NCBI GenBank assembly: GCA_905236755.1
Contig: CAJOCR010000010.1
Coordinates: forward strand, 62,001 to 126,000
Origin: an uncultured Prevotella sp.
GTDB taxonomy: Bacteria; Bacteroidota; Bacteroidia; Bacteroidales; Bacteroidaceae
Direction: 5' to 3'
Length of the DNA stretch: 64,000 bases
Shown: positions 1-64,000 of the stretch, one piece after another
Numbering within the stretch: the first letter of the stretch is position 1
Layout: every line of letters starts with the position of its first letter
The notes under the pieces: model-generated
What the model was told of the DNA's origin: nothing
The model's input: the letters and a program-made list of their open reading frames with translations, nothing else
Databases searched by the model: none
Position numbers and translations under genes: made by a program

Positions 1-185
1 TGCTTAACGCTGATTCGCTCGTGTGTCTGTGTATTTTCAAGAATGTAGATACATCCCAGGCCTTCTTCTTCACCGAAGTCCTCACCAATAATGGTAATAA
101 GATAGTCGAAATGCTTCTCATTCTTCAACTTCTTCATCTCTGCGAGGAAGTTGTCAAAACCGAATTCAATATTTTCTAATTTCAT
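1..185 (-). CDS. nuoC: NADH-quinone oxidoreductase subunit C (or C/D), partial at window edge
   Basis: Reverse-strand reading from ATG at 185: MKLENIEFGFDNFLAEMKKLKNEKHFDYLITIIGEDFGEEEGLGCIYILENTQTHERISVK; sits directly downstream of nuoB. Confidence 0.75.
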   Translation of the reverse strand, partial: MKLENIEFGFDNFLAEMKKLKNEKHFDYLITIIGEDFGEEEGLGCIYILENTQTHERISVK

Positions 186-196
186 TTTCTCGTACC

Positions 197-976
197 TTAT
201 TTATTTACATTCTGTTCGCTTTCGTTGAGTTGAGCAAGCTCTTCAGCCAAAGCCTCTACCTGTTCCTTTGTTGGAGCACCTGTTACCATGATTGGTTTCT
301 TGTTACCAATCTTCTCACCTGAGAAGTTCTCGTTAGAAAGACCATGGAGACCACCGAGCTTCATACTCTCTGCCTTTTCCTCTGCTGTCATCTTATGATT
401 AGCACCACCAAAGAACTTCTCAACCTTTACCTTACGCTGCAACTGCATCATACCGTAAAGAATTGCCTCTGGACGTGGAGGACAACCAGGGATATAAACA
501 TCAACAGGGACAAGCTCGTCAATACCGCGCACTACATTGTAGCTCTTCTTGAAAGGGCCACCTGAGATGGTACATCCACCTACAGCAACAACATACTTAG
601 GCTCGGCCATTTCATCATAAAGACGCTTAAAAACAGGCGCCATCTTGTTGGTAATGGTACCAGCACACATGATGAGGTCGGCCTGACGTGCAGAGTTACG
701 AGTAACCTCGAAACCAAAACGTGAGAAGTCATAACGTGCACAACCTACAGCCATAAACTCGATACCACAGCATGAAGTACCGAAAGTGAGTGACCACAGC
801 GAGTTGCTTCGTCCCCAGTTGATAGCCTGATCAAGACTACCGAGAACTACGTTTACTCCACCTTCATTAAGTTCGTTGGCAATGTTCTCGAGAGTTTTAT
901 TATCCTTAAACTCGTCGTAAGGAATACTCTTGATGTGTGGTTTTCTTACTTCCATTCCAACGCTCCTTTCCGCCAT
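197..976 (-). CDS. nuoB: NADH-quinone oxidoreductase subunit B
   Basis: SLWSLTFGTSCCGIEFMA...GCARYDFSRFG...VAVGGCTISGGPF...VPVDVYIPGCPPRPEAILYG, canonical NuoB 4Fe-4S motifs. Confidence 0.97.
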   Translation of the reverse strand: MAERSVGMEVRKPHIKSIPYDEFKDNKTLENIANELNEGGVNVVLGSLDQAINWGRSNSLWSLTFGTSCCGIEFMAVGCARYDFSRFGFEVTRNSARQADLIMCAGTITNKMAPVFKRLYDEMAEPKYVVAVGGCTISGGPFKKSYNVVRGIDELVPVDVYIPGCPPRPEAILYGMMQLQRKVKVEKFFGGANHKMTAEEKAESMKLGGLHGLSNENFSGEKIGNKKPIMVTGAPTKEQVEALAEELAQLNESEQNVNK

Positions 977-1299
977 GCATAAGCAAGGCCTAATACCAAT
1001 ACCACCAGAAAGAAACCAATGCTGATAAGAGCAAGTGGTCCAAACTGCTTAACTACTACTGCCCATGGATACAGGAAAACAGTCTCGATGTCGAACATCA
1101 GGAAAAGGATAGCAAAGAGATAGTAACCAACATGCAGAGGCATCCAACTGCTTCCGCGTGTAGGAATACCACACTCAAAAGGCTCACCTTTTACCGGATT
1201 GTAAGAACGAGGACCGATAAGTTTAGCAACGACAAAAGCGCCGACTACCAAAACTACCGCCGTGAGCAATACGGTAATAAACAATGTAAAAAAACTCAT
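946..1299 (-). CDS. nuoA: NADH-quinone oxidoreductase subunit A
   Basis: Small membrane protein with YNPVKGEPFECGIP and FAILFLMFDIETVFLYPWA; upstream of nuoB. Confidence 0.96.
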   Translation of the reverse strand: MSFFTLFITVLLTAVVLVVGAFVVAKLIGPRSYNPVKGEPFECGIPTRGSSWMPLHVGYYLFAILFLMFDIETVFLYPWAVVVKQFGPLALISIGFFLVVLVLGLAYAWRKGALEWK

Positions 1300-1482
1300 A
1301 AAAAATTATAACGTTATTATATATTATGCAATTTTGCGATGCAAAGATAGCAATTTATTTGGTATTAGAATAGGAAAATATAAAAAAATACAATATTAGT
1401 TTGTGAGTTTGTAATATAAGATTCTCCCCGACCCTCCTTAAAAGGAGGGAGAATTAAAAAACTTAAAAAAGTCACAAACTCA

Positions 1483-2673
1483 TTAACTAAAAACTCTTTC
1501 CAACAATTCTAAGCACATTCGACTATTATGATATGGGCACTTCCAAAAGCCAGCCTTATCATCAATATGGTTTGTTGTTCCATCGTCGAGTATTGCCCAA
1601 TACCATTCGCCATTTTCTTTGTCAACAAGATTGTTTTGTATATAATCCCAACATTTTTTAGTGTTAACTAAAGCCTCTTCATCATGAAAATACTGATAAA
1701 GATCAATATGTCCGATGACGCTTTCACATTGTACCCACCACTGACGCTGAAGATCATAGGTATTATTATCTTTCCAATGCTCGTAAATCATACTGCCATC
1801 AGGGCGCAACCCTTCGTCAGAAGCCTTGGCTATGCGACGAATAATTGGCTCTATGTTTTTAATGACTTGCTCATCACCGAGCACCAAGGCTGTTTCATGT
1901 AGAAGCCAACTTGCCTCTATGTCGTGACCATAGCTTTCAATATTGCGTTTACCATGCCATTTATCATCAAAAAACAAGTCGAGGTGATAGGTTTCTTTAT
2001 TCAGCAGTTTTTCTGTAAAAATGTCAATAAGGTTTAGAATTGATTTCTTAAGGTCTTCACTCTTCCATACACGATAGAGATTTGTGTAAGGTTCAATAAT
2101 ATGAAGATGAGTATTCATGGTGCGACTTCCGTTTTCGTCTTTATCACTCAGTCGCATATCTTGAATAGGTTGCCAGTCACGGGTAAGAGCTTCTATGTAA
2201 CCGTTTCCTTTACTGTCATAGGCTTTTTTCTCTATATCGTAATACAGGTTTATGGCTGATTCAAGAGCGCGCTTAGAACCTGTTGCACGTGCATACTCAC
2301 TAAGACCATAGATTGCAAAACCTATGGCGTAAGTCTGTTTCTTTGTGTCAAGAGGCTTGCCCATATAGTCAAGACTCCAGAAAACACCACCCTGTTCTTT
2401 GTCTATGAAGTTATCAAGGAAATAATCTAAAGCTCTTGTGGCGGCATCAAGATATTCTGCGCTTCCAAGGACACGGTAAGCGGCAGAGAAAGCCCATAAT
2501 ATACGGGCATTCTGCACAGCTCCTTTTGGGGCGTGTGAATGAACAATATTATGTCCATCCACACGTCCGAAATATCCCCCATTTTCATGGTCGGTAACTC
2601 TTTCTATCCAATACTTTAAGATATTCTCCTCAAGGAGTTCTCTAACCGTTTCCTTGAATTCGCAGGATTGCAT
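1483..2673 (-). CDS. AGE-family epimerase (cellobiose/mannobiose 2-epimerase-like)
   Basis: ENGGYFGRVDG, ESYGHDIEASWLLHE, RQWWVQCESVIG, AGFWKCPYHNSRMCLE. Start set at the internal ATG (MQSCEFK) at 2673, 1 nt after the transporter stop, rather than the ORF-track start at 2703. Confidence 0.88.
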   Translation of the reverse strand: MQSCEFKETVRELLEENILKYWIERVTDHENGGYFGRVDGHNIVHSHAPKGAVQNARILWAFSAAYRVLGSAEYLDAATRALDYFLDNFIDKEQGGVFWSLDYMGKPLDTKKQTYAIGFAIYGLSEYARATGSKRALESAINLYYDIEKKAYDSKGNGYIEALTRDWQPIQDMRLSDKDENGSRTMNTHLHIIEPYTNLYRVWKSEDLKKSILNLIDIFTEKLLNKETYHLDLFFDDKWHGKRNIESYGHDIEASWLLHETALVLGDEQVIKNIEPIIRRIAKASDEGLRPDGSMIYEHWKDNNTYDLQRQWWVQCESVIGHIDLYQYFHDEEALVNTKKCWDYIQNNLVDKENGEWYWAILDDGTTNHIDDKAGFWKCPYHNSRMCLELLERVFS

Positions 2674-2674
2674 A

Positions 2675-4018
2675 TTATTTCTTAATTGGATATTTAATAA
2701 CAAGCAAAATCATCAAACATGCTATTATTGCAGGGAAAATAGAGAACAGACACCAGATCATCTGGCGAACAGATTCTTCATTGGTAATAGTGATTACTGT
2801 TTCACCTGTCTCTGGATTAGTACCTGAAACGAAACCAGCAACACCAAGAAGCAAAGCAACAAGAGAACCAGAAATGGCAGAACCGAATTTCTGCGACATT
2901 GTACCTGATGAGAAGATGAGTCCTGTTGAAGAAGTACCGTTCTTCTCGGTTGCATAATCAGCAACATCAGCATACATTGACCACAATAGTGGTGAATACA
3001 AGCCTACACCAACAGAGGTAAGCACAACAAGAGCTATCATTACCCAGATGTAAGAAGCATCCATAGGTACGAAGAAGAAAGCTACAGAGAACACAATACA
3101 TATAAGTGTTGCTACATAGAAGGCTTTTTTCTTTGATCCCATCCACTCGGTGAACTTTGGAGAAACGCCTCCGAAAATCATACAAGTAACTTCACCAAAG
3201 GTCATGAATACAGTGTAGTTGATGATAAGTCCGTTAATAGTGATATCACCACCCAAACAATAGGTAAGCAGATAAGCAGCTACTGCATAACGGAAGCCAT
3301 TGAAGAAGTTGGTACCAATACCGATAAGGGTAAGATAAATCCATGGTTTGTTCTTAAACAAATCAGCAAATGGCTTGAAAGAAAATTTCTCTGCACGAAC
3401 AGGTTTTAGACGTTCCTTTGTGAGTAAACCGCAAGCTAAAGTCATAGCTGCAGCAAGAACACCAAATCCTGCACCAAGAACGGCATACTGATGAGCATCA
3501 GAACCACCAACCATTTTCTGAAGATAAGGGAAAGAAAGCAGAGTTATGAAGCCCATGGCATAAGCACCTACCATACGATAAGACGAGAATTGGTTTTTCT
3601 CATTATCATCGTCGGTCATCACTCCAAGAAGCGAACCATAAGGTACGTTTACTGCTGTATAAACAGCCATCATCATTAAATAAAGGCTATAAGCCCAAAT
3701 GCGCTTACCAAGAGGTCCAAAATCTGGGGTAAAAAGCAAGAGCGCAAAGATAAGTCCGAAAGGAATAGCACCATATATGAGCCAAGGACGATAAGTTCCG
3801 AATCGACTCTGCGTACGATCGGCTAAAGCACCCATCATTGGGTCGGTAACAACATCAAACAAACGAGCTATAAGCATCAAAGTAGCTGTGTCGGCGATGG
3901 TAAGTCCAAACACGTTGGTAAAGAACACAGGAAAAGCAATAGACATAATTTTCCATGTAATACCACCAGCAGCAGCATCACCTAACGCATAGCCAATTTT
4001 TTCTTTTAATTTTGCCAT
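2675..4018 (-). CDS. GPH-family glycoside (melibiose-type) cation symporter, probable manno-oligosaccharide transporter
   Basis: MFS/GPH signature IGYALGDAAAGGITW...DVVTDPMMGALADRTQSRFGTYRPWLIYGAIPF; 12-TM-like hydrophobicity; PUL context. Confidence 0.9.
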   Translation of the reverse strand: MAKLKEKIGYALGDAAAGGITWKIMSIAFPVFFTNVFGLTIADTATLMLIARLFDVVTDPMMGALADRTQSRFGTYRPWLIYGAIPFGLIFALLLFTPDFGPLGKRIWAYSLYLMMMAVYTAVNVPYGSLLGVMTDDDNEKNQFSSYRMVGAYAMGFITLLSFPYLQKMVGGSDAHQYAVLGAGFGVLAAAMTLACGLLTKERLKPVRAEKFSFKPFADLFKNKPWIYLTLIGIGTNFFNGFRYAVAAYLLTYCLGGDITINGLIINYTVFMTFGEVTCMIFGGVSPKFTEWMGSKKKAFYVATLICIVFSVAFFFVPMDASYIWVMIALVVLTSVGVGLYSPLLWSMYADVADYATEKNGTSSTGLIFSSGTMSQKFGSAISGSLVALLLGVAGFVSGTNPETGETVITITNEESVRQMIWCLFSIFPAIIACLMILLVIKYPIKK

Positions 4019-4058
4019 AATTTTTAGTTACAAGTTTTATTTTATGATATTTATTTTA

Positions 4059-5225
4059 TTACAAATTTGATTTATTCTTTACCACTAATTTCTTTATTGC
4101 TTCAACACTCGCTGACGATGTGAAGCCGTCTTCTGGTGTGTTCATGCAATAGTCAACGAGCTGATCTATTGTTGATGTAGCCACATGCATACGAGTATCA
4201 GAAGAAGCATAGTAGATAAACACCTTGCCGTCTTCATCAGCTATCCAGCCATTAGCAAACGTAACATTCATCACATCACCAATATATTCCTCACCCTGTG
4301 GAACAAGAAAATAGCCACCTGGCTGTGCAATGACACGTGTTGGGTCTTCAAGCGAAGTCATATACAGATACAATACATAACGAAGACCCGAGGCACAGGC
4401 ACGCACACCATGAGCAAGGTGCAGCCATCCGCGGTTTGTCTTTATTGGATGAGGGCCTTCACCATTCTTCACTTCCATGATAGTATGGTAATTACGCTTG
4501 TTTATGATTTTCTCTTCTTTCACCTCAGCATGTTCTATATCATCAACAAGAGCCCATCCAATGCCGCCACCTGAACCTGCATTAATAAAATCGTCCTGTG
4601 GACGGGTGTAGAAGGCATACTTGCCATTAACAAACTCTGGATGAAGAACCACATTACGCTGCTGACTCTTTGACTTCAGATCAGGCAAGCGGAACCAAGT
4701 CTTAAGGTCTTTTGTACGAGCAATACCCGCTGTTGCCGTTGCTGCAGAGAGGTCGCCTGGCTGTGAGTCGTCATGACGCTCTGCACAGAAAACGCCATAA
4801 ATCCATCCATCTTCATGGGCAGTAAGGCGCATATCATAAACATTTGTTGCAGGCACAACATCCTCTGGCATTGTTACAGGTTCGTCCCAAAAGCGAAAAT
4901 TATCAATGCCATTAGGACTTTCAGCTACTGCGAAAAAGCTCTTACGGTCAGCGCCCTCAACACGAACAACAAGCAGATACTTGCCATTCCATTTTATCGC
5001 ACCCGAGTTTAGGGTGGCATTAATCATTATGCGTTTCATGAGATAAGGATTATCCTTCTCATTAAAATCATATTGCCACTCAAGAGGAGCGTGTTGTGCT
5101 GTAAGAATAGGGTTTTGATAACGTGTATAAATACCATTCCCCCATTCTTCGGGAACATTCACTTTACTCAGCAGTTCTTCATGGTGAGCACGTAAGCGCG
5201 CCACTCTTTCTTTAAAATCTTTCAT
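4059..5225 (-). CDS. GH130 phosphorylase, probable 4-O-beta-D-mannosyl-D-glucose phosphorylase
   Basis: NSGAIKWNGKYLLVVRVEGADRKSFFAVAES...YDMRLTAHEDGWIYGVFCAER; operon with epimerase and GH26. Confidence 0.88.
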   Translation of the reverse strand: MKDFKERVARLRAHHEELLSKVNVPEEWGNGIYTRYQNPILTAQHAPLEWQYDFNEKDNPYLMKRIMINATLNSGAIKWNGKYLLVVRVEGADRKSFFAVAESPNGIDNFRFWDEPVTMPEDVVPATNVYDMRLTAHEDGWIYGVFCAERHDDSQPGDLSAATATAGIARTKDLKTWFRLPDLKSKSQQRNVVLHPEFVNGKYAFYTRPQDDFINAGSGGGIGWALVDDIEHAEVKEEKIINKRNYHTIMEVKNGEGPHPIKTNRGWLHLAHGVRACASGLRYVLYLYMTSLEDPTRVIAQPGGYFLVPQGEEYIGDVMNVTFANGWIADEDGKVFIYYASSDTRMHVATSTIDQLVDYCMNTPEDGFTSSASVEAIKKLVVKNKSNL

Positions 5226-5240
5226 ATGTCTCTATATTTA

Positions 5241-6305
5241 TCATTTTACATCTTTAATATCATTAACAAAGAGGCTTTTCTTTTCATTAAACAGAAGCTT
5301 GAAATCTTCCTCTGTTGGCTGACCAGGTGAAGCCATATAAGTTTCTTTTGGCTGATCCCAGGCGTTACGCCAGAAAAGAACATAACTCATTTTGAAGTCT
5401 TCTATCGCGGGCCAAAGAACTGTTGTAAACCAGTCGCTATAAGGCAGTTGCTGACAACCTGTTTCGGTGTACGCCATTATCTTATTATGCTTTTCAGCTA
5501 TTGCACTTATCTCGGCAAGACTGCTTTTGGTTAGTTCTGTATATTTGGCATTATCTTTATCGAATTCATATATGTCAATACCAATCATATCAACATATTC
5601 GTCTCCGGGGTAATATTTCATATAATCATCGCAACCACCATTAGGTGAATAAGACCAAACGATATTATTGCAATGATACTTTTTTTCTAATTGGTCATGT
5701 GTGTAGATGAACAGTTGCTTATATTCTTCTGCGGCCTTAGCCCCCCACCAAAACCAGCCACCACCCATTTCGTGCCATGGACGGAAAATCACAGGTACAG
5801 ACTTTCCACCAGCTGTCTTCAGTGACTTTATGAAGGAAGCAATATTATAAAGCCAACAATTAAAACGATTATTTTGTTCGCCTCCAGGAAGAACGGCCTT
5901 TACGGCATCACCAGAAAAGTCCCATGCTGTTTTCAAAGTTACAGGGTTGTCTGGGTGCCAGCTAAGAGTGACAATGCCGCCACGTTCGTATTGTGCTATT
6001 ATTTCCTCACGCATACGGTCAAAAGGAACAGCATCAAGATTCTTGTCCCAGCCAAGTTCCTTCTTACCAAGATCGAAACCCATTACAGCTGGATAATCGC
6101 CACATACTTCCTTTATGTCAGAGCGTCCCCTCTCCCACTTCCACGAATGGCCATATACAGGGTCGTCCTGATGACCAATCATTATGCCTTTCAACTGCAG
6201 TTTTTGCAGTCTTTTTATGAGTTTCTGAGCAGGAGTAGTTGCATTCATATTTAAGTTCAAAACAATACAGAAAACGATAGTTAGTATTTTTTTTAGGTTT
6301 ATCAT
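5241..6305 (-). CDS. GH26 beta-mannanase, secreted
   Basis: Signal peptide; KGIMIGHQDDP, SWHPDNP, VIFRPWHEMGGGWFWWG (acid/base Glu), MAYTETG (nucleophile Glu). Confidence 0.93.
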   Translation of the reverse strand: MINLKKILTIVFCIVLNLNMNATTPAQKLIKRLQKLQLKGIMIGHQDDPVYGHSWKWERGRSDIKEVCGDYPAVMGFDLGKKELGWDKNLDAVPFDRMREEIIAQYERGGIVTLSWHPDNPVTLKTAWDFSGDAVKAVLPGGEQNNRFNCWLYNIASFIKSLKTAGGKSVPVIFRPWHEMGGGWFWWGAKAAEEYKQLFIYTHDQLEKKYHCNNIVWSYSPNGGCDDYMKYYPGDEYVDMIGIDIYEFDKDNAKYTELTKSSLAEISAIAEKHNKIMAYTETGCQQLPYSDWFTTVLWPAIEDFKMSYVLFWRNAWDQPKETYMASPGQPTEEDFKLLFNEKKSLFVNDIKDVK

Positions 6306-6317
6306 AGGTATATAAGA

Positions 6318-7619
6318 TTATTTAAAAAGTTTTGTTCTAATATATTCTTGCCATTCATCCCATTGTTCTTGATACCAGAAATGAGCAGTTTGCTGATATA
6401 CTGATAATTTCTTTTCAGCTGGATAAATATTATAAAGACTATAAGCCGAAGTAGGCGGAACTACATCATCATTATATCCAAAAGAAAACCATGCTGGTAT
6501 GGTGCATCGCTTTGCAAAGTTCACACCGTCATAATAGCAGGCACCATTTATGCGCTGAACATTATGAGATGCGTTTTTCTTTTCATCATAGAAATAGTGA
6601 GGCCACCCTCCTGCTCTACCATGACACTCTGCCTCGTAATCACACATAGCGTCATGAACGGCAGCAAGAAATGTTACTCGCTTGTCGAGTGCAGCCACGG
6701 CAAGAGAAAGGAAACCGCCTTGTGATGCTCCAGTCACGCCCAATGTTTTTCCGTCCCATTCAGGTAACGATGCAATCATATCAACGCCACGCACAGCACC
6801 AGTAACAACACGCTTATAATAATTTCTATCTGGATTGTCTAAGTTGGTATTCCAATAATTATTCAATGCGCCAGCCATCAAATTATCATATATATTCTGA
6901 CTCATAGTAACTGGTATGCCATGAATGCCTATTTCAAGAACAATACATTTGCCATCGGCTGTATAAGTGTCACCAGAATAAGGACGAGCACCTGCACCAG
7001 GTACACGAAGCAAAGCGGGGTATCTGCCTGGTTTCACAGGTACAGTGAGTATTCCGTACATACGACTGTTCCACGAATCGTTACAATAGCTAACCTCATA
7101 CACATTACTTTTTTCTGTGCAACGCTCCGTCAACAATCGCTTTGTTATGTTCAATCCGTTCTTTCTTGCTGATTTCAAAGCGTTTGACCAAAACTCATCA
7201 AAATCAGAAGGGCATTGAGCAAAAGGCTTTAGTTTTTCTGGCGAGAAAGCAGCTGTACACCAGCCTTCATAGTCTTTCCCAGCAATAGTAGCCTTTACTT
7301 TAAGGCGATAGAAGCCAGGTTCTTTCATTGTTGCAGAATAAGTCATTGTTCCATTCTTCAACAATGCATTCTTCTTCACATCAGGATACATTACAGGGCC
7401 AGCCTCATAGCTCACCTCCACATTATTCAATAATGTAGATGACTTTAATATATTAACTGTGAAAACAGCTGTTTCACCAACTTTATAATTCCAATCTTTG
7501 TGATCAGGTACAACAGAAACAATAATATTCTTGCCAATTATCTGCGCTTCTGCCACTAACGACGAGAACAAACAGATAACAGCAATAATTACCATTAACA
7601 GTTGATTTTTACTACGCAT
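6318..7619 (-). CDS. Acetyl (xylan) esterase, AXE1/CE7-like, with N-terminal Ig-like region
   Basis: Signal peptide; RVPGAGARPYSGDTYT, LGVTGASQGGFLSLAVAALDKRV (GxSxGG nucleophile elbow), FSFGYNDDVVPPTSAYSLYN, TAHFWYQ. Confidence 0.82.
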   Translation of the reverse strand: MRSKNQLLMVIIAVICLFSSLVAEAQIIGKNIIVSVVPDHKDWNYKVGETAVFTVNILKSSTLLNNVEVSYEAGPVMYPDVKKNALLKNGTMTYSATMKEPGFYRLKVKATIAGKDYEGWCTAAFSPEKLKPFAQCPSDFDEFWSNALKSARKNGLNITKRLLTERCTEKSNVYEVSYCNDSWNSRMYGILTVPVKPGRYPALLRVPGAGARPYSGDTYTADGKCIVLEIGIHGIPVTMSQNIYDNLMAGALNNYWNTNLDNPDRNYYKRVVTGAVRGVDMIASLPEWDGKTLGVTGASQGGFLSLAVAALDKRVTFLAAVHDAMCDYEAECHGRAGGWPHYFYDEKKNASHNVQRINGACYYDGVNFAKRCTIPAWFSFGYNDDVVPPTSAYSLYNIYPAEKKLSVYQQTAHFWYQEQWDEWQEYIRTKLFK

Positions 7620-7669
7620 TTGTTTGGTTTTAATTATTAAATCTTAAGGACGGTACCTCTTTCAACTTG

Positions 7670-7677
7670 CAAAGATA
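7670..7677 (-). promoter_or_regulatory. Bacteroidota -7 box (TATCTTTG on minus strand) for the 7619-to-1483 operon
   Basis: CAAAGATA on plus strand; consensus TAnnTTTG about 50 nt upstream of the esterase ATG. Confidence 0.6.
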
Positions 7678-7753
7678 TGTAAATTCAACCAAAAAGAATG
7701 ATACTTTTTTGATTAATAATAATACTTTGCTAATTTTATTTTTCCCTCATGCC

Positions 7754-7824
7754 TTCGAGATGCCTTCGAGATGCGTTCGAGATTCTCGATATTTCATTAG
7801 GATGCGTTTAGGATTCATATAGGA
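7754..7824. repeat. 11-bp-phased repeat array A between divergent PUL promoters
   Basis: TTCGAGA at 7754, 7765, 7776; TTAGGA/ATAGGA at 7797, 7808, 7819. Spacing is 11 within each block. Confidence 0.85.
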
Positions 7825-7898
7825 CAAATATTTTTTTGAAAAACAAAATAGTATCATCTTTTGGCAAAAAAATATTAGTACAAGAAAAATATTCTTAC

Positions 7899-7906
7899 TA
7901 CATTTG
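7899..7906 (+). promoter_or_regulatory. Bacteroidota -7 box (TACATTTG) for susC operon
   Basis: TAnnTTTG match about 150 nt upstream of susC ATG; -33 element weak. Confidence 0.5.
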
Positions 7907-8058
7907 CATCGATAAAAGTATGCTGAAAACATGATTAAACACAATAAGCTGCTTTATATCATGAAAAAACAACACATGCGAATAAAAAAGCACGTCTTTA
8001 AACCATGTAACTAAAAATATACATTATTAATTATATAAACCTAAAAAATCAAGTATTT

Positions 8059-11000
8059 ATGAAGCAAGACAATAAAATTACATTGCTTGCGGGAATATGT
8101 AGTTTAGCACTACTTGGATTTTCACCGCAAATGTATGCTACTAACAAAGCAGAATTGTCTATGTCTGTTCAGCAGACTAAAAAAATTACTGGTACTGTAT
8201 ATGACTCACAGGGCGCAATCATTGGTGCTACTGTTAAGGTTAAGGGAACCAGTAATGGTGCTGTTACTGACATGGATGGAAAATTCTCTATTAATGCACC
8301 TGTTGGCGCAACAATAGAAGTTTCTTACATTGGTTACATCACAAGAACATTTAAAGTAGGAAACCAAAGCAATGTAAACATCACGCTTACAGAAGATAAC
8401 CAGAACCTTGACGAAGTTGTGGTTGTTGGTTATGGTACCATGAAGAAAAGCGACCTTGCAGGAGCCTCAGCGTCTCTTGACGAGAGAACCCTTAAATCTA
8501 CACCAATGACAAACATTGATGAAGCTTTCCAGGGTCGTATCGCTGGTGTTAACGCAGTACAGACCTCTGGTGCTCCAGGTTCAGCTATTACTGTAAACGT
8601 ACGTGGTATCAGCACTATCAATGCTGGTGCCGACCCATTATATGTTGTCGATGGTGTTATATGGCAAGGAGGAGGAACAAGTGGCGCTTCCTATGGACTT
8701 GGAGATAAATTAGGAAACAGTTCTCACTCTACAATCTCCCCATTGGCAACTCTCAACCCAAGCGACATTGTAAGCATAGAAGTACTGAAAGATGCTTCTG
8801 CAACTGCCATCTACGGTTCGCAGGCTGCAAACGGTGTTGTTTTAATTACCACAAAGAAAGGTAAGGCTGGTGAGGCCAAGTTCAACTATTCTGGTCAGCT
8901 AACTGTTCAGCGCCAGAATAACCGTCTTGATAATCTCAACCTCCGAGAATTCGCAGAGTATTATAACAGTTTGGCTAATCAAGGCGAGATTGCAAAGCCT
9001 GACCCTGTATATAGCGACCCTTCAATTCTTGGTATTGGTACTAACTGGCAAGATGCCATCTTTAGAACTGCTCTTCAGCATCAACACACCATTAGCGCTG
9101 AAGGCGGTAACGATAAGACAAAGTACTTCATATCAGGTAACTATATGAATCAAGATGGTACCATCATCGGAAGTAACTTCAAACGTTTCTCTGTACGCGT
9201 TAATCTTGATACCCAACTAAAAAAATGGTTGAAATTAGGTGTAAACGCTACCTATTCACAAACACACGACGACCTTAAACAGGCAGATAGTGAAGAAGGA
9301 CTTATCAATTACGCTCTCGTCACACCACCTGATATTCAGATTTACAATATCGACGGTGGCTATTCAAGCGTATCAAAAGAAGGCTTCTCAAATCCTAATC
9401 CTATCGCAAAGGCTTTGCTGAACGAGATTCTTCTCAAACGCCAAACACTAAATGGTAGTGTATATGTCGATGTAACCCCTATAAAGCATTTAACATGGCA
9501 TGCTCAGTTGGGCTTCGATATAAACGCATCAAAGGGCGACACCTATGAGCCAGTAATACATCTCGGCACATGGTATCAAGACAAGAATAGTGCACGAACT
9601 CAGAAGAACAGTGGAAACTACTGGTCACTAACCAACTATCTTACATACACAAATCAATTCGGCAAGCATAACATCACAGCTATGCTTGGTCAAGAGTGCT
9701 GGGAATCAAACTATGACTACCTTTTTCTTACTGGTTCAAAACTTCCAAGTGACGAAGTTCACAACCCTGCATTAGGTACAGCAGAGCCACAGGTTGGCGA
9801 AGGTTGGGGAAGTTCTTCTATGGCTTCTTTCTTCACTCGTGAAACCTATAACTTCGACGACAGATATTTAGCAACATATACTTATCGTTATGACGGAAGT
9901 TCTAACTTCGGTCCTAACAAACGTTGGGCAGGCTTCCATTCTGTTGCCGTGGCTTGGCGCTTCTCTAACGAACAGTTCATTAAGAATATTACTGGTGAGT
10001 GGTTGTCAAATGGTAAGCTGCGTCTTGGTTGGGGACAGACAGGTAACGCTAACATCGGTGGTTACAAGTGGGGTTCTGCTATGTCAACAATGGAAACAGG
10101 ATTAGGTCTTTCTTATCGTCCTGCAAACCTAAAGAATCTCGACATTAAGTGGGAAACACAGGAACAGGTGAACATTGGTCTCGACCTCGGCTTCCTCAAT
10201 AATCGCATTAACCTTACAGTTGATTGGTATAAGAAGATTTCTAAGGACATGTTGATGCAGCTCGTCTTGCCATCTATTATGGGTACAAGTGGAAACAGTA
10301 GCTCTGCTCTTGCTGCACCTTGGGGTAACTATGGCGATATCGAGAATAGCGGTCTTGAAATTGAATTAAAGACACGTCCTATCTTAACTAAGGACTTTGA
10401 TTGGAGTTCTGACGTCAACCTTTCTTTCAACAGTAACAAACTGAAGAGCTTGTCAGGTAGTACAGCTATCGTTGGTTATGGTCAGTGGACAGACGTTGTT
10501 TCACGCTCCGTACCAGGAGAAAGCCTTTGGAACTTCTATGGTTATGAAGTAGAAGGCGTGTACAAAGATTTTAATGACCTTGTAAACTCTCCTGTTAACT
10601 TGTTACAGAAGAACAACCCTGTTGAAACCAATGCTGATGGTACAAAATCATGGAGCAAAGACCCAACAAAATACAACCGTTCAAACACCACATATGTAGG
10701 TGACCTGAAATACAAAGATGTGAATGGTGATGGTGTTATCGACGAGAACGACAAGACAAACATCGGTTCTCCACTTCCTAAGGTAACCTTTGGTTGGAAC
10801 AACACTTTCCGCTACAAGAACTTTGATTTGAATATCTTCATCAATGGTACTATCGGTAACAAAATCGGTAACTACACAGAAATGAAACTTTCGCACATGA
10901 ATAGTGCATGGCAGAATCAACTTACAGTAATCAACGACCGTGCTATTTTGGCGCCTGCTGATGGCAATGCCACAGGCAATTGGTATGACAATATTGCTAA

Positions 11001-11340
11001 CGTTGTTGTTGCAAACCCATCAACCTCTATTCCTCGTGCATCTATCAACGACCCTAACGACAACGATGCTTGGAGTACCCGTTACATACATGATGGCTCT
11101 TATCTTCGTCTTAGGAGCATTACCCTCGGCTACACATTCCCAAGAGCATTTGTTAATAAATTGCACATGAGTAATCTCCGCATGACATTGAATGCTACAA
11201 ACCTGTTCACTATCAGCGGCTACAAGGGATACGATCCTGAAGTTGGTATTTCTACACAGAGTGCAAACGTAAGTGGTTTGGACAACGGTCGTTACCCACT
11301 CCCAACTACATTCACTTTCGGTCTTAATGTATCCTTCTAA
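8059..11340 (+). CDS. SusC-like TonB-dependent outer membrane transporter
   Basis: Carboxypeptidase-like N-domain (ITGTVYDSQGAIIGATVKVKGTSNGAVTDMDGKFSI), plug motif (VVVVGYGTMKKSDLAGA..., VLKDASATAIYGSQAANGVVLITTKKG), long beta-barrel. Confidence 0.98.
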   Translation: MKQDNKITLLAGICSLALLGFSPQMYATNKAELSMSVQQTKKITGTVYDSQGAIIGATVKVKGTSNGAVTDMDGKFSINAPVGATIEVSYIGYITRTFKVGNQSNVNITLTEDNQNLDEVVVVGYGTMKKSDLAGASASLDERTLKSTPMTNIDEAFQGRIAGVNAVQTSGAPGSAITVNVRGISTINAGADPLYVVDGVIWQGGGTSGASYGLGDKLGNSSHSTISPLATLNPSDIVSIEVLKDASATAIYGSQAANGVVLITTKKGKAGEAKFNYSGQLTVQRQNNRLDNLNLREFAEYYNSLANQGEIAKPDPVYSDPSILGIGTNWQDAIFRTALQHQHTISAEGGNDKTKYFISGNYMNQDGTIIGSNFKRFSVRVNLDTQLKKWLKLGVNATYSQTHDDLKQADSEEGLINYALVTPPDIQIYNIDGGYSSVSKEGFSNPNPIAKALLNEILLKRQTLNGSVYVDVTPIKHLTWHAQLGFDINASKGDTYEPVIHLGTWYQDKNSARTQKNSGNYWSLTNYLTYTNQFGKHNITAMLGQECWESNYDYLFLTGSKLPSDEVHNPALGTAEPQVGEGWGSSSMASFFTRETYNFDDRYLATYTYRYDGSSNFGPNKRWAGFHSVAVAWRFSNEQFIKNITGEWLSNGKLRLGWGQTGNANIGGYKWGSAMSTMETGLGLSYRPANLKNLDIKWETQEQVNIGLDLGFLNNRINLTVDWYKKISKDMLMQLVLPSIMGTSGNSSSALAAPWGNYGDIENSGLEIELKTRPILTKDFDWSSDVNLSFNSNKLKSLSGSTAIVGYGQWTDVVSRSVPGESLWNFYGYEVEGVYKDFNDLVNSPVNLLQKNNPVETNADGTKSWSKDPTKYNRSNTTYVGDLKYKDVNGDGVIDENDKTNIGSPLPKVTFGWNNTFRYKNFDLNIFINGTIGNKIGNYTEMKLSHMNSAWQNQLTVINDRAILAPADGNATGNWYDNIANVVVANPSTSIPRASINDPNDNDAWSTRYIHDGSYLRLRSITLGYTFPRAFVNKLHMSNLRMTLNATNLFTISGYKGYDPEVGISTQSANVSGLDNGRYPLPTTFTFGLNVSF

Positions 11341-11360
11341 AACCTAATAACTGTATCATT

Positions 11361-13100
11361 ATGAAAATAAAAAATATAAAATATGCCGCAGCAGCCACAC
11401 TGATTTGCTTCAGTATGACTTCATGTGACAATTTTCTGGACAAACCAGTTGTAGATAGCTACAACACAGATAATTACTACAATTCTGATGATGCCTGCAT
11501 ATCAGGTGTCAACTATCTATACAATTCTCCTTGGTATGACTTCCAGCGCGGTTTCATAAAAGTTGGTGAGGTGTTCTCTGGTAATATGTATTGGGGAAGC
11601 AGTCCTTATATGAACTTTAGCGTTAACGGTACTGATGCCGACTTGATTAATATGTCATACTCACTATGGTCGGTAATTGGCCATGCAAGCACCGTTTACG
11701 AGTCGCTTGGCAATGCTAAAGCCTCAGCAAGCATAAAAGCACAGTGCATGGGTGAATGTCTGGCATGGAAGGCTATGGCTTATTTCTATCTTGTTCGTAC
11801 ATTTGGAGATGTACCTATTATCCATAGCAACTCTGAAACTTTGGCTAAAGGCGACTATAACACCGCTCTAAAAGTACAGAAAAGTGATGTATATGATTAC
11901 ATTATCTTGACTTTGGAAAAGGCTATGGAACTGCTGCCTAAGACCAAGAGTACAAGTGGACGCATTGACTACTATTGTGCAGAGGGACTTTTGGCAAAAG
12001 TATATCTTACAAAGGCTGGTGTCAGCGGTCAACTAAACAATGACGACCTTCTGAAAGCTGCTACTTACGCAAAGGATGTTGTTGACAACTCTGGACGTGA
12101 ATTGATGCCTAACTACGAAGATATTTTCCGTGGAAGTAACAACAACAGCGATGAAAGTCTTTTTGCATGGCGCTGGACTGTTGGTGCGCACTGGACTTGC
12201 CAGAATTCTCTTCAAAGTGACCTTGCTATAGAAGGTTTCGACGAGAATGGTGATGTATGGGGTGGCTGGGGAGGTCCTTCTTACGACCTTATGCTTGCCT
12301 TCGGTGTTGATCCAAAGGATAATCCTTCTAAGCGTACCGATAAAGATGCACGTCGTAAGGCTACTATCATGATGGCTGGCGATACATATAGTTATTTCTG
12401 GCGCGACCATGCTATGGCTGATGGAAAGAAAGGCTTAAACTATCTACAGTTCATTTACGACAAGGAATATAACAAAGCAGCAACAGGAAAGCTACAAGGT
12501 CCTTGCGGTGGTAACAACGTTAAGCACCTCTATGGCGACGATGCCGACCATATCGCTGAAATGGGTATGTCTTCTGCTCGTATGGCAAGTGCTTTAGCTA
12601 CACATATTCTTCGCCTTTCCGACGTTTATCTCGTCCTTGCTGAAGCAAAAGTTCTAATGGGTAAGACAACAGATGCCGACGCTCTTGCTGCTTTCAATGC
12701 TGTTCACCAGCGCTCTGTTCCTTCAGATGTAGAAAAAACATCTCTTACTTTTGATGATATATGGAAAGAGCGTCGTCTCGAATTCGCAGGCGAAGGCGAT
12801 CGCTGGTACGACTTCGTTCGTAGAGCTTACTACGATGCTGATGCATGTATAGCTGAACTCAAGGCACAGAAGCGTAACGCTGTATGGAATGTTGATGGAG
12901 CTTACAAGACATACTTCGAAAGTGGTGGCGCTACATGGGATCCAAAAGATATTGAATACGATGCTGATACTCCAATACCTAATGTTACAAAGGCAAGTTT
13001 CATTCTTCCTTATCCAACAGAAGATGTAACTCTTAACCCTAACCTGTCAAGTAGTGCAGAACCTATTCATGTAGATGTTCGCAGCACATACAGCTATTAA
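11361..13100 (+). CDS. SusD-like starch-binding family lipoprotein
   Basis: Lipobox SMTSCDNFLD; RSVPSDVEKTSLTFDDIWKERRLEFAGEGDRWYDFVRR SusD C-terminal signature; follows SusC. Confidence 0.97.
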   Translation: MKIKNIKYAAAATLICFSMTSCDNFLDKPVVDSYNTDNYYNSDDACISGVNYLYNSPWYDFQRGFIKVGEVFSGNMYWGSSPYMNFSVNGTDADLINMSYSLWSVIGHASTVYESLGNAKASASIKAQCMGECLAWKAMAYFYLVRTFGDVPIIHSNSETLAKGDYNTALKVQKSDVYDYIILTLEKAMELLPKTKSTSGRIDYYCAEGLLAKVYLTKAGVSGQLNNDDLLKAATYAKDVVDNSGRELMPNYEDIFRGSNNNSDESLFAWRWTVGAHWTCQNSLQSDLAIEGFDENGDVWGGWGGPSYDLMLAFGVDPKDNPSKRTDKDARRKATIMMAGDTYSYFWRDHAMADGKKGLNYLQFIYDKEYNKAATGKLQGPCGGNNVKHLYGDDADHIAEMGMSSARMASALATHILRLSDVYLVLAEAKVLMGKTTDADALAAFNAVHQRSVPSDVEKTSLTFDDIWKERRLEFAGEGDRWYDFVRRAYYDADACIAELKAQKRNAVWNVDGAYKTYFESGGATWDPKDIEYDADTPIPNVTKASFILPYPTEDVTLNPNLSSSAEPIHVDVRSTYSY

Positions 13101-13126
13101 TAGTTTATACTTTAGAAAGAACAATT

Positions 13127-14470
13127 ATGAACATAAAAAATAAAAAATGGACATTGATGGTTGCACTTGCAGCTATTAGCGCTGGTTTTACTTCTTGTTC
13201 TGATGAACCCGACAAGTATGAATCAACCAGCGGAATACCTACCATCAGCTATATTCGTCCCGTAGATGTGTCAAAGAAAGACTCTATGCTCGTAGAGGCT
13301 ACAATGGACAACCCTATATGCATTATAGGTAATAATCTTCGCAGTATCAAACAGATAAACTTTAATGACCAGAAGGCTGTGCTTAATACCAGTTATATCA
13401 CAGATCATTCTATCATTTTAACTGTGCCTAAGACTATACCTACAACTATTAGCGATAAGATTTATTTCATCACTACCAGCAACGATACTGTAAAATACGA
13501 TTTCAAGGTGACCATTCCTGCACCTATAGTTTCATCTATGAGTAATGAATGGGCAAAACCTGGTGAGGAAGTTACACTCATTGGTGATTACTTCTTGGAT
13601 TACGACAATTATCCATTAGGCATCAATGTTGGCGACAACTACGTTATTCCTCGCAGTAATATCAAGTCGATTTCTAAAACTGATATTAAATTCATCGTTC
13701 CTGAAGATATGCCAAAGGATTATATTAAAGTTAGCACTAAGTTTGGAAAAACAAGAGCAGCTTTCAAATATATGGATACACGCGGTATGCTCTTCGATTT
13801 CGACACACCGTGGGATGGTGTTAATGTTCTTGGAAACCATGGTTGGCACGATCAGGTTATCAAGAGCGACGAAACATCACTTGAAGGCAATTATCTAATG
13901 CTGGGAGATGTCGACATGGGTGCTAACGGTGCCTGGAACGATGGTAACTTCGCATTTGAGTATTGGCCAGGTACATGGAATAATACTTTCGATGCTGATG
14001 GTCCTAAGTTGAATGATGTGGCCGACTTCACTGATTTCGCTAATATGAGCTTGAAGTTTGAAATGCTTATTCCTTCATCTAACCCTTGGATGTCTGCTCC
14101 TATGCAGATTGTATTTGCTGGTTGCGATAAGGTTACACTTAGTGGCCTTAATGGTTTCCCTGCAGCAAACAACACCTACTTCCACGCTGGCGATGGATGG
14201 CCACGAGCTCTCTACCAGCCATGGGTAACAAATGGTGGCAGCTATGATACTGGAGACAAGTGGGTTACTGTTACTATTCCTCTTACTGACTTTAATATGG
14301 ATTGGGATGGTAATAAAGCTTCTGGAAGCTATAAAACTGCTGAGGATTTCGCTTCACTCCTAATCTTCGTAGTTAAAGGTGGTTACAACGACAAATCTGC
14401 TACACCTGAAGGAACAGATTGTCACCCAATTATCAAGATTGATAACATACGTGTTGTTCCTAACAAATAA
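13127..14470 (+). CDS. IPT/TIG-domain surface glycan-binding lipoprotein
   Basis: Lipobox GFTSCSDEPD; TIG-like repeats; C-terminal lectin-like domain LFDFDTPWDGVNVLGNHGWHDQ; position after SusD. Confidence 0.85.
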   Translation: MNIKNKKWTLMVALAAISAGFTSCSDEPDKYESTSGIPTISYIRPVDVSKKDSMLVEATMDNPICIIGNNLRSIKQINFNDQKAVLNTSYITDHSIILTVPKTIPTTISDKIYFITTSNDTVKYDFKVTIPAPIVSSMSNEWAKPGEEVTLIGDYFLDYDNYPLGINVGDNYVIPRSNIKSISKTDIKFIVPEDMPKDYIKVSTKFGKTRAAFKYMDTRGMLFDFDTPWDGVNVLGNHGWHDQVIKSDETSLEGNYLMLGDVDMGANGAWNDGNFAFEYWPGTWNNTFDADGPKLNDVADFTDFANMSLKFEMLIPSSNPWMSAPMQIVFAGCDKVTLSGLNGFPAANNTYFHAGDGWPRALYQPWVTNGGSYDTGDKWVTVTIPLTDFNMDWDGNKASGSYKTAEDFASLLIFVVKGGYNDKSATPEGTDCHPIIKIDNIRVVPNK

Positions 14471-14489
14471 TACTTTAAACACATAATGT

Positions 14490-16517
14490 ATGAAAACTTA
14501 CTATTATAATATATTGACAATGTTAGCGATAGTCCTTTGCGGACTATCACTAACGTCATGCGGCGATAACGATGATTTAAACACCGACCAATATGGTAAT
14601 GAGGTGGCGCTTAACGTTTTTGGTCCATGTCCTGTTCTTCGTGGTGGAACACTTCACTTCTTAGGTAGCAACCTCGATCAGATTTCTGAAATCGATATTC
14701 CTGGCGCTGACCCAATAACCCAGATTGAGGTTATCAAAGCCGGACGCGAAAGTGAGATTACTATTCAGGTTCCTGCAGAGAAATGCGCCCCTGGCATAAT
14801 TACTCTAAAAACAGCCAAAGGTGGTGTCATAGAAACAAAAACTCCTATTACCTATCGTGAAGACATTTCTGTAAGTAAGGTATTTATCGGTACAGAAAAC
14901 AATCTCACTGGTAACGTGGGAGAAATTCTCACTATTAAGGGTGACTATCTGAATCTTCTACACGGAATTATCTTCGCTGATAAGGATACTGTACGTGAAG
15001 ATGAATTTATTGCACATGATCGCTACACTATTCAGGTTGCAATACCAGCAGAAGCAAAGTCTGGAAAGTTCATTCTCACTGATCTTGCAGAAACTCCTAC
15101 AGAATTAGAATCTGAGGATGCTATTACTATCAATCTGCCTACAACAAGCAACGTAAGCAATGTTACACCAAAAGCTGGACAAACAATAACCATAACTGGT
15201 GTAAGTCTTAACCAAATCGCAGCTGTAAAACTGAATGGAGCAGAGCTTACTGCTGATGATTTGACTATAAGCGAAGATGGCAAGTCTCTATCGTTCGTTG
15301 TTCCTGCTACAGCTACAGATGGCGAGATAACTCTTATTACCAAGAGTGGTGTGTCAATACCTGCAGGAGAGATTGAAACTGTAGTACCTACAGATCTTTC
15401 TGTTTCTCCTACACCAATAAAGAATGGTGCAACAATCACTATATCAGGAAAAGACCTTGACCTTGTAACTGGTATTCAATTCCCTAACACAGAGAGTTCT
15501 GCTCCTGCTACTGTAAATGCAACAACAGTAACAGCCGTAGTACCAGTAAAAGCTCAGGAAGGAGATATCACACTTAGCCTTGCTAATGGTAAGACTGTAA
15601 CTGTTGCTTACACACTTGTAAAGCCTACTGTTACTTCATTCACACCTGAAACTCTCATGGCTGGTAATAAGGTTATGATAAAGGGTACTGATCTTGACCT
15701 TGTAGCATCTGTAACATTCCCTGGCGAAACACCTGTTACGGCTTCTGAAGAAGATACTAAGATTACTGCAACAGCTATTGGTACTGTCATTCCTACAGCT
15801 GCTGTTGGTAGTGGTTGCACTCTTAATCTGAAGAACGGTACCACTGTTAGTGTTACTGGTCTCACAATAATAGCCTCTACTACTCCTGCAGTGAATAACG
15901 CACAGACAAAAGGAACCATTGGCAAATACGTCACTGTAGCTGGTAAGAACTTCTTCAATGTAGAAAGCGTATATATTGGTACTACAAAAATCAACAAATA
16001 CAAGTCAAAAACTGGTGAATCTATGGAATTCCTCGTTCCTGAAACATTAACACCAGGAACCTACGACTTCATCATGGTTGACCATGATGGAAACCAAAAC
16101 ATTGTAGGTCAGTTTATCGCTGTTTCTGCTGAAATTGACATTACAGCATGCTGTGTTAACCAAAGTTCAATATCAACTCCATTCGAATTCCCAGTAAGCC
16201 TTACATGGGATGACACCGGTCGTTTCCGCATCCAGAATAACGTAACTCCAACACTGAAGACCATGAACCTCACTGCAGGAAAATCTAAGTTGATCTTCTA
16301 TAAGACTGCATCTGGTCAACTTCAGTTAAACGACGCTAACTGGGGAACATATCAGACAGTAGAAGACTGGAATAATGAAAAGACCATTATTGAATTTGTA
16401 CTCACACAAAACATGATCGACTGGATCACAGGAGCACAAAATGACGGTTGGAGTAATACAGCCTTTATCGTACAAGGTAATGGATGTAACATAACAAAAG
16501 TTACAGTCCTTCCTTAA
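14490..16517 (+). CDS. Multi-IPT/TIG-domain surface glycan-binding lipoprotein
   Basis: Lipobox SLTSCGDNDD; tandem TIG domains (e.g. NVTPKAGQTITITGVSLNQIAAVKLNG, SPTPIKNGATITISGKDLDLVTGIQFP, TPETLMAGNKVMIKGTDLDLVASVTFP). Confidence 0.85.
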   Translation: MKTYYYNILTMLAIVLCGLSLTSCGDNDDLNTDQYGNEVALNVFGPCPVLRGGTLHFLGSNLDQISEIDIPGADPITQIEVIKAGRESEITIQVPAEKCAPGIITLKTAKGGVIETKTPITYREDISVSKVFIGTENNLTGNVGEILTIKGDYLNLLHGIIFADKDTVREDEFIAHDRYTIQVAIPAEAKSGKFILTDLAETPTELESEDAITINLPTTSNVSNVTPKAGQTITITGVSLNQIAAVKLNGAELTADDLTISEDGKSLSFVVPATATDGEITLITKSGVSIPAGEIETVVPTDLSVSPTPIKNGATITISGKDLDLVTGIQFPNTESSAPATVNATTVTAVVPVKAQEGDITLSLANGKTVTVAYTLVKPTVTSFTPETLMAGNKVMIKGTDLDLVASVTFPGETPVTASEEDTKITATAIGTVIPTAAVGSGCTLNLKNGTTVSVTGLTIIASTTPAVNNAQTKGTIGKYVTVAGKNFFNVESVYIGTTKINKYKSKTGESMEFLVPETLTPGTYDFIMVDHDGNQNIVGQFIAVSAEIDITACCVNQSSISTPFEFPVSLTWDDTGRFRIQNNVTPTLKTMNLTAGKSKLIFYKTASGQLQLNDANWGTYQTVEDWNNEKTIIEFVLTQNMIDWITGAQNDGWSNTAFIVQGNGCNITKVTVLP

Positions 16518-16592
16518 TTGATAATAATTTTAGTAACTTTGTGGCGTGGTCTTACGTATCACGCCACAATTTTAAACCTAAACCCCATCGAT

Positions 16593-17042
16593 ATGAAGAG
16601 ACTATTCCTTGCACTTTTATCCTTCATCTACACACTTTGCATAAATGCAGAAGAGAAATCCTTAATCATCACTTTTAACGACAACACAACACAAGCATTT
16701 GCTCTTGCGGAACTACCAGACATCTTAATGGAAAATGACAAAATGATTTTCAATGCGGGAAATACTACTATAGAATATGACCTATACAAGGTTAAAACGT
16801 TCACATTTGGTATACCATCAGGTATTGACAATACAACAATACAAGACGTTTTAATGAATGGGAACAAGCTTTATATACCAGGAACAAATAATAAAATAAG
16901 AATATTCTCTATTGATGGAACATCCGTCAAACTACCTAATATCCAAACAGGCAACGCTAACGTTCTTGACCTTGACCCATTACCAAAATCTGTTTATATC
17001 ATCAATGTAAATGGCAAATCAGTGAAAATCATTAAGAAATGA
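16593..17042 (+). CDS. Small secreted protein: signal peptide, short beta-module and T9SS type A-like C-terminal domain
   Basis: MKRLFLALLSFIYTLCINAEEKSLIITFNDNTTQAFALAELPDI...; C-term IRIFSIDGTSVKL...LDPLPKSVYIINVNGKSVKIIKK resembles T9SS CTDs. ATG at 16593 chosen over the 16518 ORF start because it begins the signal peptide. Confidence 0.65.
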   Translation: MKRLFLALLSFIYTLCINAEEKSLIITFNDNTTQAFALAELPDILMENDKMIFNAGNTTIEYDLYKVKTFTFGIPSGIDNTTIQDVLMNGNKLYIPGTNNKIRIFSIDGTSVKLPNIQTGNANVLDLDPLPKSVYIINVNGKSVKIIKK

Positions 17043-19390
17043 AAAAGATATTTACTACATTAGCTCTTGCGATAATATCATTAACTACGTTTGCACAAGC
17101 AGCAACGGATAAATATACCGTCACCACTACTGATGGTAATAGTACTACACATATAATTAATGACGAAAATCACTTAAAGTTCACAGATGCCAACACATTA
17201 GTGAACTATATAACTGGATTTGAAGAATTTGGAGCAAGGTCAACATGGAATGTTGATAATATTAAAAGTATCACATTTGATATTGCACACAACAATCAAA
17301 TTGATGTTACTGGCGTAAATCTTGCTGATGCTAATGCTACCGACGCCACAAAGAAACTATACAAATACCTGCAACTTATTTACGGGAACAAGATTTTATC
17401 AGGTATCATGGCTGATGTTGACTGGAATCATAACGAAGCCGATAAGATATATACTCTTACAGGCAAATATCCTGCTATAAACTGTTATGATTTTATACAT
17501 ATAGCTGTTCCTGAAAACAACTGGATCAATTATAACAATATAACACCTGTCACTGAATGGGCTGAAGCTGGAGGCATTGTCAACCTAATGTGGCATTTCA
17601 ATGTACCTCTAAACGAGAATACTGTTATCGGAACAGACGGCAGCGGACAAGCTATAAGTTCGCCAAAAACTACTTTCAAGGCTGCTAATGCGCTTATTAC
17701 AGGCACATGGGAAAACACTTTCTTTATGCAACAGCTTGAAAAGGTTGCCAATGTAATTCTCAAACTACAAGACGCAGGCGTTGTTGCTCTATGTCGACCT
17801 TTCCATGAAGCTGCAGGTAATGCAACACTTAAAAGTGTAGCCGACTGGGGAAAAGCATGGTTCTGGTGGGGAGAAGATGGTGCAGAAACCTACAAAGAAC
17901 TGTGGAGGGTAATGTTCAACTACTTTACCAATAAAGGTATCCATAACTTAATATGGGAATGGACTTCACAAAACTATAATGGCAATTCTGAGCAGTTTTA
18001 CAATGATTCCGACTGGTATCCCGGTGATGAATACGTTGATATCATTGGACGTGATCTTTATGGCTACGATGCTGAAAGCCAAGCAACAGAATACTCACAG
18101 CTAAAAGCCCTCTATCCTACCAAAATGATTACGCTATCTGAATGTGGTTCAAATAAAGAGAATAGTACTGTAATCCCAACCGCTGATATAGCTGAAGCAT
18201 GGAATGCAGGAGCAAAATGGTTGAACTTCATGCCATGGTATGGCAATAATATGCCTTCTGACGAATGGTGGAATAAGGTCATGGATGAGGAAGTTGTTAT
18301 AACACGAGATGAAGTGAATCAAAACGCTACATATATCGAAGAAACTGCACAGAGTGCTGTAAACAACTTTGGCTTGGGATGGAATCTTGGCAACACTCTT
18401 GAAACTAACGGTGCTTGGATTGGTAATCACCAAGAATATTCAAAATACGAAACAGCATGGGGCCAGCCACTAACAACACAGGCTATGTTTACCTTCCTAA
18501 AGAAAAATGGGTTCAATGCTGTAAGAATACCTGTTACATGGGTACAACACATGGATGATGAAGGAAATGTAGATACTGATTGGATGGCTCGTGTAAAAGA
18601 AGTTGTTGACTATGCAATGAACGCAGGACTATACACCATTATAAATGTTCATCACGACACTGGTGCTGGAGAATTGGCTTGGATAAAGGCTGATACTGAG
18701 GTTTACAATAATACAAAAGATAAGTTCAAAAAACTATGGACTCAAATTGCAAATACCTTTGCAGAATATGACCAACATCTGATTTTTGAAGGCTATAATG
18801 AGATGCTTGACAAAAGCAACACATGGAACGCTCCTTTGGCTTCATCTGGTTACACAGCATTGGACAACTATGCACAAGACTTTGTTGATGCTGTTCGCGC
18901 AACAGGTGGAAACAATACAACACGAAACCTTATTGTTAACACTTATGCTGCAGCTAAGGGCAGTAATGTGCTAAACAACTTCACCATACCAAAAGATATA
19001 GTTGCTAATCATCTAATTGCAGAAGTACATTCATACGATCCATGGAACTTCATAAACACTCATACCACATGGGATAGCGAATGTCAGAATACTCTAAAAG
19101 GTATATTCACTGATTTGAATAATAAATTCACCAATATTCCATATATCATTGGTGAATATGGTACTTCTGGTGATGCAGACGAAAGTGGTAAAGAAACTGT
19201 CGTAAGTAAAGAGTCACCTGCTGCAAAGATTCAAATGGCTGCTGACCAAGCTGCAAATATGGTAAGTCTGTGCAAACAAAACAATTCTGCTTCATTCTAT
19301 TGGATGAGTATCTTTGATGGTACTGACCGTTCTGTACCTCAATGGAGTTTACCAACTGTTGTAGAAGCAATGCAGAAAGCTAATGAATAA
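17039..19390 (+). CDS. Bifunctional GH26 (mannanase-like) - GH5 glycanase
   Basis: GH26 half: VALCRPFHEAAGNA...WFWWGEDGAETYKELW, MITLSECGS. GH5 half: LGWNLGNTLETNGAW, FEGYNEMLD (acid/base), IIGEYGTSGD (nucleophile). ATGA overlap with upstream CDS. Confidence 0.9.
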   Translation: MKKIFTTLALAIISLTTFAQAATDKYTVTTTDGNSTTHIINDENHLKFTDANTLVNYITGFEEFGARSTWNVDNIKSITFDIAHNNQIDVTGVNLADANATDATKKLYKYLQLIYGNKILSGIMADVDWNHNEADKIYTLTGKYPAINCYDFIHIAVPENNWINYNNITPVTEWAEAGGIVNLMWHFNVPLNENTVIGTDGSGQAISSPKTTFKAANALITGTWENTFFMQQLEKVANVILKLQDAGVVALCRPFHEAAGNATLKSVADWGKAWFWWGEDGAETYKELWRVMFNYFTNKGIHNLIWEWTSQNYNGNSEQFYNDSDWYPGDEYVDIIGRDLYGYDAESQATEYSQLKALYPTKMITLSECGSNKENSTVIPTADIAEAWNAGAKWLNFMPWYGNNMPSDEWWNKVMDEEVVITRDEVNQNATYIEETAQSAVNNFGLGWNLGNTLETNGAWIGNHQEYSKYETAWGQPLTTQAMFTFLKKNGFNAVRIPVTWVQHMDDEGNVDTDWMARVKEVVDYAMNAGLYTIINVHHDTGAGELAWIKADTEVYNNTKDKFKKLWTQIANTFAEYDQHLIFEGYNEMLDKSNTWNAPLASSGYTALDNYAQDFVDAVRATGGNNTTRNLIVNTYAAAKGSNVLNNFTIPKDIVANHLIAEVHSYDPWNFINTHTTWDSECQNTLKGIFTDLNNKFTNIPYIIGEYGTSGDADESGKETVVSKESPAAKIQMAADQAANMVSLCKQNNSASFYWMSIFDGTDRSVPQWSLPTVVEAMQKANE

Positions 19391-19407
19391 AGAAAAATAT
19401 AAAAAAA

Positions 19408-20451
19408 ATGAGTAAAACAAAAATCATTATACTAACATTCATAATTCTTCTTGCTGCTTGTTCAAGTAACAAGAAGAAAAGCTATGAAGAATATGCTTTT
19501 TCTGGTCGTACTACAAGAACAGAAAATATGCTTACTAACTTAACACGATTCACACAAAAAGGTGTTATCATTGGGCAAGAATATGGCACTATCCAAGGCA
19601 TAGGATGGAGTTGTGATAGTTCAAGAAGTGATATTAATAGTATCTGCAACGATAATCCTGCTGTTGTTAGTTACGAGCTTGCAGGTATAGAATCAGGAAA
19701 AAAACAAAATAACGACAACCTTCCTTTTACTGCAATAAAGAAGAATGTTATTGACTTTTTCCATCATGGAGGATTAGTCATTATGAATTGGACTTGCCCT
19801 GAAAATGCAAACACTGAAAATATGCTAAAAGAAGAAGTAAAACAAGTAGCATATTATTTGAATAGCCTTGAAGACGGGTATGGCTTTAAAGTTCCTGTAA
19901 TACTAAATATCATGCCTATTGATGGTAAATCATGGTATTGCAAGCTTAACAAAGAAGAATACAACAACTTATATAAAGAAATAAAAGATTTGCTTGAAGA
20001 CTATGACGTTAAGAGCATTGTCTGGGGTTATTCTGAAACATTTAAGAATGACAATTCTTTCTTAAAACTATTCACAAATGAAGCTGAGGTTATAAATATA
20101 AACTATACAGATAATAATACTGTCAAAGCAAATGATTATTCAAGCAACTTGAAACAGATTCTTTCCAAGGCCGTTTCGTTTGCACAAGACAACAATAAAC
20201 CAATAGGTTTAACAACAGGAATTGAAGGTATTCCATATAATAATTTTTTCTCAGAAACACTTCTTCCTATAATCAAACAATACAGACTATCATATTTGAT
20301 GTTTGGAAGAAACTATGGTGAATATAAAGATGGACATTTCTTTACACCATACCCAGGAGAAAATAATGATATTATTAGTGATTTTATTACATTCTATAAT
20401 GACGAAAGCACTATATTCCGTAATAAACTCAATGGATTATATCTTAAATAA
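19408..20451 (+). CDS. GH26-like lipoprotein, predicted catalytically inactive
   Basis: Lipobox LLAACSSNKK; collinear with GH26 (KGVIIGQEYG, SRSDINSICNDNPAVVSYEL, NVIDFFHHGGLVIMNWTCPEN, LSYLMFGRNYGEYKD) but HE and TE catalytic motifs absent. Confidence 0.75.
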   Translation: MSKTKIIILTFIILLAACSSNKKKSYEEYAFSGRTTRTENMLTNLTRFTQKGVIIGQEYGTIQGIGWSCDSSRSDINSICNDNPAVVSYELAGIESGKKQNNDNLPFTAIKKNVIDFFHHGGLVIMNWTCPENANTENMLKEEVKQVAYYLNSLEDGYGFKVPVILNIMPIDGKSWYCKLNKEEYNNLYKEIKDLLEDYDVKSIVWGYSETFKNDNSFLKLFTNEAEVININYTDNNTVKANDYSSNLKQILSKAVSFAQDNNKPIGLTTGIEGIPYNNFFSETLLPIIKQYRLSYLMFGRNYGEYKDGHFFTPYPGENNDIISDFITFYNDESTIFRNKLNGLYLK

Positions 20452-20534
20452 AAAAATCCTTCTCTGTCATTCCTTAAACAATAAAAAAAGTTATATTAAA
20501 ACATTAGAAAAATATTTCCCGAAAGAATACTTGT

Positions 20535-21800
20535 ATGAAAAAATTACTAATTATATTATTTTCCTTTATGTCTATGAGTTCTTTTGCCGCTGACAATTTC
20601 GTAAAAGCTGAAAATGGTCGTTTTATTCGTGACGGCAAACCATATTATTATATTGGCACCAACTTCTGGTATGGCGCAATACTTGGTAGTACCGGACAAG
20701 GTGGCAATAGACAACGCCTCATTAAGGAACTTGATGCTATGAAGAAAAATGGAATCGACAACCTTAGAATTCTTGTTGGTTCAGATGGCGAAGAAGGTTC
20801 ACCTGTTAAAGTACAACCTACTCTTCAAAAGGCACCTAATGTTTATAATGACAGCATTCTTGATGGTCTTGATTTCCTTTTGAAAGAAATGGGCAAACGA
20901 AATATGTTAGCTGTTCTGTATTTGAATAATTCTTGGGAATGGAGCGGCGGATATGGGTATTATCTTGAACAAGCTGGATGCGGTCCAATACCTCTTACAT
21001 CAAGAGATGGCTACCCTGCATTCATGAAATATTGTTCTCAGTTTGCTACAAATACTAAAGCACAACAATTATTTTACGAATATGTTCGCTTTATACTTGG
21101 TAGGAAAAATCGTTATACAGGAAAGAAATATATTGACGATACAGCTATCATGAGTTGGCAAATAGGAAATGAACCACGAGCATTTGACAAGAACGTTTTA
21201 CCACGATTTGAAAAATGGTTGAGTGAAACATCTGCATTAATACGCAGCTTAGATAAAAATCATCTTATAAGTGTTGGTTCTGAAGGCGCTTGGGGATGCG
21301 AAAATGATATTTCTTGTTGGGAACGCATCTGTTCTGACAAAAACATAGATTATTGCAATGTACACCTATGGCCTTACAACTGGGGATGGGCACATAAAGA
21401 AACATTACTTGAGGACATAGATATTAGCTGTAAAAACACAGAAGAATATATCAATATGCATCTTGCTGTTTGTGAACGAATTAACAAGCCTCTTGTGATG
21501 GAAGAGTTTGGTTACCCACGTGATGGCTTTTCTTTTTCACCAAAATCATCTACAATAGCTCGAAACAAATATTACAAATATGTCTTTTCGCTTGTAGGAA
21601 ATGATAAATGCGGACTTTTTGCAGGTTGTAATTTCTGGGGATGGGGCGGTTTTGCAAAACCAAAACACGAGAATTGGATTCCAGGAGATGACTATACTGG
21701 TGACCCTGCGCAAGAACAACAGGGACTTAATTCTGTATTTATCACAGATAAAGAAACGCTAAATATCGTGAAGAAAGAAGCCAAAAGACTTAAGAAATAA
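20535..21800 (+). CDS. GH5 (GH5_7-like) beta-mannanase, secreted
   Basis: FVKAENGRFIRDGKPYYYIGTNFWYGAILGS, AIMSWQIGNEPR (acid/base), PLVMEEFGYPRDG (nucleophile). Confidence 0.88.
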   Translation: MKKLLIILFSFMSMSSFAADNFVKAENGRFIRDGKPYYYIGTNFWYGAILGSTGQGGNRQRLIKELDAMKKNGIDNLRILVGSDGEEGSPVKVQPTLQKAPNVYNDSILDGLDFLLKEMGKRNMLAVLYLNNSWEWSGGYGYYLEQAGCGPIPLTSRDGYPAFMKYCSQFATNTKAQQLFYEYVRFILGRKNRYTGKKYIDDTAIMSWQIGNEPRAFDKNVLPRFEKWLSETSALIRSLDKNHLISVGSEGAWGCENDISCWERICSDKNIDYCNVHLWPYNWGWAHKETLLEDIDISCKNTEEYINMHLAVCERINKPLVMEEFGYPRDGFSFSPKSSTIARNKYYKYVFSLVGNDKCGLFAGCNFWGWGGFAKPKHENWIPGDDYTGDPAQEQQGLNSVFITDKETLNIVKKEAKRLKK

Positions 21801-21818
21801 GTTGCAAAGGCATTTTTT

Positions 21819-22046
21819 CTATAGTTCAACCATACTCTAACCATAACACTACTATACCACTACTATACTACAACTATACCCTTCTTCCGTCTCTTGTCCG
21901 TTTGTTGTTCGATTGTTGTCCGTTTGTTGTCCGTTCATTTAACGGACAACAAACGGACTTCAAACGGTTATCATTCGGACAAAGAACCTTGTTGTGGTAT
22001 AGGAGTGGTATAGTTAGAGTATGGATATGATATAGTTGTGATATAG
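21819..22046. repeat. 11-bp-phased dyad repeat array B, about 20 units
   Basis: CTATAC/CCATAC-type units at 21819, 21830, 21841, 21852, 21863, 21874; GTCCG units at 21896, 21907, 21918, 21929; CGGAC units at 21943, 21954, 21965, 21976; GTATAG units at 21996, 22007, 22018, 22029, 22040. Confidence 0.92.
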
Positions 22047-22118
22047 AAAAAACTGGCAACCAGAATAAGCATAATAAACATTTAGCACTAAGTGCGTTTC
22101 TTATTCCAAATTCTTTTG

Positions 22119-22126
22119 TATCTTTG
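22119..22126 (+). promoter_or_regulatory. Bacteroidota -7 box (TATCTTTG) upstream of mscS-like gene
   Basis: TAnnTTTG, 48 nt upstream of ATG at 22174; lies within the CTAAGTGC/GCACTTAG inverted repeat (right arm starts at the last base of the box). Confidence 0.6.
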
Positions 22127-22173
22127 CACTTAGTTAAATAGCATTCATTTTTAATCAAGAATAGTATTCTGGT

Positions 22174-24570
22174 ATGAAAAAAATTATTCTCATCATATTA
22201 CTAACACTTGTTTTGTTGCCTGCCAATGCTGTTCTAAAGGAAAAAAACCTTGAGAACACATTATCTATTCTACGTTCTGAGTTGACTAACTATCGTGCAG
22301 AGTTAGAACGCCAGTCGGGCTACATTAAAGAACAACAGCTAAAGGTGCGCACGAATATCATGGGAGTAATGAATCAGAGCAACCTGAATGCGTTGATGCT
22401 CTATTCACAGAAGCCAGAATATGTATTTGACCTCGCATATGCTTGTCAGGAAGCAACCAAACAATATCAAGCCTTCACTAAGGACGTATTGCCTTTCAGA
22501 AAGTTTATTGATAAAAGTAATGCTCAGGTGGCAAGATACGATTCATTGGTGGCATCACTTTCCACGATGCGCACAAATACCCTATCCGAGAAAGCATTAA
22601 TTGACCGCAATGTGTGTCTCACATTAGCAGTGAACATCCGCAGAACGCTGAACGACAACAGTCAGCAGATGAGCGAATATATTCGTTATTACAAGATGAC
22701 TGAGCAGCGTTTGAGCAACCTCAACGACTATGCCAACAAGAGATATTTAGAAATTCAGAACAATATTTTCAGCAATTCTGGAGAAAACTATTTCAACACA
22801 CTTAACAATCTTGGTACTCAGATAAGAGATACAAAAGACGATATTCAGCAGAAATATCTTATCAAGACAAGGGTTCGTTCACAATGGGATATCCGTTTGA
22901 TATTGTTCTTGTTTTCTATGATTATTTTCTATGGGTTCATAGCTGGATTACTTAATTACCTGTTTTTTAGATTTATTCTTCCGAAGCGTATTGTAAATAA
23001 AATAACAGGCCGAGATAAGATTGAAGAAACTACCTCTGCCGAAGAACAAAAGAAAATAAAGAAGGCTGCCAAGAGCAAGAAAACTTGTATCACAATGGCC
23101 ACTTCTGTTATTTCATTAGCTATAATATTGGGAATTCTAAGATTAGTTTTTGCGGAACAGAACTTCCTTGTTATGGCAAGCGGATTACTGGTACAATTTA
23201 CTTGGCTGATGGGCGTAATACTAATCTCGCTGCTGCTTCGCTTAAAAGGCAACCAGATTATGAGTGCATTCAGAATTTATTCGCCAATCATGGCTATAAC
23301 ATTCGTCATCATTGCATTCCGTATAGCCTTTGTGCCTAATGACATGACAAATCTGGTATTGCCACCAATACTGCTTATTGCAACAATATGGCAACATAGC
23401 GTGATAAGACGTCACGGCAAGAACATTCCTAAAAGCGATGTAATTTACACATGGATGACCCAGATTGTATTCATTGGTTCCACCATCGCATCATGGTTAG
23501 GCTACGACCTGCTCTCTGTTCAGGTGATTATATGGTGGACTATGCAGATGGCATGTATCTTGACCATCAACTGTATTACCCAATGGATGCATGGCTATTT
23601 CGAGCGTCATGAAATTATGAAACAGCCAATCACCAAGACATGGCTGGTAAGGTTTATCTATTATGTTGTTTTGCCTTGCTTAGGTGTTTATTCATTCATC
23701 ATAGCTCTATATTGGGCTGCAGATGTATTCAACCTAAGTGAGACTACATGGATGATATTCACAAAGGAATATATCCACACCGATAATTTCTCTGCAAGTA
23801 TCTACACCTTGTGTCAAGTTATAGTGTTATATATATTCTTCTCGTATATCAACCACACAACAAAGGCGTTACTGAAACATCACTTCATTAAAACCGACCC
23901 AGATTCGGCTGCCAGTCGTATCACCATGTCGAAGAATGTGATTCAAGTTTTGGTATGGGGCATTTGGTTGTTTATTGTATTGGGCATTTTCAACGTAGGA
24001 ACAAAATGGCTGCTCACCATTGGTACTGGTCTTTCAGCCGGTTTGGCATTTGCGTCAAAGGATATTCTTGAAAATATATACTACGGTATATCACTCATGG
24101 CAGGACGCGTAAAGGTGGGTGACTATATCATCTGCGACGGTCAGAGAGGAAAGGTTATCTCTATAAGTTACACCTCAACCATGGTTGAGGCAACAGACGG
24201 TTCAGTGATTGCATTCACCAACTCACAGCTGTTCACTAAAAACTACAAGAACCTTACAAAGAACCACGGCTACGAGATGGATATTCTTGAAGTTGGTGTT
24301 GCATACGGTTCGGATATTCCAACAGTAAAAAAATTGTTGATTGACGCTATCGAGAAACTCGAATGCATTGATCACGACCGACCCGTGAAGGTGGTACTGA
24401 AAGAGTTTGGTGACAATTCAGTAAACCTGAAGATTCTTGTATGGGTACCAGTATTAGGCCAATATGGTGCTGGTGGAGAAATCATGGAATGTGTGTATAA
24501 CACACTAAGCAAGAATAATATTGAAATTCCATTCCCACAAAGAGATATTAGAATTATAAAAGAAAAATAA
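22174..24570 (+). CDS. Mechanosensitive ion channel (MscS family), large form
   Basis: Multiple TMs; LLTIGTGLSAGLAFASKDILENIYYGISLMAGRVKVGDYIICDGQRGKVISISYTSTMVEATDGSVIAFTNSQLFTKNYKN. Confidence 0.93.
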   Translation: MKKIILIILLTLVLLPANAVLKEKNLENTLSILRSELTNYRAELERQSGYIKEQQLKVRTNIMGVMNQSNLNALMLYSQKPEYVFDLAYACQEATKQYQAFTKDVLPFRKFIDKSNAQVARYDSLVASLSTMRTNTLSEKALIDRNVCLTLAVNIRRTLNDNSQQMSEYIRYYKMTEQRLSNLNDYANKRYLEIQNNIFSNSGENYFNTLNNLGTQIRDTKDDIQQKYLIKTRVRSQWDIRLILFLFSMIIFYGFIAGLLNYLFFRFILPKRIVNKITGRDKIEETTSAEEQKKIKKAAKSKKTCITMATSVISLAIILGILRLVFAEQNFLVMASGLLVQFTWLMGVILISLLLRLKGNQIMSAFRIYSPIMAITFVIIAFRIAFVPNDMTNLVLPPILLIATIWQHSVIRRHGKNIPKSDVIYTWMTQIVFIGSTIASWLGYDLLSVQVIIWWTMQMACILTINCITQWMHGYFERHEIMKQPITKTWLVRFIYYVVLPCLGVYSFIIALYWAADVFNLSETTWMIFTKEYIHTDNFSASIYTLCQVIVLYIFFSYINHTTKALLKHHFIKTDPDSAASRITMSKNVIQVLVWGIWLFIVLGIFNVGTKWLLTIGTGLSAGLAFASKDILENIYYGISLMAGRVKVGDYIICDGQRGKVISISYTSTMVEATDGSVIAFTNSQLFTKNYKNLTKNHGYEMDILEVGVAYGSDIPTVKKLLIDAIEKLECIDHDRPVKVVLKEFGDNSVNLKILVWVPVLGQYGAGGEIMECVYNTLSKNNIEIPFPQRDIRIIKEK

Positions 24571-24584
24571 TATACCACAAATAT

Positions 24585-25343
24585 ATGACGAAAGAAGTAT
24601 TTATAGCAGGACCATGCGTGATAGAGTCGGCAGAACTACTGGATACCGTGGCTCAAGAATTGGTGAAGATTAACAAAGAATTAGATGTTGAAATTATCTT
24701 TAAGGCATCTTTCGATAAAGCTAACCGCACATCAATCCACTCTTTCAGAGGACCTGGCATTGATAATGGTTTAAAGATGTTGGGTGATGTAAAAGAGAAA
24801 TATGGGCTGCGTATATTGACAGATATTCACGAAGCTTGGCAAGCAGAGAAAGCTGCTGAAGTATGTGATGTTTTACAGATTCCTGCATTTCTTTGCAGAC
24901 AGACCGATCTACTGGTGGCAGCTGCACAGACAGGCAAGATTGTGAACATTAAAAAAGCGCAATTCCTGTCGGGAAGAGATATGGTTTATCCTGTGCAGAA
25001 AGCCAATGATAGCGGAGCTAAAGAAGTATGGCTTACAGAGCGCGGTAACACGTTTGGATATAATAACTTGGTTGTTGACTTCCGAAATATTCCCGATATG
25101 AAAGAGATTGTGCCTACAGTTATCATGGATTGTACACATAGTGTGCAGCGTCCATCAGCAGGCAATGGCAAAACTGTTGGCGATCGTAAGTTTGTACCAG
25201 CAATGGCAAAAGCAGCCAAGGCTTTTGGTGCTACTGGATATTTCTTTGAAGTGCATCCAGATCCAGACAAAGGACTCAGCGATGCAGCAAACATGTTGGA
25301 ACTTGCCAAACTGAAATCTCTAATTGAAGAATTAAAACGATAA
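24585..25343 (+). CDS. kdsA: 3-deoxy-8-phosphooctulonate synthase
   Basis: FIAGPCVIES, FKASFDKANRTSIHSFRGPGIDNGLKML, IPAFLCRQTDLLVAAA, VIMDCTHSVQRPSA. Confidence 0.97.
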   Translation: MTKEVFIAGPCVIESAELLDTVAQELVKINKELDVEIIFKASFDKANRTSIHSFRGPGIDNGLKMLGDVKEKYGLRILTDIHEAWQAEKAAEVCDVLQIPAFLCRQTDLLVAAAQTGKIVNIKKAQFLSGRDMVYPVQKANDSGAKEVWLTERGNTFGYNNLVVDFRNIPDMKEIVPTVIMDCTHSVQRPSAGNGKTVGDRKFVPAMAKAAKAFGATGYFFEVHPDPDKGLSDAANMLELAKLKSLIEELKR

Positions 25344-25347
25344 CTCG

Positions 25348-26337
25348 ATGAATCAAAATAACATAAAAGAAAGAATTGCCAAATCGTGCACCTATGCCGA
25401 GCAGTGTCTGCGTGATGAGGCACAAGCAGTATTAGACCTTATTCCACAACTTGACAGCGATTTTGAAAAGGCTGTAGAGATGATGTATAACTGCCACGGA
25501 AAGATTATTGTTACTGGTGTTGGTAAAAGTGGAAATATCGGTGCAAAGATTGCAGCTACACTGGCATCTACAGGTACACCGGCATTCTTTATAAACCCAT
25601 TGGATGCTTATCATGGTGATCTTGGTGCAATGACTAGCGATGATATTGTTTTGGCATTGTCAAATAGTGGTCTTACTGACGAACTGCTGCGTTTCATCCC
25701 AATCCTTATGCATATGAATGTGCCAATAATCTCAATGACTGGAAATCCCAACTCACTGCTTGCAAAATACAGTAACTGTCATATAACAGTACATGTTGAC
25801 AAGGAGGCCTGTCCTCTGAACCTTGCACCAACAAGTTCAACTACAGCAGCTTTGGTTATGGGCGATGCCATTGCCATTGCACTAATGCAAGTTCGCGATT
25901 TCAAGCCAAGAGACTTTGCTCAGTTCCATCCAGGAGGCGAGTTAGGTCGTCGATTGCTTACAACAGCTGAGGATGTAATGCGAAGCGAGGAACTACCAAT
26001 TGTACCAAAGGAAATGCACTTAGGGGAGGCAATCATTGCAGTAAGCAAAGGTCAGTTAGGCTTAGGTGTCAGCTTAGATGCAGAGGGACGTGTAGAAGGT
26101 TTGATTACTGACGGCGATATTCGTAGAGCCATGGAGAAATGGCAAGCTCAGTTCTTTGACCATTGTGTTAGTGACATTATGACCCCTACCCCAAAGATGG
26201 TCAGTCCTTCAACAAAGATTACCGAAGTACAACGCATTATGCACAAGCACAAGATACATTCTGTTTTGGTAACAGACAAGAACCAGCATCTACTTGGTAT
26301 TGTGGATAGCTATGCAGCTTCACTTATGAACGCATAA
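25348..26337 (+). CDS. kdsD: Arabinose-5-phosphate isomerase (KpsF/GutQ), SIS + CBS domains
   Basis: KIIVTGVGKSGNIGAKIAATLASTGTPAFFINPLDAYHGDLG; HPGGELGRRLL; two CBS domains. Confidence 0.95.
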   Translation: MNQNNIKERIAKSCTYAEQCLRDEAQAVLDLIPQLDSDFEKAVEMMYNCHGKIIVTGVGKSGNIGAKIAATLASTGTPAFFINPLDAYHGDLGAMTSDDIVLALSNSGLTDELLRFIPILMHMNVPIISMTGNPNSLLAKYSNCHITVHVDKEACPLNLAPTSSTTAALVMGDAIAIALMQVRDFKPRDFAQFHPGGELGRRLLTTAEDVMRSEELPIVPKEMHLGEAIIAVSKGQLGLGVSLDAEGRVEGLITDGDIRRAMEKWQAQFFDHCVSDIMTPTPKMVSPSTKITEVQRIMHKHKIHSVLVTDKNQHLLGIVDSYAASLMNA

Positions 26338-26410
26338 CACAAGGTGACTTTTACTAAGTCACCACCAAAGCGAAAACAAAAATATATTTGCTAATAAGAA
26401 AAATAGTAAT

Positions 26411-27670
26411 TTGAAAAAAATATTATTATTCATATTGCTTACCGTCGTGACGATGGCGAAAGCGCAAACTGCAGACTCGTTAGTAGCACAAGATTTGAGG
26501 ACACTTGGAATAAACTTCTCCAACAATAACTCTGTTGTGCTACTGACTAATGGTCAGGAAAAGTTCGACGATTTGTTCCGTGCTATTGATCAAGCAAAAA
26601 GTTCAATACACATGGAATATTTCAACTTTCGTAACGACTCGATAAACAAAGAACTGATTAATCATCTTGCCCCCAAAGTAAAAGAAGGCGTTGAGGTAAG
26701 ACTGCTCTATGATGCGTTTGGTAACACATCAAACAATCGTCCTATGAAGAATCGCGACCTAAAAAGGATTCGCAGTCTCGGCATAGAGATCTATGAGTTT
26801 GACCCTATCACCTTCCCTTTCATCAATCATGTGTTCACACGTGACCACAGAAAGATTGTTGTTATTGACGGTAAAATAGCATACACCGGTGGTATGAACG
26901 TTGCCGACTATTACATTAAAGGAACAAAACATGTGGGCGAATGGCATGATATGCATTGCCGACTGGAAGGTGATGTGGTTAACGATTTGCAAAGCATATT
27001 CATAAGAATATGGAACAAAACCACAAAGCAGAATGTGCATGGTACCAAGTACTATAGAGGCATTTATAATGCTGACTATGTAAAAGGGTTAAAAGAATCA
27101 CCATGCGAGGATAGTGGGAGTATGATGGTTGGTATCATCAATCGTGAACCAAGAACAAGCAATAAGATTATTCGCCAGTTTTATCTCTCGGCAATAAACA
27201 ATGCTCAAGATAGTATCAAGATAATAAATCCATATTTCACACTTAACCATAAAATAAAGAAAGCACTAAAGAATGCAGCTAAGAGAGGTGTACAAGTAGA
27301 GATTATGCTGAGCACAAAGAGTGATATTCCACTAACACCTGACTGTGGATTCTATAACGCTCATAAACTGATGAAGGCAGGATGTACAGTATGGATGTTT
27401 GAAGAAGGTTTTCATCACACGAAAGTAATAATGGTTGATGGACGATTATGTACTGTTGGTTCAGCAAATTTGAACTCTCGTTCACTAAGTTGGGACTATG
27501 AGGAAAATGCCGTTATACTTAACAAATGCACTACCCAGCAGCTTGATAAACTGTTTAATGAAGAACGTGCAAGAAGCTTTAAGCTTACACCAGAGACATG
27601 GAACAAATGGCGCACTGGGTGGCAGAAATTTCGTGGATGGTTTGCACATTTATTGTCACCATTCCTTTAA
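26411..27670 (+). CDS. Cardiolipin synthase / phospholipase D family protein, TTG start
   Basis: Two HKD motifs (HVFTRDHRKIVVIDGKIAYTGGMN, HHTKVIMVDGRLCTVGSANLNSRS); signal peptide requires TTG at 26411. Confidence 0.9.
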   Translation: MKKILLFILLTVVTMAKAQTADSLVAQDLRTLGINFSNNNSVVLLTNGQEKFDDLFRAIDQAKSSIHMEYFNFRNDSINKELINHLAPKVKEGVEVRLLYDAFGNTSNNRPMKNRDLKRIRSLGIEIYEFDPITFPFINHVFTRDHRKIVVIDGKIAYTGGMNVADYYIKGTKHVGEWHDMHCRLEGDVVNDLQSIFIRIWNKTTKQNVHGTKYYRGIYNADYVKGLKESPCEDSGSMMVGIINREPRTSNKIIRQFYLSAINNAQDSIKIINPYFTLNHKIKKALKNAAKRGVQVEIMLSTKSDIPLTPDCGFYNAHKLMKAGCTVWMFEEGFHHTKVIMVDGRLCTVGSANLNSRSLSWDYEENAVILNKCTTQQLDKLFNEERARSFKLTPETWNKWRTGWQKFRGWFAHLLSPFL

Positions 27671-27700
27671 ACATAGTAGTAGAAAAAAAATAACGAAACG

Positions 27701-28324
27701 ATGGATGCAAAAAAGATGCAAGAAATGATAGGAAGTGGTCGCCCTAAAGTAGCTATCATAGATAACAATACTTTGGCGATAATGGGACTGAAGAATCTTC
27801 TTCAGCAGGTGATGCCTATTATGGAAGTTAAAACCTTCTGCTCTTTTAAAGCTTTTATGGATAGTGATGTTGAACATTTCTTTCACTATTTCGTGACAAC
27901 AAATATAGTTCTTGAAAATCGTCTTTTTTTTCTTGACCATCAGCGCAAGACAGTTGTATTAACAATATCCAACGACCCCAACTCTCAGCTTAGTGGTTTT
28001 CATTGTCTAAGCGTTAACACCAGCGAAGAACAACTTATTAAAAACCTTCTTGAGTTGGCACAGTTTGGTCATGCTGGCGGTAAAAACCTGCCAAAAATAC
28101 CTGAACAACAAATAACAAAGCAGCTCAGCGACCGTGAGATTGAAGTTTTGTCACAAGTTGCACAAGGCAAAATAAATAAAGAGATTGCTGATATTCTGAA
28201 TATTGGCTTGACAACAGTGATCACTCACCGAAAGAATATTCAAGAAAAGTTAGGTCTTAAGAGTGTTAGTGCCCTTACCATCTATGCCGTTATGCACGGA
28301 TATGTAGATATTAACAAAATATAA
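27701..28324 (+). CDS. LuxR-type HTH regulator with degenerate receiver-like N-terminus
   Basis: C-term LSDREIEVLSQVAQGKINKEIADILNIGLTTVITHRKNIQEKLGLKSVSALTIYAV; N-term KVAIIDNNTLAIMGLKNLLQQV lacks an obvious phospho-acceptor Asp. Confidence 0.85.
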   Translation: MDAKKMQEMIGSGRPKVAIIDNNTLAIMGLKNLLQQVMPIMEVKTFCSFKAFMDSDVEHFFHYFVTTNIVLENRLFFLDHQRKTVVLTISNDPNSQLSGFHCLSVNTSEEQLIKNLLELAQFGHAGGKNLPKIPEQQITKQLSDREIEVLSQVAQGKINKEIADILNIGLTTVITHRKNIQEKLGLKSVSALTIYAVMHGYVDINKI

Positions 28325-28329
28325 TATGC

Positions 28330-28401
28330 GCAATGCAGAGCATTGCTAAATGAAAAATGACAAATGATAAATGATAAATGATAAAGAAGCGCGAAGCGCT
28401 T
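28330..28401. repeat. Hairpin + 5 x 7-bp tandem (AAATGAN) + GAA-triloop hairpin
   Basis: GCAATGC-AGA-GCATTGC (28330-28346); AAATGAA/AAATGAC/AAATGAT x3 (28348-28382); AAGCGC-GAA-GCGCTT (28387-28401). Confidence 0.85.
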
Positions 28402-28451
28402 TCATTATCTCTATTCCATCTTTCATTATTCCATCATTTGTTTTCCAGATG

Positions 28452-28952
28452 CTAAGCTTGCTTAGCACTGGGTTGGGGAGATGATTCTTTCCAGAATCGG
28501 TATGTTATGTCAACGAAGTCACTATCTGAAATTTTCTTATAAAGACGTTGGTTTGTTGTTTGATCTTTCAAACAACCAAGATGAGCAATATATGGGCCAA
28601 CCTTGATATAATCAAAATCAGACTTATTTACCACCCCCGGCACTCTAAGTCTGCCACTATACCACCCTATCTTATATTCTGGGTGAACACGATGCATGTA
28701 TTGTGCAAGCTGATTAATATATTCAGGTTCAGCATCACCACCCATAAAACAGAAACACGTTACTTCGGAACCGTATTCCAGCGCAAATCCGTCAAGAACA
28801 ACAGGCGTTAGTGCCTCGCCAATATCTTGCCACAGAAATTTGCTGTGACACCCTGGACAATGGCAAGGGCAGTTGCTGATGTTTATGGCAAGAGTTACCT
28901 CATCAGGTATTTCCTGGAATACGATTCCTGTATTAACGTATTTCATAGACAT
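28452..28952 (-). CDS. nrdG: Anaerobic ribonucleoside-triphosphate reductase activating protein
   Basis: Radical-SAM CPCHCPGC (CxxxCxxC); adjacent to nrdD. Confidence 0.95.
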   Translation of the reverse strand: MSMKYVNTGIVFQEIPDEVTLAINISNCPCHCPGCHSKFLWQDIGEALTPVVLDGFALEYGSEVTCFCFMGGDAEPEYINQLAQYMHRVHPEYKIGWYSGRLRVPGVVNKSDFDYIKVGPYIAHLGCLKDQTTNQRLYKKISDSDFVDITYRFWKESSPQPSAKQA

Positions 28953-28955
28953 AGA

Positions 28956-31076
28956 TTAAACTTCAACAAGTTGTTTTTTCTTATCAGGGTTATGCTGATA
29001 GAAACGACGAGAAGCCTCTGCCTGACGAGGAGCAGAGAAGTTGCTTACACGCTTCAGATAACCTATAATACGAGTCATATAATCAACATTCTTGCTATGA
29101 CAGCATGGACATTCATGAAGGTAACGCTTATCAATATGCCCACAGTCATTACAGATAGTATTAGGAATGTTGAATGTAAAGTAATTACATCCTTCTTTCG
29201 CTGCCACACAGAACATATGGCGATACTGCTCTTTAGAAAGATGTTCTTCAAGGTTCATATGAAGAGCCGAGCCACCAGTAAGATGCTCAATATATGGAGC
29301 ACCATGCAGTTTGAACTTATCAATAATACTCAGGCTGTCATCTTCTACGACATAGAAATAACTGTTATAGCAATCACGAGGAACAAAATATCCATCTTCA
29401 CGATCCCATTTTGCGTGTTTCACGCCCACATTTTCAGCAGGAATCATCTCACAATTAAACATAAGATCCTTAGTACGGAATTGCTTATTATATTTCTCTA
29501 TAAGACTAAGCAGTTCTTTTACGAAAGCCTTATACTTCTCATTAGGAGTTATCTGCAAGCCCATAAACTCTGCAGCCTCTACAAGACCATTGATACCAAT
29601 GGTAAGATACTGACGAGACATATTAATATATCCAGCATCAAACAAAGGCAACATACCATGTTTTTGCAATTCAAGTAAATTCTCATTATAAGCTATCTGA
29701 ACCTTATGACATAGTTCTATAACATGAGAAAGGTATTCCTTATAATCTTGCTTATTGTTTATAGCATACTGTATGCAGCGATTAAGGTTTATGGTAAGCA
29801 CAGACTTAGAACCAGTAGAAACACCACCAGCACCAAGTGTGTAACTAAATCCATTGTCCTGAATCTCGTTACGCAAACGGCAACAAGAACTGAGCGAGTC
29901 GGCATTATCACTAAGGTAAGTAAAGAAGCTATGACCAGCAGCATACATCTCTGCTGCAAAGTCGCCCCACTCTTTATCCTTGCAATCGCCATTCTCTGTA
30001 AGCATTGCCATAGTCTCAACAGGGAAAGTAAGAACAGTCTTTGTACGCTCCTCATTAAACCACTTCATGAAACGTTTCTGCAACCAGTTCACACCTTCCC
30101 AATCAGGCTGCGAACCATCAGGGAAGAAGAAGTTACCGAAAAGGCTCTCGAAATAATACTTATCATAATATGATATATTCCAGAAAACAGCCTGATAGTT
30201 ACGAGCACCAGTAGGCTGATTCAAAGAATATACAATCTGTTCGAAACAATCGGTAATAACCTTATCTATACTGCGTTTTTTAATACTCAGATCAACAATC
30301 TCGTCAGTACGCTTATAGTAGCCTTTACCGTATTCAAGTTCTATGAAATAGTTCATATACATAAGAAACTCAGGAGTAGCGCATGCACCTGCAAGCATAG
30401 AGCTCACCATAAAAACCATATTAATAAAACCGCCACAAAACGACTTCAGATTGCTTGGTGCAGTTGAATTTCCGCCAATGCTTGTTGTACCGCCAATGAG
30501 CCATGGATACATGGTGATAGAAGCGCAGTAATTAGCAAGATTGGTTTCATCATTCTTATAAATAAAATGATGAGTCAGCAAGTAAATATACTCGTCTGCA
30601 AGTTCTTTTCCGTATATTTTTTTTATTCTGTCAGTAAGAAGGCGACGATTAAGGCGAATAAAGTTTGATTTAGGTAATTCACCAATGAGAGTAGCGATAT
30701 TTTTATGCTCTACATTGGCATTAGCATCGTATTTTGAGCCAGTAGCAGCATTGGACGCCTCACAGTATTCAGACAAGAACTTGAGTTTAGATAGAGTTTC
30801 ACGGTCTTCTGTGTGTTGCTGACGATAAAGCATAAAGCTCTTAGCTACCTTATAGTAGCCCTCACGCATAAGAGCCTCTTCAACTTGGTTCTGAATATCT
30901 TCCACCTTGATACCCTCATGAATATCTAAATGACTGATAATCTTAGAAATAGACCCTAAGTCAGCAGGTTCTGCAACAGATTCAAATGCCTTAATAATAG
31001 CATTCATAATCTTGTCAAGTGAGAAACGATCTTTGCTTCCGTCGCGTTTTGTAATGGTAAAGTTTTTAATCTCCAT
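28956..31076 (-). CDS. nrdD: Anaerobic ribonucleoside-triphosphate reductase
   Basis: N-term ATP-cone; C-term zinc-binding CNDCGHIDKRYLHECPCCHSKNVDYMTRIIGYLKRVSNFS with glycyl radical site. Confidence 0.95.
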   Translation of the reverse strand: MEIKNFTITKRDGSKDRFSLDKIMNAIIKAFESVAEPADLGSISKIISHLDIHEGIKVEDIQNQVEEALMREGYYKVAKSFMLYRQQHTEDRETLSKLKFLSEYCEASNAATGSKYDANANVEHKNIATLIGELPKSNFIRLNRRLLTDRIKKIYGKELADEYIYLLTHHFIYKNDETNLANYCASITMYPWLIGGTTSIGGNSTAPSNLKSFCGGFINMVFMVSSMLAGACATPEFLMYMNYFIELEYGKGYYKRTDEIVDLSIKKRSIDKVITDCFEQIVYSLNQPTGARNYQAVFWNISYYDKYYFESLFGNFFFPDGSQPDWEGVNWLQKRFMKWFNEERTKTVLTFPVETMAMLTENGDCKDKEWGDFAAEMYAAGHSFFTYLSDNADSLSSCCRLRNEIQDNGFSYTLGAGGVSTGSKSVLTINLNRCIQYAINNKQDYKEYLSHVIELCHKVQIAYNENLLELQKHGMLPLFDAGYINMSRQYLTIGINGLVEAAEFMGLQITPNEKYKAFVKELLSLIEKYNKQFRTKDLMFNCEMIPAENVGVKHAKWDREDGYFVPRDCYNSYFYVVEDDSLSIIDKFKLHGAPYIEHLTGGSALHMNLEEHLSKEQYRHMFCVAAKEGCNYFTFNIPNTICNDCGHIDKRYLHECPCCHSKNVDYMTRIIGYLKRVSNFSAPRQAEASRRFYQHNPDKKKQLVEV

Positions 31077-31299
31077 ATGGTGTTAATGCTTTAGTTTTAG
31101 GGCAAACTTTTTGTGATTTTCATTTTTACAATTCTCCAAAAAGAAAACTTCATGAAGAAATCATAATATTAAATTAACCCGTTTTTTTGTTTCCCGCAAA
31201 GATAGCATAAAAAAGAAAAAATCGAGCATCGAGGCCCGATTTTCTTATGTTTTTTTACAATTATTAGCGAATGAATTTCAGGATTATTTACAGTGATTT

Positions 31300-32256
31300 T
31301 TAAAGTATTACTGACGAAATATCCACTAAGTTATTGACTATTGCATAGATAGTAAGTCCAGCCGGACTATGTATCTGTAATTTGCGTGCAATATTACGAC
31401 GATGTGTAATAACTGTATTGGTAGAAATACACAAATGATCAGCAATTTCTTTGTTAGTCATACCTTGAACAAGACTAATAATAACGTCCTTTTCACGATC
31501 GCTCAACGCATCAGAATTGTCCTGGCTCTGATTTATCATATTGCTTATCTTCACGCTTACATCGCTTTGGCGATTCTTCTTCTCAAGACTTCGAATAGCA
31601 GGTACGAAAATCTCGTCCTCAACAAGTCGGTGAGCAGAAAGCCATTCTTCATTATTATATATATCGTAAAGAGTTGCAGTAAGCTGATTGTTATGAAGTC
31701 CGTCAGAAGGCAGGTATTTAATAATAATATTCTTTAATTCCTTAAGTTTTATATCTGCCTGAGTATGATGTTTTGAGAATGTATCAATATCATAATCCCC
31801 CACTACATTGTTATCGAGCAAAGACTGCACATAAGGGAACACGTTTTTCTCCTCATACTTCATGTGAGAATGAATCTGATGAGCATACTCATCATATAAT
31901 TTCAGTATCAGACGTGCAAGATTATCATTTTCATCAAGAGCCTCTGAAAGTTCTTTGCGAATGAAAGGCAGTTGGAATTCGAGATAATATTCATGACTTG
32001 CCTTAAGATACTTCAAAAGAGTTGGTACAGAAAGACGCTCTACATCATCAATATTGCGATAACCATTAATAGTGAAATTAACAACAGCGAGAAATGTGTT
32101 AGTATCAACATTCTGGTCTTCGCACACATTTCTTACTGTCTTGTCACCAAAGCCTATATTGATACCGAAAGCACCAAGACTCTGCAGTATGTTATAGTTA
32201 TCACGGATGATATTGATGAGCTTATCATCAGCCTCATACATTTTCTGATTCTTCAT
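31300..32256 (-). CDS. RIC/hemerythrin-like domain fused to LuxR HTH transcriptional regulator
   Basis: N-term DUF542-like FGINIGFGDKTVRNVCEDQNVDTNTFLAVVN; hemerythrin ligands KASHEYYLEFQLPFI, HSHMKYEEKNVFP, FSKHHTQAD, AHRLVEDEIFVPAI; C-term LSDREKDVIISLVQGMTNKEIADHLCISTNTVITHRRNIARKL. Confidence 0.85.
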   Translation of the reverse strand: MKNQKMYEADDKLINIIRDNYNILQSLGAFGINIGFGDKTVRNVCEDQNVDTNTFLAVVNFTINGYRNIDDVERLSVPTLLKYLKASHEYYLEFQLPFIRKELSEALDENDNLARLILKLYDEYAHQIHSHMKYEEKNVFPYVQSLLDNNVVGDYDIDTFSKHHTQADIKLKELKNIIIKYLPSDGLHNNQLTATLYDIYNNEEWLSAHRLVEDEIFVPAIRSLEKKNRQSDVSVKISNMINQSQDNSDALSDREKDVIISLVQGMTNKEIADHLCISTNTVITHRRNIARKLQIHSPAGLTIYAIVNNLVDISSVIL

Positions 32257-32348
32257 TCTCTTTGCACGTATAATATGTAATTATGTGCAAAATTATAAAA
32301 ATACTTGCAGAAAAGCAATACTTACAAGTAGGTATTTAAAAACAAAAA

Positions 32349-32372
32349 GGGATGCAAATTTCTTTGCATCCC
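32349..32372 (-). terminator. Rho-independent terminator for rny
   Basis: GGGATGCAAA-TTTC-TTTGCATCCC perfect 10-bp stem; T-tract on minus strand. Confidence 0.85.
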
Positions 32373-32393
32373 TAATAAAATATTGTGATGATG

Positions 32394-33932
32394 TTATTTT
32401 GCGTAAGCAACAGAACGAACCTCACGGATAACGGTAATCTTAACCTGACCTGGGTAAGTCATCTCGTTCTGAATCTTTGTTGCAATCTCATCGCTGAGCT
32501 TCAGACTCTCATCGTCGGTCATCTTATCAGCTCCTACGATAACACGAAGCTCACGACCTGCCTGAATAGCATAAGTCTTGGTTACACCTGGATAACTCAT
32601 AGCAATAGCCTCAAGATCGTTAAGACGTTTGATATAAGCCTCTACAACCTCACGACGAGCACCTGGGCGAGCACCAGAGATAGCGTCACAAACCTGAACG
32701 ATTGGAGCAATGAGACTGGTCATCTCTGCTTCATCATGGTGTGCAGCAATAGCATTGCAAATATCAGCCTTTTCCTTGTATTTCTCAGCTATCTTAGCTC
32801 CATAGAGTGCGTGTGGCAATTCGGTTTCCTCATCTGGCACCTTACCAATATCGTGAAGCAAACCAGCACGCTTAGCCTTCTTAGGATTGAGTCCAAGTTC
32901 AGAAGCCATAACAGCACAAAGGTTAGCTGTTTCGCGAGCATGCTGCAATAGGTTCTGACCATAAGAAGAACGATATTTCATCTTACCAACAATACGGATA
33001 AGTTCTGGGTGCAAACCGTGAATACCAAGGTCGATAGCTGTGCGCTTACCAGTTTCAATAATCTCGTTCTCCAACTGCTTCTTAACCTTAGTAACAACCT
33101 CTTCGATACGAGCTGGGTGGATACGGCCATCGGCAACAAGCTGATGAAGAGCCAAACGGCATATTTCGCGACGAACAGGGTCGAAAGCTGAGATTACTAC
33201 TGCATCTGGTGTATCGTCAACAACGATTTCTACACCTGTAGCAGCCTCAAGGGCACGGATATTACGTCCTTCACGACCAATGATGCGTCCCTTTACCTCG
33301 TCATTTTCAATATGGAACACGCTAACACTATTTTCGATAGCAGTTTCAGTTGCTACACGCTGAATAGTCTGAATAACGATTTTCTTCGCCTGATTAGTTG
33401 CGTCGAGCTTAGCCTGGTCTATAATCTCATTAACATAGCTTGCAGCATCGAGTTTAGCCTGGTCTTTCAAACTTTCAACCAAACGAGCCTTAGCCTCTTC
33501 AGCGCTCAAACCAGAAAGTTCCTCGAGTTTTGACTGCTCTTGCAGCATCATCTTTTCAAGGTCCTGCTGCTTTACAGCCAACAGTTTCTTTTCATTGTCA
33601 ACACGCATTTGGAACTGTTCAACCTCCTGACGGCGGCGACCGATTTCCTCCTGTCGCTGATTAAGACTGATTTCGCGTTGTTTTAGTTTGTTTTCACTCT
33701 GCTGAATCTTAGAGTTGCGTTGCTGCACCTCTTTCTCCAGTTCACTTTTCTTGTTTAGGAACTTCTCTTTAACCTCAAGAAGTTTTTTCTCTTTAATAAC
33801 TTCAGCTTCTTTTTCGGCAGCTGATACCATTTCATTATATTTTCCCTTAATTACATAACGGAAAATTGCGTAGCCTACTAATCCACCCACAACAAGGGCG
33901 ACAGCAGAAACTATGATGCTTGTTAATACCAT
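32394..33932 (-). CDS. rny: Ribonuclease Y
   Basis: N-term TM, coiled coil, KH ([34 protein letters not shown]), HD domain ([10 protein letters not shown]...AIAAHHDE). Confidence 0.97.
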
Positions 33933-34001
33933 TATTATTTATTTAAGTTCATTTATTATTTTGATGATACATACCTTTATTATAAATGAACAAATATATT
34001 T

Positions 34002-34304
34002 TTAGTCTTTCAGAGCATCTTCAATTTCAGAAGTAAGTTTGCCAAGAAGGTCCGAGAACGGTTCGGTATCGTTACGAGACGCTTCACGCTCATATCTCAA
34101 AGCAATATCAATGAGACTCATATACAATAAATCCTTTTCGCCTTTAGTTCCTTTAAAGGCGTTTGCATAAGTATTCACAGTATCAGTAATAAGCTTTGCT
34201 GCATTACGATACAGATATTCTTCTTCTGGAAGAACATTCACCGACATTTCTGTATCGTACACATGAAGTCGTATACGTAATTTTTCTTTCTTTACTTCTG
34301 CCAT
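34002..34304 (-). CDS. zapA: Cell division protein ZapA
   Basis: RIRLHVYDTEMSVNVLPEEEYLYRNAAKLITDTVNTYANAF...LLYMSLIDIALRYE. Confidence 0.8.
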   Translation of the reverse strand: MAEVKKEKLRIRLHVYDTEMSVNVLPEEEYLYRNAAKLITDTVNTYANAFKGTKGEKDLLYMSLIDIALRYEREASRNDTEPFSDLLGKLTSEIEDALKD

Positions 34305-34313
34305 CGCTTCTGA

Positions 34314-34607
34314 TTATTTGCCACTCAGTAGCGTAATACATTTGTCCACGTCTCTGATGAGCGATTGAACTCTCTTCTTGGCTCCTTCAATGTCGCCGTC
34401 AGTAATTTCAATCATCTTAGCCATCTTGAGACTATCGTAATCTCGTTGCGCCTGAGCCAACTGTTCCTGAAGCTGTTTTATTTGAGCGTTTTTCTCCTCT
34501 ACCTGTTCGTTCAACTTCTGACAAGCAGTTTTAGTTTCCTTAAACTGCAAAATCATTTGTCTCACACGGGTAGAAAACAGATTCAAAGTTTTCTCATTTG
34601 CGTCCAT
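34314..34607 (-). CDS. Small coiled-coil protein (ZapB-like by context)
   Basis: Coiled coil KTACQKLNEQVEEKNAQIKQLQEQLAQAQRDYDSLK; adjacent to zapA. Confidence 0.6.
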   Translation of the reverse strand: MDANEKTLNLFSTRVRQMILQFKETKTACQKLNEQVEEKNAQIKQLQEQLAQAQRDYDSLKMAKMIEITDGDIEGAKKRVQSLIRDVDKCITLLSGK

Positions 34608-34690
34608 AGATATACAATTTGGTTACAAAATTAAAATTTTAAATTGACAAAACCAAATTATTCTTAAAGTTTTTGTTTAAGAAAAAATAA

Positions 34691-35338
34691 TTATTTCATC
34701 ATTGCTTTGGCCTTCTCAACCTGCTGCTCTGATGGTTTTGGTTCTTTCTTTGCCAACATTACTACCTGATAAACGAAGTCTGTAATCCATTTCTGCGAGA
34801 AGCCTAAGCGCTGATCATACTGACGAATAGCCATAACAGCCTTGATTACACTTGCATCGGTATAATCATTCTTGGTAAAGATATCAGAAACAGTTTTCTG
34901 AGTCATTGTATAGATAGCCTTTTTAAAGAAAGAAGGCAAACGAAGTTTAAACTTCATTAAATTACCAGTAAGCATCATCAAATCCTGTGTGAAGCCCTGG
35001 AACTGAATGAGATAGGTCTGAACATCCTGAATTTTACGACAGTTCTTACGAATACTCTGGTCTATCTCCTTGAAGAAACTATCGTCGAGAGTGTACATCT
35101 CTTTCAACATTTTCTTACAATGATTGCGTTCACCGATACCTATCTTATTATTTACTGTAGCTACATGGAAAGTAGCCTTGAACATCCGCAAGTCAGGAAG
35201 CATAGCAAGATTGTTTACTCCTGTATTTGTTGCTATCGATGCCTGGAAATACACTCTAATAAGAGTCATAAAATCTTCCATTCCACCAACCTTACTTGCA
35301 TTATCTTTATTTCCGAACAATTTTGATAAAAATCCCAT
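34691..35338 (-). CDS. Conserved hypothetical protein
   Basis: 215-aa intact ORF, MGFLSKLFGNKDNASK...; no family recognised. Confidence 0.65.
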   Translation of the reverse strand: MGFLSKLFGNKDNASKVGGMEDFMTLIRVYFQASIATNTGVNNLAMLPDLRMFKATFHVATVNNKIGIGERNHCKKMLKEMYTLDDSFFKEIDQSIRKNCRKIQDVQTYLIQFQGFTQDLMMLTGNLMKFKLRLPSFFKKAIYTMTQKTVSDIFTKNDYTDASVIKAVMAIRQYDQRLGFSQKWITDFVYQVVMLAKKEPKPSEQQVEKAKAMMK

Positions 35339-35582
35339 AATAATTTTTGTTTAACTTTGCAAAGTTACAAAAAAACGAGTGCAGAACAAAATAAACGTGT
35401 TTATTTTTTATGCCGAGCACAATGTAACTTATCCCCTCCCCTTACGAATGAGAGACTGGGAGAGTTGAAATTTAAAGGCGAAAATTACGAAAAAAGCTTG
35501 TAAAATCAACATAAATACCAACAAGTTTGTTCCGTTAAAAATAAAATACTAATTTTACAATCTGAACATTATAAAAATAAAC

Positions 35583-36608
35583 ATGAAGAGAATCGGACCT
35601 ATTTCTATATTAGCGTTGCTGGGCATAATAACATTTGCCTTTTCATTACACAGCTGTAAGAATAACAAGAAAAAGCAAGATAAGGTAGTTAATCTCGCTA
35701 TCGACAAAAAACCAGAAATCAAGAATAAAAAATCTTTTCATACTTCAAAACATATTGGTATTGGTGGAACGCTATCGGAGCAATGGAAGAAATCAGATAG
35801 TTTGTACACCCATACTTCTACAAAGAAACTAATAGAGCTTGCATCGGATCAAGATGATGTGATTGAAAGTTTGATTGCTTTTAGGGCTCTATTGATGAAG
35901 AATCCACATAAGGCTGTTAACTTGGCCATTTCCGAAATAGATGATACTACCAATGTATCAACTTTAGCCGGGTGTTGTAGAGAAAACGATTGTGTATCTA
36001 ATGTAAGAATCAGTATGATACAATATGCAAGAAAGTACTATAAAGTTTCTATGGCAGATTCAATACGTATTGATAGCGCACTACTGTTTTCAAATTATCC
36101 TTCTAAATTTTATTACATATATCATCTTTATCACAAACTACCAGCCAAGCCTGAGTACGAGAAACGACTTCTACAATTATACAAACATGATCAATATGCA
36201 TTGATTGCTTTAGCAAGGTATCATAGAGTAGCTACAAAACAAGAGATTATCCGATTGCTTTCCAAAATAAGCAAAAATATTAATATAGATAATCGTGACA
36301 CAATTAACACAGTATTAGATGCAGTTACAACATGGCCTTCGGAATCATATAAACATCAAGTAATAAAAGTATGTCAGCATATACTTAATAACCCTGATAC
36401 ACGTGGTTGCTATCGTAATGTTTTTGGTGCCTTAATGGCCTATAACGATAAGTGGAGCTACAATTATATAGACAAGACTTTATCAAAAGCAATAAAAGAA
36501 AAACAAGTTTCATTCGCCACATGTTACTCTTTTCTTGAAGCATACGAAGCCAACCCTCTTCCATTATTTAAGCCATTGGTACAGAAATACAAAATTTCAC
36601 TGGAATAG
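35583..36608 (+). CDS. Hypothetical lipoprotein
   Basis: N-term hydrophobic followed by LHSCKNNKKKQ; 341 aa; no family recognised. Confidence 0.6.
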   Translation: MKRIGPISILALLGIITFAFSLHSCKNNKKKQDKVVNLAIDKKPEIKNKKSFHTSKHIGIGGTLSEQWKKSDSLYTHTSTKKLIELASDQDDVIESLIAFRALLMKNPHKAVNLAISEIDDTTNVSTLAGCCRENDCVSNVRISMIQYARKYYKVSMADSIRIDSALLFSNYPSKFYYIYHLYHKLPAKPEYEKRLLQLYKHDQYALIALARYHRVATKQEIIRLLSKISKNINIDNRDTINTVLDAVTTWPSESYKHQVIKVCQHILNNPDTRGCYRNVFGALMAYNDKWSYNYIDKTLSKAIKEKQVSFATCYSFLEAYEANPLPLFKPLVQKYKISLE

Positions 36609-36714
36609 ACAATTCAATGGTAGGATTTTCAAAAAAGTCACTTTTTAATAAATGTGGTTTCTCTTTTTTTTATACCTTTGCGAGAAAATATAATTAAAAG
36701 CCAAAGATACGCCC

Positions 36715-37590
36715 ATGAAAGGAATTGTACTTGCCGGAGGTTCTGGCACACGTCTATACCCTATCACAAAGGGTATAAGCAAACAACTGATACCTATTTT
36801 TGACAAACCAATGATATATTATCCTATATCAGTATTAATGCTTGCTGGTATCAAGGATATCCTTATCATATCTACCCCATTCGACTTACCTGGCTTCAAG
36901 CGTTTGCTTGGCGATGGTCATGAACTTGGAGTAAACTTTGAATATGCCGAACAGCCAAGTCCAGATGGATTGGCTCAGGCTTTTATCATAGGCGAAAAGT
37001 TCATTGGCAACGACAGTGCTTGTTTGGTTCTTGGCGATAATATTTTCTATGGTGCAGGCTTTACTGGCTTGTTACAAGAGAGTGTTAAAGCTGCAGAAGA
37101 AGGCACTGCAAGCGTTTTCGGCTATTACGTTAACGACCCTGAGAGATACGGTGTTGCCGAGTTCGACAAGAACGGCAACTGTTTGAGTATCGAAGAAAAA
37201 CCTGAGCATCCTAAAAGCAACTATGCCGTTGTGGGTCTTTATTTCTATCCAAACAGCGTAGTAGAAATAGCTAAAAACATAAAGCCTTCATCACGAGGCG
37301 AGCTCGAGATTACCACTGTCAACCAAGAATATCTGAAACAACAGAGTTTGAAGGTACGCACCCTGCAACGCGGTTTTGCTTGGCTCGACACAGGCACCCA
37401 CGACAGTCTTTCTGAGGCAAGTACCTTTATCGAAGTCATTGAGAAGCGTCAAGGACTCAAGGTAGCCTGTCTGGAAGAAATAGCCTTCCGCCAGGGATGG
37501 ATTGATGCCCTGCAACTAAAAAAATTAGCAGAGCCAATGCTCAAAAACGACTACGGAAAGTATCTTTTGAGCTTGGCAGAAGAAAAATAA
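36715..37590 (+). CDS. rfbA: Glucose-1-phosphate thymidylyltransferase
   Basis: [67 protein letters not shown]. Confidence 0.97.
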
Positions 37591-37596
37591 AAGCAT

Positions 37597-37629
37597 AAAT
37601 ACGATGGAGAAAATCCCTCCATCGTATTT
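37597..37629 (+). terminator. Rho-independent terminator for rfbA
   Basis: AAATACGATGGAG / CTCCATCGTATTT 13-bp stem followed by T-run. Confidence 0.85.
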
Positions 37630-37751
37630 TTTTGACACATATATTTGCCCTATTAAAATAAAAAGCGTATATTTGTCCCCGCATCAAAAAAACGATGCAC
37701 AAATGTAGCTTAAACCATTGAACACATTAATTAATAATTATAATCTAAATC

Positions 37752-39209
37752 ATGGCAAATTCAGTAAAGAAAATTTTGTCAGGCGATTTTAACAAGAGAA
37801 AGGCATTGATGTTTGGCATCACTGCCTTATTAACGCTCATTGTTTGGAATCTGCCCTCAAGCTGTTTTGGTATAGATGGTCTTACCACAGTACAGCAGCG
37901 CACCATCGCCATCTTCGTTATGGCAGTAATGCTTTGGCTCACAGAGGCTATACCTGCTTGGGCCACATCAGTAACCATCATTTTCGTATTGCTATTCTGT
38001 GTTAGCGATTCCGCCTTTAACTTCCTGCAAGGATCTGAGGGTGATGCCGGAAAGCTTCTCGACTATCAAGGTATCATGGCATGTTTTGCCGACCCAACAA
38101 TCATTCTCTTCCTTGGCGGTTTCATTCTGGCGATTGCAGCAACGAAATCAGGACTTGACGTAGTGATGGCACGCAATCTGATAAAACCATTTGGTAAAAA
38201 GTCAGAGAATGTGCTCTTAGGCTTCATGCTCATCACTGGTATCTTCTCAATGTTCATCTCTAACACAGCCACAGCGGCAATGATGCTTACATTCCTCACC
38301 CCTGTGTTTAAATCATTACCAGCCAACGGAAAAGGACGTATAGCCCTCACAATGGCTATTCCTATCGGTGCTAACTTCGGCGGTATGGGAACACCTATTG
38401 GTACGCCACCTAACGCCTTTGCTTTCAAAACCCTTAATGAATTAGGAATGGGTATAGGTTTCGGGCAGTGGATGGCTGTTATGGTACCACTTGTTATCGT
38501 GATGCTTATCCTTTCATGGTTTATCATTAAGACCTTCTATCCTTTCTCAAAGAAAACAATAGAACTGCAGATTGAAGGCGAAGTGGAATGGAACTGGCGT
38601 ACATACGTTGTTGCTATTACATTCGTTACCACCATCCTGCTTTGGGTATTTGGTAAGCAGGTAGGCATCAACGCCAACACCGTAGCAATGCTTCCTATTG
38701 CCGTATTTGCATTCACTGGTGTAATTACAGCTGACGACCTTAAAGATATTGACTGGGGCGTTATCTGGATGGTAGCAGGTGGTTTCGCTCTTGGTCTTGC
38801 CATGAACGGAACAGGTCTTGCCGAGAATGCCGTTAAGAGTATTCCATTCGGCGACTGGAACCCTATCGTGATACTTATTATCTCTGGTGTGCTTTGTTTC
38901 GCACTCAGTAACTTCATCTCAAACACAGCCACAGCCGCTTTGCTTATTCCTATCCTTACTGTGGTTTGTCAGGGAATGGGCGATGCCTTGTTACCAATCG
39001 GAGGCACATCAACCGTTATCATAGGTATTGCCGTAGCCGCCAGCTGCGCTATGTCACTTCCTATCAGTACCCCACCAAATGCCATTGCCTACTCTACTGG
39101 TCTTATCGAACAGAAAGACATGGCCAAGGCCGGTTTCACATCAGGCGTGATAAGTCTTGTAATAGGTTATATTGCCCTAATTGCATTCTGCAAGTTAGGA
39201 ATATTATAA
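37752..39209 (+). CDS. SLC13/DASS family anion:sodium symporter
   Basis: TEAIPAWATSVTIIF, SNTATAAMMLTFLTPV, SNFISNTATAALLIPIL, LPISTPPNAIAYSTGLI. Confidence 0.92.
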   Translation: MANSVKKILSGDFNKRKALMFGITALLTLIVWNLPSSCFGIDGLTTVQQRTIAIFVMAVMLWLTEAIPAWATSVTIIFVLLFCVSDSAFNFLQGSEGDAGKLLDYQGIMACFADPTIILFLGGFILAIAATKSGLDVVMARNLIKPFGKKSENVLLGFMLITGIFSMFISNTATAAMMLTFLTPVFKSLPANGKGRIALTMAIPIGANFGGMGTPIGTPPNAFAFKTLNELGMGIGFGQWMAVMVPLVIVMLILSWFIIKTFYPFSKKTIELQIEGEVEWNWRTYVVAITFVTTILLWVFGKQVGINANTVAMLPIAVFAFTGVITADDLKDIDWGVIWMVAGGFALGLAMNGTGLAENAVKSIPFGDWNPIVILIISGVLCFALSNFISNTATAALLIPILTVVCQGMGDALLPIGGTSTVIIGIAVAASCAMSLPISTPPNAIAYSTGLIEQKDMAKAGFTSGVISLVIGYIALIAFCKLGIL

Positions 39210-39337
39210 TTAAGGAGATAGAAGAAGTTTGAAGGAGATAGAAGTAGATAAAAGACATTAGTTTTAATGGCATTGTCCTCTATCTCCACCGCAGAAAGCG
39301 GCAAAATCCTTTTAACTCAATACAACTTCTTTTATTA

Positions 39338-40372
39338 TTATAATTTAGATCTACGAACCTTTTCTATTAGGACTTCCTTGAGATTAGCATCTTCAGGAAG
39401 TCCTATTTTTGCTCTGATATGTGCTCGCTGACTTCCCACATTACCCTTTGTTTTTTTCAAAAACCGGCATATATCTCCCGTTGTCTTTCCTTCAATAATA
39501 AGTTTCGCAATCTCCAGTTCAGAAGGAGTGAGCATTGGGAAAACCCTTTTCAGATTATCTTTTTCAGCCTCTTTAATCACCAAATAATTCTTCAAAGCCG
39601 TCATCATTCTATGACGTGTTTCAACGTTAATAGAATCTATAAAACTATAAAGCGTTGATTTATCTTCACTGTCAGCCTCCGCCTTCTCGTTTGTCAACTG
39701 AACAATTTTCAATATCTGACTTGTATCCAAACCTAAGGCAGACATAAGCTGAACCTCACGTTTGCGCATATCAATATTATCTGTACGCAAGGCAAGAAGA
39801 TTTCTGGATATATACCAACATATCAGACTAACAGAAACAATCATAAGCAAATAAAACACCGACAACTCAGTAAGTGCACCATGCTTGTCTTTTATGGCAC
39901 TATATACAAAGACGCTGACAACCAATACAGACGCCACAATAGCATTGGCAGGAACATAAGCCAACACGCTTGCTATAAGAATAAGCAGAAGAAGACAAAT
40001 ATTTCCAAGAATCAGAAAACCCGAATATGTATCCGTATTATCAACAACAACAAGATTCTCGCACGATGTCTCTATAGCTGCATAGAGCAAATCAACTGTC
40101 AAGGCAGTCTTTACTTTTATCTTCCCTGCAAAAAACAGACAAAGAGAAGAAATAAGCACAAGTTCGTAGCCTATCAACAAATGCTTGAATATTATGGTCT
40201 GAAAACCATACAAACCTATCAAGCCACCTGCTGCACCAACAACTCCGAACACTGTAATGACATAAAGAATCATTCTTTGCTGCCTATTTATTATATCTAA
40301 AGAAGCAAAATTGCCTATTTGATTCTTATTAGCAAAATGTATCATAAATGAACCATTTAATAGTATTATCAA
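39338..40372 (-). CDS. Membrane-anchored LuxR-type HTH regulator
   Basis: N-term multiple hydrophobic segments; C-term MLTPSELEIAKLIIEGKTTGDICRFLKKTKGNVGSQRAHIRAKIGL. Start may be the internal Met at 40345 given a TATATTTG box at 40386-40393. Confidence 0.75.
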   Translation of the reverse strand: MIILLNGSFMIHFANKNQIGNFASLDIINRQQRMILYVITVFGVVGAAGGLIGLYGFQTIIFKHLLIGYELVLISSLCLFFAGKIKVKTALTVDLLYAAIETSCENLVVVDNTDTYSGFLILGNICLLLLILIASVLAYVPANAIVASVLVVSVFVYSAIKDKHGALTELSVFYLLMIVSVSLICWYISRNLLALRTDNIDMRKREVQLMSALGLDTSQILKIVQLTNEKAEADSEDKSTLYSFIDSINVETRHRMMTALKNYLVIKEAEKDNLKRVFPMLTPSELEIAKLIIEGKTTGDICRFLKKTKGNVGSQRAHIRAKIGLPEDANLKEVLIEKVRRSKL

Positions 40373-40458
40373 CCCTTTTCAACCGCAAATATAATAAAAA
40401 TTATCGATATCAGCCTATTTCAGCCATAATAAAATTTGGGGATACTAAAACAAGGTCA

Positions 40459-40466
40459 TACCTTTG
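40459..40466 (+). promoter_or_regulatory. Consensus Bacteroidota promoter (TTTG-N20-TACCTTTG) with no downstream ORF
   Basis: -33 TTTG at 40435-40438; -7 TACCTTTG at 40459-40466. Confidence 0.65.
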
Positions 40467-40471
40467 CAATC

Positions 40472-40700
40472 ACAAAGATATTTTTTGATTTTAAAATTAT
40501 ATGTGATATCGTGGTAAGTGATTTATAGCATATCGCATTAGTTTTACTTACTAAAGTTGACTCAATAATATATATGTGACTCAAAGGGACATTCTTCGCT
40601 GGTAAAAGATTATTTTTATAACAAGATATTACTAAGTGAAGGTCAAGTAAATTAAGTAAAAAAAGAAGCCTGGTAGAAAACTACCAGGCTTTGTTTTTTT
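40472..40700 (+). ncRNA. Candidate non-coding transcript
   Basis: Consensus promoter immediately upstream; no ORF (ATGs immediately followed by TGA); ends at a strong hairpin with T-run. The terminator is bidirectional and may instead serve the minus-strand kinase gene. Confidence 0.4.
40666..40691. terminator. Bidirectional terminator hairpin
   Basis: AAGCCTGGTAG-AAAA-CTACCAGGCTT, T-runs on both strands. Confidence 0.85.
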
Positions 40701-40813
40701 AAAAGATTCACCCCGTCCTACTTGCAAGGAGCGAATTTACACTAAAATACATTCTAACTGTGAGATTACCTCCCTCCCTTCAAGGGAGGCCGAGAGAAAT
40801 CTTTTATGGGGGC

Positions 40814-41650
40814 TTATCTCTTTCTTATATAATCCAGCGCTGCACCAATAGCTGTGCAGAACTCACTATATTTTGGTATTATGAAGTGAACACCATAGAG
40901 TTTTTCCATAGCACTATACACCTCTTTACATTGAGGTAACAAACTCAAGTTACCAATCATAACGAAATCCTTGATGCCACTACCTAACGAGCTGAGAATA
41001 CTTGCAGAACCAACAGCCTGCAGAACCATGTGAATCAAGCCTACGGCAATATCCTCGCGTGAGGCATTGGCCTTGGCATTACTAAACAAGCTGGCTGTTG
41101 CCGACATAGGCAATCCTGGCAGAGGCTTGGCACTTATATCGCCAATAAGCAGGTTGATATGGCTGATATCGCCCTCCATAGCTAAATCAATGATATTCTT
41201 TATATCATCGGTCTTTAGGAGCAGACGGCTCAAACCAGTAAGGGTGCCACCACCAATACCAATACCACCAATATGACTGATGTCATCACCATCGCATTTA
41301 ACAAGTGAAGTACCTGTGCCCATAGAAACAACTATCATTCTATCGAGCTTTGACTCGTATTTGGCACCAAGACCATCGGCAACAAACTCTTCAGCCTTTG
41401 TGGTTGGCAGACCATAGATATTTTCTTCTATATAAGCAGCACCTACACCTGTAAGCATCACGTGTTCCACTTCTTCAAGACGAATCTTATTGTCGTGAAG
41501 ATACTTTCCGAATGCTCCATATAAAGATGTAATTGGATCAGTTGCCTTGATACGCAAAGGTGATACAACCATACCCTTACTATCAATACCAACTATTTTC
41601 GTTGTGGAAATACCAACATCAATACCTATTACTATTTTATTCATAATCAA
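40814..41650 (-). CDS. coaW: Type II pantothenate kinase-like protein
   Basis: IGIDVGISTTKIVGID, VSMGTGTSLVKCDGDDISHIGGIGIGGGTLTGLSRLLL. Confidence 0.82.
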   Translation of the reverse strand: MIMNKIVIGIDVGISTTKIVGIDSKGMVVSPLRIKATDPITSLYGAFGKYLHDNKIRLEEVEHVMLTGVGAAYIEENIYGLPTTKAEEFVADGLGAKYESKLDRMIVVSMGTGTSLVKCDGDDISHIGGIGIGGGTLTGLSRLLLKTDDIKNIIDLAMEGDISHINLLIGDISAKPLPGLPMSATASLFSNAKANASREDIAVGLIHMVLQAVGSASILSSLGSGIKDFVMIGNLSLLPQCKEVYSAMEKLYGVHFIIPKYSEFCTAIGAALDYIRKR

Positions 41651-41724
41651 AAATTATTCACGGGGCAAAGATAACAATTTATCACCAAACTTTATTATCT
41701 TTGCAAAAGAAAAACAATCACTAC

Positions 41725-43743
41725 ATGGAAAAGAAAGAGCAAATGAGGCAGATGGTTGATAAGCTCAACGCTGCTGCCGAGGCATATTATAATGGTAAGG
41801 GCGAGATAATGACCGACTACGAGTGGGACCAGCTGTTTGATCAACTGAAAGCACTCGAGAAAGAAACAGGCATCGTTCTTGAAGACTCACCAACAAACAA
41901 TGTTTCTGCCGACAATACCGAAGGTCAGAAGGAGGAACATGAGTTTGCTGCTCTTTCACTTGCCAAGACGAAAAAGACCGAGGAGCTGGCTAAATGGGCT
42001 GAGAACCGTCCTATATGGCTCAGCTGGAAGCTCGACGGTCTGACTCTTGTTGTTACTTTCGACAACGGCAAACTGACAAAGGTTGTTACACGAGGCAACG
42101 GACATATAGGAACAAATATCACTCATCTTGCTTCTGCCATACAGGGAATACCAGAAACTATTAAGTCGAAAGGTCACGTAGTGGTGAGAGGTGAATGTGT
42201 TATTTCGTACGAAGATTTCAACAATTTCCTTCTTGAAAGTGATGAGGATTATGCTAATCCACGAAACCTTGCTTCTGGCTCTCTCACACTGAAAGATGTA
42301 AACGAAGTAAAGCAGCGCCACCTAAAATGGATTCCATTCACCCTTGTATATACTGATGAAGAAATAACCAGCTGGGGTGCACGAATGGACTTCATCGAGC
42401 AAAACGGTATGAAAGCCGTTGAACGCGAATGTATAAAAGAACCAAATATCCAGAACATCAATAACGTTATTGACAAATGGACAGAAAAGGTTACCAGCAA
42501 CATTTGTCCCTACCCTGTTGACGGTCTTGTTATAGCATACGATGACTACGAATACTCTCAAACAGGAAGCGTAACCGGGCACCACGCCACACGAGCAGGC
42601 TACGCCTTTAAATGGCAAGACGAAAGTGCACTCACACAACTCGACCATATAGAATGGAGCTGTGCCGCTTCAACCATTTCGCCTGTAGCTGTGTTCACGC
42701 CTGTTGAACTCGAGGGCACCACCGTGAAGCGTGCGTCATTGTGCAACATTTCAGAATGTGAACGATTAGGCATTGGCGGCAAAGGCACAAGTATGCACGT
42801 TATTAAAGCCAATAAAATCATCCCAAAAGTTATAAAAATAGAGCAATCAGTTGGCATTTTAGACATTCCAACCACCTGTCCTGTATGTGGAGCGCCTACA
42901 AAAATAGCCATAAGTGCATCAAGTGGAACGAAAACTCTTCATTGCACCAACCTACAGTGCCCTGCTAAGCAGTTAAAAAAATTCAGACGTTTTGTAAGCA
43001 AGGACGGCATGAATATTGATGGTATAAGCGAACAGACTATTGCCCGATTCGTAAACCTTGGATGGATTAACGAATATGCCGACATATACCGATTAACAGA
43101 GCATATTCAGGAAATCTCAACCCTTGAAGGATTTGGCAGAAAGAGTGCAGTAAACATTAGAGAAGCCATCAACAAAGCAACAACAGTAGATGCACGTAAA
43201 CTTCTTTACGCTCTCAACATACCGCTTGTTGGACAAGATGTGTGCAAAAGACTCTTAACCGCTCATAAACTCGACGAAATTGTACAATTGGCTACACAAA
43301 AACCAGACTTTTCACCCGTAGAAGGCGACTTATTTGCCCCAAATGACACAGTTGGCGAATACATTTTTGCCTCTATCGATGGTATTGGACCAGAGAAAAG
43401 TGCTTCAGTTGTGCGATGGTTTAACGATGAAAACAACCTCAGAACATACAACAACCTCGTGAAACTTATTAACATAACACAAGAAGACAACACACCTCTT
43501 GGAGCAAAATGCGAGGGACTCGCTTTTGTTGTTACAGGCGATTTGAATCATTATAAGAACCGTAACGAACTGAAGAAATACATCGAGAGCCAAGGCGGCA
43601 AAATGACAGGAAGCATATCAAAATCAACATCTTATCTCATCAATAACGATGTTACCTCAACAAGTGGCAAGAACCAGAAAGCCATGCAGTTGGGTACACC
43701 TATTATTAGCGAGGAACAGTTTATTGAAATGTTTGGACAATAA
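41725..43743 (+). CDS. ligA: NAD-dependent DNA ligase (divergent LigA-type)
   Basis: Adenylation motif WKLDGLTLVV, Zn finger CPVCGAPTK...CTNLQCPAK, HhH, C-term BRCT. ATG at 41725; the track start at 41701 is a TTG inside the probable -7 box TATCTTTG. Confidence 0.9.
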   Translation: MEKKEQMRQMVDKLNAAAEAYYNGKGEIMTDYEWDQLFDQLKALEKETGIVLEDSPTNNVSADNTEGQKEEHEFAALSLAKTKKTEELAKWAENRPIWLSWKLDGLTLVVTFDNGKLTKVVTRGNGHIGTNITHLASAIQGIPETIKSKGHVVVRGECVISYEDFNNFLLESDEDYANPRNLASGSLTLKDVNEVKQRHLKWIPFTLVYTDEEITSWGARMDFIEQNGMKAVERECIKEPNIQNINNVIDKWTEKVTSNICPYPVDGLVIAYDDYEYSQTGSVTGHHATRAGYAFKWQDESALTQLDHIEWSCAASTISPVAVFTPVELEGTTVKRASLCNISECERLGIGGKGTSMHVIKANKIIPKVIKIEQSVGILDIPTTCPVCGAPTKIAISASSGTKTLHCTNLQCPAKQLKKFRRFVSKDGMNIDGISEQTIARFVNLGWINEYADIYRLTEHIQEISTLEGFGRKSAVNIREAINKATTVDARKLLYALNIPLVGQDVCKRLLTAHKLDEIVQLATQKPDFSPVEGDLFAPNDTVGEYIFASIDGIGPEKSASVVRWFNDENNLRTYNNLVKLINITQEDNTPLGAKCEGLAFVVTGDLNHYKNRNELKKYIESQGGKMTGSISKSTSYLINNDVTSTSGKNQKAMQLGTPIISEEQFIEMFGQ

Positions 43744-43767
43744 TTAATTTAAAACTTAACGGCTGTT

Positions 43768-43920
43768 TTTTATCAGTTATCAGTTATCAGTTAACTTTTT
43801 GCGAAAAAAAATCATGCTTCAGGAGCCTTATATATATAAATATATATATTTATATAATATAAGAGGCTAAAACGCACATTTTTTGACTTTCAATCAACTG
43901 ATAACTGATAACTGATAAAA
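43768..43920. repeat. 25-bp perfect inverted repeat made of 7-bp tandem units
   Basis: TTTTATCAGTTATCAGTTATCAGTT (43768-43792) and its exact reverse complement AACTGATAACTGATAACTGATAAAA (43896-43920). Confidence 0.92.
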
Positions 43921-44031
43921 CATGTTTTTTGCCCGAATTCCCTTTGTAGATAGGCGATGAGAGAGTTTTGCATCGCAAAATGATCTAATTTTGAACAACC
44001 AACTGTTTTTCTTCGTATCTTTGCAATGTGA

Positions 44032-44092
44032 TTAGGAGCCAATTAGGACTCATATAGGAGGCATCTCGAACGCATCTCGAAACTATCTCGAA
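44032..44092. repeat. 11-bp-phased repeat array C
   Basis: TTAGGA/ATAGGA at 44032, 44043, 44054; TCTCGAA at 44064, 44075, 44086. Confidence 0.85.
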
Positions 44093-44191
44093 GGCGAGAG
44101 CAGAGCAAAATTTATTTTGACTATGCCGAGACAAGAGATGGTTGGACAAAGTCAACGAATCTCGAAGTCTTGCGCAAGCCAAAGGCGTGCT

Positions 44192-44219
44192 AAATGATAA
44201 ATGATAAATGATAAACGAT
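44192..44219. repeat. 4 x 7-bp tandem (AAATGAT/AAACGAT)
   Basis: AAATGAT at 44192, 44199, 44206; AAACGAT at 44213. Confidence 0.85.
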
Positions 44220-44366
44220 AATGATAAAGCCCCATTCCAGCCTTCCCTCCAGAAGCCCCTTCCCAGCCTTCAATGGTCTTTACCCCCCCCTTCGGTTCCC
44301 CCGTCCCCGGGGGACAGGAACCTCCAGAGGGAAGGAGTCGTAAACAGACAAATACCTCCTGCTAAT

Positions 44367-44441
44367 ATCTCTCCCCTCATGAGGGGAGTAAGGAGGGGTC
44401 TTAAATCTCTCCCCTCTGGAGGGGAGTTGGAGGGGTCTTTG
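44367..44441. repeat. 38-bp tandem duplication with internal CCCCTC/GAGGGG hairpins
   Basis: ATCTCTCCCCTCATGAGGGGAGTAAGGAGGGGTCTTAA followed by ATCTCTCCCCTCTGGAGGGGAGTTGGAGGGGTCTTTG. Confidence 0.85.
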
Positions 44442-44453
44442 GATAGGGCCTTT

Positions 44454-45200
44454 TTAGAAACTCCACTTAGCTGCAATAGTAGGAATAGCGTAGAACTTGT
44501 CGTTACGACCTGCCTCGTCGTAAACGAAGTTGTTGCTGAGTTCCACCTCGGTACCTAAGCTTAGATTAACGCCATCCATACCCTTGATGGTGTTGAGGTT
44601 AAACCAGAACTGAGGCTCTGAAAGGAAGATAAGCTTGCCACGAACATTTGGATTGCGCCACAAGTCAGCAAAGCCAGAAAAGGTGCAAAAACCATTAGCA
44701 AAAGTATGGCTCCACACACCAGTAAGCTGGAATCCGTGGAAAGCGTCAAGATTAGCATGAGCATTCTTGAAATAATACTTATACATTGTCTGCAAGCTAA
44801 AAGTGGTGCTAAAATCAGAGCTATGCCAGTTGTAAGCAGGACCTACGAGAACAGCGTGCTGGAAACGATTACCATTATACCAGCCTTCGGTTTCACCTGA
44901 TGTAACACCACCATTATACTCTATATGCGCAGCAAATCTTTTGTTCTTTGAAATATTGAATTCGCGGCTAATCTCCCAGTAAGCACCCATCATACCATCG
45001 CCATGATAATCAAGGTCGGTGAAGAAATAAGTACTACCCCACTTGTCGGCCTTAAACATCTCAACAGTAGTAGTAACCGACTGGCGATTAGTAAGTTCCT
45101 TGTAAAGAGAGTGACCTAAATCATAATGTAACTGAATGTTTTGAGCAGAGATGCTCACAAAAGCTGCCATGAGAATGGCGAGGGAAAAGATTCTTTTCAT
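44454..45200 (-). CDS. DUF5020-like / nucleoside-channel-like outer membrane protein
   Basis: Signal peptide; IQLHYDLGHSLYKELTNRQSVTTTVEMFKADKWGSTYFFTDLDYHGDG; ends in aromatic residue (KWSF) like a beta-barrel. Confidence 0.75.
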   Translation of the reverse strand: MKRIFSLAILMAAFVSISAQNIQLHYDLGHSLYKELTNRQSVTTTVEMFKADKWGSTYFFTDLDYHGDGMMGAYWEISREFNISKNKRFAAHIEYNGGVTSGETEGWYNGNRFQHAVLVGPAYNWHSSDFSTTFSLQTMYKYYFKNAHANLDAFHGFQLTGVWSHTFANGFCTFSGFADLWRNPNVRGKLIFLSEPQFWFNLNTIKGMDGVNLSLGTEVELSNNFVYDEAGRNDKFYAIPTIAAKWSF

Positions 45201-45294
45201 AAATGTTTATACTGTGATTAAAGTTGCGTGCAAAGATACAAAAAAATATTAAAGATAATTTATGAATTGTGAATAATTTACTACCTTTGCACCT

Positions 45295-45969
45295 ATGAGA
45301 ATAGATATTATTTCCGTTTTACCTGAAATGCTGGAAGGATTTGTTCATGAATCAATCCTTGCCAGAGCAGAAAAGAAGGGACTGGCTGAAATACGACTTC
45401 ATAACCTTCGCGACTACTCGCTGGACAAATGGCGTCGTGTTGACGACTATCCATACGGAGGAAGTGCTGGTATGGTTATGCAATGCGAGCCTATTGACAG
45501 ATGTATTTCTGCCCTTAAGGCCGAACGCGACTACGACGAGGTGATTTACACCAGTCCTGACGGCGAACAGTTCAATCAGGGTATGGCTAACGAGCTTAGC
45601 ATGAAAGGCAACCTGATAATTCTTTGCGGACACTATAAAGGAATTGACCAGCGTGTGAGAGACCATCTCATCACTAAGGAGATAAGTATGGGCGACTTCG
45701 TGCTTACAGGTGGCGAGCTGCCTGCTGCCACTATTGCCGACGCTATCGTGCGTGTTATTCCTGGTGTGCTGAACGATGAGCAGAGTGCCCTCAGCGACAG
45801 TTTCCAAGACAATCTGTTGGCTGCACCAATATATACACGTCCTTCAGACTATAAGGGATGGAAAGTACCCGAGATTCTTCTCAGTGGCAACGAGGCAAAG
45901 ATTCGTCAATGGGAAATGGATCAGGCTATTGCTCACACCAAGAAGCTAAGACCCGATTTATTGAAGTAA
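45295..45969 (+). CDS. trmD: tRNA (guanine-N1)-methyltransferase
   Basis: [54 protein letters not shown]. Confidence 0.97.
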
Positions 45970-46047
45970 GCTTATAGTTTTTAAGTATATAAGTTGGTGA
46001 GTTTTTTAAGTTTTATCTCATTAACTCACAAACTAAAAACTCACAAA

Positions 46048-46914
46048 CTAAAGAACTAAAGAACTCATATATTTCTTACAGAAGGTTTCGCCAAGTGCGA
46101 GACCTTCTTCGTATAGGCGTTCTAACTTAACTACATCGCGAGTCATACGTCCCACTTCAAGAGGGCGCTCCGGACGAATACAGATAATCTTTCCCGCCTC
46201 TTCCAAATCGTCGATGAGCTGCAGTTGCTGATTATACACCTCGTGACGGCGACTCAACACCACTCGCAAACGAGGATAGTTCTTATATATAAGGTTAGAC
46301 TCCTTACGGTCTTTAGAATCGTCGCGCCATCCCTTGTTTCGTGTGAGCACAACAACATTAGTAAGATGTCCCTTTTCTATTGATCGCAAAACAGGAATAC
46401 TGTCAACAATACCACCATCGAGCATAGGAACACCGTCGATATTCACTATCTTGCTTACGTAAGGAAGACTTGACGAGGCTCTTACCATATCGAGAGCCCG
46501 CTGACGATCAGACGTTTCCTGCAAGTATTCAGCTCCGCCTGTGAGACAGTTTGTTGCCACACACTCAAAGGTAGAAGAATACTTGAAATAAGTATCGAAA
46601 TCGTATGGCAGCAGTTTATTAGGAAACGTATCGTAGAGAAGCTTCTGGTCGAAGATGCAGCCCTGAGTAACCAAATGGCGCAAACCAATATAGTCATACT
46701 TAGACAGATAATCGATATTTGAAATACGGGCTCTGCGAGGCTGACGACTGATATACGACATTGCGTTGCATGCTCCAGCCGAAACACCAACAACATAAGG
46801 GAAATACAAATTGTACTTCATAAAAGCGTCGAGAACACCACTGGTAAATACCCCACGCATGCCGCCTCCTTCAAGCACTAAACCTGTATTTTTATCTATC
46901 TTCATAAGCCACAA
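46048..46914 (-). CDS. Patatin-like phospholipase family protein
   Basis: GLVLEGGGMRGVFTSGVLDAF, VGVSAGACNA (GxSxG), DGGIVDSIPV. Start may be at 46905 (MKIDKN). Confidence 0.9.
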   Translation of the reverse strand: MWLMKIDKNTGLVLEGGGMRGVFTSGVLDAFMKYNLYFPYVVGVSAGACNAMSYISRQPRRARISNIDYLSKYDYIGLRHLVTQGCIFDQKLLYDTFPNKLLPYDFDTYFKYSSTFECVATNCLTGGAEYLQETSDRQRALDMVRASSSLPYVSKIVNIDGVPMLDGGIVDSIPVLRSIEKGHLTNVVVLTRNKGWRDDSKDRKESNLIYKNYPRLRVVLSRRHEVYNQQLQLIDDLEEAGKIICIRPERPLEVGRMTRDVVKLERLYEEGLALGETFCKKYMSSLVL

Positions 46915-47026
46915 GCTCTATTAAAGTTTTATAATTTTGAAAGAATTATCCATTTTCCGATACAAAAGTAACACTTTTTCTGCAAAAATTATGTAACTTT
47001 GCAATCAATTAAAGTAAAAAAGCAAA

Positions 47027-48433
47027 ATGTTTAAAAAAGAAACATATATAACCCGTCGTAACGAGTTAAAAAAACTTGTTGGTGAGGGAATCATCATACT
47101 CTTTGGAAACAACGAATCACCAGCTAACGGACCATACAACGGCTATGATCCTTTCCGTCAGGACTCTACATTCCTATACTATTTCGGAATACAACGAGAC
47201 GGTCTTGTGGGTGTTATCGACATTGACAACAACAAAGAAACACTCATTGGAAACGACATCGACATCGAAGACATAGTATGGTTTGGTTCTGTTGACAGCG
47301 TGAAATGCCTTGCAGAAAGTGTGGGCGTAGAAAACACAGCTCCAATGAAGCAGTTGCAGCTGGTATGCAACGATGCCCTACGCAACAAACGCAAGATTCA
47401 TTTCCTGCCACCTTACCGCTTCGACATCAAGCTGCAGATATTCGACCTCTTGGGCATTCACCCAAGTCAGCAGAAAGACTCAGCATCCATGCAGCTCATC
47501 AAGGCAGTAGTAAAGATGCGCTCAACAAAGAGCGAGGAAGAAATTGAAGAACTGGAGCGTGCATCTGTCATTGGATACAAAATGCACACTACAGCTATGC
47601 GCCTGACAAAACCAGGGCTCACCGAGAAATACATTGCTTCACAGGTAGAGAGCGTTGCCAAGAGTTTAGGTTCGATGGTTAGTTTCCCTACTATATTCAC
47701 CCAGCATGGCGAGATAATGCACGGTGCACCATCATTAAACACACTGAAAGACGGCCGATTGGTTCTTTGTGATGCAGGTGGCGAGACAGTGAACAACTAC
47801 TGCTCTGACCACACACGAACATACCCAGTAAACGGAAAGTTCACACAGCGCCAGCTCGACATATACAGCGTTGTAGAAGAATGTCACGATATGGTATTAG
47901 ACCTTGCTAAGCCAGGAGTAAAATATGCTGATGTACACTTCGCTGTATGCAAGAACATCTTTAACAGAATGAAAGAACTGGGACTTGCCAAAGGCGATAC
48001 CGAAGAGGCTGTTCGCAACGGAGCACACGCTATGTTCCTGCCACACGGACTCGGCCACATGATGGGTATGGACGTTCACGATATGGAGAACCTTGACCAG
48101 ATAAACGTAGGTTTTGATGAAGAAACCCGTCCTAACCTCGAACAGTTTGGAACAAACTGCCTGAGAATGGGACGCCGTCTGGAAGAAGGATTTGTGGTTA
48201 CCGATGAACCAGGCATATACTTTATTCCTGCCCTTATCGACGAATGGAAAGCCAACAAGCATTGTGCCGACTTCCTGTGCTTCGACGAACTGGAGAAATA
48301 CAAGGATTTTGGTGGCATACGCATAGAAGACGACATACTCATAACCAAAGACGGTTGTCGCTTCATTGGCAAGGACAGAATACCATATCATCCAAAAGAC
48401 ATAGAAGAGTTCATGCAGAGCTCACAACAATAA
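47027..48433 (+). CDS. pepP: Xaa-Pro aminopeptidase (M24 family)
   Basis: VLCDAGGETVNNYCSDHTRTYPVNGKF, HGLGHMMGMDVHD, VTDEPGIYFIP, GGIRIEDDILIT. Confidence 0.93.
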   Translation: MFKKETYITRRNELKKLVGEGIIILFGNNESPANGPYNGYDPFRQDSTFLYYFGIQRDGLVGVIDIDNNKETLIGNDIDIEDIVWFGSVDSVKCLAESVGVENTAPMKQLQLVCNDALRNKRKIHFLPPYRFDIKLQIFDLLGIHPSQQKDSASMQLIKAVVKMRSTKSEEEIEELERASVIGYKMHTTAMRLTKPGLTEKYIASQVESVAKSLGSMVSFPTIFTQHGEIMHGAPSLNTLKDGRLVLCDAGGETVNNYCSDHTRTYPVNGKFTQRQLDIYSVVEECHDMVLDLAKPGVKYADVHFAVCKNIFNRMKELGLAKGDTEEAVRNGAHAMFLPHGLGHMMGMDVHDMENLDQINVGFDEETRPNLEQFGTNCLRMGRRLEEGFVVTDEPGIYFIPALIDEWKANKHCADFLCFDELEKYKDFGGIRIEDDILITKDGCRFIGKDRIPYHPKDIEEFMQSSQQ

Positions 48434-48469
48434 TACGAGAAAGAATCACATAATTAAATAAATAGAGAA

Positions 48470-49678
48470 ATGAGAAAACTTTTAGTAGCAGCACTTCTTG
48501 CTTTTGTGGCAACAGGTGTAAATGCACAAGACAAGAATGCTGAGAAAAAGGCAAACCCAAACAAGCCTGTTTTCACAGTTGTAAAGGAAAACCCTATTAC
48601 AAGTATTAAAAACCAGAGTCGTAGTGGTACCTGCTGGGACTACTCTACCCTTAGTTTCTTTGAGTGTGAAATTCTAAAGGCAACAGGCAAAACCTATGAT
48701 CTTTGCGAAAGCTTTGTAGCCAACAAGACATATATGGATCGTGCTATTCAGGTTGTACGCCTGCACGGCGATTGCCAGTTTGCACAGGGTGGTAGCGCTT
48801 ACGACCCATTGTACGTATTGCAGAACTACGGTATCTGCCCTGAGGATGCAATGCCATTCCCAGGCAGTCTTTACGGTGACTCATTAAACAACTTCAACGA
48901 GTTCTTCGAGATTATGACTCCTTACGTTACAACAATAGCACGCAGCAACGCTAAGAAGATTTCTAACCAGTGGAAGGTGGGACTTCAGGGCATTCTCGAT
49001 GCATACCTCGGCAAGTGCCCAGAGAAGTTCACATACCAGGGCAAGCAGTACACTCCAAAGTCATTTGCAGCAAGCTTAGGTTTGAACTTCGATGACTATG
49101 TAAGCTTCACCAGCTACACACACCATCCATTCTGGCAGGGTTTTGCTGTAGAAGTACAAGACAACTGGCGCAACCCACTTTCATGGAACGTGCCAATCGA
49201 ATATCTCGAGAAGATTATCGACAACGCCATCATGAACGGCTACACAGTAGCTTGGGGTGGCGACGTATCTGAAGACGGCTTCACACGTTCAGGTCTTGCT
49301 TACGCATACGACACAAAGAAAGTTCCATCACTCGCAGGTAGCGATATGGCTCATTGGTTGAAGCTCACTAAGACAGAGAAGAAGAACATGATCGACTCAC
49401 TTGGTTGCAGAGCACCAGAGATTGTTCCTACACAGAAGCTTCGCCAGGAGCGTTACGACAACTGGGAGCTCACCGACGACCACGGTATGCTTATCTACGG
49501 TATTGCAAAAGACCAGTACGGTAAGGAATACTACATGGTTAAGAACTCATGGGGCGAGACAGGCGACTACAAGGGTATTTGGTACATGACCAAAAACTTC
49601 ATCGTTGCTAACACAATGGACTTCATGGTTAACAAGAATGCTCTTCCAAAAGATGTACGCAAGAAACTGAAACTGTAA
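48470..49678 (+). CDS. C1-family cysteine peptidase (aminopeptidase C-like), secreted
   Basis: Signal peptide; SRSGTCWDYSTLSFFE (Cys), DDHGMLIYGIAKDQYGKEYYMVKNSWG (His/Asn). Confidence 0.92.
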   Translation: MRKLLVAALLAFVATGVNAQDKNAEKKANPNKPVFTVVKENPITSIKNQSRSGTCWDYSTLSFFECEILKATGKTYDLCESFVANKTYMDRAIQVVRLHGDCQFAQGGSAYDPLYVLQNYGICPEDAMPFPGSLYGDSLNNFNEFFEIMTPYVTTIARSNAKKISNQWKVGLQGILDAYLGKCPEKFTYQGKQYTPKSFAASLGLNFDDYVSFTSYTHHPFWQGFAVEVQDNWRNPLSWNVPIEYLEKIIDNAIMNGYTVAWGGDVSEDGFTRSGLAYAYDTKKVPSLAGSDMAHWLKLTKTEKKNMIDSLGCRAPEIVPTQKLRQERYDNWELTDDHGMLIYGIAKDQYGKEYYMVKNSWGETGDYKGIWYMTKNFIVANTMDFMVNKNALPKDVRKKLKL

Positions 49679-49710
49679 GCTACACAGAACATTAAAACAT
49701 ATAAAATAAT

Positions 49711-49742
49711 AGCAGATAGTGATTTTTTTTTCGCTATCTGCT
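49711..49742 (+). terminator. Rho-independent terminator
   Basis: AGCAGATAG ... CTATCTGCT followed by T-run. Confidence 0.8.
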
Positions 49743-49857
49743 TTTTTTTTGTTTTTATTTTGTAACTTTGAACTCGGATAAATGTTTAATAGCATGAAAT
49801 ATCCACATACCGCTCAACCCAGCGGACCTACCACAGAAGAATAAAAAAAAGACATAA

Positions 49858-51582
49858 ATGCATTTTAAATGGAATTACGAACCTCCTACATCGAAAGAGA
49901 TAGCGGAAGCTAAGGAACTGGGCGACAAACTCAGTATAAGTCCTATTCTGGCTCAACTTCTCATAAAAAGAGGTATTTCCACAGAATCAGGTGCAAAGCG
50001 CTTCTTTCGTCCGCAGTTAGCCGATCTCATTAATCCATTCCTAATGAAGGACATGGATATTGCTGTAGATCGTCTAAACGATGCTATGGGAAGAAAAGAG
50101 CGTATACTGGTATATGGAGACTACGATGTAGATGGGTGTACAGCCGTGGCACTGGTATTTAAGTTTCTACAGCAGTTCTACTCCAATATCGACTACTACA
50201 TTCCCGACCGCTACGAAGAAGGTTACGGAGTTAGCAAGAAAGGTATTGACTACGCCAAAGAAACAGGTGTAAAGCTCATCATAATACTCGATTGCGGCAT
50301 CAAGGCAATAGAAGAAATTGCATATGCAAAGAGTCTCGGTATCGACTTTATCATATGCGACCATCACGTTCCAGACGAAGTGATGCCAGAAGCTGTTGCC
50401 ATTCTTAATCCAAAGAGAGAAGACGACTCATTCCCCTTCAAGCATTTATGTGGATGTGGAGTTGGATTTAAGTTCATGCAAGCATGGGCAAAAAACAATG
50501 GTATTCCTTTTGCCAATCTTATCCCCCTACTCGACTTTTGCGCTGTGGCCATTGCTGCCGATATTGTACCAGTTGTTGACGAGAACCGCATTCTCGCCTT
50601 CCACGGATTAAAACAGCTGAACCAAAACCCAAGCACTGGTCTGAAGGCAATCATTGATGTATGCGGACTTAACGGCAGAGATATTGCCATGAGCGATATC
50701 ATATTCAAGATTGGTCCACGTATCAATGCCTCTGGCCGTATTGAGAACGGAAAAGAGAGCGTTGACTTGCTTGTTGAGAAAGACTATAGCACAGCCTTGA
50801 AAATGTCGAAGCATATCGACGAATACAACGAGCAACGCAAAGACATCGACAAGCAGATGACAGAAGAGGCCAACCAGATTGTGTCAAAGCTGGAAAGTCA
50901 GAAACACCATTCTTCCATTGTTCTATATGATGAGAACTGGAAGAAAGGCGTTATTGGTATTGTAGCATCACGATTGACAGAAATTTATTTCCGTCCTACT
51001 ATCGTTCTTACACGCGATGGCGATTTGGCAACAGGAAGTGCCCGAAGCATAACAGGCTTCGACATCTATGCTGCTATAAAATCATGTAGAGACCTGCTGC
51101 TGAACTTTGGCGGACACACCTATGCTGCAGGACTTACACTTAAATGGGATTCAATTCCTGAGTTCCGCAGTCGTTTCCAGAAATATGTGGAAGAACATAT
51201 TCAGCCTGAGTTAACAGAGGCAATGCTTGACATTGATGCACAGATAGACTTCAAAGACATTACCAAGCGCTTGCATAATGATCTTAAACGCTTTGCGCCA
51301 TTTGGTCCTTGTAACCCCAAACCAGTTTTCTGCACCAAGAACGTATATGACTATGGTACAAGTAAGGTTGTAGGACGCGAACAAGAACATATCAAACTTG
51401 AACTTGTTGATTCAAATTCAAGCGACGTGGTAAACGGCATTGCCTTCGGACAGAGTGCTTCGGCAAGATACATAAAGAGCAAACGCGCCTTTGATATTGC
51501 CTACACCATTGAGGACAATATTTTTAAACGCAATCAAGTGCAATTACAGATAGAAGATATACGACCAGAAGACGAGAAATAA
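49858..51582 (+). CDS. recJ: Single-stranded-DNA-specific exonuclease RecJ
   Basis: ILVYGDYDVDGCTAVAL, IICDHHVPDE, GPRINASGRI, NFGGHTYAAGLT. Confidence 0.96.
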   Translation: MHFKWNYEPPTSKEIAEAKELGDKLSISPILAQLLIKRGISTESGAKRFFRPQLADLINPFLMKDMDIAVDRLNDAMGRKERILVYGDYDVDGCTAVALVFKFLQQFYSNIDYYIPDRYEEGYGVSKKGIDYAKETGVKLIIILDCGIKAIEEIAYAKSLGIDFIICDHHVPDEVMPEAVAILNPKREDDSFPFKHLCGCGVGFKFMQAWAKNNGIPFANLIPLLDFCAVAIAADIVPVVDENRILAFHGLKQLNQNPSTGLKAIIDVCGLNGRDIAMSDIIFKIGPRINASGRIENGKESVDLLVEKDYSTALKMSKHIDEYNEQRKDIDKQMTEEANQIVSKLESQKHHSSIVLYDENWKKGVIGIVASRLTEIYFRPTIVLTRDGDLATGSARSITGFDIYAAIKSCRDLLLNFGGHTYAAGLTLKWDSIPEFRSRFQKYVEEHIQPELTEAMLDIDAQIDFKDITKRLHNDLKRFAPFGPCNPKPVFCTKNVYDYGTSKVVGREQEHIKLELVDSNSSDVVNGIAFGQSASARYIKSKRAFDIAYTIEDNIFKRNQVQLQIEDIRPEDEK

Positions 51583-51609
51583 CATATTGTTTTGACTATC
51601 AGCAGATAG

Positions 51610-53517
51610 ATGGAAGAATATAAAAGCATACTTCAAAAATATTGGGGGTATCCTGACTTTCGTGGCATTCAAAAAGAAATTATAGAATCCATTGGCAAAG
51701 GTCAGGATACTCTTGGTTTAATGCCTACTGGTGGTGGAAAAAGTATCACCTTCCAAGTACCAGCATTAGCATTAGAAGGAGTTTGTATTGTTATTACTCC
51801 ACTTATAGCCCTGATGAAAGATCAGGTTGATCACCTGAGAGAACGACACATCAGCGCCGACGCAATATATTCAGGTATGACAAGAACTGAGATTATAAAG
51901 GTTCTTGAAAATGCTATCTTTGGTGGTGTGAAGATTCTGTATGTTTCGCCCGAACGTCTTTCTTCAGACCTCTTTCTACAAAAACTGTCACGAATAAAAG
52001 TTAGCTTCATAACCATAGACGAAGCTCACTGTATAAGTCAATGGGGATACGACTTCCGTCCATCGTATCTGGAAATAGCAAATATAAGAAAGATAAAGCC
52101 AGAGTGCCCTATCCTTGCACTTACAGCAACAGCTACACCAAAGGTTGTTGACGACATTCAAGAAAAACTGGAATTCAAGAAAAAGAATGTCTTCAAGATG
52201 AGCTTTGAGCGCAAGAACCTTGCCTATGTAGTGAGATTTGCAAAAGACAAGGATTCTGAACTCATACATATCTTAAACTCTGTAGAAGGATGCTCTATTG
52301 TGTACGTGCGAAGCAGAAAACGTGCAAAGGATATTGCTCTGTTGCTGCAATCAAACAATATCAACGCAACATTCTACCATGCCGGATTAGACCACTACAC
52401 AAAGAACATTCGACAAAAAGCATGGCAAAACGATGAACAAAGAGTAATGGTTGCCACAAATGCCTTTGGTATGGGCATTGACAAACCACAGGTAAGAACT
52501 GTTGTACACTATGATTGTCCAGATTCTTTGGAAGCCTACTTCCAGGAAGCAGGAAGAGCAGGACGCGACGGCAAGAAAGCTTATGCCGTCATGCTATACA
52601 ATAACAACGACGAGCATAAACTAATAAAAAGAATTGCTGATAACTTCCCACCAAAGGAATATATAAAAGAAGTGTATGACCATCTTGCATATTTCTTCCA
52701 AATAGGATACGCAAGCGGTTTGGGGCATACCTTCACGTTTGATATAGGTAAGTTCTGCACTGCATTTCATCATTTCCCAATACAGGTAGATGCAGCACTT
52801 CATATCCTCGACAGAGCTGGATACATTCACTACGAAATGGATCCAGACGGCAAGGCGCGCCTGCATTTTCTGTTAGGACGAAACGATTTATATAAGCTTC
52901 AGGAACTAAATGGCATAGAGGAAAGTGTTTTAGAGGTGTTGTTGCGCACTTACACAGGACTCTTTGCCGACTACGTATTTATTGACGAAACATACATAGC
53001 AGAGAAGGCAGGTGTCAGCAAACAACAAGTGTATAACACTCTTAAAAGTTTCTCACAAAGAAAGATCGTACACTTCATTCCGCAAACAAAAACACCGTAT
53101 ATCACATACAGACGCAATAGAATAGACGGCAAAGACATTGCGCTTACTAAAGAGATTTACGAAGAACGAATGAAAGAGTTCGAAAGACGCATTAAAACAG
53201 TTATAATTTATGCAAACAACAATAGTGTTTGCAGGTCGCGTCAGCTACTCTACTATTTCGGTGAAGAGAAAACAAAAAACTGCGGTCATTGCGATGTATG
53301 CCTGGAACATCAGACAAACCAAGATTCAAAGAGCAGAATAGATTCGGCAAAAGAAACTATTCTCGCATTTCTTGCCGACAAGAAGAAACACCATATCACA
53401 GAATTAAAATCGCTGCAAATTCCAGAAAGAAAGCTTGAAACAACATTGCACCAACTTATCAACGAAGAAATTATTCAAATGGATGGTTCAAACATTTTTT
53501 TGATGGACAAAAAATAA
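51610..53517 (+). CDS. recQ: ATP-dependent DNA helicase RecQ
   Basis: LMPTGGGKSITFQVPAL, IDEAHCISQWGYDFRPSYL, FGMGIDKPQVRTVVHYDCPDSLEAYFQEAGRAGRDG, RQC Cys motif. Confidence 0.96.
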   Translation: MEEYKSILQKYWGYPDFRGIQKEIIESIGKGQDTLGLMPTGGGKSITFQVPALALEGVCIVITPLIALMKDQVDHLRERHISADAIYSGMTRTEIIKVLENAIFGGVKILYVSPERLSSDLFLQKLSRIKVSFITIDEAHCISQWGYDFRPSYLEIANIRKIKPECPILALTATATPKVVDDIQEKLEFKKKNVFKMSFERKNLAYVVRFAKDKDSELIHILNSVEGCSIVYVRSRKRAKDIALLLQSNNINATFYHAGLDHYTKNIRQKAWQNDEQRVMVATNAFGMGIDKPQVRTVVHYDCPDSLEAYFQEAGRAGRDGKKAYAVMLYNNNDEHKLIKRIADNFPPKEYIKEVYDHLAYFFQIGYASGLGHTFTFDIGKFCTAFHHFPIQVDAALHILDRAGYIHYEMDPDGKARLHFLLGRNDLYKLQELNGIEESVLEVLLRTYTGLFADYVFIDETYIAEKAGVSKQQVYNTLKSFSQRKIVHFIPQTKTPYITYRRNRIDGKDIALTKEIYEERMKEFERRIKTVIIYANNNSVCRSRQLLYYFGEEKTKNCGHCDVCLEHQTNQDSKSRIDSAKETILAFLADKKKHHITELKSLQIPERKLETTLHQLINEEIIQMDGSNIFLMDKK

Positions 53518-53539
53518 TTCAACATTGAATAATTTATAA

Positions 53540-53585
53540 TCGCACGAAGTGCGACTGATTACACATTATACATTACACATTCCAC
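53540..53585. repeat. GAA-triloop hairpin + 4 x 7-bp tandem (ATTACAC)
   Basis: TCGCAC-GAA-GTGCGA (53540-53554); ATTACAC/ATTATAC/ATTACAC/ATTCCAC (53558-53585). Confidence 0.88.
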
Positions 53586-53648
53586 ATAAAAAAGGGGCAC
53601 TTACCCACACGGCAAATACCCCTCACAACATTATGTACGAGAAAAAAA

Positions 53649-54692
53649 TTAGTTATTCTCAGGACGAAGCTGACGAACTGTCTCGGCTGCACGCCACATC
53701 TCCATGTCATGCATTTCCTGAAGTTCTTGATTCAACTTCTCACGATAATCAGGCTGAGAATTCTTGTCAATAGAAATCTGAGCCTCGTTACCTGTTGCAA
53801 CACTCATATACAACCACTCCATAACAGGCTTGATGGCAGACTTAAAGCGAGGACGCCAATCGAGAGCACCACGCTGAGCTGTTGTTGAACAGTTAGCATA
53901 CATCCAGTCCATACCCTTTTCTGCGAACAATGGGCCAAGGCTCTGAGTAAGCTCTTCAACTGTTTCGTTGAAAGCCTCAGAAGGTGAATGACCGTGTTCA
54001 CGAAGAACCTCATACTGAGCCTCGAGCAATCCCTCAATAGCGCCCATCAAAGAACCACGCTCACCAGTAAGGTCTGAAGTAGCCTCACGCTGGAAAGTTG
54101 TCTTGAACAGATAACCAGCACCAATACCAATACCAAAGGCAATAGTCTTCTCCTCAGCCTTACCAGATGCATCCTGATAAACAGCATAAGAGCAGTTCAA
54201 ACCACGACCCTCAAGGAACATTGTACGAAGAGAAGTACCAGAACCCTTTGGAGCAACCATTATGACATCAATATCCTTTGGTGGAACAACACCTGTACGA
54301 TCCTGCCAGTTAATAGCGAAACCGTGTGAATAATATAGAGACTTACCTGGAGTAAGATATTTCTTTATCTTTGGCCATGCAGCAATCTGACCTGCATCAG
54401 AAAGCAACATACAAATAATAGTACCCTTTTCAGCTGCTTCCTCTATAGAGAACAGTGTCTTACCAGGAACCCAACCGTCAGCTACTGCCTTATCGTAAGT
54501 TTTTCCCTCACGCTGACCAACGATAACATTAAATCCATTATCACGAAGGTTACCAGCCTGACCTGGACCCTGAATACCATAACCAATAACTGCAATAGTT
54601 TCATTCTTAAGAACTTCACGTGCTTTCTCCAATGAGAACTCTTTACTTGTGACTACTGTTTCAGTAACGCCACCGAAATTCATTTCTGCCAT
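53649..54692 (-). CDS. ilvC: Ketol-acid reductoisomerase
   Basis: IAVIGYGIQGPGQAGNLRDNGFNVIVG, MVAPKGSGTSLR. Confidence 0.97.
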   Translation of the reverse strand: MAEMNFGGVTETVVTSKEFSLEKAREVLKNETIAVIGYGIQGPGQAGNLRDNGFNVIVGQREGKTYDKAVADGWVPGKTLFSIEEAAEKGTIICMLLSDAGQIAAWPKIKKYLTPGKSLYYSHGFAINWQDRTGVVPPKDIDVIMVAPKGSGTSLRTMFLEGRGLNCSYAVYQDASGKAEEKTIAFGIGIGAGYLFKTTFQREATSDLTGERGSLMGAIEGLLEAQYEVLREHGHSPSEAFNETVEELTQSLGPLFAEKGMDWMYANCSTTAQRGALDWRPRFKSAIKPVMEWLYMSVATGNEAQISIDKNSQPDYREKLNQELQEMHDMEMWRAAETVRQLRPENN

Positions 54693-54815
54693 AATACTTA
54701 TGTTTTTTAAGCAATCTAAATCAGATTGCGGTTATCTATTTTTTTAGTTTCTTTTTTATCTTCTCTTTGTTGACTGCAAAGATATAAAATTATAACGAAA
54801 CAACCAAAAAATCTT

Positions 54816-55616
54816 TCAATCTTTTACAAAATTAACCATACATCTTACTACTTCTACTTCTTCAGGGGTTTCGTGTGACGTTTTGGTTATTCGTATTTGA
54901 CATACTTTTTCTGTATTATTGGAGTCGTTTTCTGATGATATATCTTCTTGATAGAAATTAAGCACATCGCCCTGGTGACTCTCTGCAACATAAGCTATAT
55001 CAAGTCGCTTCAATCTGTATTGCTTATACCATTCCAAAGAAAAGAGGTCGAGAACATGCTCTATATACTTGACACTATTAATATGTCCATTTACATCTAC
55101 ATCATTATAATATGTATTAATAGAACGAACAAGTTTAGCGTTTTCTCCCATCTTCACACGTGAAGAGCGAGCTATAGGGCACTCTTTCTCTGTTTCTACA
55201 TATTTAAGTATCAACCCGTCATGAATAGCAAGTATGTCGGTAGGCTGTCGGGTATCAGTATCTATCATTGCCCAGATACTTTTACCATAACCATACTGAT
55301 GACCATCTTCACCAACAACAGAGAAATTTCTGCTGGTAAAGAACTTCATTGCACTTTCAACCCATGTTTCTACAAAGAATTTGTCATACGACTTAGGCAT
55401 TTCATTCATCTCAATAGCAAGACGACTAAGTACCCATGTCTTATGTATTGGGTTCAGGTAATTCATTCCATACCCACGGTCGTTGCTATGGAAATCAGCT
55501 GCATTCAACATGTGGTTTCCTAAATGTCCCATAAACAGACGCTTAGAAAAATCACAATGAAAAGGTTCAGCTAAAAATTCATAACGTCCAACCTTTGATA
55601 ATAATTGTTCACTCAT
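54816..55616 (-). CDS. Acyl-ACP thioesterase
   Basis: NPIHKTWVLSRLAIEMNEMPK, YYNDVDVNGHINSVKYIEHVLD; in ilv cluster. Confidence 0.88.
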   Translation of the reverse strand: MSEQLLSKVGRYEFLAEPFHCDFSKRLFMGHLGNHMLNAADFHSNDRGYGMNYLNPIHKTWVLSRLAIEMNEMPKSYDKFFVETWVESAMKFFTSRNFSVVGEDGHQYGYGKSIWAMIDTDTRQPTDILAIHDGLILKYVETEKECPIARSSRVKMGENAKLVRSINTYYNDVDVNGHINSVKYIEHVLDLFSLEWYKQYRLKRLDIAYVAESHQGDVLNFYQEDISSENDSNNTEKVCQIRITKTSHETPEEVEVVRCMVNFVKD

Positions 55617-55639
55617 TTTTTCTCGTACTTTTAATTATT

Positions 55640-56173
55640 CTATTTCTCTTGTTCGTCGAGGAACTCACTAATTGCTTCCTCGAAACTTCTGGTTACTGCT
55701 ATTCGACCACTTCGAGTGTATTGCAGCAAGCAGTTATATTCATTAAGCTGCTTAAACAAATCAGCTATATCTTCAGTCAAACCTGCCAAGAGAACAGTAC
55801 TATATGTTGGGTTTACCTCCATCATACGAGCGTCGTGCTTTCTGATAGAACGACTGATTTCTGGATTATCCAACAATACAGGGGTAGATATTTTAAAGAG
55901 GGCAACCTCATGAATAAAAAGCTCATCATCAGTATAATAATTTGCTTTTACTACATCTATCTTCTTCTCTATAGCCTTAGTAATCTTTATTACCTGTTCT
56001 TCATTACTGAAACAGGTGATAGTGTATTTATGAATATTGGCAATGCTACTTGCCGAAACATTCAAACTCTCAATATTCACCTGACGGCGTGTGAATACAG
56101 CAGTTATCTGATTAAGGATACCTGCAATATTCTCAGAGTAAACGAGCAATGTATATAATTTCTTTTCTTCCAT
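55640..56173 (-). CDS. ilvN: Acetolactate synthase small subunit
   Basis: ACT domain: YTLLVYSENIAGILNQITAVFTRRQVNIESLNVSASS. Confidence 0.93.
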   Translation of the reverse strand: MEEKKLYTLLVYSENIAGILNQITAVFTRRQVNIESLNVSASSIANIHKYTITCFSNEEQVIKITKAIEKKIDVVKANYYTDDELFIHEVALFKISTPVLLDNPEISRSIRKHDARMMEVNPTYSTVLLAGLTEDIADLFKQLNEYNCLLQYTRSGRIAVTRSFEEAISEFLDEQEK

Positions 56174-56209
56174 TTTTTACCAATCTTGCTTATTCAACAA
56201 TCACAGGAA

Positions 56210-57961
56210 TCAATAATTCAACTCAAGCTGCATCTCATCAACACTTTTTCCAGGCAGAGTCATAGGAACAATATCCTCATCTTCCTTAATAGCACATTCA
56301 AGTATGTATGGACCTTTAGTAGCAATCATCTGCTCTACCTTGGCCCTAAGATCCTTACGGTCAATAGCCACATCATAAGGAATACCATATCCCTTAGCAA
56401 CAGCACTATAATCAGGATTTAGCATACGTGTAAACGAATGACGGCCATCAAACATCAAATCTTGCCACTGACGAACATTACCTAAATAGTTATTATTCAA
56501 CAAGATAATCTTTACTGGTGCTTGCTGTTCCATGATAGTACCTAATTCTTGAATACTCATTTGGAAACCACCATCGCCACAGAAGAAGCATACTGTACGG
56601 TCGGGTGCGCCAAAGGTTGCACCAACAGCAGCGGGCAAGCCAAAACCCATAGTACCAAAGCCACCACTGGTGACAATACTACGCTTTTTATTAAGCTTGA
56701 AATAGCGACTTGAAATCATTTGGTTCTGGCCTACATCATTTACAAGTACGGCTTCACCATTAGTTACTTCAGAAACAACATTAGCTACTTCGCCCATCAA
56801 CAACGCACCTTCTGTTGGATGAATATCAGGTTCTATAACCTTTTCTTCTTCCAACTTCTGGTATTCTGCGAAACTATCTATCCATTCTTTATGATTGTTC
56901 TTATCTAACAACGCAGTAATAGCTGGCAAAGTTTCTTTGCAATCACCAAGAACAGGAATATCAACCTTTATATTCTTATTTATCTCGGCATGGTCAATAT
57001 CAAGATGAATAATCTTTGCTTGCTTGGCATAAGTAGAAGGCAGACCTGTAATACGGTCGCTGAAACGCATACCAATAGCAATGAGCACATCACATTCCTG
57101 AGTCTTCATGTTTGTGCAATAGTTGCCATGCATACCAAGCATGCCCATATCAAGAGGATGATCAGCTGGGAAAGCAGAAAGGCCTAATAATGTACGGCCA
57201 CATGGTATATCTGCCTTTTCGAGGAAAGCCTTTAGTTCTTCCTGAGCCTCACCAAGTTCTACACCCTGACCAACAAGAGCAAAAGGTTTTTTAGCGCTGT
57301 TGATAAGGGCTGCAGCCTCACGTATCTTATCGTTATCTACTTTTGGATATGGCACATAAGAACGCACATGATCAACCTTCAATGGTTCCCACTTGCACTT
57401 ATGAATCTGTGCATTTTTAGGGAAGTCAAGAACAACAGGACCCGGACGACCACTACGTGCAATATAAAATGCACGACTAACAGCCCAAGCCACATCTTCT
57501 GGACGACGAATCTGATAAGCCCACTTGGTGATTGGCTGAGCACAGCCAACAAGGTCAACCTCCTGAAAAGCGTCAGTACCCAAAGCACCTACACCCACCT
57601 GACCAGCAATAACCACTAATGGAGTAGAATCCATCATAGCATCTGCAACACCGGTAAGGGTATTGGTTGCACCAGGACCAGAAGTAACAATGGCAACACC
57701 TACTTCGCCACTAACACGAGCAAACCCCTGAGCAGCATGAGCAGCTGCTTGCTCATGACGTACGAGAATATGGTTGAACCACGCATCCTTGCCACGTGTA
57801 CGATGATAAAGAGCATCGTAAACAGGCATTATGTTTCCACCGGGGTAACCAAATATCGTCTTTACATTCTCTGTATATAGGGCGCGCATCAATATCTCTG
57901 CACCGGTACATTCGTCACCAATGCATACACCACCCCATCCGTTATTCTTGTTTTCTGCCAT
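56210..57961 (-). CDS. ilvB: Acetolactate synthase large subunit
   Basis: ThDP enzyme: IFGYPGGNIMPVYDAL, HEQAAAHAAQGFAR, TSGPGATNTLTGVADA, FFCGDGGFQMSIQEL. Confidence 0.97.
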   Translation of the reverse strand: MAENKNNGWGGVCIGDECTGAEILMRALYTENVKTIFGYPGGNIMPVYDALYHRTRGKDAWFNHILVRHEQAAAHAAQGFARVSGEVGVAIVTSGPGATNTLTGVADAMMDSTPLVVIAGQVGVGALGTDAFQEVDLVGCAQPITKWAYQIRRPEDVAWAVSRAFYIARSGRPGPVVLDFPKNAQIHKCKWEPLKVDHVRSYVPYPKVDNDKIREAAALINSAKKPFALVGQGVELGEAQEELKAFLEKADIPCGRTLLGLSAFPADHPLDMGMLGMHGNYCTNMKTQECDVLIAIGMRFSDRITGLPSTYAKQAKIIHLDIDHAEINKNIKVDIPVLGDCKETLPAITALLDKNNHKEWIDSFAEYQKLEEEKVIEPDIHPTEGALLMGEVANVVSEVTNGEAVLVNDVGQNQMISSRYFKLNKKRSIVTSGGFGTMGFGLPAAVGATFGAPDRTVCFFCGDGGFQMSIQELGTIMEQQAPVKIILLNNNYLGNVRQWQDLMFDGRHSFTRMLNPDYSAVAKGYGIPYDVAIDRKDLRAKVEQMIATKGPYILECAIKEDEDIVPMTLPGKSVDEMQLELNY

Positions 57962-57979
57962 AAAATCCTTAATGATAGA

Positions 57980-59782
57980 TTAATCGATAATTCTTACACC
58001 ACCCTTATCAGCACTTGACACACTCTGTGCATAAGCACGCAAAGCCTTGCTGACGACACGATTTCTCTTGAGTGGCTGCTGAGGACGGGCAGCAAGCTCT
58101 TCATCACTCAGTTTCACCTCTATCTTACGTGATGGAATATCAATAACAATAATATCGCCATCCTTTATCTTTCCTATATTACCTCCTGCTGCTGCCTCAG
58201 GAGAAATATGTCCGATACTCAAGCCTGATGTTCCGCCTGAGAAACGACCATCAGTAATCAGAGCACACTCTTTACCTAAATGACGACTCTTGATATACGA
58301 TGTTGGATAAAGCATTTCCTGCATACCTGGACCACCCTTTGGGCCTTCGTGGGTGATAACAACACAATCACCCGAGTTAACCTTGCCTCCAAGAATACCC
58401 TCGCAGGCATCTTCCTGTGAGTCGAAGCACACTGCAGGACCTTCGAAATGCCACAATTCAGGAGCTACTCCCGCTGTTTTTACAACACAACCGTTCTGTG
58501 CAATATTACCAAAAAGAACAGCCAATCCACCATCTTTAGTGTAAGCATGCTGCAAATCACGGATACAGCCGTTCTCACGATCAGTATCAAGACTCTCCCA
58601 ACGAGTATCCTGTGAACCCATCTCGGTAGAGAACTTTCTACCAGGAGCAGAATGGTATATTCTGTCGGCTTCTGCATCTATATCAGCCTTAGTAATATCA
58701 TATTTTGAAATCACTTCGTCAAGTGTGTATCCATCAACACGTTTCACATTACCATTGATGAGTCCGCCTTTATTTAGTTCATTCATAATACCAAGAATAC
58801 CACCAGCGCGGTTACATTCCTGAACACTATATTTCTGAGTGTTTGGTGAAAGCATGCACAGACAAGGAACCTTACGACTGAGCGCATCAATATCCTGCAT
58901 CTTGAAATCGGCCTCAGCCTCCTGCGCCACAGCCAACAAGTGAAGAACTGTATTGGTACTTCCACCCATAGCTATATCCAATGTCATAGCATTCAAGAAA
59001 GCATCACGAGTAGCAATATTCTTTGGAAGAACACTCTCGTCACCATCCTCATAATAAGCATAAGCATTCTTAACTATCTGGCGAGCTGCCTGCTTAAACA
59101 ACTCTACTCTGTTCTTATGTGTAGCAAGAATTGTTCCATTACCAGGAAGCGAAAGACCAATAGCCTCAGTAAGAGAATTCATTGAGTTTGCAGTAAACAT
59201 ACCTGAACAACTACCACAACCAGGACAAGCACATTGCTCAATCTTGGTAAGGTCTTCATCAGAGCACGAATCATCACCACCATTGATCATAGCAGTAATA
59301 AGGTCGGCATTTTGACCCTTCCAGCGTCCAGCCTCCATTGGGCCTCCAGAACAGAAAATTGTTGGAATATTCAAACGCATTGATGCCATCAGCATACCTG
59401 GTGTAACCTTATCGCAATTACTGATACAAATCATAGCGTCTGCCTTGTGAGCATTTACCATATACTCAACAGAATCTGCTATAATATCGCGAGAAGGAAG
59501 CGAATACAGCATGCCATCATGTCCCATGGCAATGCCATCATCAATAGCGATAGTGTTAAACTCTGCTGCATAACAACCCATAGACTCAATTTCTTTCTTT
59601 ACTATCTGACCAATCTCGTGCAGATGAGTATGTCCAGGCACAAACTGAGTAAAACTATTCACAATAGCAATAATAGGTTTGCCAAACTGTTCATGTTTCA
59701 TTCCTGCAGCCACCCATAAGGCACGTGCGCCAGCCATTCTTCTACCTTCTGTACAAATAGCACTTCTCAATTGATGTTTCAT
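57980..59782 (-). CDS. ilvD: Dihydroxy-acid dehydratase
   Basis: [57 protein letters not shown]. Confidence 0.97.
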
Positions 59783-60023
59783 ATCTATAAGTCGTTAATT
59801 TCGTTATTATTTATCCCTCTTTTCATAATGATTATGCAAAGATAATCAGTTTTTGTATAACAACCAACAGTTTTATACTATTTTTCCGCATAATATTAAA
59901 GTTTTACTATATAAACCACTTTATTTCTTACGATTTAAAACAAACACTATTTATATATCATCAACATTTACACCCCAATCAACACAATGCAAAGATACAC
60001 AAGAATAGCCACATTAACAATAG

Positions 60024-60067
60024 ATTTCCCACGACTTGTGTCATAATTTCCCACGGCTTGTGAATAA
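60024..60067. repeat. 2 x 22-bp tandem repeat
   Basis: ATTTCCCACGACTTGTGTCATA / ATTTCCCACGGCTTGTGAATAA. Confidence 0.85.
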
Positions 60068-60132
60068 GCCTCTAAAAGGAAGATATTTGTAGTCCATATC
60101 TCCCCTTCACATACATATACTGTTTTTTGCTT

Positions 60133-60490
60133 GGTAACGGTAACAAGGTAACATTTACACCACAAGCGAATACTCGCCTCAAAAAAAACAAATTTCAACT
60201 CTCTGCCTGGGCTGTTTTTTCTAGCTGGCTGGAAAGTGAAAATTAAGGTTTCCGACAAGAGCACTACATAAAATGTTACCTTGTTACCGTTACCTGCTAA
60301 AAAACTATATATACTACCCCTATATATAACCTTAGATATTTATAATCTTAGTTTATTTCTTAGAAAGGATATACATATATAAGTATCGCGCGTGCGCGAT
60401 ATACCTGTTGTAATGGTTTCATTATTTGGCAAACCATAGAATATATACCTATACATTTTTTTTGCTGGTAACGGTAACAAGGTAACATTT
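60133..60490. repeat. Three exact 24-bp copies of GGTAACGGTAACAAGGTAACATTT
   Basis: 60133-60156 (+), 60271-60294 (-), 60467-60490 (+); a T-rich xGC flank is shared. Confidence 0.95.
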
Positions 60491-60545
60491 CACAGATGTC
60501 TAAATTTCATAAATTTTAGGTATTGTGTAAATTTTTATATAATAG

Positions 60546-60553
60546 TAATTTTG
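60546..60553 (+). promoter_or_regulatory. Bacteroidota -7 box (TAATTTTG) upstream of small ORF
   Basis: TAnnTTTG; TTG at 60523-60525 gives about 20 nt spacing. Confidence 0.5.
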
Positions 60554-60648
60554 CACAACGAAAGAAAAAAACTTGATTACAATCAGGTATTTTTTTATAC
60601 AATTTTACAACATCTAAAAATAAGTTTAACTCTATTAAGGTAAAAGAA

Positions 60649-60813
60649 ATGAAAGTATTAAAGAAACTATCTGTGTTCATGATTGCTTTAGCTGTAATAG
60701 ACAATCTGTTTGGATACACTCCCAAAACATACTATTGGAACTCGCCCACAACAAAAGGAAGAACCTTCTCGATAGGTCTGTCTATCGATATCGATAAGAT
60801 AAAAAAAGGCTGA
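60649..60813 (+). CDS. Putative small secreted/membrane peptide (54 aa), absent from the ORF track
   Basis: MKVLKKLSVFMIALAVIDNLFGYTPKTYYWNSPTTKGRTFSIGLSIDIDKIKKG; signal-peptide-like N-terminus; promoter-like sequence upstream. Confidence 0.45.
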   Translation: MKVLKKLSVFMIALAVIDNLFGYTPKTYYWNSPTTKGRTFSIGLSIDIDKIKKG

Positions 60814-60836
60814 CTCGCATCGCTGCGAATCAGCCT
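60807..60836 (-). terminator. Terminator hairpin for folD
   Basis: AGGCTGACTCGCA-TCGC-TGCGAATCAGCCT (13-bp stem, one mismatch), T7 tract on minus strand. Confidence 0.85.
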
Positions 60837-60872
60837 ATAAATTAGAGAGTTATAAAAAAATCAAGTTATTTT

Positions 60873-61751
60873 CTACTTATAAAATTCTTTCTTTCCTGCT
60901 GCCAATGTATTCTTCATCAAAGAACAGATTGTCATTGGACCTACGCCACCGGGAACAGGAGTAATGAAAGAACATTTTGGTGACACCTCGTCAAACTTTA
61001 CATCACCATTCAAACGGAAACCGCTCTTACGTGATGCATCAGGAACACGTGTTGTACCTACATCAACGATAACCGCACCTTCCTTTACCATATCGGCAGT
61101 TACGAAATCTGGCTTTCCTATTGCTGCTATGATGATATCAGCTTCCTGACATTCTTTTTTCAGATTCTTCGAATGAGAATGGCATACCGTAACAGTTGCA
61201 TCACCAAACTGCTTCTGCATCATCAGCTGTGCCATTGGCTTTCCAACAATATTGCTTCTACCAAGAACAACACACTTCTTACCACTTGTTTCAATATTAT
61301 AGTGCTGTAACAAAGTGATAATTCCAAGTGGAGTAGCCGAAATGAAACAAGGTAAGCCTATAGCCATTCGTCCAACGTTTATTGGATGAAAACCATCTAC
61401 ATCCTTACGATAGTCAATAGCCATTATGATTTTCTGCTCATCAATATGCTTTGGCAAAGGCAACTGAACAATGAAACCATCAACATCGTCATCTTTATTC
61501 AGTTTATCAACGCATTCAAGCAGTTCACTTTCGGTTACATCGTCTTCATATCTAATCAATGTAGACTTGAAGCCACATTGCTCACAGGCAATAACCTTAT
61601 TCTTAACGTATGTCTCGCTGCCACCATCGTGACCTACAAGCACGGCTGCCAAATGAGGTTGTTTACCACCTGCCGCAACAATCTTTTTCACTTCCTCAGC
61701 TATTTCTGCCTTTATAGCAGTAGCTGTAGCCTTTCCATCGATTAATGTCAT
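60873..61751 (-). CDS. folD: Methylenetetrahydrofolate dehydrogenase/cyclohydrolase
   Basis: [66 protein letters not shown]. Confidence 0.97.
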
Positions 61752-61783
61752 TTTAGTTTTGAGTTTATTGTCTTATAATAATA

Positions 61784-63124
61784 TTACATTCCAGGTAATT
61801 TCATACCTTTCATTCGTGACATCATACTTGCCATCTGGTTTCCAGTAACCATCTTCATCATCTTACGAGTCTGGTCAAACTGCTTAATCAGGCGGTTTAC
61901 TTCCTGAATACTTGTACCAGAACCCTTTGCTATACGATTTTTACGACTGGTGTTCAGAATTTCAGGATTAGTACGCTCTTTTGGAGTCATACTGCGGATA
62001 ATAGCTTCAATACCATTGAAAGCATTATCGTCAATATCAATATCCTTGATAGCCTTACCTACACCAGGAATCATACCAGCAAGTTCCTTGATATTACCCA
62101 TCTTCTTGATCTGTTCTATCTGACCAAGGAAATCGTTGAAGTCAAACTTGTTCTTCTGAATCTTCTTCTGCAAGCGACGAGCCTCTTCCTCATCAAACTG
62201 CTCCTGAGCACGTTCAACAAGAGAAACAACGTCACCCATACCTAAGATACGGTCAGCCATACGAGATGGATGGAACACATCAAGAGCATCCATCTTCTCA
62301 CCTGTACCAATAAACATAATTGGCTTAGAGACAACAGTACGAATACTAAGTGCAGCACCACCACGGGTATCACCATCAAGCTTAGTAAGAATAACACCAT
62401 CGAAATTCAAACGATCATTGAATTCTTTTGCAGTGTTAACTGCATCCTGACCGGTCATTGAGTCAACAACAAAGAGAGTCTCATCTGGCTGAATGGCATC
62501 TTTAAGATTCTTAATCTCAGTCATCATCTCTTCGTCAACAGCCAAACGACCTGCAGTATCGACAATAACCAAATCGTATCCCTTAGCCTTTGCTTCCTGA
62601 ATAGCATGTTGAGCAATCTCAACAACATTCTTGTTCTCTGGTTCTGTATATACAGGTACACCAATCTGCTCACCAACAACCTTCAACTGCTCAATAGCTG
62701 CAGGACGATAAACGTCACAAGCAACAAGCAAAGGATTCTTGTTTCCTTTATTTTTCAGACGGTTAGCAAGCTTTCCACTAAATGTTGTTTTACCAGAACC
62801 CTGCAAACCACTCATCAAAATAACAGAAGGATGTCCCTTGAGATTAATCTCAACGGTATCACCACCCATAAGCTCAGCCAATTCATCGTGAACAATCTTC
62901 ACCATCAACTGACCTGGCTTAACAGCAGTAAGCACATTCATACCAAGAGCCTTTTTCTTTACAGTATCTGTAAAGGTCTTAGCTACTTTGTAGTTTACAT
63001 CGGCATCAAGGAGGGCACGACGAACGTCCTTTAAAGTTTCAGCTACGTTAATCTCGGTGATTTTTCCTTCACCCTTAAGTATTTTAAAGGAACGATCAAG
63101 TCTGTCGCTTAGATTCTCAAACAT
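61784..63124 (-). CDS. ffh: Signal recognition particle protein Ffh
   Basis: GLQGSGKTTFSGKLA, DTAGRLAVDEEMM, TKLDGDTRGGAALS, M-domain. Confidence 0.97.
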   Translation of the reverse strand: MFENLSDRLDRSFKILKGEGKITEINVAETLKDVRRALLDADVNYKVAKTFTDTVKKKALGMNVLTAVKPGQLMVKIVHDELAELMGGDTVEINLKGHPSVILMSGLQGSGKTTFSGKLANRLKNKGNKNPLLVACDVYRPAAIEQLKVVGEQIGVPVYTEPENKNVVEIAQHAIQEAKAKGYDLVIVDTAGRLAVDEEMMTEIKNLKDAIQPDETLFVVDSMTGQDAVNTAKEFNDRLNFDGVILTKLDGDTRGGAALSIRTVVSKPIMFIGTGEKMDALDVFHPSRMADRILGMGDVVSLVERAQEQFDEEEARRLQKKIQKNKFDFNDFLGQIEQIKKMGNIKELAGMIPGVGKAIKDIDIDDNAFNGIEAIIRSMTPKERTNPEILNTSRKNRIAKGSGTSIQEVNRLIKQFDQTRKMMKMVTGNQMASMMSRMKGMKLPGM

Positions 63125-63322
63125 AATTTTATTCTATTTTATCTCGTTATGATAATTGAATTACAAGTTTTTAAACTCCTCTACTTTCAGTAGGTTGCAA
63201 AATTACTAATAAAAAGGTGAACGAATGGAAAAAAACTAATGTTTTAAGTCTTTTTAAATCACTATCGCCTTTTCTTCCACCCGCAAAGAAAGATAAATAT
63301 AAATAATAAAAACTACGTTTGA

Positions 63323-64000
63323 CTAATTATCAGCAAATTCAAATCGCGCTATCAAAGGAAGATGATCGCTAAAACCATTATTCCACTTAGCTCCATTAAA
63401 GTTTCTAAAAGGCTTTACTCCTCCATATTTCTTATCGTCTTCTAACAAAAACGGATAATCAGCAATAAAGCACTCTGTTTTCTTATCAGCAAGAGCAGAA
63501 CTACAAAAGATATGATCTAAACTGCCCCATATTCCTTGAAATTTATATGTGCCTTGAGCGCCATTTGTACCCTTAGCATTTGCTGATATTTCTATTAGTC
63601 GGTTTTCAACCAACATATTAAGGCTCTTGTCACCTGTATAGTCATTAAAATCACCTGTTACTATTATATTTGCATCAGCATTCTGATGCCTTATCGAATC
63701 AATACTCTCACACAAACGTTCAGCTACACATATTCTGAAAGGTCTTGAGAAGCGCTCTCCTCCTGTTCTACTCGGCATGTGAACAACAAAAACGTGTAAG
63801 GTATCACCACTACTAACAACACCAGACACATACAGAATATCTCTTGTTGCACGCATATCCTTAACAGGTTTTATTCTGATTGGATAATGATTTATTGGCA
63901 GAAAGCTTGAAGGCTGATAAAGCAAAGCAACATCAATACCACGCACATCAGGCGAATTAGTCACCAAATACTCATATCTTGCCGTACGCAACAAAGAACG
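63323..64000 (-). CDS. Endonuclease/exonuclease/phosphatase family protein, partial at window edge
   Basis: VTGDFNDYTGDKSLN, SLDHIFCSSAL, NNGFSDHLPLIARFEF; reading frame runs to the window end. Confidence 0.85.
   Translation of the reverse strand, partial: RSLLRTARYEYLVTNSPDVRGIDVALLYQPSSFLPINHYPIRIKPVKDMRATRDILYVSGVVSSGDTLHVFVVHMPSRTGGERFSRPFRICVAERLCESIDSIRHQNADANIIVTGDFNDYTGDKSLNMLVENRLIEISANAKGTNGAQGTYKFQGIWGSLDHIFCSSALADKKTECFIADYPFLLEDDKKYGGVKPFRNFNGAKWNNGFSDHLPLIARFEFADN

Follow-up and report, generated by a model that had tools for sequence, protein, structure and literature searches.

Dispersed 11-bp-phased arrays in Prevotella, with matching arrays upstream of small orphan genes

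The element described here lies in a 64,000-nucleotide stretch of the genome of an uncultured Prevotella sp. (the window), between a glycoside-hydrolase-like gene that is the last of a polysaccharide locus (20535..21800, + strand) and an mscS-like channel gene (22174..24570, + strand). Both were taken from the list of open reading frames and named from their sequence and, for the former, also its position. The element (21813..22052, no strand assigned) is an imperfect inverted repeat of two 112-nt arms, 21813-21924 and 21941-22052, which are 71% complementary and enclose a 16-nt centre, with arm ends as set by an ungapped repeat finder. An earlier, sequence-only reading of the window had described four blocks of short units in this gap, and all four blocks were recovered where it had placed them. 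First, the left outer arm (21819..21884, +) is made of six CTATAC/CCATAC-N5 units that start every 11 bp, at 21819, 21830, 21841, 21852, 21863 and 21874. Second, the left inner arm (21885..21935, +; direct-repeat family D1, spacing 11,11,11,11) consists of GTCCGTTTGTT units starting at 21896, 21907, 21918 and 21929, preceded by a degenerate extra unit at 21885. Third, beyond a 5-nt dyad-centre loop, CATTT (21936..21940, no strand assigned), which was delimited by core comparison and differs between copies, the right inner arm (21941..21986, −) holds CGGACAACAAA-type units, the reverse complement of the left inner type, starting at 21943, 21954, 21965 and 21976. Fourth, the right outer arm (21997..22046, −) has five GTATAG/GTATGG/ATATAG-N5 units, at 21997, 22008, 22019, 22030 and 22041. 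The dyad centre falls at 21938, and the inner arms are perfect over 18 bp. The exact 11-bp register previously proposed for the whole element needed correction: the register is kept within each half, but the right outer block follows the right inner block at a step of 21 bp instead of 22, and the halves are related by the dyad and do not run in one continuous register.

Self-identity of the element was 0.56 at lag 11, 0.47 at lag 22 and 0.44 at lag 33, with other lags below 44 giving about 0.2-0.35 and most lags other than multiples of 11 about 0.27, and its lag-11 score was not equalled anywhere in the 64-kb window at the other lags from 5 to 25. Compared with dinucleotide shuffles, its folding z-score was -12.2 as RNA and -13.5 as DNA, values that mix the contributions of repeat and dyad and are no demonstration of hairpin formation.

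Beyond what could be seen from the window, the element is a member of a dispersed family with matching arrays before particular genes. Searches with blastn against the genome gave 13 further places, for a total of at least 14 dispersed copies of this family, termed F1 (GTCCGTTTGTT/CTATAC). The F1 arrays are about 200-240 bp long, are built of 11-bp units and include subfamilies with common flanks; the gene context of the solo arrays is varied, and no conserved neighbour gene was found for them. Blastn detected no F1 homologues in a set of 39 further genomes, 23 from the genus and 16 from the order. The exact F1 core pattern was present in nine of 398 genus genomes and in 44 GTDB stretches, all named Prevotella, Prevotellaceae, Bacteroidaceae, Bacteroidales or Bacteroidetes, which were mostly MAGs (RUG, RGIG, UBA etc.), several of them labelled rumen or omasum, plus Prevotella sp. 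tc2-28. A viral origin of the arrays was rejected, as the core pattern and both partner proteins (see below) had no match in IMG/VR. Across species, the inner GTYCGWTTGTT units remain constant, as does the 22-nt spacing of the flanking cores, which is invariant among the F1 copies aligned; the 5-nt loop varies, and the outer-arm motifs are swapped at a constant 11-bp step (CTATAC-N5; CTAATTCTACT; CCCACTTCTTA). Many copies occupy the same site in different species, and the orthologous elements L012 and L047 are one 11-bp unit apart, with an inverted loop (TTCAAATAA vs TTATTTGAA).

At some copies, sequence identity to other species changes abruptly. In a comparison with Prevotella sp. UBA4376, the upstream neighbour of the window element is 93-97% identical to its counterpart, a level kept until 138 bp ahead of the array centre, and the downstream mscS-like gene is about 83% identical. 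This sharp identity step, at 21800-22174 of the window (L012, G000:C2:79870, where G000 is the present genome), runs from 93-97% on the polysaccharide-locus side to about 83-86% on the other. At another element, a group of eight species showed 90-98% on one side and 83-91% on the other. The elements may be borders of exchanged segments; at its opposite end, the exchanged polysaccharide locus on C2 showed no element.

Several elements adjoin a gene of about 240 codons whose product has no Pfam, NCBIfam or PHROG match. Its representative in the present genome (C16:98170, 235 aa) has an F1 array just upstream. The family was found in 35 of the 398 genus genomes, with up to five copies in one genome, and in four of the nine genomes with the strict F1 core (hypergeometric p 0.005); it was missing from five F1-negative genomes chosen among relatives. 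Of the 33 copies whose upstream region was clean over 300 bp or more, which include copies from other Prevotella, all 33 had an upstream lag-11 score of at least 35/55, and none reached this score at the other lags from 7 to 16. Baseline frequencies of upstream lag-11 arrays were 12 of 409 genes in the present genome (3%) and three of 302 in other Prevotella stretches. The resulting Fisher p of about 1e-40 overstates independence, because the 33 copies are related by descent; since the motif differs between copies, however, inheritance of one sequence is insufficient to explain the association of gene and array. Homologs at 20-30% identity likewise have phased arrays, with new motifs, such as AATACCATTAT, in which the dyad is slight or missing. 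In two genomes with F1 arrays, Prevotella sp. tc2-28 (G366) and G394, no F1-type gene was detected, so that solo arrays persist without it. As for the protein itself, we found no match to a known DNA-binding domain in proteins of the array-linked kind, and no catalytic motif, transposase match or matching solved structure for the partner. A structure model of the F1 partner built from eight sequences was poor (mean pLDDT 50), and the fold search was uninformative.

Near-identical copies of the gene occur in different surroundings, and in such pairs the common sequence extends from the vicinity of a promoter-like TAnnTTTG box as far as the stop codon, with homology ending no more than about 4 bp from it in L087/L089, L180/L182, L191/L213 and L211/L214. 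The array is therefore probably part of the 5' leader, and many gene-linked arrays sit between such a Bacteroidetes-type box and the start codon. Leader and gene copies of this sort, together with the 14 dispersed F1 copies, their subfamilies with common flanks and the patchy presence of the gene noted above, are what would be expected of selfish, REPIN-like mobile repeats, copied either by the gene product, as a new nuclease or transposase, or by an unrelated transposase, with the solo arrays as non-autonomous members. We hold this to be a possible but unfavoured explanation. The stop of similarity at the stop codon can also be explained by faster divergence of non-coding sequence; many copies lie at the same site between species; neither target-site duplications nor fixed ends were seen by eye in the 14 copies and the gene-linked pairs, few of which offer true empty sites; and neither a catalytic motif nor a transposase match was found in the partner protein.

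The leader position also raises the question of whether the arrays act as RNA. One turn of A-form RNA is 11 bp. The array could be a transcribed 5' leader whose folded form is bound by the protein it encodes, with the solo arrays as leaders or small RNAs that fold alike, and the strong hairpin score (z -12.2) and some solo arrays of another family (F2, below) with a promoter box directly before the array would agree with it. We nevertheless judge this explanation to be a minority one, on a par with that of mobile repeats. Arms of the same copy paired no better than arms taken from different copies, that is, the arms show no coevolution, and arm pairs on the sense strand comprised 97 G-U against 81 A-C, with no clear excess; both tests are less than decisive, given the relatedness of the copies and the near-constancy of the inner core. 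Moreover, in the divergent branch of the gene family the phase is retained where inverted arms are slight or missing, and the window copy, placed in the sense orientation of the linked gene, is antisense to both of its neighbours. The two tests on the arms and the divergent branch also gave no support to a hairpin or to a cruciform, which the sequence-only reading had offered as one option, as the functional form, and we rejected it as the conserved form. The suggestion of that reading that what counts in the element is the phasing of its units on one face is supported, since the 11-bp step is kept with wholly different motifs between families and species. The best reading of these comparisons is that the arrays act at the level of DNA rather than RNA. 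Known structured RNAs were discarded separately, as all Rfam hits were far below the gathering threshold (e.g., mir-3613, 31.7 vs 91).

When 557 kb, or 19% of the genome, was scanned by lag, with arrays called at 42 or more matches in 66 bp, 13 arrays were obtained at lag 11 and zero, two and zero at lags 10, 12 and 13, so that runs at 11 bp do not occur at a background rate. Some arrays were also obtained at lags 7, 8, 9 and 22, those at lag 22 being expected from 11-bp arrays and those at lag 7 corresponding in part to a TAAATGA heptad, of which the window has two repeats (28347-28385 and 44191-44228). In four other Prevotella genomes, of which shorter stretches were scanned, zero to one lag-11 arrays were found. 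By motif, at least four families exist besides F1, namely, F2 (TCCTATATGAA and TCTCGAAGGCA), F3 (CTCTATAATGC), F4 (CGCTAAGGTAA and TTAGAGAACGA) and F5 (CATCCTAAACG). Two F2 arrays, with no strand assigned, are in the window: one of ATGCCTTCGAG units followed by TTTAGGATTCA-like units (7749..7830), and one of ATTAGGAGCCA and TCTCGAACGCA units that immediately follows a promoter-like TATCTTTG box (44030..44097). Two other kinds of repeat were noticed. In the window, a CCTCCCCTC...GGAGGGGAGGTTAGGAGGGGTCTAA repeat (44367-44439) resembles the sequence just before the start codon in the leaders of L274, L280 and L281; and a repeat of about 34 bp of the GTTAATAGATAA type, at about 6413-6447 of L051 (G414, MAG RUG14564), has about 40 matching places in that genome.

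The arrays of the scanned sample were distributed over divergent (5 in 12.9 kb), convergent (3 in 10.2 kb) and tandem (5 in 38.2 kb) gaps; a preference for divergent gaps, hinted at by the first counts, was weak after correction for gap length. This distribution bears on the idea of a bidirectional terminator, intrinsic or Rho-type, with the C-rich arm first on both strands, for which the window element has a suitable feature in that each strand is entered via a C-rich, G-poor arm. Yet a terminator would be found at gene ends, and not in all three types of gap; the linked arrays are upstream of their gene; and in the window element the T-tract after the hairpin is missing on either strand, with an A-tract following the outer arm on each, and YC dimers are absent from some units. 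We thus regard termination as very improbable.

Solo and gene-linked arrays of one genome match each other in motif. First, 12 of 13 F1 solos had their top score against the array of their own C16:98170 gene among about 50 gene-linked arrays. Second, F4 was best matched by the array of C19:20066 of the same genome, a second homolog (score 54, shuffled maximum 18). Third, F2 was best matched by L277 (C28:66941, own genome; the best gene-linked match of the array at 7749..7830) or by L281 (UBA4376), both of which are best matches of the array at 44030..44097, with scores of 18-49 and shuffled maxima across tests of 13-18; F3 by L278 (UBA4376; scores 24-25); and F5, weakly, by L280 (19, shuffled maximum 16). 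The F5 match and the weakest F2 matches are marginal. The F2 arrays precede small genes in the present genome (C28:66941) and in UBA4376 (C132), the F3 array precedes a UBA4376 gene (C104), and an F5-like run precedes C7:24440. These gene-linked F2 and F3 arrays are short, and other lags score equally high there. The partner genes were found stepwise, from homolog to homolog and then through a common C-terminal tail, so the assignment of F2, F3 and F5 was not pre-specified, and the agreement of their motifs was checked after the genes had been found. This C-terminal tail is common to the proteins L218, L276, L273 and L275 and an HU-HIG DNA-binding protein of the present genome, L274. A glycine/asparagine-rich tail, GGGGSTNPxPNPSTGG, is seen in L274 (G000:C16:37337), L218 (C19:20066) and L277 (C28:66941).

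The cognate match is also relevant to whether the arrays could be functionless 11-bp tandem repeats that grow and shrink by neutral slippage, as the one-unit difference and inverted loop between the orthologs L012 and L047 might indicate. Slippage would not predict this match, nor the tight link to one gene family, nor a step of 11, rather than 10, 12 or 13, across unrelated motifs, and we consider it improbable, less so than termination.

A distant homolog, L205, provided the sole route from the orphan gene to genes in other families of Bacteroidales, where distant homologs pass the Pfam model of DUF6266 (PF19781; L220, E 2e-13; L219, E 3e-9). The F1 partner, the C19 protein and the F2 and F3 partners have no Pfam hit to DUF6266; the likeness of the F2, F3 and F5 partners, also without a Pfam hit, comes solely from inspection of an N-terminal motif. 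PF19781 was present in 33 of 247 genomes of the order and in none of 14 control genomes. Upstream lag-11 arrays (at least 30/44) were found for 12 of 55 DUF6266 genes, compared with five of 55 at the best of nine other lags; most classic DUF6266 genes are without an array, and the paralogs of one genome (G522) each have an array with a different motif. A search of the literature, with most subscription journals outside its reach, returned no paper that names DUF6266. That relatives of the orphan gene across Bacteroidales often have their own 11-bp arrays, in different letters, points to what would be an undescribed array-plus-gene system.

We propose, with a probability of about 0.5, that the element in the window belongs, as a solo copy, to a two-part system formed by a phased array and the gene of a small DUF6266-type protein, which would bind the array as DNA. 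Such a system, in Prevotella and other Bacteroidales, would combine an 11-bp-phased and usually inverted array with a small gene that encodes a DUF6266-type protein, or a protein whose N-terminal module is similar, and that has an array of the same motif in its leader; the dispersed families, their phase, the array in front of the gene and the agreement in motif within a genome are observed. The partner most likely binds DNA, with a recognition site in each helical turn: the protein would occupy one face of the array, with one protomer per turn, probably cooperatively. The earlier proposal of a protein polymerising along one DNA face would be compatible with the arrays. The gene-linked array would then make the partner gene self-regulating, and solo arrays would be either dispersed copies or further targets for that protein. 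Within this proposal, the link between array and gene is much firmer than the protein-binding step. It is tempting to speculate, more tentatively, that small proteins throughout Bacteroidales (DUF6266 and relatives) read DNA by helical phase, each paralog with its own motif, protein and array changing motif together, and with several array-protein pairs and dispersed targets per genome, a generalization that we regard as less likely than the proposal itself.

To our knowledge, no described system combines a phased array with a linked gene in this way, and the literature search, again with most subscription journals beyond its reach, found neither a paper on 11-bp repeats in Bacteroidetes nor a system with the same combination. 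In the ParR/parC centromere of plasmid R1, arrays of 11-bp repeats adjoin the gene of their own binding protein, which lines one face of the DNA. The arrays described here share the 11-bp iterons, but they are inverted, chromosomal and dispersed, and their motifs change between paralogs; inspection of the neighbouring genes by eye revealed nothing like ParM or ParR. DUF6266 itself comprises some homologs of the linked gene, and some of its genes bear 11-bp arrays, but the F1-linked orphan family is without a Pfam hit to it. The logic resembles that of REPIN-RAYT systems, in which three REPIN groups each adjoin one RAYT (PMC3116915): several repeat families per genome, each beside its own related gene, and many dispersed, inverted, intergenic copies. 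The partner proteins, however, are not RAYTs and lack a Y1/HUH domain by Pfam (Y1_Tnp, PF01797, had no match in UBA4376 and G394, and a marginal one in the present genome), and REPs are short palindromes of 20-40 bp, in contrast to arrays of about 20 units at an 11-bp step. The nearest described Bacteroidales repeat is BrickBuilt, a minisatellite-MITE of Porphyromonas gingivalis, which is intergenic, has 19 copies per genome and promoter activity, and consists of short tandem repeats with a 23-nt unit, flanked by a leader and a tail and bounded by small inverted repeats (PMC4596501). It has in common with our arrays that it is a multi-copy, intergenic element of short tandem repeats, whereas the arrays have 11-bp units, mirrored arms and a linked gene family, and fixed ends were not found.

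With these results, a gene family of unassigned function (DUF6266) gains a concrete partner sequence, and the arrays represent a case of conserved spacing without conserved sequence. In rumen Prevotella, moreover, some borders of polysaccharide loci that were exchanged recently fall at such arrays. If the arrays move, they would constitute a second REPIN-like system with unrelated machinery; if the proteins bind them, nature would here provide a series of DNA-reading proteins, each paired with its array and differing in specificity.
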